A DNA stretch of 36,584 nucleotides from Methanobacteriota archaeon (GCA_016841625.1 JAENYU010000017.1:57081-93664), one strand, 5' to 3'. Shown: positions 1-36,584, counted from the stretch's first letter. Notes: generated from the letters alone by a model not told the origin. Program-made: numbers and translations.

Positions 1-180
1 TGTTTCAGTTTTTTCCCTGCAAAGCATAGAAAAAAAGAAGTTATTAAGTGCATAACTTCGATGGAGATATATATAGAGCTATAAGTCAAAAAATGAAAAG
101 TATTTTGTAACTTATCAACGAACCATGTTTCAGTTTTTTCCCTGCAAAGCATAGAAAAAAAGAAGTTATTAAGTGCATAA
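1..180. repeat. 55-bp exact direct repeat, two copies
   Basis: Positions 1-55 and 126-180 are identical over 55 bp (both begin TGTTTCAGTTTTTTCCC and end AAGTGCATAA), separated by a 70-bp unique spacer that contains an AT-rich TATA-like stretch. The first copy is cut by the window edge, so the repeat may be longer or have more copies to the left. No coding frame runs through it. It lies downstream of mtbB, outside the operon. Its function is unknown. Confidence 0.8.
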
Positions 181-439
181 ATTAGATTTGACAGTTGATT
201 TGTTTTATTTCGATAGCATTTAACCCTCTATGTTCCATGCCATCGGATAATTACCTGAACTAACCAAATATTTTGGATATGCAAAACAATTTTGGGATAT
301 AACAAGAGAAATCTTTTTGTCAATATGATATTTTACATGCAACTGAATAAATATAGAGAGAATGTGATAATTACGAATAGTTTATGAGAGGATTATAAAA
401 ACATTCCGAAATTGCAAAAGTACTCTAAAAAAGTAAAAT

Positions 440-565
440 GGAAAGGACGGCAGGTTTGATCCCCGGAACCCGGGTCCGGAAAGAGCTATCAGGAGCAGTT
501 TCCCGGGGATTTTGAAGCTTTTTGGTGGTCTGTTCGCGTTTTTTTGCTTCCCTGCCGTTTTTCCG
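440..565. other. Structured non-coding segment downstream of mtbB
   Basis: Two nested inverted repeats are visible. The outer arms are 440-454 (GGAAAGGACGGCAGG) and 551-564 (CCTGCCGTTTTTCC). The inner arms are ATCCCCGG at 459-466 and CCGGGGAT at 503-510, with a further GGAACCCGGGTCC palindrome at 465-477. On the plus strand the inner stem is followed by a T-rich run. It lies 48 nt past the mtbB stop, so it could be a transcript-end structure for the minus-strand operon or a separate small RNA. The sequence does not decide between them. The rest of 181-612 is AT-rich and shows no gene. Confidence 0.4.
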
Positions 566-612
566 GTGCGGGAGGTAGGATTCAGGCAGGAGCACGAACC
601 CGGAAACTCCGC

Positions 613-2016
613 TTATGAGATCTGTTTCCTGAAGAGGTCGCAGGAATTGATCTTGACGTCGAGAAGCTTCTCGATGTTCATCTTTGCTGCAATGCCTTTG
701 GCTGCGCCTGCAACGGAGGTGATTACTCCGATGTCGAGTTCTTCGCGGATTTCACGCATGACGTGTTCGTCCGAGAGGTCCATGGTGTCGACGCCGACTT
801 TCTTTGCGACGTATTCCTTGGCTTCGCCGATTCTCATGTTCTTTGAGAATTCCATCCTTGCAACGAGGTCGCCTGCTGCCCTGATCCCGGTCATCCCGGA
901 AGCCATGATGTGTGCGATCGGCATACCCAGCGGGTCGCCGACCCCTATCTATATGCCGTCTACGCCGGCAATCTCGACCATTGCCTTGCTGGCTCTGGTT
1001 ACGGCGTCAATTGGGGGAGTCTCGAGCATCGGAATTCCGCCGACACCCATTCCCATATCTACGTGGCAGGGGATAGGGGAAGCTTCCACGGCTGCCTTCA
1101 TGAAGGTGACAGCGCGGGCAAGGTTCCAGGGGGAGGTCTTGCTGGTGTTGGTGTTGCACACAGGCCCGAAAACGTTTGCTCCTGCCTTTGCAATCAGGGG
1201 TGCCTGCTGATGCGGCCAGAGCCCTGCAAGGGTTTTGCCGTCGTACTGCAGGTTGCCGTGCATCCCGAGGACGCATTCCCCGGCCATACCGGCTTCGATA
1301 TACATGTTCGGGAACTCCTTCCTGAGCGCTTCAATTGCGTGGAGGGTCCCGTACATGTCCGCGTCCCCGGCTGCAGCGGTAGTGTCAAAGTTTACCCCGT
1401 CTGCCCCGCTTGCCATGAGCTTCTGCATAACCCACACAGTGTCCCTGGTGAGGTGTTCTGCGGCGTGCTCCATGGATTCCCAGGCTTCCTGAATCTTGAA
1501 AGCCTTCATGAGGTCACCCGGATTTTCGAAGGGCCCGTCAGGAGTGTAGTAAAGCCCCATGTTCGGCATTGCCCCGTAGAAGAGCGGCACGATCATGTTC
1601 TGCTGGCAGACTTCCATTGCCTGGGTCTCGTTTGCGACAACCGGCTTAACAGGTTTGTAACTGTAGTCGATGTGACCCAGTTCCATGGTGTCAGCGCCAA
1701 AAGCCCTCTCGTGCATCATGCAGCCGACCAGACGGCTGGAGGGAATCCCCACACCACTGTTACCCTGGTCCCCATCAATCCTGAGGGTCCCGATGTCGTG
1801 GGTAACAGGAACTTCCATACCCTGTTCCACACTTACGGCTTTACCCGGCATCATCAGGATTTCTGCAAGCTTGTCGATTTCGTCCCCGGAAAGGGTAGAG
1901 ATTTCACCAAGGTCTGCGGCATCAGCTGTTCCCGCCTCGATCTCCTCGATGATCTTTTCTTTTGTCAGGAAGACTCTCTTGCCGTCTCCCATCCTCAAAG
2001 CATATTCTGTAGCCAT
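613..2016 (-). CDS. mtbB: Dimethylamine methyltransferase MtbB, with pyrrolysine at codon 356
   Basis: MtbB transfers a methyl group from dimethylamine to the Co(I) corrinoid of MtbC, in the cytoplasm, as the first step of methanogenesis from dimethylamine. The reading frame is 467 residues long if the single in-frame TAG (949-951, codon 356) is read as pyrrolysine. It is followed by an isoleucine and the [13 protein letters not shown] stretch, and the sequence remains typical of the family on both sides of the amber codon, ending at a TAA. I chose ATG at 2016 because AGGTG lies 6-7 nt upstream; a GTG nine bases further upstream lacks such spacing. It is the last gene of the trimethylamine/dimethylamine operon, 59 nt after a 49-codon membrane-peptide gene. 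Read without suppression it would be split into two open frames, 949-2025 and 613-924, and should not be annotated as a pseudogene. Confidence 0.96.
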
Positions 2017-2075
2017 TTTTTTCACCTAATATTCAGTATTGTTGGATCTGGAAAGCTGTGTTGTGTGCTGAGGAC

Positions 2076-2225
2076 TTAGAACTGGGACACGAAGGTCCTG
2101 GCCTGCCAGAGAGCAAACACTGCCAGAACCAAAATCAGGACCATCCACATGATGTCCCCGGCAGGTATGAAGGAATTTGCCCAGTATGCGTTGTACGCTT
2201 CCATAGCAGCTGCTGTTTGTACCAT
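2076..2225 (-). CDS. 49-aa single-pass membrane peptide in the methylamine operon
   Basis: This small gene begins MVQTAAAMEAYNAYW and encodes 49 residues, ending in TAA. A GGAGGT ribosome-binding site lies 5 nt before its ATG. Residues 1-22 are polar/aromatic, residues about 23-41 form one hydrophobic helix (DIMWMVLILVLAVFALW), and the tail is QARTFVSQF. It sits between the 97-aa gene and mtbB with short gaps, so it should be co-transcribed with the permease gene and mtbB. I do not recognise a named family. From position it could be an accessory subunit of MttP or a membrane anchor for the methyltransferase system, but that is inference. A longer frame over the same bases (2026-2238) lacks a good ribosome-binding site and has no protein-like character. 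Confidence 0.75.
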   Translation of the reverse strand: MVQTAAAMEAYNAYWANSFIPAGDIMWMVLILVLAVFALWQARTFVSQF

Positions 2226-2237
2226 TTTTAACCTCCA

Positions 2238-2531
2238 TTACACATATCTCAGACAGGCATCGGACCCTCTCACTTTCCCGAAGTCCGTGATTACGTATTT
2301 GTGCAGAAGGAAGTCTTTTTTGTAGATACCTTCAGAATCCACCTTCTGCTCCAGGTCTTTGAGCATTCCGCCGGAAGCCAGTTCGATAATGTCGAAGTTA
2401 ATGCTGTCCCGGTTGTAGTTTCCCTGCATGTTATACTCGCCCTGGACCTTTGAGACGACCTCATAGTTCCAGTGTTCCTTCTCATCCAGGAAAAGCTCCA
2501 GAATCCTGAATTTAATTGGACGGTTTCCCAT
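2238..2531 (-). CDS. Conserved 97-aa protein of the methylamine operon, winged-helix-like
   Basis: The protein starts MGNRPIKFRILELFLDEKEH and is 97 residues long. The pattern of an N-terminal helix, a middle helix containing QGEYNMQGNYNRDSINFDI, and a C-terminal part with KYVITDFGKVRG resembles a small winged-helix fold, but there is no diagnostic motif. The ATG at 2531 follows the mttP stop codon by one base and has AGAGGTGA inside the end of mttP, so translation is probably coupled. A GTG at 2540 is the alternative start. Its place between the permease and mtbB suggests a role in methylamine uptake or its sensing. No function can be assigned from sequence. Confidence 0.75.
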   Translation of the reverse strand: MGNRPIKFRILELFLDEKEHWNYEVVSKVQGEYNMQGNYNRDSINFDIIELASGGMLKDLEQKVDSEGIYKKDFLLHKYVITDFGKVRGSDACLRYV

Positions 2532-2532
2532 T

Positions 2533-3579
2533 TCACTCACCTCTCAGAGTTTCAAGTTCACTCGTGTCTTCCGTAAACATAACGAAACTACCAATAACAC
2601 AGAGAGTACCTCCGACAAGGATAGTCCACTGCGGGACATCTCCGAAGAAGAGGAAGATGAAGATAATGGCACAGAGTCCGTAGAGGTTTCCAATACCCTG
2701 GCCTCTTCCGACACCGATAAGCGGGAAGGACTTGTACCAGCAGACATAACAGAAACCAAAGGTAATTCCTGCAAAGATAAGGACCAGCAGGGTCAGGGGT
2801 TCAAAGGCCTGGAATGCAAAGGAATACATCGGATAGCCGACAAGTGCAAGCACCGGGACGATAATGATCCACCAGATAATGTTTTCTCCAACAAACCTGA
2901 GGGTCAGCCCGACATCAGGCTCGGCAATGTCAAGCCCCTTACCTGCGATTGCGCCTTCAATACCCCAGCCGGCAGCAGCCATCAAACCTCCGAGGTATCC
3001 GATCCACTGGACGTTGCCTGAAGAAAGTTCAGTCAAAAGCCCGCCACCGAAGATCGTAACTCCTCCAACAATAATGACTCCTATACCGATTGCAGCCCTT
3101 TTGGAGATCTTTTCCCCGTACCAGTAGTAAGCAAGAATCGAGCCCACCACAGGATAGAGAAGAGCCGCAACAGCTGCGAATGCTCCGCCAATGAAGCCCA
3201 TGGCAATGAACGAACCGAGAATCGCCATCGGCCCTCCGAAGATCGAGGCAAGGAAGAACCACTTGGAACACGGATGGAATTCCTTCATGGTCCGGACCAG
3301 TTCCCCGAACTTTCCGAGCGTACCGTTCCAGAGCATGAGCGCCAGCATAACCGTAAGCGCATTAAAGGCGGTAATCAACACCGCAGTTACAACAAGGGAC
3401 ACGCCATCCCCGCTCGTTTCGGCAATAGCTCCATACATTTCATCGAACGGGTTCAGCACCCACACAACGGTTCCCGGGAGATACCAGATACCCCAGAACA
3501 CAGCACAGAAAAGGGCCCACATGTACCCTTTACTAATTTTTCTTTTACTTTCCTGTTTTTTCAAAGCTTTCAAATCCAC
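2533..3579 (-). CDS. mttP: Trimethylamine permease candidate MttP
   Basis: A 348-residue polytopic membrane protein with about ten hydrophobic segments, beginning with a positively charged cytoplasmic N-terminus (MDLKALKKQESKRK). Segments such as WALFCAVFWGIWYLPG and GAFAAVAALLYPVVGSILA resemble the drug/metabolite transporter (EamA-like) architecture with two related halves. In Methanosarcina the gene at this place, after mttC and before mtbB, is called mttP and is thought to import methylamines; transport has been inferred rather than shown, as far as I know. The start is GTG at 3579, supported by GGAGGG about 7 nt upstream. The stop codon abuts the next gene. A 447-nt gap before it carries hairpins and a tandem repeat, so its expression may be set separately from mttC. 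Confidence 0.85.
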   Translation of the reverse strand: MDLKALKKQESKRKISKGYMWALFCAVFWGIWYLPGTVVWVLNPFDEMYGAIAETSGDGVSLVVTAVLITAFNALTVMLALMLWNGTLGKFGELVRTMKEFHPCSKWFFLASIFGGPMAILGSFIAMGFIGGAFAAVAALLYPVVGSILAYYWYGEKISKRAAIGIGVIIVGGVTIFGGGLLTELSSGNVQWIGYLGGLMAAAGWGIEGAIAGKGLDIAEPDVGLTLRFVGENIIWWIIIVPVLALVGYPMYSFAFQAFEPLTLLVLIFAGITFGFCYVCWYKSFPLIGVGRGQGIGNLYGLCAIIFIFLFFGDVPQWTILVGGTLCVIGSFVMFTEDTSELETLRGE

Positions 3580-3624
3580 GAAAACTCCCTCCAGTTTTCA
3601 GAGTGACTGCAGAAACTTCCTCAC

Positions 3625-3675
3625 GGCAGGATTCCGACCTGCCAAAATTCCCGCAGCCTAAAATGCAGCCTGCGG
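3625..3675 (-). promoter_or_regulatory. Two stem-loops in the mttP leader
   Basis: GGCAGG at 3625-3630 pairs with CCTGCC at 3638-3643 (7-nt loop), and CCGCAG at 3651-3656 pairs with CTGCGG at 3670-3675. Both lie within 100 nt upstream of the mttP GTG. They could act on mRNA processing or stability within the polycistronic message. This is inferred from complementarity only. Confidence 0.4.
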
Positions 3676-3723
3676 ACCTCTACAATGGGAATTGTATATC
3701 CGGGAATTGTTTGTGCTTCATCA

Positions 3724-3882
3724 AATTGCAATTTTTCAGTTTGCCGTTTTTCAATTGCAATTTTTCAGTTTGCCGTTTTTCAATTGCAATTTTTCAGTTT
3801 GTCGTTTTTCAATTGCAATTTTTCAGTTTGTCGTTTTTCAATTGCAATTTTTTAGTTTGCCGTTTTTCAATTGCAATTCTGG
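3724..3882. repeat. 29-bp tandem repeat between mttC and mttP
   Basis: Units beginning AATTGCAATTTTTCAGTTTG recur at 3724, 3753, 3782, 3811, 3840 and partly at 3869, exactly 29 bp apart, with only single-base changes (GCC/GTC, TCAG/TTAG). Each unit holds the perfect palindrome AATTGCAATT. There are no spacers, so this is not a CRISPR array. It lies in the long untranslated gap before mttP. Open frames across it on the plus strand only reflect the repeat. It may be a replication-slippage array or a set of protein-binding sites. Confidence 0.85.
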
Positions 3883-3982
3883 AAATTCCCGTAGAGCTGC
3901 TGGTATGACCGGCAGGAGCTTTTCTCTATATCCATGGCCATAGGTCCCGCAAAGACTGCACAAAATAAAGATTTGCACGGAA

Positions 3983-4005
3983 AAGATGCATCATGGATGC
4001 ATCTT
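3983..4005 (-). terminator. Hairpin after mttC
   Basis: A perfect 10-bp inverted repeat (AAGATGCATC, 3-nt loop, GATGCATCTT) starts 22 nt beyond the mttC stop codon. Read on the minus strand, the stem is followed by TTTT. This could terminate part of the mtbC-mttB-mttC transcript or protect its 3' end after processing, leaving less message for the downstream mttP-mtbB part. Confidence 0.5.
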
Positions 4006-4026
4006 CTGTGCTTCAATACTGTTTAT

Positions 4027-4677
4027 TCAGGCTACGAGTGCCTTGATCTTGTTGACTGCATCGGTTGCGTTTTCGCCGTAGATGTCAGCCCCGATCTGGT
4101 CTGCCCAGTCCTGGGTAACCGGAGCGCCACCGACCATGGTCTTGATCTGGTTGCGGACGCCAGCTTCCTTGAGCTGTTCTTCGACCTGGATCTGGGTGAC
4201 CATGGTGGTGGTCATAAGAGCAGAGGTTGCAACAACAGTAGCTTTGAGTTCTTTTGCTTTTTCAACGAATGCGGAGACGGAGACGTCCCTGCCGAGGTCC
4301 ACAACTTTGAAACCTGCGATGTTGAGCATAGAAGCAACGATGTCCTTTCCGATGGAGTGGATGTCACCTTCGATGGTGCCGATGACGATTGTTCCGAGAC
4401 TCTTGGTCTCTGACTTGCGCCTGTCCATTTCGGGCTTGATAACTTCCATGCCTTTGGCCATTGCCTCGGCAGCTGCAAGCACGTGGGGGAGGAAAAGGGT
4501 ACCCTGTTCGAACTGGTCTCCTACTTCCTGCATGCCTGCGGTAAAGCCCTTCTCAATGAGTTCTACAGGGTCCATCCCTATGTCAAGAGCTTCCTGTGCG
4601 GCTTCTTCTGCCATCTCTTCATCGAATTCGGTGATTGATTCTTTTGCTTTAGCAATGATTTCTTCTACGTTTGCCAT
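4027..4677 (-). CDS. mttC: Trimethylamine corrinoid protein MttC
   Basis: MttC is the cobalt-corrinoid carrier that accepts the methyl group from trimethylamine via MttB and passes it on to the coenzyme M methyltransferase MtbA. The 216-residue product has the usual two parts: an N-terminal helical cap (about residues 1-90, with LFLPHVLAAAEAM) and a Rossmann-like B12-binding domain with the D-x-H-x-x-G signature (D105, H107, G110), in which His107 is the expected lower cobalt ligand. The ATG at 4677 is preceded by AGGAGAT. The longer frame to 4776 runs into mttB and is not used. It is assigned as MttC rather than MtbC because it follows mttB directly (31 nt) and its sequence is of the MttC type (MANVEEIIAKAKESI). 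Confidence 0.93.
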   Translation of the reverse strand: MANVEEIIAKAKESITEFDEEMAEEAAQEALDIGMDPVELIEKGFTAGMQEVGDQFEQGTLFLPHVLAAAEAMAKGMEVIKPEMDRRKSETKSLGTIVIGTIEGDIHSIGKDIVASMLNIAGFKVVDLGRDVSVSAFVEKAKELKATVVATSALMTTTMVTQIQVEEQLKEAGVRNQIKTMVGGAPVTQDWADQIGADIYGENATDAVNKIKALVA

Positions 4678-4708
4678 TTTTAGATCTCCTGAATATCCTG
4701 ATTTGAAA

Positions 4709-6196
4709 TTACTCGCCTCTGAAGGCTTTGTCAGCTCTGTCCACGACTGCCTGCATGTTCTTGAGGATATCTGCATCGATCGGTTTGACTACGTGGTTCT
4801 TGAGGACATCTACGACTACTTCGTGTGCAGCGGATGCGAGATCTTTGGAACCTGCGGCTTCCCAGTCTCCGAACATCTGCCTGTCGATGAGCATCGGGTC
4901 GGAGGGGTAGTTCACAAGCTGCCTGGTCTGCTTGAGGGCAAGGAAGTTGTTTCCGATACCAACTTTCTGGATGGACTCAACTGACAGGGTCTCGGGGGAA
5001 ACGGGGATTCCCTGCATTGCCTTCTTGGTCATCTTGATGATGTCGTTGTCGATTACCAGCTGTTCCATGGAGAAGGTCATACCAAGCTCAAGCATCCCGG
5101 CACCGTAGAGGGTGTTTGCACCAGAGAGGGCTGGAAGAAGACAGGTCATTGTCTTTTCGTGGCCAGCCTGGTTATCCGGGACCTTGGCGTCTGCCTAAGT
5201 GCCTGCGACGAATGCGGGGATGCCGTAGAACTGTGCGAGTTTTGCAACTGCTGCACTGATCAGACCGAGTTCAGGGGACCCGACAGGGGCAGTACCCTTC
5301 TTCAGGTCGAAGGTAGTGGTGGAACTTCCGTACCAGACCTTGGTACCAGGCACTGTGAGCTGGGCAAGGACGATACCGGAGAGGACTTCTGCGTTGTGGG
5401 TAACGAGAGTTCCTGCGAGGTAGACCGGGGAAGATCCGCCAGACATTGCCATACTCAGGACGTTGACAGGGATTCCATGGCGTGCACCCTTCATGATGAC
5501 CTGGCAGGCGTTGACACTGAGCTCAAGCGGGCTGGTCGGGCAGAGGAGCATGGAGAAGATCGGTTTCTTCCTTGCTTCTTCTTCGTCGCCGCCGTAGTAA
5601 GCTGTTGCAATGTCCCAGTAGTACTCGACGTTTTCACCGACAGGGTCGATGTGGTGGAAGTGCTTTGCGGTGTTAGCGATAGAGGTAAAGGTCTCGTGGA
5701 CGTCCTGTGCGCCCTTGCCTGCCCAGTCCCTTGCGGAAACAGGGAGGGAGAAGTAGTCGATGTTTTCTGCCCAGTCACAGAGCTTTGCGATGTCTGCAAT
5801 GTCCTGTTCGACAGAGTCTACGGTCCTGTACTGTCCGTCTTCGTACCTGCACATCTTGACACCGGTACCGAAGCAGGTCCAGTGTACCTTTCCACCGCAT
5901 TCCTGGACGGTGTTGTACTTCTTGTCGCGGCCCCAGAGGACAAACCTTGAGGGTGCGAGCTGAAGAGCTTTATTTACAAGATATTCGGGGATTTTGACGA
6001 CCTGGGTCTTTTCATCAACTTCGCAACCGTTTTCCTTGAAAACCTGCCTTGCTTCCGGGTCTGAGACCTGAATCCCGGGTTCCATCAGCACTTCCATTGT
6101 TGCGTAGTGGATTGCCTTGAGTTCGTCGTTGGTAAAAAGATTAAGTTCTACGCCGTTAAGGGCGTTCATGCCAGCAACTGCATTGTTCTGTGCCAT
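4709..6196 (-). CDS. mttB: Trimethylamine methyltransferase MttB, with pyrrolysine at codon 334
   Basis: MttB demethylates trimethylamine to dimethylamine and methylates the corrinoid of MttC. The full frame is 495 residues with a single in-frame TAG at 5195-5197 (codon 334), inside FVAGT[19 protein letters not shown], the expected pyrrolysine site. The frame then continues without a break to a TAA at 4709. The N-terminus [15 protein letters not shown] is supported by GGAGGT about 7 nt before the ATG. Without amber suppression the gene would appear as two pieces, 5195-6196 and 4709-5149. It is the second gene of the operon, 47 nt after mtbC and 31 nt before mttC. The pyrrolysine genes (pylTSBCD) are not in this window and must lie elsewhere. 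Confidence 0.97.
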
Positions 6197-6243
6197 TTTT
6201 TAACCTCCAATAAGGATAAAAGAGATAAAGTGAAAATTCTTAT

Positions 6244-6900
6244 TTACAGTAAGAGTTCTTTTGCCCTGGAAACGGCCTCGCTTGCGTTTTCAGCATAGCA
6301 GTCTGCACCAATCTTCTCAGCCCATGCCTGGGTTGCGGGTGCACCGCCGACCATGACCTTTACACTGTCCCTCATACCCTCTTCCTTCAGGAGTTCGATA
6401 ACTCCCTTCTGCCCGGGGAGGGTGGTGGTCATAAGAGCGGACAGGCCGATCATGTTTGCGGAAACTTCCTTTGCCTTGTCGACGAAGTTCTTGATAGGCA
6501 CGTCTCTTCCGATGTCGTGCACTTCAAAACCTGCGGACTGGAGCATGGTAGACACAATGGATTTCCCGATGTCGTGGACATCGCCTTCCACAGTCCCGTT
6601 CACAATGACACCCATCTTTGATCCCCCTGTATCTTCAGGCATCAGGTCCTTAAGGGAGTCAACGCCGGCAGCCATTGCGTCTGCAGCCATCATTACATGG
6701 GGCAGGAAAAGTTTTCCTCTCTCAAAAAGAGTACCTACATCATTCATGCCTGCTGCAAGTCCCTTTTCAATGATTTCGGAAGGTTCAATGACTCCTTTTG
6801 CCTTCTCTACGGCTGCGAGCACTGCATCCTTCTTACAAGAGACGATCGCATCAGACAGTTCCTGAAGCAATTCTTCGTTGCTAATAATTGCATCCTCCAT
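6244..6900 (-). CDS. mtbC: Dimethylamine corrinoid protein MtbC
   Basis: MtbC carries the methyl group taken from dimethylamine by MtbB. It has a helical cap containing LFLPHVMMAADAM and a B12-binding domain with D107-x-H109-x-x-G112 (numbered from the ATG at 6900). It is about 44% alike to the MttC of this operon by eye. The start is uncertain. The ATG at 6900 has only A/T-rich sequence before it. The only Shine-Dalgarno-like GGAGG (6899-6895) overlaps that ATG and is well placed for ATT codons at 6888 or 6885, which is also where relatives I remember begin (just before NEELLQEL). The product is therefore 218 residues from ATG or about 213 from a rare AUU start. It is the first gene of the operon, behind a leader of roughly 280 nt. 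Confidence 0.92.
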   Translation of the reverse strand: MEDAIISNEELLQELSDAIVSCKKDAVLAAVEKAKGVIEPSEIIEKGLAAGMNDVGTLFERGKLFLPHVMMAADAMAAGVDSLKDLMPEDTGGSKMGVIVNGTVEGDVHDIGKSIVSTMLQSAGFEVHDIGRDVPIKNFVDKAKEVSANMIGLSALMTTTLPGQKGVIELLKEEGMRDSVKVMVGGAPATQAWAEKIGADCYAENASEAVSRAKELLL

Positions 6901-7211
6901 TTTTATTTTTAAGAAGTACTTTCGGAGACGACCCAAAGCCCCGAAAAGATCATGATTAACCATGAAGATTCAGGCGCTTAACTCATGCTTCGCTAGTGGG
7001 AAAGGTCCACACGAGAAGATCTTATGGCCATCACAGGTGGGAGTTTGTGATCACCACACGTGGAAATCATGACAAAAAAGTCATGACCATCATATTCTGG
7101 GGTTCACGAGTTTTTAGCTGGGGGAATTTTTTTCAATTGCCATTTTGATTCCCGACTTGGAACTCAGTTTTACAGAGGTCTCCAAAACAAATGTTATTTT
7201 ACTAATATAAA
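6901..7211 (-). promoter_or_regulatory. Promoter and long leader of the mtbC operon
   Basis: A TATA-like TTTATATT (7204-7211, read on the minus strand) lies about 300 nt before mtbC, predicting a start near 7180 and a leader of about 280 nt. The leader holds palindromes: TCATGAC-N6-GTCATGA (7067-7086), GTGATCAC (7047-7054), AAGATCTT (7016-7023), and two copies of CCACACG. No credible gene occurs in it. Long leaders fit post-transcriptional control of methylamine genes. The exact start site is inferred. Confidence 0.45.
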
Positions 7212-7868
7212 TATTTTATCAAAAGGAAAATTCAAAAATCCGACATAAATATATAGTTTTTGGTTGAAAGAATCCGAAGGATATTTTCCGGATGAATAGA
7301 ACATGAATAAAACGAAAAATATAAATATAAGAATTAAAACGCGGATGTTTCCCAGGAGACCAACAATACAAACCAATTGATAGGGGATAATAAGGATTTA
7401 AAATTGTAAGCAGGATTCAGAACTGGAAGATCCCTCAGTTTTAAAATGACCACAATAACATACCCTTTACAGACACTGTTTTTTCAGGTATTTATACATA
7501 TTCCAGAAAAACCCGGAAAAAACGTTCGTTTTCGATCGATCTTTCGAGCCAGTGAAGAAAAAAACATAATTTGCCCCACCGGGAAAATCTCAAAAAACGA
7601 AAATATTATATATAAGTTTGTCACTTTGAAAGAAAATTTCACCCTGTGGAAGAAACAGTGACGCCACAAATACCAATATGTGACTGCGGGAGGACTGAAT
7701 AAATGAGAATATACCCTCATAAAAGAAATATAAAAAAATAGTTATTGCATGGGAGAGAGAAGAATCCGTACAAAAAAAGAAGAAGAAGAAGAAGAAGAAG
7801 CGAGGGGGATCGCTTATGGATAATTGTTGGGGCAAATTGTCCAGGGGAAATTGTCCAGATCAAATCAG
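7212..7868. other. Intergenic region between the HdrD-like gene and the mtbC promoter
   Basis: About 650 bp without a credible gene. It contains a BRE/TATA-like CGAAAATATTATATATAAG near 7599-7617 that could fire on the plus strand (or, read in reverse, the minus strand), and an (AAG) microsatellite of about eight units around 7777-7800. The short frames here are phenylalanine/lysine-rich artefacts of AT-rich DNA. Confidence 0.5.
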
Positions 7869-9026
7869 TTATGGAGAGTCGTTTTCATCGTAACCTGAAA
7901 CACAGAGCCTGTAAGCCCTGTTAACAATTTCCAGCATTTTCCGATCAGCACGTTCGATTTCAATTCCGAAAGAAAGGGCGAGGTATTCGGCCAGGTCAAA
8001 AACTTCTATTTTCCCATACTCCCCGTCCAGCCCGGCTTCCACAAGGTTCTGCATGCAGCCGGCGCAGTTCGTGATGATTACATCACAGCCCAGTTCCTCC
8101 GCAGCCCTGTAGCGGTCCGAAGCCACGGCCAGGGATTCGGAGGGATAGTTGATCCGCACCCCACCGCCAAACCCGCAGCAGGCTGAATTTTCAGGAGTTT
8201 TGTTTACAAGAACCGTCCCCGGGATGCATTCCAGCAGTTCCCTGGCTTCCCGGTACACCCCCATTCCCCTGGTAAGGTGGCAGGGGTCGTGGTAAAATAC
8301 CATGTTTTCGAGAACCTTTTCGGGCCTTAGTTTGCCTTCCCGGACCAGGCGTTCCAGGTACTGGGAAATCTGCAGGACTTCAAAACCCGGGTCTCCGAAC
8401 AACCGGGGATAGATATCTTTGAAAGCCTTGAAGCAGCCGGGGCAGGCAGTTACCAGAATTTTCCCTCCCCTTTTCCGGACTTCCTCGATATTCTTCTGCC
8501 CCTTCCGACGGAGAGGGCCGGGATTACCCGCACCTGCGGAAACCGCTCCGCAGCAGTACTCCACCCCGCTCAGAACCGTGTAATCGACCCCTGCTTTCTC
8601 AAACAGGGCAAGGGCAGCTTTTGCCATATTGGTGTTAATGTAGCCGCCTGCACAGCCCGGAAAATACACCACAGAGCCTTTTCCGTCCCGGTATTCGGGA
8701 AGCTCGCTCATTTCAGCTACCTTTTTTATCAGGTTATTTTCAGCATCCGGGTCCATCAGGGTCTGCCGGTCCGTAAGGCCGTGTTCGTCCACCCACTTTT
8801 GCCGGGCAGGGGAGATCAGCATTTTGATTCCCAGCTCCTCGGGACAGGCTTCCCCGCAGAGCCCACAGGTAAGGCAGCCAGGAAGGGAATCCGGGTCAAT
8901 TTCAGAATTTCCTTCAAGGTATCCGTATAAACGTTCAAGCAAATCGAGATCATCGTAACGCGGGCATACGTCCAGGCACTGCCCGCACTCTGTGCATTTT
9001 GCCCTGTGATTGTCTACAAGATCCAT
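7869..9026 (-). CDS. HdrD-like iron-sulfur protein (two CCG domains)
   Basis: A 385-residue soluble protein of the heterodisulfide reductase subunit D family. The N-terminus has two 4Fe-4S motifs: C11-x2-C14-x2-C17-x3-C21, and a second CLTCGLCGEACPEE. Two cysteine-rich CCG domains follow. The first runs from YFPGCAGG through YCCGAVS to CPGC. The second is canonical: DPCHLTRG, ACCGFGGG, then NCAGCMQN. In HdrDE these domains bind the special 4Fe-4S cluster that splits the CoM-S-S-CoB disulfide. No hdrE lies next to it here, so this is a paralogue and not the main membrane enzyme. From memory, M. acetivorans also has an hdrD paralogue next to its methylamine operon; I could not verify that. A short TGGAG precedes the ATG. 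Electron-transfer or thiol redox work linked to methylotrophy is plausible. Confidence 0.88.
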   Translation of the reverse strand: MDLVDNHRAKCTECGQCLDVCPRYDDLDLLERLYGYLEGNSEIDPDSLPGCLTCGLCGEACPEELGIKMLISPARQKWVDEHGLTDRQTLMDPDAENNLIKKVAEMSELPEYRDGKGSVVYFPGCAGGYINTNMAKAALALFEKAGVDYTVLSGVEYCCGAVSAGAGNPGPLRRKGQKNIEEVRKRGGKILVTACPGCFKAFKDIYPRLFGDPGFEVLQISQYLERLVREGKLRPEKVLENMVFYHDPCHLTRGMGVYREARELLECIPGTVLVNKTPENSACCGFGGGVRINYPSESLAVASDRYRAAEELGCDVIITNCAGCMQNLVEAGLDGEYGKIEVFDLAEYLALSFGIEIERADRKMLEIVNRAYRLCVSGYDENDSP

Positions 9027-9228
9027 TTTTTAACTCCACATCATTTCAAGATTTAGGGATTTCAGAATGGCAGAAATTCAGAATTTCGAAATTTAAGGAT
9101 CTACTTTTTCAGACAAAGCCACCCTTCAAAAGTTTATCGGAATCCCGGAGGGATTATTTAAAGGCCTTGCAGCCCTACCAATCTTCCCAAAAAAGATCGG
9201 GCAAATCTCCGAAAGTGCAATATTCAGT

Positions 9229-9239
9229 ATATATAGTTC
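9229..9239 (+). promoter_or_regulatory. TATA box before the CDP-alcohol phosphotransferase gene
   Basis: AGTATATATAG is a good archaeal TATA element. Transcription would begin near 9260, which argues against translation from the upstream ATG at 8999 or GTG at 9215. Confidence 0.45.
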
Positions 9240-9313
9240 AAGATCCATATAGACATTCAGGAGTTAATATTAATATCGAGATTAGAGATTCGAGATTAAA
9301 GGGAGGGATTGGA

Positions 9314-9931
9314 ATACTCAATGAGCTGAAAACCAGCGTTAGAGAGAGAATAACTCCCCTTGCCCGCCAGATCCCCCTTGCCCCAAATACCCTGACAATA
9401 TTGGGTTTTGTGGTAAGTGTGGTTGCAGGGGTGACATTTGCCCTGGGCAGGCCTTTTGAAGGAGGGCTCCTGATCCTCTTCAGCGGGGTCTTTGACATCC
9501 TGGACGGGGGAGTCGCAAGGGCAAAGGGAATCACCACCCCCTTTGGAGGATTGCTTGACTCGGTTTGCGACCGCTACTCCGACGGGTTGATGTTCCTCGG
9601 GATCATAGCAGGGGCTGTAAATGGAAAACTTGCGCTTCCACCCATTCTGGAAATTGATATCTGGCTCTGGGCAGGCTTTGCCCTGATAGGCTCCTTCCTG
9701 GTAAGCTACACCCGCGCCAGGGCAGAATCCGCAGGCTGCCGGAAGCTCAGTGTGGGGGTAGCCGAACGCACGGAAAGGATGCTCATCCTCGCCTTTGGAG
9801 CCCTGACAGGCCTCTTAAGCTGGGCAATTGTGCTTATAGCCGTGTTTTCCCACATAACCATAATCCAGAGGGTCCTCCGAGCAAAAACTCTCCTGAATGG
9901 CGCTTCAGGCTCCGGTTTACGGGAATCTTGA
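9314..9931 (+). CDS. Archaetidylinositol phosphate synthase-type CDP-alcohol phosphotransferase
   Basis: This integral membrane enzyme of the CDP-alcohol phosphatidyltransferase family joins CDP-archaeol to an alcohol phosphate, most likely inositol 1-phosphate, to build ether-lipid head groups. The family signature D-G-x2-A-R-x8-G-x3-D-x3-D is present as DGGVARAKG...GGLLDSVCD, and several transmembrane helices surround it (TILGFVVSVVAGVTFALG, WAGFALIGSFLVSY). The start is unclear. The frame is open back to an ATG at 8999, but that part is low quality and overlaps the divergent gene and this gene's own TATA box. GGGAGGG at 9301-9307 points to an ATA at 9314, seven bases further on; no ATG, GTG or TTG is in frame there. 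I give 9314 as the best biological start, and GTG 9215 as the automatic alternative. Confidence 0.8.
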   Translation: MLNELKTSVRERITPLARQIPLAPNTLTILGFVVSVVAGVTFALGRPFEGGLLILFSGVFDILDGGVARAKGITTPFGGLLDSVCDRYSDGLMFLGIIAGAVNGKLALPPILEIDIWLWAGFALIGSFLVSYTRARAESAGCRKLSVGVAERTERMLILAFGALTGLLSWAIVLIAVFSHITIIQRVLRAKTLLNGASGSGLRES

Positions 9932-10122
9932 GCTAGAAAGGAGAGGTAAATAGCAAAATAAGGACAGCTTTTCCTCACAACCCAAAACATAAGAAAAAAA
10001 TAAGGGTATTTCCCCGATTCCATGCCCATACCGACATACATTTATACAACATATTTGATTACAATAGTTTACGATGGCAAGCAAGCTATGAATTGCCATT
10101 GAAGAAGCAAATTCTACTCTGC

Positions 10123-10197
10123 GGGGCCGTAGGGTAGCCTGGTCCATCCTGCAAGGCTGGGGGTCTTGCGACTTGAGTTCAAATCTCAGCGGCCCCA
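10123..10197 (+). tRNA. tRNA-Pro(GGG)
   Basis: A full cloverleaf can be folded. The acceptor stem GGGGCCG/CGGCCCC has seven pairs, with discriminator A at 10197. The anticodon stem CAAGG/TCTTG closes a seven-base loop CTGGGGG with anticodon GGG. The T-arm has TTCAAAT. CCA is not encoded. A TATA-like CATTTATACAAC lies near 10038. Confidence 0.92.
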
Positions 10198-10354
10198 TCA
10201 TGACTCTTATTCGGATTTTAGACTTTTTTTCATGTTTTTATTCGTTATTACAATTCTTGTTTTGTTGCGTAGTTTCCATTTTTCAGATCATATTACAGTT
10301 TTTGAGTCTATTTTTTGAAGTTACCACAAGGTATGCGAATTTACTCTTTCAGAC

Positions 10355-10610
10355 CCCACGTTCTCACCGTCCGCGAAGCGCGGACGGCGTTTCCAAAAGA
10401 TGAGAAAAAGAAAGAATAAAAATACACACGGTGTTACATTCCATATCTTATGTTTCCTGTCCTTAAGGCCTATGTGCCCGACTTTTTTATCAGTATTCTT
10501 GCTTCTCAGACTCCGTGTTTGTGTATTGATTGTAAAGGGGTGTGATTCCTTCGTCTTTTATTTGATATTCAAGGACAAGCCGCCCACCAAGGCGGGCGGT
10601 GAGAGCCCTG
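10355..10610 (+). mobile_element. Transposase-less IS200/IS605-like element (PATE/MITE type)
   Basis: Two strong hairpins frame about 200 bp of non-coding DNA: CCGTCCGCG-AAG-CGCGGACGG at 10367-10387 and CCGCCC-N8-GGGCGG at 10580-10599. Subterminal hairpins without terminal inverted repeats are the hallmark of IS200/IS605 elements, and deleted derivatives that keep only the ends are known in archaea. No TnpA or TnpB frame is present between them. The outer ends are not determined; I place them approximately. It sits between tRNA-Pro and the zinc-ribbon gene. Confidence 0.4.
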
Positions 10611-10689
10611 TTTATTCAAAAAACAATTCAAAAACCTTGCAGCTTTGAAGGAAGGATTCAAAAAAGATTAAAGATATGTTTCGCAAATG

Positions 10690-10836
10690 TCACTTTCTCT
10701 TTTTCCCGTAAAATAAGTAGAAAATGAAAAAGATACAGAGTACCAAAAATAAAAAAAATATAAGAATTGATTCCCCTGGTATGACTTGAGTAGATGAGCT
10801 TGTAACTAAAGTGCTGGAACTATTAATAGTGCTCAT
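10690..10836 (-). CDS. Possible 48-aa single-pass membrane protein
   Basis: From the ATG at 10836 this frame gives a Ser/Thr-rich 20-residue outside part (STINSSSTLVTSSSTQV), a long hydrophobic helix (ILIFFLFLVLCIFFIFYLFY) and a basic tail GKKRK. The layout of Ser/Thr stretch, helix and basic tail resembles a C-terminal membrane anchor. It follows the zinc-ribbon gene by 55 nt on the same strand. There is no clear ribosome-binding site, and the frame extends upstream without a better start, so it could be the end of a decayed surface protein or not a gene. Confidence 0.3.
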   Translation of the reverse strand: MSTINSSSTLVTSSSTQVIPGESILIFFLFLVLCIFFIFYLFYGKKRK

Positions 10837-10891
10837 GATGCCTGAAAGGATCGGGACAGTTAAAAATATTTCTATAAACTTTTTTGCTGGC

Positions 10892-11122
10892 TTACTTTTC
10901 TTCCCCTCCCTTTTCCTTTTCCCGCTTGTAATTCTCCCGAATTTTCTCAACCATTTCCTCATTGCCTTCGACAACGAAGGCCCCCATATACCCGCAGTCC
11001 TTACAGTGATAGACCGCCCCTGCATACCCGCCGACCTCGTAGTAGAGATCAGAATTTCCGCAGACAGGACAGACCTCTATTAACTTTTCCTTTTTCAGAG
11101 AAGTTCCCCCTTTTAAGAGCAA
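10892..11122 (-). CDS. Small zinc-ribbon protein
   Basis: A product of up to 76 residues with two cysteine pairs, CPVC and CKDC, 20 residues apart (CPVCGNSDLYYE...YHCKDCGYMGAF), forming a rubredoxin-knuckle zinc ribbon. A charged helix follows (NEEMVEKIRENYKREKEKG). Such proteins are common and mostly uncharacterised in methanogens; the C-terminal part may pack on RNA or a partner protein. The frame opens at TTG 11122. A GGGGGA lies between it and the ribbon and could instead direct a CTG at about 11098, so the start is uncertain. A TATATATATTTTAA box on the minus strand (about 11156-11169) predicts a very short leader. It is divergent from mutS. Confidence 0.7.
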   Translation of the reverse strand: MLLKGGTSLKKEKLIEVCPVCGNSDLYYEVGGYAGAVYHCKDCGYMGAFVVEGNEEMVEKIRENYKREKEKGGEEK

Positions 11123-11279
11123 GAAAAGACAAGGATATTCTTGCAGCTAATTGTTAAAATATATATATGAAGCAGGTTCCAAATAAAGCCTTATCAGGCA
11201 GGAAGAAGAAACATGCCAGAAGGCATACAAAATTCGGACCTGGAGTTTAAAGCCTTACAGCCTCTTCCAGCACATACCG

Positions 11280-11395
11280 GGAATCAGATTCAGATTCAGA
11301 TTCTACCAAATATTCATATCACCAAATATCCGTATTCTACCAAATCCATATTACCAGACATCCTTATTCTAGCAAATAATGACCCAATAGTTTAC
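11280..11395 (+). repeat. Degenerate ACCAAAT repeats in the mutS leader
   Basis: The segment carries AGATTC repeats (11286-11304) and then four or five imperfect copies of a unit like ACCAAATATCCGTATTC at spacings of about 18-20 bp, ending 13 nt before the mutS ATG. A 63-codon frame across it looks artificial. The role is unknown; it may be slippage-derived or a set of binding sites. Confidence 0.4.
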
Positions 11396-11407
11396 AGGGA
11401 GTAAAAA

Positions 11408-14164
11408 ATGAATGATCTAACTCCTGCAATGCGCCAGTACTACGAAGCAAAGCAAGCATACCCCGATACCCTCATCTTCTTCCGGATGGGAGACTTTTAC
11501 GAGTCCTTCGGAGACGACGCGAAGACAATCGCAAAAGAACTGGAAATCACCCTGACAGGTCGGGGAAAGGATAAGTCCGGGGAAAGGATGCCGCTTGCAG
11601 GAATTCCTTACCATGCCATTGACACCTACCTCCCGAGGCTAATCAACAAAGGGTACAAGGTGGCAATCTGCGAGCAGCTTGAAGACCCGAAACAGGCAAA
11701 AGGGGTCGTAAAAAGGGGCGTTGTCCGGGTGGTGACCCCGGGGACAGCCATAGATTCTTCCATGTTTTCCGACGCCTCGAATAACTACCTGATGGCAGTA
11801 GCGGGCAGGGAAGTTGGAAAAAGCGGGAACAAAAAAGGTGGGAGTGGGAAGAGCGGGAACGCGAAAGGCGGGAACGCGAAAAGCCCCGGGGAAATGGAAC
11901 TGGGAGTCTCCTTTCTGGACATCTCCACGGGGGAATTCCTGACCACCCAGTTCAGGGACTCGGAGGGCTTTGAAAAGCTTATGAGCGAACTTGCCCGCAT
12001 GCGCCCTGCAGAGTGCATCCTGCCCCCTTCCCTGTACGGGAACCCCGAACTTGCAGGCCGGCTCAGGGAGCAGACCATTGTCCACGAATTTGCCCCCGAA
12101 CTTTCCGAAACCGGAGACGCGGGAGAGATGCTTAAAGAACACTTTGGGGTTGCGACCCTGGAAGGGATGGGCTGCGAAAACCTGGAGTTTGCGACATACT
12201 CCGCCTGGGCAGCCCTGGAATACGCGAAAACCACCCAGATGCGGGACCTTGCCCACATAAACACCCTGCGGACCTACTCGAACTCCGAGTTCATGGTGCT
12301 CGACGCAATAACCCTGCGCAACCTGGAAATCATAAAAAACGTGCGGGACGGCGGGGACGAAAACTCTCTTTTCAAGGTGCTGGACAGCACAAAAACCCCC
12401 ATGGGAAGCCGGGCCCTGAAAAAATGGCTCTTAAAACCCCTCCTCTCCGTTGAACAGATCAACCGGCGGCTGGACGCCGTAGAAGAACTGGCAGGGGATG
12501 CCCTGCTCCGCTATGACATCCGGGACTGGCTCTCCGAGATCCGGGACATCGAACGCCTGGTTGGCCGCATCGTGTACGGAAACTCCAACGCAAGGGACCT
12601 TGTCGCACTCCGGAAATCCCTGGCAGCCGTCGTGCCCGTAAGGGACTGCCTCCGCGAAAAGACACGAGCGGAACTCCTGGCAGGGATAGGAAAGGAGCTT
12701 GCAGCGTTCTCCGAACTCGAAAACCTGGAGGAGCTAATCGAAAAGGCAATCGCAGACGAAGCTCCCTTAACGGTCCGGGAAGGCGGGATGATCAAAAAGG
12801 GCTACAATGAAGAGCTGGACGAGCTCCGGGACATCTCAAGCAACAGCAAACAGTGGCTTGCCGCATTCCAGCAAAAAGAAAGGGATAAATCCGGCATCAA
12901 GTCCCTGAAAATAGGGTACAACAAGGTCTTTGGCTACTATATCGAGGTTACAAAAGCCAATATCGCCCAGGTACCTGAGGACTATATAAGAAAACAAACC
13001 ATGACCAACGCCGAGCGTTTTTTCACCCCCGAGCTGAAGGAAAAGGAAAGCCTGATCCTTTCTGCCAACGAAAAAGCCGTGGCCCTGGAATACGAACTCT
13101 TCGCGAAAATCACGAAAACCGTTGCAGGCTACGCAAGGGAACTGCAGCAGACAGCCGAAAACACCGGGGCTCTGGACGTGCTTGCCAACCTGGCAGAGGC
13201 TGCCGAAAATAACACCTATATCCGCCCACAGTTGACCGAGGACTGCACGATTCTGATAAGGGACGGGAGACACCCTGTCGTGGAAAACACCGTCCCCGGG
13301 GGATTTGTCCCTAACGATACCGAAATGGACTGCAAGGAAAAGCAGTTTTTGCTGGTCACAGGCCCGAACATGGCAGGAAAGTCCACCTACATGCGCCAGG
13401 CCGCCCTGATTGCCATCATGGCCCAGGCAGGCTCTTTTGTCCCGGCGTCCCACGCCTCCATCGGGACCGTAGACCAGGTCTTTACGAGGATAGGGGCTTT
13501 TGACGACCTGGCAAGCGGGCAGAGTACTTTCATGGTGGAGATGGTGGAACTTGCCAACATCCTGAACAACGCAAGCCCCAAAAGCCTGGTCCTCCTGGAC
13601 GAAATCGGGAGAGGGACGAGCACCTACGATGGGTACAGCATCGCAAAAGCCGTGGTTGAATACCTGCACAACCGGGGAAAGGTAGGGGTAAGGGCCCTCT
13701 TTGCCACGCACTACCACCAGCTGACAGCTCTTGAGGAAAAGTTAAAGCGAGTCAGGAACTACCATATCGCTGTAAAAGAAGAAGGGCACGAACTCGTCTT
13801 CCTGAGAAAAATCGTGCCCGGGGCAACCGACCGGAGTTACGGGATCCATGTTGCAAGGCTTGCAGGGGTCCCCGAGAAAGTGATAGACAGGGCAAACGAG
13901 ATCCTGAAGGAACTTGAACAGGAGAGCCTGCTGGAAGAAGATGCGGAAAATTCCGGAAACGGGAAAAGGAAAAAGAAAGGAAGGGCAGGCCTGCGCTACA
14001 CCCAGATGATGCTTTTTGACCCGGGAAGCCAGAGCGAAGGAAACGGAAATGTCCCGGGTCCGGTGGAAAAAGCCCTGAACAAAATGAACCCGGAAACAAT
14101 GACACCCATTGAGGCCCTGAACAAGCTGTGCGAACTGAAAAAACTGGCCGAAAGGAGGGGGTGA
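11408..14164 (+). CDS. mutS: DNA mismatch repair protein MutS
   Basis: MutS binds mispaired bases and, with ATP, recruits MutL. The 918-residue product has the mismatch-recognition motif GDFYESF (Phe30, Glu32), the connector and lever domains, and the ATPase: Walker A GPNMAGKS at 652-659, Walker B LVLLDE at 727-732, then GRGTSTYDG. The C-terminal tail (LNKLCELKKLAE) matches the bacterial tetramerisation/clamp region. Relative to bacterial MutS it has a low-complexity Gly/Lys/Ser insertion near residues 137-160 (GNKKGGSGKSGNAKGG) and a charged insertion near 845-860. The ATG has GGGAG about 7 nt upstream. It overlaps no gene and is followed after six bases by mutL, so they form an operon. This bacterial-type pair in Methanosarcina is generally regarded as acquired from bacteria. 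Confidence 0.97.
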   Translation: MNDLTPAMRQYYEAKQAYPDTLIFFRMGDFYESFGDDAKTIAKELEITLTGRGKDKSGERMPLAGIPYHAIDTYLPRLINKGYKVAICEQLEDPKQAKGVVKRGVVRVVTPGTAIDSSMFSDASNNYLMAVAGREVGKSGNKKGGSGKSGNAKGGNAKSPGEMELGVSFLDISTGEFLTTQFRDSEGFEKLMSELARMRPAECILPPSLYGNPELAGRLREQTIVHEFAPELSETGDAGEMLKEHFGVATLEGMGCENLEFATYSAWAALEYAKTTQMRDLAHINTLRTYSNSEFMVLDAITLRNLEIIKNVRDGGDENSLFKVLDSTKTPMGSRALKKWLLKPLLSVEQINRRLDAVEELAGDALLRYDIRDWLSEIRDIERLVGRIVYGNSNARDLVALRKSLAAVVPVRDCLREKTRAELLAGIGKELAAFSELENLEELIEKAIADEAPLTVREGGMIKKGYNEELDELRDISSNSKQWLAAFQQKERDKSGIKSLKIGYNKVFGYYIEVTKANIAQVPEDYIRKQTMTNAERFFTPELKEKESLILSANEKAVALEYELFAKITKTVAGYARELQQTAENTGALDVLANLAEAAENNTYIRPQLTEDCTILIRDGRHPVVENTVPGGFVPNDTEMDCKEKQFLLVTGPNMAGKSTYMRQAALIAIMAQAGSFVPASHASIGTVDQVFTRIGAFDDLASGQSTFMVEMVELANILNNASPKSLVLLDEIGRGTSTYDGYSIAKAVVEYLHNRGKVGVRALFATHYHQLTALEEKLKRVRNYHIAVKEEGHELVFLRKIVPGATDRSYGIHVARLAGVPEKVIDRANEILKELEQESLLEEDAENSGNGKRKKKGRAGLRYTQMMLFDPGSQSEGNGNVPGPVEKALNKMNPETMTPIEALNKLCELKKLAERRG

Positions 14165-14170
14165 AAAGAC

Positions 14171-16201
14171 ATGGAAAGCCAGGAGAACATGGAAAACCAG
14201 GAGAACATGGAAAACCAGGGAAACCGGATCCGAGTCCTTGATAAAGATACCATTAACAAGATCGCAGCAGGGGAGGTGATCGAACGGCCCGCGTCCGCCA
14301 TAAAGGAACTGGTAGACAACGCAATCGATGCCGGAGCTACCGAGATCCGGATCGAGGTAGAGAATGGGGGCAAGAAATCGATTCTTGTCCGGGACAACGG
14401 CTGCGGGATGAGCCGGGCAGATGCCCTCCTCGCATATGAAAAACACGCAACGAGCAAGCTGACGAAAATCGAAGACCTGGACACCGTGACCACCATGGGT
14501 TTCCGGGGAGAAGCTCTCTCCTCCATTACTGCCATCGCAAAAGTGGAAATCCTGACCCGCCCCCCCGAAGAACTCGCAGGCACGAAGGTCGTCGTCCACG
14601 GAGGGAAGGTACAGGAAAGCTCGAATGTCGGCACGGCTCCGGGAACAGCAGTGCACGTAAAAGACCTCTTTTACAACACCCCGGCAAGGCAAAAGTACCT
14701 TAAAAGCGACAGGACCGAACTTGCCCATATCGCAGATGTTGTCATGAAACTCGCCCTGGCAAACCCCGGGATATCGTTTACCCTCCTCAGTGATGGAAAG
14801 CCCGTCCTCAGAAACCCCGCTTCAAGCGAGCTCCTTAATAGTGTCGTAAACCTGCTCGGCCCCGAAACTGCCAGGTCCATGCTCCCCATAGAATCTCTTG
14901 AGGGAGATGTTGTGATCCGGGGCTGCATCTCAAAGCCCGAACTTACGCGGGGGACAGGAGATCAGCTGTTCCTCTTTGTAAACACCCGCCCCGTGACCTC
15001 AAAAGCCGTAAACGCAGCCATCCGCCAGGGTTACTATACGAAAATCCCAAAAGGACGCTACCCTGTGGCTGTGCTCTCCCTCACCCTCGACCCGCAGGAA
15101 GTGGACGTAAATGTGCACCCTCGAAAAGCAGAGGTCCGCTTCAGCCGGGAAAAAGAAATCAGCAATGCAGTGACTGCAGCCGTGGAAAAGACCCTTTCAA
15201 AACACGGACTTGCCCCCGAGATAAGGAAAAAGGAAGTAAATGCCCTCCAGAAGACCCTGGAAATCCCGGACCCTGCCGGGAAGCCGGACCATTCCGGAAA
15301 GCCGGAATTTGAAGGGAAAGCGGAAACTCTGGAAAATCCCGCAAAAGAGGCAGAAAAGACTGCAGAAGTACCGGCAGGCGGCAGCAGGCTGTTCAGGGAA
15401 AAACCCGAGACTTACAGTTATCCGGTAAAGGATACCGAAAAGAAGCTGAAAAAGTCTGAACGTTTCCTGGATTTAGCAGGCGAAAGCGAGGCAGGAGAAG
15501 CAGGGAGGGAAAGGAAGCCGGAACGGGGAGAAGAAGAGGGAAGGGAAGTCGGAAGAGAAGAAGGAAAGAAGGAAGAAGGGGAGCAAAAGCCGGGGAAAAA
15601 AACGAATAAAAAAGTCAACACCGAACCCCTCGAAGACCTCCGGATAATCGGGCAGGTCTCGAAGATCTATATCCTTGCCGAAAGGGGGGAAGACCTTGTG
15701 ATCATCGACCAGCACGCAGCCCACGAGCGCGTCCTCTACGAGCAGATCCTGAAGATGAAAAAGTCCAGGGTGCAGGAACTGATAACCCCGATTACGATAG
15801 ACCTGACCCCGAAAGAAAAAGTGCTAATGGAAGAATACATCCCCTACCTTGAAGAACACGGTTTCGGAATCTCGGAATTCGGGGACAACACCTATGTGGT
15901 TACCTTCGTTCCGGACTTCTTCGGGCGTCTGGAAGACCCCGGCATTATCCACGATATCATCTCGGAGCTTCTTGCGGGCGGAAAGGTCAAAAAGGACACG
16001 GGGATTTCGGAAAGGGTCTGCAAGACCATGGCATGCAGGGCTGCAATCAAAGGAGGTGCAGCCTGTTCCTTGCGGCAGATGGAAGACCTGGTGGAGCAGC
16101 TGAAACAGGCGGAAAATCCCTACTCCTGCCCCCACGGGAGGCCCACGGTCCTGACCTTTACGAGAGGGGAACTTGACCGCATGTTTGCCAGGATCCAGTG
16201 A
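14171..16201 (+). CDS. mutL: DNA mismatch repair endonuclease MutL
   Basis: MutL links mismatch recognition by MutS to strand removal. The N-terminal GHKL ATPase shows KELVDNAIDAG (Glu46 catalytic), DNGCGMSR and GFRGEALSS. A long charged linker (about residues 360-480) follows. The C-terminal domain has DQHAAHERVLYE, an exact match to the endonuclease motif DQHA-x2-E-x4-E, plus ACR and CPHGRP zinc-site motifs, so it should nick DNA like MutL of bacteria that lack MutH. The N-terminus is extended by an 18-bp tandem repeat giving in-frame ATGs at 14171, 14189 and 14207; the first has GGAGGGGG 9 nt upstream. The 676-residue length is typical. It is co-transcribed with mutS. Confidence 0.97.
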   Translation: MESQENMENQENMENQGNRIRVLDKDTINKIAAGEVIERPASAIKELVDNAIDAGATEIRIEVENGGKKSILVRDNGCGMSRADALLAYEKHATSKLTKIEDLDTVTTMGFRGEALSSITAIAKVEILTRPPEELAGTKVVVHGGKVQESSNVGTAPGTAVHVKDLFYNTPARQKYLKSDRTELAHIADVVMKLALANPGISFTLLSDGKPVLRNPASSELLNSVVNLLGPETARSMLPIESLEGDVVIRGCISKPELTRGTGDQLFLFVNTRPVTSKAVNAAIRQGYYTKIPKGRYPVAVLSLTLDPQEVDVNVHPRKAEVRFSREKEISNAVTAAVEKTLSKHGLAPEIRKKEVNALQKTLEIPDPAGKPDHSGKPEFEGKAETLENPAKEAEKTAEVPAGGSRLFREKPETYSYPVKDTEKKLKKSERFLDLAGESEAGEAGRERKPERGEEEGREVGREEGKKEEGEQKPGKKTNKKVNTEPLEDLRIIGQVSKIYILAERGEDLVIIDQHAAHERVLYEQILKMKKSRVQELITPITIDLTPKEKVLMEEYIPYLEEHGFGISEFGDNTYVVTFVPDFFGRLEDPGIIHDIISELLAGGKVKKDTGISERVCKTMACRAAIKGGAACSLRQMEDLVEQLKQAENPYSCPHGRPTVLTFTRGELDRMFARIQ

Positions 16202-16297
16202 ACCTGGGGGTTGCGCGCCCCGACATCCAACAAATAATCAAACTCCCCGGAGGAAAGGTTTATTATGACAGGATTGAAAAACGCAATCAAGTGAGAT

Positions 16298-16347
16298 ATA
16301 TACCAGGTATATAGAATGACAATTCCTACCCATGTCAACAATTGTCA
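16298..16347. promoter_or_regulatory. Adjacent palindromes downstream of mutL
   Basis: ATATACC-A-GGTATAT (16298-16312) is a perfect 15-bp palindrome. It is followed by the inverted repeat TGACAATT (16317-16324) / AATTGTCA (16340-16347). They lie just upstream of a TATA-like TTTATATAA (about 16379-16388) on the plus strand. Together they look like operator sites for an unidentified transcript, but no gene is recognised directly after it. Confidence 0.3.
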
Positions 16348-16469
16348 ATCTGAAATGGATGATTAGTATTTGCTAAACATTTATATAATATAACGGATGA
16401 TTTAGGAACAGGTGTCAGGCATAGAATTGACATCGATACAGGCATCATTCCAGGCTATTTTTCACACAC

Positions 16470-16610
16470 CAACCCCCCAACATGGAATGGATCCCCTCCA
16501 TTTCCAGAACCTGGATAACCCCCCAACTTCCAGAAAAAACGAATAAACCCCCCAACACTCCCTGGAATGGTGCCACCCCTTTTCTTAACTCATTTTCTTA
16601 ACTCATTTTT
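16470..16610 (+). repeat. AACCCCCCAAC repeats in the mutL-cbiD gap
   Basis: Three exact copies of AACCCCCCAAC occur at 16471, 16517 and 16546. A 13-bp direct repeat (TTTCTTAACTCAT) lies at about 16581-16606. A 39-codon frame (16482-16601) crosses the repeats but has no ribosome-binding site. The unusual C-tracts on one strand stand out in otherwise AT-rich intergenic DNA. Function unknown; the rest of 16202-16733 shows no gene. Confidence 0.5.
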
Positions 16611-16733
16611 TTAGAACTGTTTTTGGAAGTCTTTTTTTACCGGGATGTTTTCTCAGTCGGGATAAATTCCGAATAGATTCAGGACTGGCTAGATCCGGGA
16701 TAAATTCAGGGCATTTTCAAATTTCTACATCAA

Positions 16734-16743
16734 TATATTTATA
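16734..16743 (+). promoter_or_regulatory. TATA box of cbiD
   Basis: ATATATTTATA is centred about 28 nt before the cbiD ATG, and no Shine-Dalgarno sequence precedes that ATG. The message is therefore probably leaderless or nearly so. Confidence 0.55.
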
Positions 16744-16766
16744 CCAAAAAACCCTGAGTATCTTCC

Positions 16767-17786
16767 ATGATAGATCCCGTTAACAATTTTGACATCCCCG
16801 AAGAATGGATCGCAAGGGCCGGGATGCCCAGGGAAGAAGTGGAGGAAAAAGTGGCATCCGGAATGATCGTCGTCCTGAGCGACGGCTCTGTCCTGAAGCG
16901 CGGGTACACCACCGGGACCACCGCAAGCGCCGCAGCAAAAGCCGCGGTCTTCTCCCTTAAAAAAACAGTTGACCACGTTTCCGTCCCGACCCCTGTGGGG
17001 CTCAGGGCTTATCTGGAGGTTAGCGAGGCGGGTTCAGGGCGTGCCGTTGTGAAAAAGATCCGGAACGACCATGAATCCGATATCACCCGCGGTCTTGATT
17101 TTGTGGGGGAAGCCAGGGAAGCTGACGGGATCCGCATCCTTGGAGGAAAGGGCATAGGGGTCGTAAAGAGGGACGGACTCCAGGTCCCGAAAGGGCAGCC
17201 TGCGATCAACCCGAAACCCATGGAACAGATCAAAGCCGCGGTGCAGGAAGCCGTGGAAGAACTGGGCCTTAGGGGAGCGGAAGTCACGATTTCGATTCCC
17301 GAGGGAGAAAGGGTAGGCAAAGAGACCCTGAACAGCAGGATAGGAGTGGAGGGAGGGATTTCCGTGCTCGGAAGTACCGGCTTTGTCGAGCCCTGGAACG
17401 ACCACCTTGGCGAGATGAAAGGAGACCTGATACGCTGTACTGACAAAGTGGTGCTTACCACCGGGCGCATAGGAATGCGCTATTCCCACATGCTCTTTCC
17501 GGACTACACCGTGGTGATGATAGGGAGCAGGATTTCCGAAGGGCTCGAGTCCGCCTCGGGAGATATCGTAATCTGCGGCCTTCCAGGCCTGGTCCTGAAA
17601 TGGGGCAACCCTAAAATGCTCGAAGGAAGCGGCTACGCAACAGTCGTGGAGATGCTTGAAAAAGCCCCGGACCATGAGCGCCTGAAAGAAGCCTTCGAGA
17701 TGGCGGTCGAAAAGGGAAAAGGCGCAAGGATTGTGGTCATCGACAGGGACGGTTCGGTCCTGATGGACAGCAAGAATGGGAATTAA
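16767..17786 (+). CDS. cbiD: Cobalt-precorrin-5B C1-methyltransferase CbiD
   Basis: CbiD methylates C1 of the corrin ring in the anaerobic (cobalt-early) cobalamin pathway, using S-adenosylmethionine, in the cytoplasm. The 339-residue product carries the family-typical [16 protein letters not shown] near residue 50, LGGKGIGVV, and [14 protein letters not shown]. An N-terminal extension of about 45 residues precedes the motif, as seen in archaeal members. It starts 24 nt beyond a TATA box and is followed after 39 nt by cbiE, so the two make an operon. Corrinoid synthesis matches the heavy corrinoid demand of the methyltransferase operon in the same window. No archaeal counterpart of a cobalamin riboswitch is seen upstream. 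Confidence 0.94.
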
Positions 17787-17825
17787 GAGAGAACTAAAAT
17801 ATAAAAACTGACAGAGGGAAAAAAC

Positions 17826-18413
17826 ATGATAGTGGTAGGAGTCGGGGTCGGACCCGGCATGCTTACGGAAGAAGGGATCGAGGCGATTCGGAATGCATCG
17901 ATCATTTATGGCGCAAAGCGGGCTATTGAACTTGCACAGAAATACATCACCTGCAAGACAAGCACGATCAAGGACTACAAGTCCCTCCACCTCCTGCCCG
18001 ACGACGCCGTGGTCCTGTCCACGGGAGACCCCATGTTTTCGGGCCTCGGGAAGTTTGCAATGGAAAAGGACACCGTGATCCCAGGGATCTCATCAATGCA
18101 GGTAGCCTGTGCCCGCACAAGGGTGAACCTGACAAACCTCACAGCGATTACCGCCCACGGCAGGGACTTCGAGCCCGCAAAAGCCGAACTGATCCGGGAA
18201 CTGAAGAACGGGAGGAATATCTTCCTGCTCCCGGACGCAAAATTCGGCTCAAGGGAAGTTGCAGAAGTCCTCAAAGAAATGAGCCTTTCCGCGGAACTCT
18301 ACACCTGCGAAAACCTCGGCTACCCCGAAGAAAGGATTGCAAAAGGGACCCCTGAAAACCCGCCGGTTGCAGAAACTATCCTCTACGGGCTTCTGGTCGT
18401 GCAGAAACGCTAA
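17826..18413 (+). CDS. cbiE: Cobalt-precorrin-7 C5-methyltransferase CbiE
   Basis: A 195-residue member of the tetrapyrrole methylase family. It begins MIVVGVGVGPGMLTEEG, with the glycine-rich loop that opens this fold, and has LSTGDPMFSGLG and the PGISSMQVA region that contact SAM and the ring. CbiE methylates C5 in the anaerobic cobalamin route; the C15 step belongs to CbiT, which is not fused here and not adjacent. A GAGGG sequence lies about 8 nt before the ATG. It is the second gene of the cbiD-cbiE unit and runs convergently into an 11-bp repeat array. Confidence 0.93.
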   Translation: MIVVGVGVGPGMLTEEGIEAIRNASIIYGAKRAIELAQKYITCKTSTIKDYKSLHLLPDDAVVLSTGDPMFSGLGKFAMEKDTVIPGISSMQVACARTRVNLTNLTAITAHGRDFEPAKAELIRELKNGRNIFLLPDAKFGSREVAEVLKEMSLSAELYTCENLGYPEERIAKGTPENPPVAETILYGLLVVQKR

Positions 18414-18459
18414 AAGAACTGGCTGAGAGGGCAAAAATTGAACCAAAATCAAAAAAACT

Positions 18460-18547
18460 CAAAGCCAGCTAAAAGCCAGCTCTAAACCAGCTAAAAGCAA
18501 GCTAAAAGCCAGCTAAAAGCCAGCTCGAAACCAGCTAAAAGCCAGCT
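18460..18547. repeat. 11-bp tandem repeat, eight units
   Basis: Eight consecutive units of AAAAGCCAGCT fill 18460-18547. Two are changed to CTAAACCAGCT / CGAAACCAGCT and one to AAAAGCAAGCT. Each unit contains AGCT, and the period equals roughly one helical turn, so the same face of DNA is presented eight times. It lies between the convergent ends of cbiE and the peptidase gene. It may act in termination, bind a protein, or be slippage-derived. Confidence 0.9.
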
Positions 18548-18583
18548 AAAAATTTCCGTTACTGCAATATTTGCTGCAAGCAT

Positions 18584-19348
18584 TCATCCGAGTAGAAGGC
18601 GCATGGTTATGTAAAACAGGAGGTCTCCGAACACAACTGCGGCAACGAAACCTGCCGTTATCGAAAGCATGAACGGAAGGCCGGGGGTCACCCAGACCTC
18701 GTTTCCGATCAAACCTTTTTTCACGTATTCTTCAAGTTCAGGCTTCCTATTTGCGTCGAAATCGAGCCCTGCCCTGGCAAAGTTTCTTTTTAATTCTCCG
18801 GCTTCATTCATCTCGAACTTCTCGAGCAGGCCAAGGTGCTCTTTATCCTTCAGGGAAGAAACCGCCGTCCTGTACCCTATGAACATGTAGTGAGGTTTTT
18901 TGAGCATCTCAGGCGAGAAGTGCAGGAGGTTGTAGCAGAACATCCCCAGGGGCACGATGATTGTGAGGAGCAGGGCATTTCCGAGCACCGTGAACGTGAA
19001 AAGTCCGATGGGAGGAAGGCCGAGCATAGGATAAAATTCCCCGCCCAGCCAGAAGACCGGGTAAGTGGGAAGAAGGATAGAAAGCACGATCAACCCTTTT
19101 GCGTCCCCGCCTCCGAAAGCTCCGAACTGGAAAAGGATGTAGACGGAAACAAACACGATTACACCGGAAATAAGGAGGACTTTGAGATAGGGAACCCCGC
19201 CCGTCGCAAGCTCATAAAGGACAAAGACCGAGCCTGAGGCTAGCATGTATTTCCAGACCTTATTGGAGACCCGCCGGGCCTTCAGGTCGGAATAGCATGA
19301 GTAGAACAAAAAGGGCATGCAGAAGAGGATTTTTAGAATTTCGATCAT
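18584..19348 (-). CDS. Prepilin/preflagellin peptidase (A24 family)
   Basis: A 254-residue membrane aspartyl protease that removes the class III signal peptide from archaeal type IV pilins or archaellins. Catalytic aspartates are seen at D21 (YSDLKARRVSN) and D82 in the GGGD motif (GAFGGGDAKG). Several transmembrane helices, a soluble insertion around residues 140-220 and a terminal hydrophobic helix follow; the insertion and terminal helix match the archaeal A24 C-terminal domain. No pilin gene is next to it. A TATA-like TTTATACA (19374-19381) is centred 29 nt before the ATG without a Shine-Dalgarno sequence, so the message is probably leaderless. FlaK-like and EppA-like assignments cannot be separated by eye. 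Confidence 0.85.
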   Translation of the reverse strand: MIEILKILFCMPFLFYSCYSDLKARRVSNKVWKYMLASGSVFVLYELATGGVPYLKVLLISGVIVFVSVYILFQFGAFGGGDAKGLIVLSILLPTYPVFWLGGEFYPMLGLPPIGLFTFTVLGNALLLTIIVPLGMFCYNLLHFSPEMLKKPHYMFIGYRTAVSSLKDKEHLGLLEKFEMNEAGELKRNFARAGLDFDANRKPELEEYVKKGLIGNEVWVTPGLPFMLSITAGFVAAVVFGDLLFYITMRLLLG

Positions 19349-19381
19349 GTAAACCGGGATGAAGCTTTTTTATTGTATAAA

Positions 19382-19661
19382 GGGAAGTTTATCGCATAAA
19401 GGAAAATTTTTGCCGTATAATGGAATATATCAGTGTAATGATATTACCACAGTAGAGATGTTAGAGAACAGTTATATAGCCTGCGGTCTGGCTGAGCTTC
19501 GATACCTGGAAAAATGAGATACCGCAAGAAATCCATCCTCACCACGAAATAACTGTATAACCGGCTCGGAAAGCCCAAAACCGGCAAGCAGGCGATAAGC
19601 TTATACGTAAGAAGTTCTATTTTATGGATGCTCAACCCTTAGGGGTTTTCTTATACACCAT
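19382..19661. other. Gene-free stretch before tRNA-Val
   Basis: Contains three TATAAAGGGAA-like near-repeats around 19375-19425, partly overlapping the peptidase promoter, and AT-rich DNA with TTATACG near 19600 and TTATACAC near 19651, possibly the tRNA promoter. The 63-codon minus-strand frame here does not look like a protein. Confidence 0.4.
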
Positions 19662-19735
19662 GGGCTCGTGGTCTAGTCGGTTATGACGTCGCCTTCACAC
19701 GGCGGAGGTCCTGAGTTCGAATCTCAGCGGGCCCA
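19662..19735 (+). tRNA. tRNA-Val(CAC), integration target
   Basis: Acceptor GGGCTCG/CGGGCCC with discriminator A at 19735. The anticodon arm TCGCC-TTCACAC-GGCGG places CAC at positions 34-36. The T-arm is CTGAG-TTCGAAT-CTCAG. CCA is not encoded. Its 3' half plus two flanking bases (19691-19737, 47 bp) recurs exactly at 21244-21290 and with changes at two later places, as expected for a site used by tRNA-directed integration. Confidence 0.93.
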
Positions 19736-19890
19736 CTTCTTTTTCATCTTTATTTTCTGATTTTAAGTGTAATTTGTTGAGTCAGGAACTATAAATGAAA
19801 AAATGCATAAGCAAGCGGTTCACATTCAAACTTTGATCCAGGAGAACAGCAGGTTAATTAAGTTGTGAATCGCCATCAATTGGACAAAAC

Positions 19891-20241
19891 TCACTTTTTA
19901 TAACCGAACTTTTTATCGTACTTTTTATGGTCAATCATATCAAGCACCAATAAGATGATTTCAATACCTGAACTTCCTGCTGTAAGGGTGTAAAGCATCC
20001 TCCAGAAATTAGGAAGTTCCACTCTAAACAGATTTGTTATTTCATATTTGGTATTGTATTCCGCAGGAATCAGTTTTTTAGCAATAGGTTGTCCATAGTG
20101 GATATTTTCCTTTATCAATTCCACTTTCTGAAGGAAAGCATTAAGGATTATCTCTTCCTGCTTTGATTCAGGTGCCTTACTCGTAAGAGAATTGTATGCA
20201 TCTGCTGCTTCCGGAGTCAGGATTACCCGGACATATTTCAT
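19891..20241 (-). CDS. RelE/ParE-like toxin candidate
   Basis: A 116-residue protein beginning MKYVRVILTPEAADAYNSL, a beta strand then helix as in RelE/ParE folds, and ending in WRMLYTLTAGSSGIEIILLVLDMIDHKKYDKKFGYKK, where a central arginine and the strand-strand-DHxxYD tail are typical of the archaeal branch of this family. RelE-type proteins cut mRNA on the ribosome and ParE-type proteins poison gyrase; which applies cannot be told. Its start overlaps the end of the upstream gene by four bases (ATGA), so they are translationally coupled, in antitoxin-first order. Found inside the tRNA-Val island, segment 1. Confidence 0.65.
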   Translation of the reverse strand: MKYVRVILTPEAADAYNSLTSKAPESKQEEIILNAFLQKVELIKENIHYGQPIAKKLIPAEYNTKYEITNLFRVELPNFWRMLYTLTAGSSGIEIILLVLDMIDHKKYDKKFGYKK

Positions 20242-20516
20242 AGTTCAAGTCCCTGAACCACTGCCTTTCTCAGGTTTTCATTCCTGCTGTGAATCCATGT
20301 TATTCCTTTAATCCCAACAGCAATTTTATTGCTCTGCTCCAGATATTCCAGAATAACTATCAGAGTATTGTGGTTTACCTGTCTTGGCAGCATTTTTTTG
20401 AGCTCGGCAACTGTTACAACGCTGTTTGGGCTGTTTTTAAGGGTGTCTTCGACCATAAGAATGGTATTGAGAGTTGGGGAAGGTTTTGCTTTATCGGAGT
20501 TTAATGCTTCTGCCAT
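20238..20516 (-). CDS. Antitoxin-like winged-helix protein
   Basis: A 92-residue protein. Residues about 36-80 (VVTVAELKKMLPRQVNHNTL then ILEYLEQSNKIAVGIKGITWIH) have the helix-turn-helix and wing pattern of a small DNA-binding domain, preceded by a flexible tail. It overlaps the RelE/ParE-like gene by four bases, a usual arrangement for a toxin-antitoxin pair with the DNA-binding antitoxin first. The function is inferred from this arrangement. I found no palindrome upstream that would confirm self-repression. Confidence 0.6.
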   Translation of the reverse strand: MAEALNSDKAKPSPTLNTILMVEDTLKNSPNSVVTVAELKKMLPRQVNHNTLIVILEYLEQSNKIAVGIKGITWIHSRNENLRKAVVQGLEL

Positions 20517-20654
20517 TTCTTTGCCTCCAGCAGGTTTGCAGCAGTTTCTGAGATCTTGCTTTTCAAAGATGGTTACGTAATAAAAAGTTATTAACTAATA
20601 ATTAATTGATATTTGTAAATACTTATGTTTTCCGGAGTAAGATCCTTTCCCGTA

Positions 20655-21131
20655 TCATTCTATAGGAGCATAAATTTCAGTCAATATCTCTTCAGGCTGA
20701 ATTTCCCGAGGATCATTCATATACACCTCACGGACAGGACCAGCAATTCTTTTACCATTTTCCGTAATCCAGGAAAATAGTTTTTCATAAGTGAGAGTGC
20801 ACTCTTCGTAAGGGCCCTTATGAACGATCTTTGCCATTTTTCCTCCCGAAAGTTCATACACCCTAATTTCCTCATCCCCGGTACTTTCAACAAATTCCGA
20901 GATAGGGAATGCAACTTCCATATCGGCATTTACCTCTATGTCGGCTTTTTGGGCTTCTTCAGCTGTGGTCTCGTGGCAGAGGAAAACAGGATAGCCGGTA
21001 ATCTGAATATTTTTGCTGAAAGCAAACTCACAAACTCTATGAAGCATTACCGGAATTTCTCGATAAGCTCCCTTCTTGCGCATACCAAGTACAGGCTGGG
21101 GGCTAAGTTCGACAATAGTAACCTCGGGCAT
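20655..21131 (-). CDS. GyrI-like effector-binding protein
   Basis: A 158-residue protein of the GyrI/SOUL-like small-molecule-binding fold. It begins MPEVTIVELSPQPVLGMRKKG, and the repeated beta-alpha-beta pattern with AKIVHKGPYEECTLTYEKLF is typical of the AraC effector-binding domain standing alone. Members bind cationic or hydrophobic small molecules or inhibit gyrase; no DNA-binding domain is attached here. The ATG at 21131 has AAGGAG 7 nt upstream. It is the first gene on the right in segment 1 of the island, directly before the first tRNA-Val fragment. Confidence 0.8.
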   Translation of the reverse strand: MPEVTIVELSPQPVLGMRKKGAYREIPVMLHRVCEFAFSKNIQITGYPVFLCHETTAEEAQKADIEVNADMEVAFPISEFVESTGDEEIRVYELSGGKMAKIVHKGPYEECTLTYEKLFSWITENGKRIAGPVREVYMNDPREIQPEEILTEIYAPIE

Positions 21132-21243
21132 CAAAAAACTCCTTAATCTATTAAAAATGTATGAACGATTATGATATAAAGTTAGGGATTATTGAGCCTA
21201 ATTCAATTAGCTTGTCTGTCAACTCATACTATCGCATCCCCCA

Positions 21244-21290
21244 GCCTTCACACGGCGGAGGTCCTGAGTTCGAATCTCAGCGGGCCCACT
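21244..21290 (+). repeat. tRNA-Val 3'-end copy 1 (att-like)
   Basis: All 47 bp are identical to 19691-19737 of the intact tRNA-Val, in the same direction. The 5' half of the tRNA is missing; CCCCCA precedes it instead. This is the structure left by integration into a tRNA 3' end. Confidence 0.85.
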
Positions 21291-21526
21291 CTCTGTATTT
21301 TCTTTCTTTTCTGATTTAGAGGTTTTATAGACGTCCTTTTCTAATGCTTCGATTCTTGCTTCAAGGGATAAGACCTAATCTTTTTAAAACAGGAATTAAT
21401 TTTCCAGTTGACTCAGAAGGAAATATAACTCAGATAAAATATTCTTGATACTAAAACAATAATTACAATTCAAACTATTATTCCTCTGAATACAACCCGT
21501 ATCCTTGAAAAATTATTTCTGTGGCA

Positions 21527-21745
21527 TTAGGCTTTGATTTCTGGCTCTCTTTTAGAATCAGAATCTTTTTTAATTTTTCTAATCACCAGCCAGGCAATTA
21601 GGGCAATTATTCCAATTATAGGTGCTATAATAATCAATAGTAAGGCAGCAGTAGCCCCTGGAGAAATCATGTCTGCACGAACGACTGATGGTAAAATGGA
21701 TACGCTTAGGCACAATGATATTATGATAATATTTGCTTTTTTCAT
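21527..21745 (-). CDS. Small membrane protein with signal peptide
   Basis: 72 residues: a lysine-started hydrophobic signal (MKKANIIIISLCLSVSILPS), a short outside loop (VVRADMISPGATA), a second hydrophobic helix (LLLIIIAPIIGIIALIAWLVI) and a charged tail (RKIKKDSDSKREPEIKA). It follows the MFS gene by 27 nt on the same strand and is probably part of its transcript. No known family was recognised. It may be a partner of the transporter. Confidence 0.7.
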   Translation of the reverse strand: MKKANIIIISLCLSVSILPSVVRADMISPGATAALLLIIIAPIIGIIALIAWLVIRKIKKDSDSKREPEIKA

Positions 21746-21772
21746 TTTTTACCTTTAACTTTCTGTTCTTTT

Positions 21773-22813
21773 TTAGTCATTTATTTTTCTGCTATATAAA
21801 AATAGTGTATAATACAGGACTATTGCTGAACTGATGATTATCGCGAATACTGAAGGACTTTGTGACAGGGAACTGCCTGCGCCTGCGTATGTTGGGAGAA
21901 CTCCGATTATTAATGCCAGTGTCGTCAAGCCAAATGAGAAGCCTGGTCTTCCTGGAAGTGTATTTGAGATTGCTACCAGAGTAATCGGCATTGTAAAATT
22001 GAAGAGGAAAATTCCGAGTATTGCTGCCTCTGGTATTGCTGCTCCAAATGCGAGTAGTGGAGCAGATATTAAAAGAGATATGACTCCTGCCTTTTGCCAG
22101 CCGTATTTATCTCCTATAATTCCACCGAAAGCTTTTCCCAGGACTATACCTGAGGTTAGTGTTACTAATAGAAAAATGTCTGATTTCCAGGGCAAAACGA
22201 CCACTGAGCCGATTACTGATCTTGCTACGATTGTCATTAGAAGTAAGAGTATGATTGATTCAAAATAATTTGTGTTTATTATCTCGTCCGTGTTGTAATT
22301 TATTTCCGGATATTTCGTATAATACATGAGGGCGCAGAGAATAGCGATTATTATTAGCAACGGCCAGGTTGTAAAGGATCCGCTTTTTCCGTAAAGTGTT
22401 CCTATTAAAAGTCCCAATGCTCCGGGAGCTACAAATATCCCTGGTGCTGCTGCCTTATTTTTTGTCAGGTTGAGACTTATTGTCCCGCCGCCTACATGAA
22501 ATAGGGCATTTCCGATACCTGCAAGGATTATTGCATACAAGGGCGATAGAAAAGAGACAGGTATTGCTGATGCTGTTATAATAGAACCGGAAATTGCTGA
22601 GAGTTTTGGACATCTATACTTATCTACCAGAAGGCCGACTAAAGTCTGGGAGCCGAAAGCAATAACATTATACATGACGACTAGCTGGATAAAGTATTCA
22701 TTAGTTATTGATTTTGAAGATAATAATGAAAATGCCACTGCAGCACAACTTGCATCGATTGCTGCGTGGGATAATCCGTAAACTGTGAGATTTTTTGTAA
22801 AGTCAGAAGGCAT
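21773..22813 (-). CDS. MFS transporter, fosmidomycin-resistance-like
   Basis: A 346-residue membrane protein with about 11-12 hydrophobic segments. The sequence GNALFHVGGGTISLN in the first half is characteristic of the fosmidomycin-resistance (Fsr-like) branch of the major facilitator superfamily, and VDKYRCPK after the second helix is the motif-A-like loop. It is shorter than bacterial Fsr (about 400 residues). It sits in a three-gene run (22845-23192, this gene, 21527-21745) with gaps of 31 and 27 nt. The substrate is unknown. AT-rich codon use differs from the core genes to its left. Confidence 0.78.
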   Translation of the reverse strand: MPSDFTKNLTVYGLSHAAIDASCAAVAFSLLSSKSITNEYFIQLVVMYNVIAFGSQTLVGLLVDKYRCPKLSAISGSIITASAIPVSFLSPLYAIILAGIGNALFHVGGGTISLNLTKNKAAAPGIFVAPGALGLLIGTLYGKSGSFTTWPLLIIIAILCALMYYTKYPEINYNTDEIINTNYFESIILLLLMTIVARSVIGSVVVLPWKSDIFLLVTLTSGIVLGKAFGGIIGDKYGWQKAGVISLLISAPLLAFGAAIPEAAILGIFLFNFTMPITLVAISNTLPGRPGFSFGLTTLALIIGVLPTYAGAGSSLSQSPSVFAIIISSAIVLYYTLFLYSRKIND

Positions 22814-22844
22814 AAGCTATTTTGGTTAATTTTGATATATAATT

Positions 22845-23192
22845 CTATGGCAGGCCGAATAGTATTATGCCTGTTAAAAAAGAAGCGAGGTTCATTATTA
22901 TTGAAAGGATTAAATAGGATTGTTTTTCCTGATTTGGAAGAGCGTATTCCAGTATTTTCCACTCAATGTAAACAATCAAGACTTCAAGAATGATTACCAA
23001 TGAAATATTAGGCTTTATGATATTGAAAATATTGTTTGTCATTACAATGTAATTTGCAATTGGATTTGTTATTACGTTGACTAAAGAGACTACTAAGAAT
23101 GTGTTTTTATTTCTGTAACCGAGAAGAAAAGTAACAGTCTCTTCTATTAATATTGTTAAAATCAATGCTGTTAAGAAGCTAATAATTATCAT
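22845..23192 (-). CDS. Four-helix membrane protein
   Basis: 115 residues, almost wholly hydrophobic, with about four transmembrane helices (IIISFLTALILTILIEE; VVSLVNVITNPIANYIV; ISLVIILEVLIVYIEWKIL; LILSIIMNLASFLTGIILF). The glutamate in helix 1 and EWKILEYAL in helix 3 could be functional. It is the first gene of the run leading to the MFS gene, so it probably works with it. No family name can be given. Confidence 0.68.
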   Translation of the reverse strand: MIIISFLTALILTILIEETVTFLLGYRNKNTFLVVSLVNVITNPIANYIVMTNNIFNIIKPNISLVIILEVLIVYIEWKILEYALPNQEKQSYLILSIIMNLASFLTGIILFGLP

Positions 23193-23272
23193 TTAATCAC
23201 ATATTTTGCTTAATGGTTGTACAACTACCGAGTCTTCATTAAATTCGTCATCAAGAGATGCTAAACAGTGGT

Positions 23273-23791
23273 TTATTCCAGTACAATGTCATAGATGTCT
23301 AAAAGGGAGATAACTTCAGGGATGGAAAATATTGTCTTTTTTAGAAAATTGTTATTTGGATTTATATCATAATTTTTTGCATTCTTGAACGATGTAAAGC
23401 TAAGGTTCGAATTTTTAAAGAGAGTGTTCTTAAGATCGGAATTTTCAAAATTCGCATTTGTAAGATTAGTATTCACAAAATCACAGTCATAAATCTGGCA
23501 ATTGGTAAAATCGGTATTTTCTAAATTCATGTCGGAAAATACTGACAGGGAAAGAAAAGAATCTTCAAATCCAAAAGCGAGTATAAAGTCATTACATTTC
23601 GAAAAATCCAATCCCAGAATTTTGCAGCTCTTGAATCTTATATTCTGAAATTTTGTGTTATCCAGATCGACGTTTGATAAGTTGCAGTTTTCAAAATCAC
23701 AATCAATAAACCTTGAATTTTTGAAAGATACGTCTGTAAGATCAATATCTTTAAAGGTTTCCGCTTCAAACTCTTCGTTCTGGTATTCCAT
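23273..23791 (-). CDS. Pentapeptide-repeat protein
   Basis: 172 residues made mostly of A(D/N)LxF-type five-residue repeats (FKDIDLTDVSFKNSRFIDCD; FENCNLSNVDLDNTKFQNI; NLENTDFTNCQIYDCDF; TNLTNANFENSDLKNTLFKN). These fold into a right-handed four-sided beta-helix. Some relatives (Qnr, MfpA, McbG) mimic DNA and protect gyrase; this one is shorter than Qnr (about 218) and lacks visible loop insertions, so gyrase protection is only a possibility. Interestingly, a GyrI-like protein lies in the neighbouring island segment. The C-terminal 30 residues are non-repeat. Confidence 0.85.
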   Translation of the reverse strand: MEYQNEEFEAETFKDIDLTDVSFKNSRFIDCDFENCNLSNVDLDNTKFQNIRFKSCKILGLDFSKCNDFILAFGFEDSFLSLSVFSDMNLENTDFTNCQIYDCDFVNTNLTNANFENSDLKNTLFKNSNLSFTSFKNAKNYDINPNNNFLKKTIFSIPEVISLLDIYDIVLE

Positions 23792-23846
23792 GATTTAAAG
23801 ATATTGTTGCTGTTTTATATGATTTCTTCTCACATGGAGGAAATCT

Positions 23847-23936
23847 TTTCTTTATCGTACTCATATTTGTTCCGACTTCCTTTCGGAATTTCGATAATCA
23901 CACTTTCAACCTGCCGTTCAGTCATACCAACACTCC
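23847..23936 (-). pseudogene. 5' fragment of an inorganic pyrophosphatase gene
   Basis: Ninety bases match 28047-28136, covering the ribosome-binding site and the first 26 codons of ppa, with three mismatches. All three are third-position silent changes (CGC/CGG, CCA/CCG, AAG/AAA). Homology stops abruptly on both sides. The fragment is in the same orientation as the intact gene and lies 146 bp before the second tRNA-Val fragment. It is a truncated piece of a once-functional, slightly diverged ppa allele. Confidence 0.88.
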
Positions 23937-24081
23937 CTCAAAATTAACAAAAGATCCGCAACGAAAACCTGTATTTAACTCCGGTTATATGATGTAACCA
24001 GACATTAGCATGGCTCTTCGCCGTTTCACTGCCGAGATGGCTCGTGCAGTCGTCACTGGCATCACGTCGCGGGACCCCCCA

Positions 24082-24127
24082 GCCTTCACACGACAGAGGT
24101 CCGGAGTTCGAATCTCAACGGGCCCAT
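24082..24127 (+). repeat. tRNA-Val 3'-end copy 2 (att-like)
   Basis: Matches the 3' part of tRNA-Val with about four substitutions. Like copy 1 it is preceded by CCCCCCA rather than by tRNA sequence, so copies 1 and 2 share a flank (CCCCCAGCCTTCACACG) that the tRNA lacks. Confidence 0.75.
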
Positions 24128-24199
24128 CTGGTTATTCGGATTCTTCTGATGGTGTTTGTTCTTCTCTAGTTTTTTGTCAAATGCTGTAATAAATCAATT

Positions 24200-24898
24200 T
24201 CAGGATTTCATTTCGGGTATTTTACCACCTTTCAACAAAAGCCAGAACATAAATAACAATTCCCCCCAACCCGCAACCTGGCTAATTGCCGCATCGAAGC
24301 TGGGAAAAAGAAATTTGCCAAAATAATCTATTAGATAGCTTAAACCTGCAACCATCAACAAGACGCCCAGAATTCCGGGAATGTAGTCCGACTTGAAAAC
24401 TAAATAACCGAGGAGCGCAAGATGGAGGCCAAAAAATACTAATCCAATAGCCCATCCATCACTAAACGCATTGAGAAATAGCATCACCTGAGCATGCAAC
24501 TGGTCTGTTTCAAATACTGTCAGGTAGTCAGCACCACTTAAAAGGTGCAAAACAGTAACAAGATTAAGTAGAGCCATTCCAAAAACAGCCGTATATACCA
24601 ACCTGAACCACGCCGTAAGCAACGAGAGACTCTTGTTTACTGGTTTGAGTAAAACATAAAGTGCCTAGGCCACCACCACATCAAGAATAATAATGATTAG
24701 ATAGCTGCAAATACCGGTGCGGAATAGCAACTCATCAGCCATAATATTAGTTGCTGTTTCTGTGGCATCTCCCGGCACAATAAGACTCGGGCGAACAAAA
24801 TATTCAGTGAAGATAGCGAATATAGTCATGATTAGAAGCCCGAACCCTGCGACTATTGCAGCTTTGCGCTGTGATATATCGGTGATGCGGTTTGTCAT
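24200..24898 (-). CDS. DUF4386-type membrane protein with an in-frame amber codon
   Basis: The frame reads MTNRITDISQRKAAIVAG and runs to an amber TAG at 24665-24667 (codon 78), then continues in the same frame (ALYVLLKPVNKSLSLLTAW) to a TGA at 24200. If read through, the product is 232 residues, close to its intact neighbour (234). It has about seven hydrophobic helices, typical of the DUF4386 family. The amber falls at DVVVA-amber-ALYVLLKPVN, where family members usually have tryptophan, so a TGG-to-TAG change is likely. In a pyrrolysine-decoding Methanosarcina, TAG may be partly read through, so the gene could still make full-length protein. GGGGGGA lies 6 nt before the ATG at 24898. Either a read-through gene or a young pseudogene. 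Confidence 0.72.
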
Positions 24899-24928
24899 TT
24901 CAGTTCCCCCCAATTTACTTTGACCTGG

Positions 24929-25633
24929 TCATTTTATCTCGTTTATATCTGTTTTGGCAGACCCGGAAACGATTGAATATTGATTGAATCCTTTAACGAT
25001 AAGCCATACCGCAAATACCATTTCTTGCACGGCTATCGGAAGAAATAAAATTTCAACTCGATTAATGCTGAAAGGTTGTAATAAATAATATACCCACAAC
25101 AATATGGCTCCAACAAAACCCCAGACTGATAACCATCGAGGAACGAGTTTTGATTGATACAATACAAAATTTAAAATCAGAGCAGATAGGGTAAAAGCAA
25201 GTCCAAACCCAAGCAAAAAGGTCCAATCACCTGCTGCTAGTAATATAGTGCCAAAGGTTTGATAACAGGAAGCATCCAGAGCTCCCGCCTTTACAAATTC
25301 CTGACTTAATGTCAATAGTGTTAGTATGGTGATTACATTAACAATAAAAAGTACGCCCTCAACAATCCTGGCACCAGCGTACCCAAGAGCTAAAGCTTCA
25401 TTATACTTTTTTAGAACTGGATATATCACAATTCCAATACCGGCAACTGCAACGCTATCTATTAAAACAAGGAAGGCCCCTATTATCACCTGGTTTTCAT
25501 TTTCAGAAGCACTGGTAAGATAATCTGAACCACCTAGAATCGGGTCTAATAAAATAACACCAAGTGAGTATGCAACTGTCGCAATTATAAATAATACTCC
25601 AACAATTATTGCGGTCTTTCTGTTTGAATTCAT
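24929..25633 (-). CDS. DUF4386 family membrane protein
   Basis: A 234-residue protein with about seven transmembrane helices, beginning MNSNRKTAIIVGVLFIIAT. The DUF4386 pattern is clear: an N-terminal helix, then LDPILGGSDYLTSASENENQ, ALGYAGARIVEGVLFIV, and KLVPRWLSVWGFVGAILLW. Function is unknown for the family. The ATG at 25633 has AGAGGTG at 6 nt; a GTG at 25642 is the alternative. It is upstream of and paralogous to the amber-containing gene (30-nt gap), and downstream of a degraded third member, so this is a local family expansion. Confidence 0.85.
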   Translation of the reverse strand: MNSNRKTAIIVGVLFIIATVAYSLGVILLDPILGGSDYLTSASENENQVIIGAFLVLIDSVAVAGIGIVIYPVLKKYNEALALGYAGARIVEGVLFIVNVITILTLLTLSQEFVKAGALDASCYQTFGTILLAAGDWTFLLGFGLAFTLSALILNFVLYQSKLVPRWLSVWGFVGAILLWVYYLLQPFSINRVEILFLPIAVQEMVFAVWLIVKGFNQYSIVSGSAKTDINEIK

Positions 25634-25654
25634 TTTGTTCACCTCTATTTCTTG

Positions 25655-25878
25655 TCAAATGCTGTAATGAATCACAACGATTCCAAAACTGGTAACCAGT
25701 TCACCCAGAATATTTATCCGCAACAAGGTAGGTTATCTGAAATATTCACAAGGTTCTCGGGTATACTACCGGACCAAATTATTTCATCGAGCAATATGGA
25801 ACCGCTGAGCACGCTGGCAACAAAAACGATCAAAAACGCTGCTCCTAAAAGCCTGGGAGTATTCCTATCCGAATTCAG
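25655..25878 (-). pseudogene. Truncated, frameshifted DUF4386 family gene
   Basis: Reading from a CTG at 25878 gives NSDRNTPRLLGAAFLIVFVA then SIPENLVNISDNLP, a clear DUF4386 N-terminus. The frame then breaks, and RINILGELVTSFGIVVIHYS continues in another frame to a TGA at 25655. The remaining two thirds of the protein is absent. The CTG sits where an ATG is expected, with GGGGG upstream, so the start codon also seems to have changed. Confidence 0.7.
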
Positions 25879-25893
25879 TTTTTATTCCCCCTT

Positions 25894-26124
25894 TTATTTG
25901 TTATTATGTTCCAGAGTTATGACTGCGTTTCCCTTTTTGTGCCCTTTTTCGACATACCTGTGAGCTCCGGCAATCGGTTCCAATGAATAGCGTCTATCAA
26001 TGACCGATTTTATCTTTCCCACCTCAATAAGTTTAACAAGCTCAATAATCTCAACAAGCTCAATAATCTCAACAAGCTCTTTGAGGAAGATTAGACACTG
26101 GAAATGGTTTAGATCCCCTTTGCC
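25894..26124 (-). pseudogene. C-terminal fragment of a medium-chain (zinc-type) dehydrogenase
   Basis: The frame ends [20 protein letters not shown] then [20 protein letters not shown], the standard C-terminus of NAD(P)H:quinone/alcohol dehydrogenases of the MDR superfamily. Only about the last 75 residues remain; the catalytic and nucleotide-binding parts are missing, and a stop codon closes the frame at 26125. An 18-bp unit is present two and a half to three times (26023-26076), giving repeated ELVEII. Confidence 0.75.
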
Positions 26125-26131
26125 TTAGCTT

Positions 26132-26458
26132 TCATTCTTTACCATATTCGCCAATTCCACGAGTACCAGTACCCAGGTAAGTCTTCGATTCAACATACCT
26201 GAATGTTTCCAGTTCTTCTTTTTCGAACTTGGCACGCTTCTCAAGAGCTTCTATGCCTGGCCATTCCTCGATCCCGATAAAATCCCACTCTTCGCTGGAC
26301 CAGCGGCAGTCAATCATCATCAGGAGTTGCATCCCGAGCTCGTCCATTTGCTCGCGGTCCTTACGCATGAACTCAGACTTTTCCTCTTCAGATAGGTTAT
26401 AATATGCTTCTTTGATTTTGGCGAAATACAGTCTGATGATGGGTTTTTTCTCAGCCAC
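26132..26458 (-). CDS. Conserved hypothetical protein (108 aa)
   Basis: A 108-residue soluble protein, starting at GTG with GGGGGAA upstream. It begins AEKKPIIRLYFAKIKEAYYN and has LMMIDCRWSSEEWDFIGIEE and WPGIEALEKRAKFEKEELE. The strand-helix pattern with two beta-alpha-beta halves resembles a dimeric ferredoxin-like (alpha+beta) barrel, used by small monooxygenase-like or ligand-binding proteins. No catalytic residues can be named. It is in segment 3 of the island, eight bases upstream of the dehydrogenase fragment. Confidence 0.7.
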   Translation of the reverse strand: MAEKKPIIRLYFAKIKEAYYNLSEEEKSEFMRKDREQMDELGMQLLMMIDCRWSSEEWDFIGIEEWPGIEALEKRAKFEKEELETFRYVESKTYLGTGTRGIGEYGKE

Positions 26459-26557
26459 CTTAACACTTCCCCCACTTTAAACAGCATAACTGCTCATATA
26501 AAAAATAGCACATAATATACATATAAGTTTACGAACTCATTTTCAACATCATAAGAC

Positions 26558-26602
26558 GCATTCACACGGGGGAGGTCTTGAGTTCGAAGCTCAGCAAGCC
26601 CA
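26558..26602 (+). repeat. tRNA-Val 3'-end copy 3 (degenerate att-like)
   Basis: GC-TTCACACGG-GGAGGTC-TGAGTTCGAA-CTCAGC-GCCCA follows the tRNA-Val 3' half with about six substitutions, in the same direction. It is the most changed copy and so perhaps the oldest boundary. It marks the right edge of the island. Confidence 0.65.
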
Positions 26603-26828
26603 TTATGAATTTTGCTCATTTTCTTCGTCTGTTTTTTGAGAGATGGTTTTTTGCTCCGGAGTGCCCCGGCTATCCTTCATAGCGTTTTTATATATCCCAT
26701 GGCCTCTGTAATAGTTTACAGTGTAAAACAATGTGAGGAGTTTCGATTTTAGCGGGGGGGAAATATTTTCAAAATTTCCATTATAAAAAAATAAGCAGTG
26801 TATCACTATTTTCTACAAAGTAGCACAT

Positions 26829-27479
26829 TCAGTACTTCCTCTCCCCGAATATGGCAGAACCCACACGCACCATCGTGGCTCCTTCCCCGATAGCAATCCT
26901 GTAGTCGTTGGACATGCCCATTGAGAGTTCTCGGATATCGATGTTGTCCCGGTTTTCCTGTTTCATTTCATCAAAAAGGGTCTTCATCTTCCTGAAATAG
27001 GGGCGGGTTTCTTCGGGGGGTAGAAAAGGAGGGATGCACATGAGGCCTTCCAGACGGAGATTCCCGAGAGAGTGAATCTCATTTATTGCCCTTTTAACCT
27101 CATCCGGTCCGAATCCGTATTTTTGTGACTCGTTGCCTATGTTAACCTGAAGGAAGACCTTCTGTACTTTGTCAATATCCCTGGCTCTCCTGTTAATATC
27201 CCGTATTACCTTCAGGGAGTCAACTGACTGGATAAGATCAAAGAGATCTACGGCTTTTTTGACTTTATTTGTCTGCAGGTGGCCTATAAGGTGTGTCTCA
27301 CAGGGCAGTATATCATCACACTTGTCCTCGTACTCCTGAACCCGGTTCTCTCCGATGATAGTGGCTCTGGCACGAATGGCTTCATTTATCCTTGCAGGTT
27401 CAATCGTCTTGGTGACACAAACTAGTTTTGTGTTCCCAATCTCCTCAAGGGTCAACTTTGTATTTTCATAAACTGGCAT
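26829..27479 (-). CDS. YggS/PLPBP-type pyridoxal-phosphate homeostasis protein
   Basis: A 216-residue single-domain alanine-racemase-like barrel. The PLP-binding lysine is Lys24 in LVCVTKT. Family motifs follow: GENRVQEYEDK, HLIGHLQTNKVKKA, IQSVDSLKV, LQVNIGNESQKYGF, GLMCIPPF, and SMGMSNDYRIAI...GATMVRVGSAIFGER for phosphate binding. Members have no clear catalysis and keep free PLP levels in check. The N-terminus is about 10-15 residues shorter than in bacteria. It stands alone on the minus strand just outside the tRNA-Val island. Confidence 0.92.
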   Translation of the reverse strand: MPVYENTKLTLEEIGNTKLVCVTKTIEPARINEAIRARATIIGENRVQEYEDKCDDILPCETHLIGHLQTNKVKKAVDLFDLIQSVDSLKVIRDINRRARDIDKVQKVFLQVNIGNESQKYGFGPDEVKRAINEIHSLGNLRLEGLMCIPPFLPPEETRPYFRKMKTLFDEMKQENRDNIDIRELSMGMSNDYRIAIGEGATMVRVGSAIFGERKY

Positions 27480-27624
27480 TGCTGTCCCTAAAACTGTTTT
27501 TATTCAAAAGTAGTATTTAAATGGTTCTAATTGTATTTTAATGGAGTGAGCATATAAAAATATTAAAAATGAAAAATTAACTGATAATAAGACTGCCTAT
27601 ATCACTTATGTAAGATTGCTCACA

Positions 27625-28125
27625 TTAATTTTTATTTTGTTCGAGATATCGGGATTTAGCTTCCTGGATTATATTGACTGCTGCTTCGAGACCTTCCCAA
27701 CCAAGAATCTTCACGTGTTTATGTTCTAAATGCTTATAAGTTTCAAAAAAGTGAGTAATTTCTTTTAATAGATGAGGAGGGACCTGGTCGATTGATTCTA
27801 TGTAATTCCACAAGGGATCCCCTTTTGGGACACAGAGTATCTTTTCATCTATTCCCTTATCATCTTCCATGTCAAATAATGCAACAGGGTGTACATCTAT
27901 TACACATCCCGGAAATGTGGGTTCCCATGTTAAAACCAGGGCGTCCAAAGGGTCACCGTCAAGTGCCAGAGTATCAGGAAAAAAACCATAATCACAGGGA
28001 TACATCATTGAAGAAAAAAGCATTCTGTCGAATTTAATCACTTTCCTTTCTTTATCGTACTCATATTTGTTCCGACTTCCCTTTGGAATTTCGATAATCA
28101 CACTTTCAACCTGGCGTTCAGTCAT
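27625..28125 (-). CDS. ppa: Inorganic pyrophosphatase (family I)
   Basis: A soluble enzyme that hydrolyses pyrophosphate to two phosphates and so pulls biosynthetic reactions forward. The 166-residue product has the metal-binding signature DGDPLDALV (Asp56, Asp58, Asp61), the substrate residues K15 and R19 in PKGSRNKYEYD, and the later DDKGIDEKI. Length and motifs are those of prokaryotic type I enzymes. A GGAGTG precedes the ATG. The first 26 codons and the ribosome-binding site are duplicated as a fragment at 23847-23936. Confidence 0.96.
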   Translation of the reverse strand: MTERQVESVIIEIPKGSRNKYEYDKERKVIKFDRMLFSSMMYPCDYGFFPDTLALDGDPLDALVLTWEPTFPGCVIDVHPVALFDMEDDKGIDEKILCVPKGDPLWNYIESIDQVPPHLLKEITHFFETYKHLEHKHVKILGWEGLEAAVNIIQEAKSRYLEQNKN

Positions 28126-28158
28126 ACCAACACTCCTGATTATTTACTAACTGCTTTG

Positions 28159-28234
28159 TAATGATTGCAACCATTAAGTGTTCTGATAGGATTAATGATA
28201 TTATAATATGATCTATGATATTGCAATATGATCT
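28159..28234. promoter_or_regulatory. Palindromic operator-like cluster
   Basis: TAATGATTGCAACCATTA (28159-28176) is nearly a perfect palindrome (16 of 18). Two 20-bp direct repeats follow (28195-28214 and 28215-28234), each with a perfect 12-bp palindrome (ATATTATAATAT, ATATTGCAATAT). The second palindrome and the 18-mer share the centre TTGCAA. It lies between divergent ppa and the membrane protein gene at 28292, so either could be regulated. Confidence 0.5.
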
Positions 28235-28291
28235 AACTTACAATGGTTGATCACCCTGGAAAATAACAACAGCGATGAACGGAGTTGAACG

Positions 28292-28963
28292 ATGGAACAT
28301 GAAGGCATCACCAGACAACACCACAGCCTGGGAAGAGTTGCAGCCCTGGCCGTGTTTTTCCTCCTCATAGCATATCTGATTACACTGGTTCTTGGATTTC
28401 TCTCACTCGAGTCGCCCCAGGACCCGATAGGTGATCCTTTTTTCTCCATATTAGAACTGCTTATCGTCGTGATGGCGCCGTTGATGGTCATTGTCATGGT
28501 CGCAGTTCACACTTATGCATCTCCAGAGACCAGAATGTATAGCCTTACGGCGCTTGCGTTTATGGTCCTTATGGCAAGCATTACCTGTAGTGTCCACTTC
28601 GTTATCCTTACTGTAAGCCGTCAGATCGAGTCTGCGGGATTCCCGGAGGCTTCGCTACTCTTCTCCTTCAAGTGGCCATCCGTAGCATATACAATGGACA
28701 TACTCGCCTGGGACTTTTTCTTTGCCCTCTCAATGCTCTTTGCCGCACCTGTATTCAGGAGAGGCGGGCTGGAAAAAACTGTTCGGATTCTTATGATTGT
28801 CAGTGGTGTACTGAGTCTTGCGGGGTTAATAGGGGTACCACTTGCAAACATGAATGTCCGAAATATTGGGATCATAGGCTACGCCGGAGTCTCTCTCTTT
28901 GTGTTTCTACTCTTGGGGGTAGTTTTCGGGCGCACCCGAGAAGTACCGGAAGAGACCGGGTAA
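28292..28963 (+). CDS. Six-helix membrane protein of unknown function
   Basis: 223 residues with six hydrophobic helices (VAALAVFFLLIAYLITLVLG; LELLIVVMAPLMVIVMVAV; LTALAFMVLMASITCSVHFV; WDFFFALSMLFAAPVF; ILMIVSGVLSLAGLIGVPLA; IGIIGYAGVSLFVFLLLGVV). GGAG lies 7 nt before the ATG. No functional motif is visible. It is a plus-strand gene between ppa and the restriction-modification locus, preceded by the palindromic cluster. Confidence 0.75.
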   Translation: MEHEGITRQHHSLGRVAALAVFFLLIAYLITLVLGFLSLESPQDPIGDPFFSILELLIVVMAPLMVIVMVAVHTYASPETRMYSLTALAFMVLMASITCSVHFVILTVSRQIESAGFPEASLLFSFKWPSVAYTMDILAWDFFFALSMLFAAPVFRRGGLEKTVRILMIVSGVLSLAGLIGVPLANMNVRNIGIIGYAGVSLFVFLLLGVVFGRTREVPEETG

Positions 28964-29008
28964 AGTCCGGTTCTCAACCGGGAGCCTGATTTAAAGCAGG
29001 AAGTAGTT

Positions 29009-30505
29009 TCAATTCACGTCCCCGTTTCCATTAATTGTAAGCATAATCTCCCTGAAACTTGCCAGCGAAGCCTCCATATTCTCGATGATCTCGGTTGCAA
29101 GCACATCGGGATCCGGAAGGTTGTCCAGGTCTGCGAGGCTTTTGTCTTTGAGCCAGAAGATATCCAGGTTCGTTTTATCCCTTGCTACAATTTCATCATA
29201 GCCGAATTTCCGGAACCTGCCTTCGGGAGCTTCTTCACCCCAGGTCTCTATACGGCTGAAGCGGTTTTCCGGGTTGTAGCATTTGATGAAGGCTTCAAGA
29301 TCCGAAAACTTCATCGGATTCTTTTTCAGGGTGTGATGCACATTTGTGCGGTAGTCGTAGATCCACACTTCTTTTGTCCAGGGCTCTTTTGCTGCGGGTT
29401 TTGCTTCAAAGAAAAGCACGTTTGCCTTTACCCCATTCGCATAGAAGATCCCTGTCGGCAGGCGCAGGATTGTGTGCAGGTCGGTGGTCTCAAGAAGTTT
29501 TTTGCGCACGGTCTCCCCTGCTCCGCCTTCAAACAGCACATTGTCCGGCAATACCACTGCTGCCTGCCCGCCGGTTTTGAGGATGGTGTGGATATGCTGC
29601 ACAAAGTTTAGCTGCTTGTTGCTCGTGGTTGTCCAGAAGTCCTGACGGTTGTAAGTGAGCTCTTCTTTTTCCTGCTCGCCTTCTTCGTTTGTGAAGGTCA
29701 TGCTGCTCTTCTTTCCAAAAGGCGGGTTGGTGAGGATGTAATCGTAACGGTAACCCGGATCGGCTATGAGAGCATCGGAATTGGAGATCATAGGCTCCCC
29801 GTCTATTTCCCCGATGTTGTGCAGGAACATATTCATCAGGGCAAGCCTGCGGGTCCCTGCGACTATCTCGTTCCCACCAAAGGTTTTGTTTTTCAAAAAG
29901 CGGCTCTGTTCCCGGTCCGGCTGGTGCTGTGAGGTAAGGAAGTCATAAGCTGCTAAAAAGAACCCGCCTGTCCCGCAGCAGGGGTCTCCGATTGTCTTCA
30001 TGGGTTCTGGCTGCAGGCACCGGACCATGACCTTGATGAGCGGCCTTGGGGTGAAATACTGTCCGGCTCCGCTTTTTGTATCCTCTGCGTTCTTCTGCAA
30101 GAGCCCTTCGTAGATCTCTCCCTTGGTATCCACACCCATCATGACCCAGCTTTCCTTGTCGATCATATCAATGACCTTGTACAGCATGGCAGGATCGCTG
30201 ATCTTGTTCTGCGCCTTGAGGAAGATCTGCCCGAGCATCCCCGGCTTTTTCCCAAGCTCTTCCAAAAGCCCCTTGTAATGAGTATCGAGCTCTGCTCCAC
30301 GCTGCTGTTTCAAATTATCCCAGGTATATTCCTCCGGGATGCCAATATCCCTGTTATACGGCTCCTTCCTGTACTCCTGAGCCATTTTCAGGAATATGAG
30401 ATAGGTCAACTGTTCCAGATAATCTCCATAGCTCACGCCCCCGTCCCTCAGGACGTTGCAGAAGCTCCAGACTTTGGAAACGATGGATGAGGTATTTTCA
30501 GACAT
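29009..30505 (-). CDS. hsdM: Type I restriction-modification methylase subunit HsdM
   Basis: A 498-residue N6-adenine DNA methyltransferase subunit. An N-terminal helical domain (about 1-135) leads into the catalytic domain: GQYFTPRPLI, motif I DPCCGTGGFF (174-183) for SAM binding, GNEI, and catalytic motif IV NPPFG (260-264). It works as a 2:1 complex with HsdS. The ATG at 30505 has AAGGA 8 nt upstream and overlaps the stop of a fragment ahead of it. The gene is the last in a minus-strand cluster and is separated from hsdS by about 2.4 kb, which is unusual. Its base composition is clearly more GC-rich than the genes just upstream. Confidence 0.95.
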   Translation of the reverse strand: MSENTSSIVSKVWSFCNVLRDGGVSYGDYLEQLTYLIFLKMAQEYRKEPYNRDIGIPEEYTWDNLKQQRGAELDTHYKGLLEELGKKPGMLGQIFLKAQNKISDPAMLYKVIDMIDKESWVMMGVDTKGEIYEGLLQKNAEDTKSGAGQYFTPRPLIKVMVRCLQPEPMKTIGDPCCGTGGFFLAAYDFLTSQHQPDREQSRFLKNKTFGGNEIVAGTRRLALMNMFLHNIGEIDGEPMISNSDALIADPGYRYDYILTNPPFGKKSSMTFTNEEGEQEKEELTYNRQDFWTTTSNKQLNFVQHIHTILKTGGQAAVVLPDNVLFEGGAGETVRKKLLETTDLHTILRLPTGIFYANGVKANVLFFEAKPAAKEPWTKEVWIYDYRTNVHHTLKKNPMKFSDLEAFIKCYNPENRFSRIETWGEEAPEGRFRKFGYDEIVARDKTNLDIFWLKDKSLADLDNLPDPDVLATEIIENMEASLASFREIMLTINGNGDVN

Positions 30506-30809
30506 GGTTTGAATCCTTGAGATGAGAGTAATATTTTTGATTCGGGCTGCTTGGTTTTTCAGGAATGGTCATATGGAGAATACCATTCTCTAAAAGTGGC
30601 TTTAATATGTGTTTTCGGAAATGTTCCCGATGTGTTAATTGCAAGTGTTCCATAATTTCGCTGGCTGTTTTAGGCTCCGTACAAAATTCGATTATTATAT
30701 CCTGTTTGTCAACTTGCGCGGTAGCTTGCGCGGTAACTTGCGCGGTAGCTTGCGCGGTAGCCTGCTGGGTAGCCTGCTGGGTGGCCTGCTGGGTAGCTTG
30801 CGGGGTAAT
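30498..30809 (-). pseudogene. C-terminal fragment of a RecG-like/AlbA-domain protein with TAQA/TQQA repeats
   Basis: The frame opens after a stop at 30810 and reads ITPQATQQATQQATQQATAQ followed by more AQVTAQATAQV units, then IIEFCTEPKTASEIMEHLQL, THREHFRKHILKPLLENGIL and NQKYYSHLKDSNHV. The second part is the winged-helix C-terminus found after PQVTPQV repeats in AlbA_2/ATP-binding (RecG-like) proteins associated with restriction loci. The 12-bp repeats run from about 30713 to 30806. No ATG, GTG or TTG start with a ribosome-binding site precedes the repeats, and the N-terminal ATP-binding part is gone, so it seems a remnant. Its TGA overlaps the hsdM start. Confidence 0.65.
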
Positions 30810-30812
30810 TTA

Positions 30813-31056
30813 CAGTATCATTTAACCAGCCGGTGATATCATTTGATCCTGTGGTTTGTATTTTTGCTCCCTCAATTGAACCCTCAGTTTTCTCATCGGA
30901 GTAGTAGGAGTGATCATATTAACAAATCATCAATCCAGCTCACTTCTTCCTATTCCCTACTCTCTCAACCCTCGTATTTCCAGCAATAATTACTTTTTTT
31001 TCAATATAGAAACTTAGATAATTCCTGGTGTTGAAACGGGAGGATGATAATTTTAA
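30813..31056. other. Gap between the degraded fragment and the DUF262 gene
   Basis: AT-rich non-coding DNA; the missing upstream part of the fragment is not found here. No further feature can be supported. Confidence 0.4.
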
Positions 31057-32931
31057 TTATAACCGTACATCATCCTCATTTTCTTCCTCTGTCTCGTCCT
31101 CATATTCATCAAATGATGAATATATTTCTGAAAACGATTCATTTAGCTTCCATCGTTCATCAAGAAATGATAGCATTATTTCTTCCCTTTGTTTGATATT
31201 TTTTATCTTCCATGAATCATTTTCATTGGCAATTTCGATCTCAGAAAAAGATCCTTTCTTGTATCCCTCTTTTTTCTTGTCAAAACTTGAATTAAGTAGT
31301 TCAGAATTTTTATATTTACTAATTAAAACAAGATTTCCTAAAGAATGAGTCCAACGTTTAATGTCAATTTTATCCATTTTTGCGACATTTTTTTTCCACT
31401 TAGTACCTTCAGTGGTTTGGGGCAAAATATGTTCAACAGATTTTGACTTTGACCTAGCAAATGAAAATGATACCTTACGATCTTCAGAGCCTTTAATTTT
31501 TTCTTCATACTCATATAGGAAGTAATTAAGTGCACCCCATGAGTAATATCCCATCTTTTTGCTGGATTTAAACAATTCTTGTATCTCTAGTTCAAACCTT
31601 TCTTTATCTCCGTAGTAATCAATATACCAAGCAAGCAACGACAAGGCATGACGTTGAGTTTCTTCATCTGAATATGATGAATGATAACCTAAACAGTGTC
31701 TATAAATATCATTTTTCCCTGTATCAGAACGTCTTCTGTTCATAGAAAAAAGCCTGAATGAAAAAATTTCAGTCAATTTTATCAATTTTAGAAGAAATGA
31801 AGGATTTTCATTCATTGAGGGCATGAATGCCAAAATAAGTGGTCTAACAGCACTATTGCTAAGTTGATTCAATTTCTCAAGATATGATTTGATTTCATAT
31901 CTTAATTTTTTATTCTCAACCTCAGGAAAAGCTTTGTCTTCAGTGGGGTAATTTATAAACCTCCAATGAAGAGAGGCTGTAGCCAATGAATCAATGTATT
32001 TGCTTATCTCAGTCATCATTGATTCAGGATTTTCAACCATTTTGCCGATAGTAAATTCTTTATTAAGAATCTCATCTTTCGCTTTGTTATCTTTACTCCA
32101 ACCCTTATAAATGATCCAGTGATTACTTAAAAATGTGTCTTCATCCAATACTTCATCGGGAAGTGTGAGGTTTCTGAGAATTATAGACCATTTTTGGTTA
32201 ATCTGCTCAGAAAGTTTTGTGACAGTACTTTCGTTTTCCTCTTCAAGCTTAATTTTAGAAGTCAAATACAGAAGCCTATTCTTTACAATTTCAAGGTTTG
32301 AAAGATCCACCCCACGATTATTCATCGTTTCAAACACAATACCAATTTCAGCTGTATCCGAGATAATGTATTCATTAAACAGCAGTTTTTCTTCAATAGC
32401 ATTAAGAAATTCTAATTCTCGATCCTCATTTTTTGTAAAGTAATCACTGATTATTTTTTTAGCGGCTTTGAGGTTACGGGTATAATGGTTTTCATCCAAC
32501 GAGCTCAGATTTTCTATTTCAAGGATAAGTGATTTGAAGTAATTTTCGCTAGTTTTATCTATTGCATATCTAAACAAGTAGCTATTTCTGTTAACAATAT
32601 ATGTCTTCTCTTTTTCTTTTGCATCTTCTTCATTTTCATTATTTTTTAATTTCTTAATGAGGTGAGATAAGATGAGAATAAGAGTGGTTATTCTTTGTTG
32701 ACCGTCAACAAGATGGTAAATTTCAAAATTATTAAGGCCTACTTTTTCAGTTTCATTTTGTTTTTGTATTGTGATGGTACCGGTATAGTGGTGACTATCA
32801 AGCCTTATGGCGTGATCAATATCAGTTAAAAAGTCTTCGATTTGCTTTTTTTGCCAACTGTAACCCCTTTGGTACGAAGGGACAACGTATATACGTGTAT
32901 TGAAAAAATGTGTTAGTTGTTTTAGTTCCAT
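31057..32931 (-). CDS. DUF262/DUF1524 (GmrSD-like) protein in the type I locus
   Basis: A 624-residue protein with two recognisable ends. The N-terminal DUF262 (ParB/GmrS-like) part has VPSYQRGYSW (17-26) and VDGQQRITTL (75-84), used in nucleotide binding and hydrolysis. The C-terminal DUF1524 (HNH-type, GmrD-like) part has SVEHILPQ (498-505) followed by LGNLVLIS and N-S-F, the expected nuclease pattern. GmrSD proteins are type IV enzymes that cut modified DNA; related BrxU-type proteins accompany other defence systems. ATG 32931 follows GGGTGA, which contains the hsdS stop codon, so it is translationally coupled to hsdS. An upstream ATG at 32952 is possible. The acidic C-terminus (DEYEDETEEENEDD) is odd. 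Confidence 0.88.
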   Translation of the reverse strand: MELKQLTHFFNTRIYVVPSYQRGYSWQKKQIEDFLTDIDHAIRLDSHHYTGTITIQKQNETEKVGLNNFEIYHLVDGQQRITTLILILSHLIKKLKNNENEEDAKEKEKTYIVNRNSYLFRYAIDKTSENYFKSLILEIENLSSLDENHYTRNLKAAKKIISDYFTKNEDRELEFLNAIEEKLLFNEYIISDTAEIGIVFETMNNRGVDLSNLEIVKNRLLYLTSKIKLEEENESTVTKLSEQINQKWSIILRNLTLPDEVLDEDTFLSNHWIIYKGWSKDNKAKDEILNKEFTIGKMVENPESMMTEISKYIDSLATASLHWRFINYPTEDKAFPEVENKKLRYEIKSYLEKLNQLSNSAVRPLILAFMPSMNENPSFLLKLIKLTEIFSFRLFSMNRRRSDTGKNDIYRHCLGYHSSYSDEETQRHALSLLAWYIDYYGDKERFELEIQELFKSSKKMGYYSWGALNYFLYEYEEKIKGSEDRKVSFSFARSKSKSVEHILPQTTEGTKWKKNVAKMDKIDIKRWTHSLGNLVLISKYKNSELLNSSFDKKKEGYKKGSFSEIEIANENDSWKIKNIKQREEIMLSFLDERWKLNESFSEIYSSFDEYEDETEEENEDDVRL

Positions 32932-32935
32932 AATT

Positions 32936-35065
32936 TCACCCTTTGTTTTCATTACTTTTTGTTTTCTCCACCTTCACCCTCTCTAACAAAACCTCAGCCG
33001 GCTCCCAATCCTCTGCCCCTCGAACCTCTGCCAGCTCCTTTTCATTGAGCAACTTCCCTTCAAACGCCTTTTTCAAAATACTCTGCCGCAGTGCTTCGGC
33101 TCTTTCCAGATTATCTTTTAGATCCTGCTCTATCTTATCGCAGACTGAAAGGCGGGTTTCGATTTCCTGGACGATTGATTGTTGTTCAGAAGTGGAACAA
33201 ATAGGAATTATTAAAGATTGTAATTCTCCTGAATTGATGTTATTAACTCCACTTGTTGATTTTGCTTTTGACTCTATTTGATAACGCAAATCTATTGAGG
33301 AAAGACAATTTAACAGGTACTTTGAATTAATTAATGAGCTGATGGGCCTGAGTCTAATTAAATAACCTGCATACAGATACTTTTCATCTTTTGTGCCAAC
33401 CAATGCACATTTCCCCACTAAATCAACACTCCCATTAGACCGAATTGTAAGAATGTCCCCAGTTTTCAATCGGTAATTTTCAATTTCAGTAGAATCAAAT
33501 TGAGCATATTTCAAGTCAGAATCATTAATTAAACCATCTGAAATATTTGGTATGCGAAGTACTCCTATGCCATTTACGTTGTAGTCACATTTTTTTGAAG
33601 TTCCATATTTAGGTTCTTCAACTAAATTACCCAGCCTAATCCAGCCCCATCCTTTAGGTAAATTTGGCAATTCAGTTTCTGTGAAAGGAGTGGTTTCCTT
33701 AGATTTTTTAGGTTTGGTGGGTTTTTTATCTTTCTTTCCCGCATCCTCCCATTCTTTTACCGACTTTTTCCATTCTTCCAGTTTTGTGTTATAACCTTCT
33801 TCCCGCTCAACCCGGATCTGCTCCAGCAAATCCCTAGCATCCGGCAAATCAGTCTGCTGCTCCCGCCATTTTTTCGTAAGCTCTCCCTCAAAAGCTTTCT
33901 TCAGCACCGCCTGCCGATACACCTTGAGCTGTTCCTGTGCCAGTTTGAGGTTGGCAATGCCGTTGTCCAGTTCGCTGAAGAGTTGCTCGATTTTGGAAAC
34001 TATGGCGCGTTGTTCGGGGAGAGGTGCAAGATTAATTTTTGTGACCCTTATATCCTCTAAGTGAAAATTTTTAAGTAATCCACCTTTAATATCTTGGCTT
34101 ATATTTATTGAGTTTAAATAATTTTCAAGAGAATAAAGAAGGAATTTTGTATTAATAATCGATTTATAGTTTTTTAAAAGAGCAACGCTAACAAATAAAC
34201 TAAATTCAGGCTTGTTTGGAACAGTTGCCATTCTTCCAATTGTTCCACTTTTTGTAATTAAAAGGTCATTTGGTTCAGGATAACATCTTTTTATTAATTC
34301 TTTATGCGTTTCGTAACTTATATGTTTACAATTATAAAAATTAACTTTTTCATTATGAATATCTTTAACCGAAATAAATGGGATTCCGGTTTCTGTATAT
34401 TCTGGTGTATGATGAGTGCCATCGACTATTCTAGAACAAACTTGACCTAATTCAGTTTCTATCCATCCAACTTTTTCTTCCATAGTCATGCTATTTTTCA
34501 GCAACCCTTCAGACAGTTCTGGCATCTTCAGAAATTCATCTTCATTGGAAAGTTTAGATTGTGTATGTTTTTTGCTGGAGTTTTTATTGGGATCTGAAGT
34601 GGCGAGATATTCATTACCTGATTCCAACAGCACCATATCCTGATTTTTTATTATTGGAATACTGTTGATGCTTCTATTTTCAAAATAATCCAAAGGTAAA
34701 TAACAGTAAGATTGTGGTGGTCTAAAGTCCTTTTTTAATTTGTAGGGATTAATTGGCTCAGAAAATTTATCAAGATTGGTTATTTCTATTGCATAACCAA
34801 TATCTGAATTTTTGAAATACTCAAAAAAGTCATTTTCAGGGATTCCTCCATATTTCTGGCATTTATTCCAGAGTTTTTGAGGAGAATCGGCAATGATTCT
34901 GGCAATCTCGAATGATGCAACTATTTTTTTGACAGGGGAACTCGAATAAATGAATACTTTACCTATATTCTTTCTCTTGAAAATGGATTTTCTAAATTCG
35001 AATATCTTTTTACCAGCTAGAATTTCATCAACATACTTTGGTTTAATTGACAGTAAAACGTTCAT
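32936..35065 (-). CDS. hsdS: ASCH domain-HsdS fusion, type I specificity subunit
   Basis: 709 residues. Residues 1-130 form an ASCH (PUA-like) domain: MNVLLSIKPKYVDEILAGKK, FEFRK, VFIYSSSPVKKIVASFEI, and IGYAIEI. A linker (131-195) follows. Residues 200-709 are a complete HsdS with two target-recognition domains: the first from GWIETELGQVCSRIVDGTHH, ending at PLPEQRAIVSKIEQLFSELD, and the second from GWGWIRLGNLVEEPKYGTS, ending at SEQQSIVQEIETRL. Each is followed by a helical spacer and LKKAFEG. HsdS recognises the split DNA target; ASCH domains bind RNA or modified nucleotides. Such a fusion is not a standard HsdS architecture in my knowledge. ATG 35065 has GGTGG 8 nt upstream; ATG 35080 is possible. 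It overlaps the upstream gene by 23 bp and the DUF262 coupling signal downstream. Confidence 0.88.
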   Translation of the reverse strand: MNVLLSIKPKYVDEILAGKKIFEFRKSIFKRKNIGKVFIYSSSPVKKIVASFEIARIIADSPQKLWNKCQKYGGIPENDFFEYFKNSDIGYAIEITNLDKFSEPINPYKLKKDFRPPQSYCYLPLDYFENRSINSIPIIKNQDMVLLESGNEYLATSDPNKNSSKKHTQSKLSNEDEFLKMPELSEGLLKNSMTMEEKVGWIETELGQVCSRIVDGTHHTPEYTETGIPFISVKDIHNEKVNFYNCKHISYETHKELIKRCYPEPNDLLITKSGTIGRMATVPNKPEFSLFVSVALLKNYKSIINTKFLLYSLENYLNSINISQDIKGGLLKNFHLEDIRVTKINLAPLPEQRAIVSKIEQLFSELDNGIANLKLAQEQLKVYRQAVLKKAFEGELTKKWREQQTDLPDARDLLEQIRVEREEGYNTKLEEWKKSVKEWEDAGKKDKKPTKPKKSKETTPFTETELPNLPKGWGWIRLGNLVEEPKYGTSKKCDYNVNGIGVLRIPNISDGLINDSDLKYAQFDSTEIENYRLKTGDILTIRSNGSVDLVGKCALVGTKDEKYLYAGYLIRLRPISSLINSKYLLNCLSSIDLRYQIESKAKSTSGVNNINSGELQSLIIPICSTSEQQSIVQEIETRLSVCDKIEQDLKDNLERAEALRQSILKKAFEGKLLNEKELAEVRGAEDWEPAEVLLERVKVEKTKSNENKG

Positions 35066-36530
35066 TGAGTTTGCCACCATTTTTTAGGGTTAGATATTGT
35101 TCATGGTTTATTTCAGTTATCGATTGTGGGGCACTTTTCAAAATACCATTTTCGATTAGATAATTCAGATTCAAAGGATTTGGCAAGTATAAGTGATGCT
35201 TGAAGCGGATTACGAAAACTGATTTTTCTGCCCATTTTTTAAGTTCTTCTTCAGAATATACACTTCTTTTACCTACTATTCTTTTAAGCTCATCTAAATT
35301 ACTAGTTCGTATTGGTTCCTGATCAATTATTCCGAGAGAAGTTATCGCTTTTTGATCATGTGAACGATAAAAAAGAATTATGTCTCCGAGTCCCAATCTT
35401 GAAGAAAATCGTGATGAAAGATATGCCTTTTTAATTGCATTGCCAGGAATATTGATTTCAAAATAATCTGTCAATTTCATTTGCCTTCTTTTGTATTCAG
35501 GAAATAGAATATCATGAAATTCGGGAAGAATTGGGATCACAAATTTATTAACACTTTCACTATCTTTAAAGCAAGGATAGTATTTTCTAGCAATTTCTGA
35601 TGACCGTAATTCAGTCGTTTCCGGAATAAGTTTCTTTAGATATACCGGTTCATCATTCTTTGCCAGCTCTCCTACTTTTTCAAAACCAAAGTTCTCAATG
35701 AGATAAGATAAGGTGTCATCTTCAGTTTCAAAATGAGTTAAGTAAATTTCAAAAATCTGATTATTTATGCAATACTGAAAAGCTATTTTGAGGAAGAGTT
35801 CACCCATTTTAGAACCTGAGAAATCGACCTTTAGTGTTGCAATTTTGACTCTTTTTGTGGCAGGAATGGGATTATGTGTTTCAATAACTTCATTTTCTTC
35901 TTTTAACATGAGGAAAGCTTTAACTTTGTTATCCTCTTCATAAGTGTAACATTCACGACTTTCTTTGATACACTTATCATACCATTTTTTAAAATCCGCA
36001 TCTCCATAATCTGATTTCAGTGAGTCAAAAAACGGTTGATTAATATCAATTTCATGAGCATAGCATTTCCTCAATAAACTATGATTTGGGAAAAAACGTT
36101 GATATAGGCCAGTAAAATAATCGAGAGCTGAATCTATTGAAAACACTCTATCATCAAGATTCAGTAAATTGGCTTTTTTTCCGATCCCTTTATCTTCTGT
36201 TATAAGGAAATCTACAAGATTTTTCTTAAGTGAAAAAAGAATTTCGTTGTCATTTTCATCATGTGAATTTACGGGAATACCTACTAAATATGTAAACTCA
36301 TCATCTGGAGTAGGGGGTGAAGGAAGCCGAGGATAACCACGAAGCTTCGATAAAGTTATTTTCCTTCTTTCAGCATCATTATCATTTTCGATATCCTTCA
36401 AAGAAGCAGGATGGATAAACTCCTGATGACCATGTTCTCGGATTATTGTTAACAATGCTTGAAGATTGGGAGAAAGCTCTTTTGGATCTTGAATGTGAAT
36501 TAAAATATTTGTATCATATAGAAGTTTCAT
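35043..36530 (-). CDS. PIN nuclease-GNAT acetyltransferase-PUA-like (EVE/ASCH) protein
   Basis: A 495-residue multidomain protein. Residues 1-135 look like a PIN ribonuclease: LLYDTNILIHI with Asp6, a second acidic site about Asp94/Glu96, and LITEDKG with Asp113. Residues about 150-300 look like a GNAT acetyltransferase: VKIATLKVDFSGSKMGELFL then YLIENFGFEKVGE, the usual motif A and C-terminal strand. Residues about 345-480 look like a PUA-like EVE/ASCH fold: SSRLGLGDIILFYRS and AITSLGIID. It is the first gene of the cluster within the window and overlaps the ASCH-HsdS gene, so the two are tightly coupled. Domain calls are by motif recognition, strongest for PIN and GNAT. It might cut RNA and acetylate a partner or tRNA when triggered by a modified nucleotide; this is inference. 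Confidence 0.78.
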   Translation of the reverse strand: MKLLYDTNILIHIQDPKELSPNLQALLTIIREHGHQEFIHPASLKDIENDNDAERRKITLSKLRGYPRLPSPPTPDDEFTYLVGIPVNSHDENDNEILFSLKKNLVDFLITEDKGIGKKANLLNLDDRVFSIDSALDYFTGLYQRFFPNHSLLRKCYAHEIDINQPFFDSLKSDYGDADFKKWYDKCIKESRECYTYEEDNKVKAFLMLKEENEVIETHNPIPATKRVKIATLKVDFSGSKMGELFLKIAFQYCINNQIFEIYLTHFETEDDTLSYLIENFGFEKVGELAKNDEPVYLKKLIPETTELRSSEIARKYYPCFKDSESVNKFVIPILPEFHDILFPEYKRRQMKLTDYFEINIPGNAIKKAYLSSRFSSRLGLGDIILFYRSHDQKAITSLGIIDQEPIRTSNLDELKRIVGKRSVYSEEELKKWAEKSVFVIRFKHHLYLPNPLNLNYLIENGILKSAPQSITEINHEQYLTLKNGGKLNERFTVN

Positions 36531-36584
36531 AACCTAACTTTGACAGATTTCGATAACTAATACAGTGCTAAGTTGCAAAAAACA

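What the first reader, a model, noticed from the sequence alone, without database searches (positions are those of the whole stretch)
29009..36530. Hybrid type I restriction locus with PIN-GNAT-PUA, ASCH-HsdS, GmrSD-like and HsdM genes
Four tightly packed genes on one strand join domains not normally found together: a PIN nuclease-acetyltransferase-PUA-like protein, an ASCH-HsdS fusion (overlap 23 bp), a DUF262/DUF1524 protein whose ribosome-binding site lies over the hsdS stop, and HsdM. The PUA-like folds read modified bases or RNA, PIN cuts RNA and GmrSD-like enzymes cut modified DNA. The set could be a layered defence system in which host methylation (HsdMS) is paired with sensing of foreign modified nucleic acid and an RNA-cutting abortive response. 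Coupling is seen; the integrated function is inference.
Basis: partly seen in the sequence, partly recalled or inferred. Interest (0 to 1): 0.88.

Follow-up and report, generated by a model that had tools for sequence, protein, structure and literature searches.

The report
Toxin–antitoxin-like pair built into restriction operon
In this methane-making archaeon a DNA restriction-modification operon contains a toxin-like enzyme gene whose likely antidote is physically fused to the DNA-recognition subunit; the arrangement is conserved in relatives and was partly described in 2020, while the extra "GmrSD" nuclease gene is a passenger found in this strain only.

Summary
The genes are real and at the stated coordinates. 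They belong to a Methanosarcina-type archaeon. The core is a complete type I restriction-modification operon: HsdR – PIN-GNAT-EVE – ASCH:HsdS – [variable slot] – HsdM. HsdR (922 aa) is missing from the window only because the contig ends there; it lies on contig C34. The core recurs in 11 Methanosarcinaceae genomes plus one decayed copy. The ASCH:HsdS fusion arose once from an unfused arrangement still present in sister lineages. PIN-GNAT-EVE and ASCH are PADLOC candidate system PDC-M11; an E. coli phage pair in the same two families is annotated GevT toxin/GevA antitoxin. Bell et al. 2020 already reported PIN-GNAT-EVE beside type I RM and ASCH-HsdS fusions in Methanohalophilus. The GmrSD gene is not an integral part: it occupies a slot that elsewhere holds an AlbA_2 gene, nothing, or another DUF262 gene, and it sits beside a remnant of the AlbA_2 gene. 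My preferred mechanism is a PrrC-like guard: the ASCH antitoxin on HsdS holds the toxin silent and inhibition of the restriction complex releases it. That is inference. In this isolate an IS-like element separates the toxin start codon from its ribosome-binding site.

The parts
35043..36530 (-). PIN-GNAT-EVE protein (495 aa), PDC-M11A family; probable RNA-directed toxin/effector
   Evidence: PADLOC PDC-M11A 4e-149; Pfam EVE and PIN_3 across the family; invariant D6, D94, D113; AF2 pLDDT 86.8 with PDB fold matches to ZmASCH and GNATs including TacT
34680..35065 (-). ASCH domain (PDC-M11B) at the N-terminus of the HsdS fusion; probable antitoxin or tether
   Evidence: PDC-M11B 1.7e-49; 77-96% identical across the fused family while both TRDs are replaced
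32936..35080 (-). ASCH:HsdS fusion (714 aa), type I specificity subunit with two target-recognition domains
   Evidence: Methylase_S 1.6e-22; mosaic TRDs
31057..32952 (-). GmrSD-like (DUF262-DUF1524) gene, strain-specific occupant of the slot between hsdS and hsdM; likely start ATG at 32931
   Evidence: GmrSD_N 6e-33, GmrSD_C 5e-19; HEC-06 2e-53; QR, DGQQR and FxxxN motifs present
30944..30990 (-). Duplicated hsdS 3' end left downstream of GmrSD
   Evidence: matches the end of hsdS in L012 and L091 and the sequence that follows it there
30544..30824 (-). Decayed C-terminal remnant of an AlbA_2/COG2865 gene that fills this slot in relatives
   Evidence: 69% identity to residues 374-459 of the L019 protein; the same remnant without GmrSD in L091
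29009..30505 (-). HsdM, type I N6-adenine methyltransferase (498 aa)
   Evidence: N6_Mtase 1.5e-67, HsdM_N 4e-14; dN/dS about 0.05-0.06 against relatives
36533..36584 (.). End of an IS-like element directly upstream of the PIN-GNAT-EVE start; the matching end and hsdR are on contig C34
   Evidence: 14-bp inverted CCTAACTTTGACAG at both contig ends, TTAT duplication against the intact site in L012

Best explanation
A type I restriction-modification operon (HsdR, HsdS, HsdM) has absorbed a two-gene toxin-antitoxin-like module of the PDC-M11/GevTA kind. The toxin is the PIN-GNAT-EVE protein. The antitoxin, ASCH, is fused by a flexible linker to the N-terminus of HsdS. HsdM and HsdS methylate host sites, and HsdR cuts unmethylated incoming DNA. 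ASCH on HsdS binds and silences PIN-GNAT-EVE. If a virus inhibits or dismantles the restriction complex, or HsdS is lost, the toxin is freed, is steered by EVE to its nucleic acid, and blocks translation by RNA cleavage and/or acetylation. This resembles PrrC, which is held by EcoprrI. The slot between hsdS and hsdM takes exchangeable defence genes; here it holds a GmrSD-like type IV nuclease that would independently cut modified DNA. Shown: gene order, conservation, fusion, target-domain swapping, slot exchange. Inferred: toxin/antitoxin roles, release on inhibition, substrate.
For: The operon is conserved with HsdR upstream and HsdM downstream in Methanosarcinaceae. The fusion has one origin (100/99) and unfused sisters keep HsdR-PGE-ASCH-HsdS. 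ASCH is nearly constant while both TRDs are swapped (96% against 24% and 22% to L012), so ASCH does not depend on target specificity. The linker evolves almost freely (dN/dS 0.8-0.98 among the near Methanosarcina relatives) while ASCH and PGE are constrained (0.11-0.35), as expected of a tethered module. No complete PIN-GNAT-EVE gene lacks an ASCH (one ASCH is cut by a contig end), whereas broken PGE beside intact ASCH occurs repeatedly, including beside an intact ASCH:HsdS (L097), and about a dozen genomes carry ASCH alone. The phage pair annotated GevT toxin/GevA antitoxin falls in the same two PADLOC families with the same 23-bp overlap. A precedent for a type I RM that silences an RNase exists: PrrC/EcoprrI (PMC2610378).
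Against: No function has been measured in this family; the GevT/GevA labels are a depositor's annotation and I found no paper. Most PDC-M11 pairs have no type I RM beside them, so RM is not required for ASCH action. The AF2 model of the fusion failed in the ASCH part, so no interface could be examined. Broken PGE genes in draft assemblies may partly be sequencing errors. The same asymmetry would fit any obligate partner, not only an antitoxin.
Confidence: 0.45

Rival explanations
1. ASCH is a reader of modified bases that adds modification specificity to the type I complex (the view of Bell et al. 2020): HsdS carries it to sense modified viral DNA, and PIN-GNAT-EVE acts on the same or a related modified nucleic acid.
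For: PUA/ASCH/EVE domains bind modified bases and HTH-ASCH fusions occur (PMC7641849). The general GxKxxExR region is conserved.
Against: ASCH is unchanged while both TRDs are swapped. ASCH accompanies every complete PIN-GNAT-EVE gene even where no type I RM is present, so its first partner is the toxin-like protein rather than the RM complex.
Confidence: 0.3
2. Independent defence modules in one operon: the fusion only ensures co-expression and stoichiometry, and the modules act separately.
For: GmrSD and AlbA_2 genes come and go in the slot. The PGE-ASCH segment is exchanged between species more recently than hsdR and hsdM (dS 0.14 against 1.01 and 0.62 to L013). For GmrSD itself this is the likely truth.
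Against: The fusion has been kept across several genera with HsdS function maintained (TRD swapping, constrained central and distal regions), and HsdR-PGE-ASCH-HsdS order predates it.
Confidence: 0.2
3. One four-gene layered system with GmrSD as an essential effector.
For: GmrSD is translationally coupled to hsdS and intact in its motifs. GmrSD embedded in type I RM can complement it, as TgvAB does (PMC11411939).
Against: GmrSD is absent from the same operon in all other members; one other has an unrelated DUF262 gene. A remnant shows it occupies a former AlbA_2 slot.
Confidence: 0.05

Closest known systems
PIN-GNAT-EVE/ASCH operons with type I RM, including ASCH-HsdS fusions in Methanohalophilus (Bell, Wolf and Koonin 2020, PMC7641849)
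   Same: Same domain architectures, the same association with HsdR/M/S, the same fusion
   Different: Here in a Methanosarcina-type genome, with a GmrSD gene in the slot; single origin, unfused sisters, TRD swapping and slot exchange are added here
PADLOC candidate system PDC-M11 (A and B)
   Same: Both proteins match their models over the full domain (4e-149, 1.7e-49)
   Different: M11B is here a domain of HsdS
GevT/GevA of Escherichia phage PhiR47_2 (PV340567)
   Same: Same two PADLOC families, same order, same 23-bp overlap
   Different: No PIN domain, ASCH stands alone, phage-borne; the labels are a depositor's annotation
PrrC-EcoprrI (anticodon nuclease silenced by a type Ic RM; PMC2610378)
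   Same: RNA-acting effector encoded in a type I RM locus, with the proposed release on RM inhibition
   Different: PrrC is an ABC-ATPase-type nuclease unrelated to PIN-GNAT-EVE; no antitoxin is fused to HsdS
TgvAB of Vibrio cholerae VPI-2, and RloF (GmrSD-family genes embedded in type I RM; PMC11411939, PMC4619093)
   Same: DUF262/DUF1524 gene inside an hsd operon, likely complementary type IV restriction
   Different: Single gene here (closer to HEC-06), placed between hsdS and hsdM, in an archaeon

Membership tests
PDC-M11 / (PIN)-GNAT-EVE plus ASCH pair | PIN-GNAT-EVE (or GNAT-EVE) protein | tested here: met
   PDC-M11A 4e-149 over residues 1-494; PIN_3 and EVE in family members
PDC-M11 / (PIN)-GNAT-EVE plus ASCH pair | ASCH partner directly downstream with overlap | tested here: met
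   PDC-M11B 1.7e-49, 23-bp overlap; but fused to HsdS
PDC-M11 / (PIN)-GNAT-EVE plus ASCH pair | Toxin and antitoxin activity | not testable with these tools
   Only the asymmetry of loss and a depositor's label
Type I restriction-modification system | HsdM with N6-MTase and HsdM_N domains | tested here: met
Type I restriction-modification system | HsdS with two TRDs and conserved regions | tested here: met
Type I restriction-modification system | HsdR linked to the operon | tested here: met
   On C34, directly upstream in relatives; ResIII, HSDR_N (E 3e-5, just under Pfam cut-off) and EcoEI_R_C; the join across the IS-like element is inferred
GmrSD type IV restriction enzyme | DUF262 with QR, DGQQR, FxxxN and DUF1524 with HNH-type histidine | tested here: met
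   VEHILPQT read in the sequence
GmrSD type IV restriction enzyme | Modification-dependent cleavage | not testable with these tools
   needs enzyme assay
PrrC-EcoprrI-like guard (works like, not member) | PrrC homology | tested here: not met
   The protein is PIN-GNAT-EVE, so not filed as a PrrC member
PrrC-EcoprrI-like guard (works like, not member) | Silencing by the RM complex and release by an anti-restriction factor | not testable with these tools
   experiment needed

The most novel reading that the evidence does not exclude
An antitoxin fused to the specificity subunit makes the whole type I RM complex the immunity factor for a PIN-GNAT-EVE toxin, giving a PrrC-like guard evolved independently in archaea; any virus that disables HsdS or HsdM unleashes it.
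Probability: 0.4. Interest if true: 0.75.

Novelty: new member of a known kind. Interest (0 to 1): 0.45.

Why it matters
It gives an archaeal case in which a toxin-antitoxin-like module is hard-wired to a restriction enzyme by protein fusion, which makes a direct test possible of whether restriction complexes serve as guards for abortive effectors outside PrrC. It also clarifies that the GmrSD gene is an exchangeable passenger, and it gives context to PDC-M11 and GevTA, whose function in archaea is untested.

Tried and rejected
The AF2 model of the ASCH:HsdS fusion was unusable (mean pLDDT 51, ASCH part about 25-37). Pfam alone does not identify the first protein (EVE below threshold); the PADLOC, family-wide Pfam and fold searches did. 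The idea that HsdR is absent was rejected. The idea that the four-gene set is one conserved system was rejected for GmrSD. The idea that DUF262 genes are regularly tied to PIN-GNAT-EVE was rejected: of roughly 150 GmrSD_N matches in 238 genomes only two (this window and M. euhalobius) lie within 3 kb of a PDC-M11A gene, and one more lies 12.5 kb away. ac4C-amidohydrolase activity for ASCH was considered from memory of YqfB: the catalytic Thr position is Glu here, so it is not favoured; this was not tested by structure. Paper searches for PDC-M11 found none, a search for GevT/GevA returned only unrelated words, and a search for ASCH plus antitoxin plus acetyltransferase found none. The transposase of the IS-like element could not be assigned by Pfam. 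One fetched stretch (L153) came from a mistyped handle and was not used.

Full report
What is there. The four reported genes exist at the stated places on the minus strand. The first is a 495-aa PIN-GNAT-EVE protein: it matches PADLOC PDC-M11A over its whole length (4e-149), EVE and PIN_3 are found across its family, D6, D94 and D113 are invariant among 26 relatives, and an AlphaFold2 model (pLDDT 86.8) matches ASCH of Zymomonas and many GNATs including TacT. The second is an ASCH domain (PDC-M11B 1.7e-49) fused to a two-TRD HsdS. The third is a GmrSD-family protein with QR, DGQQR and FxxxN motifs and a DUF1524 domain, nearest to PADLOC HEC-06. The fourth is HsdM.

The window ends where the contig ends. 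HsdR (922 aa; ResIII, SWI2_SNF2, EcoEI_R_C; HSDR_N just under the Pfam cut-off) is on contig C34. Its sequence and flank match the stretch directly upstream of PIN-GNAT-EVE in the relative L012. At the break both contigs carry the same 14-bp terminal repeat in inverted orientation and a TTAT target duplication relative to the intact site GATAAGGAATTATGAAAC of L012. The repeat occurs 11 times in the genome, nearly always about 40-55 bp from a contig end, so a multi-copy IS-like element sits exactly between the native ribosome-binding site and the ATG of the PIN-GNAT-EVE gene. In this isolate expression of the module may be altered. The join is an inference from two contigs.

Relatives. A genome scan gave eight named loci: Methanosarcina spelaei, two Methanosarcina/Methanosarcinaceae assemblies, Methanococcoides seepicolus, Methanohalophilus euhalobius, Methanolobus psychrotolerans, another Methanosarcinaceae MAG and a Methanoperedens MAG. 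A class-wide scan (238 genomes) found PDC-M11A in 53 and PDC-M11B in 61. Neighbourhood annotation shows HsdR – [AlbA_2] – PIN-GNAT-EVE – ASCH:HsdS – [slot] – HsdM in 11 Methanosarcinaceae genomes, plus a decayed copy in a twelfth (L103). In Methanoperedens (L018) and other families (L089, L095) ASCH and HsdS are separate genes in the same order. The protein tree gives one origin for the fused group (100/99; 100% of bootstrap trees).

The slot. Between hsdS and hsdM relatives carry an AlbA_2/COG2865 gene (L013, L014, L015, L019, L090), nothing or a remnant (L016, L084, L091), or a 744-aa DUF262 protein (L017; 22% identical to the window's protein). In the window the GmrSD gene is followed by a second copy of the hsdS 3' end and then by the C-terminal remnant of an AlbA_2 gene, 69% identical to L019; L091 has the same remnant without GmrSD. 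GmrSD therefore entered, probably together with an hsdS 3' end, into a slot that had already lost its AlbA_2 gene. In the class this GmrSD has four relatives at 30-39% identity, none beside PIN-GNAT-EVE.

Selection and exchange. PIN-GNAT-EVE has dN/dS 0.11-0.20, ASCH 0.11-0.35, HsdM about 0.05, HsdR 0.05-0.10: all are maintained. The linker between ASCH and HsdS is nearly free among the near relatives (0.8-0.98). HsdS target domains are swapped: the window and L012 share 96% of ASCH and 100% of the central region but 24-25% of TRD1 and 22-23% of TRD2. Synonymous divergence of PIN-GNAT-EVE against L013 (0.14) is far below that of HsdR (1.01) and HsdM (0.62), so the PIN-GNAT-EVE/ASCH segment moves between species by recombination. 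Composition differences could contribute: HsdM has GC3 0.65 and PIN-GNAT-EVE 0.23.

Toxin-antitoxin logic. In every locus where the PIN-GNAT-EVE gene is complete an ASCH gene adjoins it (one ASCH is cut by a contig end). Broken PIN-GNAT-EVE genes with intact ASCH occur in about seven loci after discounting loci where a neighbouring GNAT gene caused a false call, and about a dozen genomes carry ASCH without PIN-GNAT-EVE. Draft-assembly errors may inflate the number of broken genes. The 23-bp overlap is the same in archaeal chromosomes, in the archaeal virus psiM100 and in Escherichia phage PhiR47_2. That last pair is annotated GevT toxin/GevA antitoxin and matches the same PADLOC families. I found no paper behind those names.

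Mechanism. Supported: an active-looking type I RM system whose specificity is being diversified, carrying an obligatory PIN-GNAT-EVE/ASCH pair with ASCH covalently on HsdS. Inferred: ASCH neutralises the toxin; the RM complex becomes the immunity factor; its inhibition or loss releases the toxin. PrrC, silenced by the type Ic enzyme EcoprrI and activated by phage T4 Stp, is the known system that works this way (PMC2610378), but PIN-GNAT-EVE is not a PrrC homologue. The main rival is that of Bell et al. 2020 (PMC7641849), that ASCH confers modification specificity on the RM complex. GmrSD most likely acts alone as a type IV enzyme against modified DNA, as BrxU (PMC8565348) and TgvAB (PMC11411939) do.

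Novelty. PIN-GNAT-EVE beside type I RM and the ASCH-HsdS fusion were published in 2020; GmrSD genes in type I loci were published in 2015 and 2024. What is added here is the family-wide conservation with single origin, the unfused sisters, constant ASCH against swapped TRDs, the exchangeable slot with a remnant, the asymmetry of loss, and the link to GevT/GevA.

Noticed in passing
G000 contig C39:1088-2605 (-) and locus L082:202-1104 (-): A second PDC-M11A gene in the same genome, whose ASCH partner is a 300-aa protein with a C-terminal extension containing an RNRVAH (HEPN-like Rx4H) motif; Pfam gives only a weak HEPN hit.
   Followed up: partly
window 36533-36584 and L008:1-55 (contig C34): Multi-copy IS-like element with 14-bp terminal repeat CCTAACTTTGACAG and a 4-bp TTAT duplication directly upstream of the PIN-GNAT-EVE start codon; it breaks the assembly at many contig ends.
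   Followed up: partly
L018:5676-6935 (+); G096 and G182 loci (L088, L086): A GNAT protein with a second ASCH-like (PDC-M11B-like) C-terminal region lies between ASCH and HsdS in Methanoperedens, and is fused to ASCH in two other genomes.
   Followed up: no
L121:3031-4482 (-) (G457:C165): A DUF262 protein related to the one in M. euhalobius lies directly upstream of PIN-GNAT-EVE in another family of the phylum.
   Followed up: no
L133:3001-4846 (Methanothermobacter virus psiM100, AF301375): Archaeal virus carries a complete PIN-GNAT-EVE/ASCH pair (ORFD, ORF5) whose PIN-GNAT-EVE gene lies largely in the annotated inserted fragment IFa.
   Followed up: partly
L103:9106-10158 (-) (G098:C9): A deletion has joined the start of PIN-GNAT-EVE to the end of HsdS, removing EVE and ASCH together; a decayed copy of the locus.
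   Followed up: partly
window 11408-16201 (+): Adjacent bacterial-type mutS and mutL genes (Pfam MutS_I-V, MutL_C).
   Followed up: no
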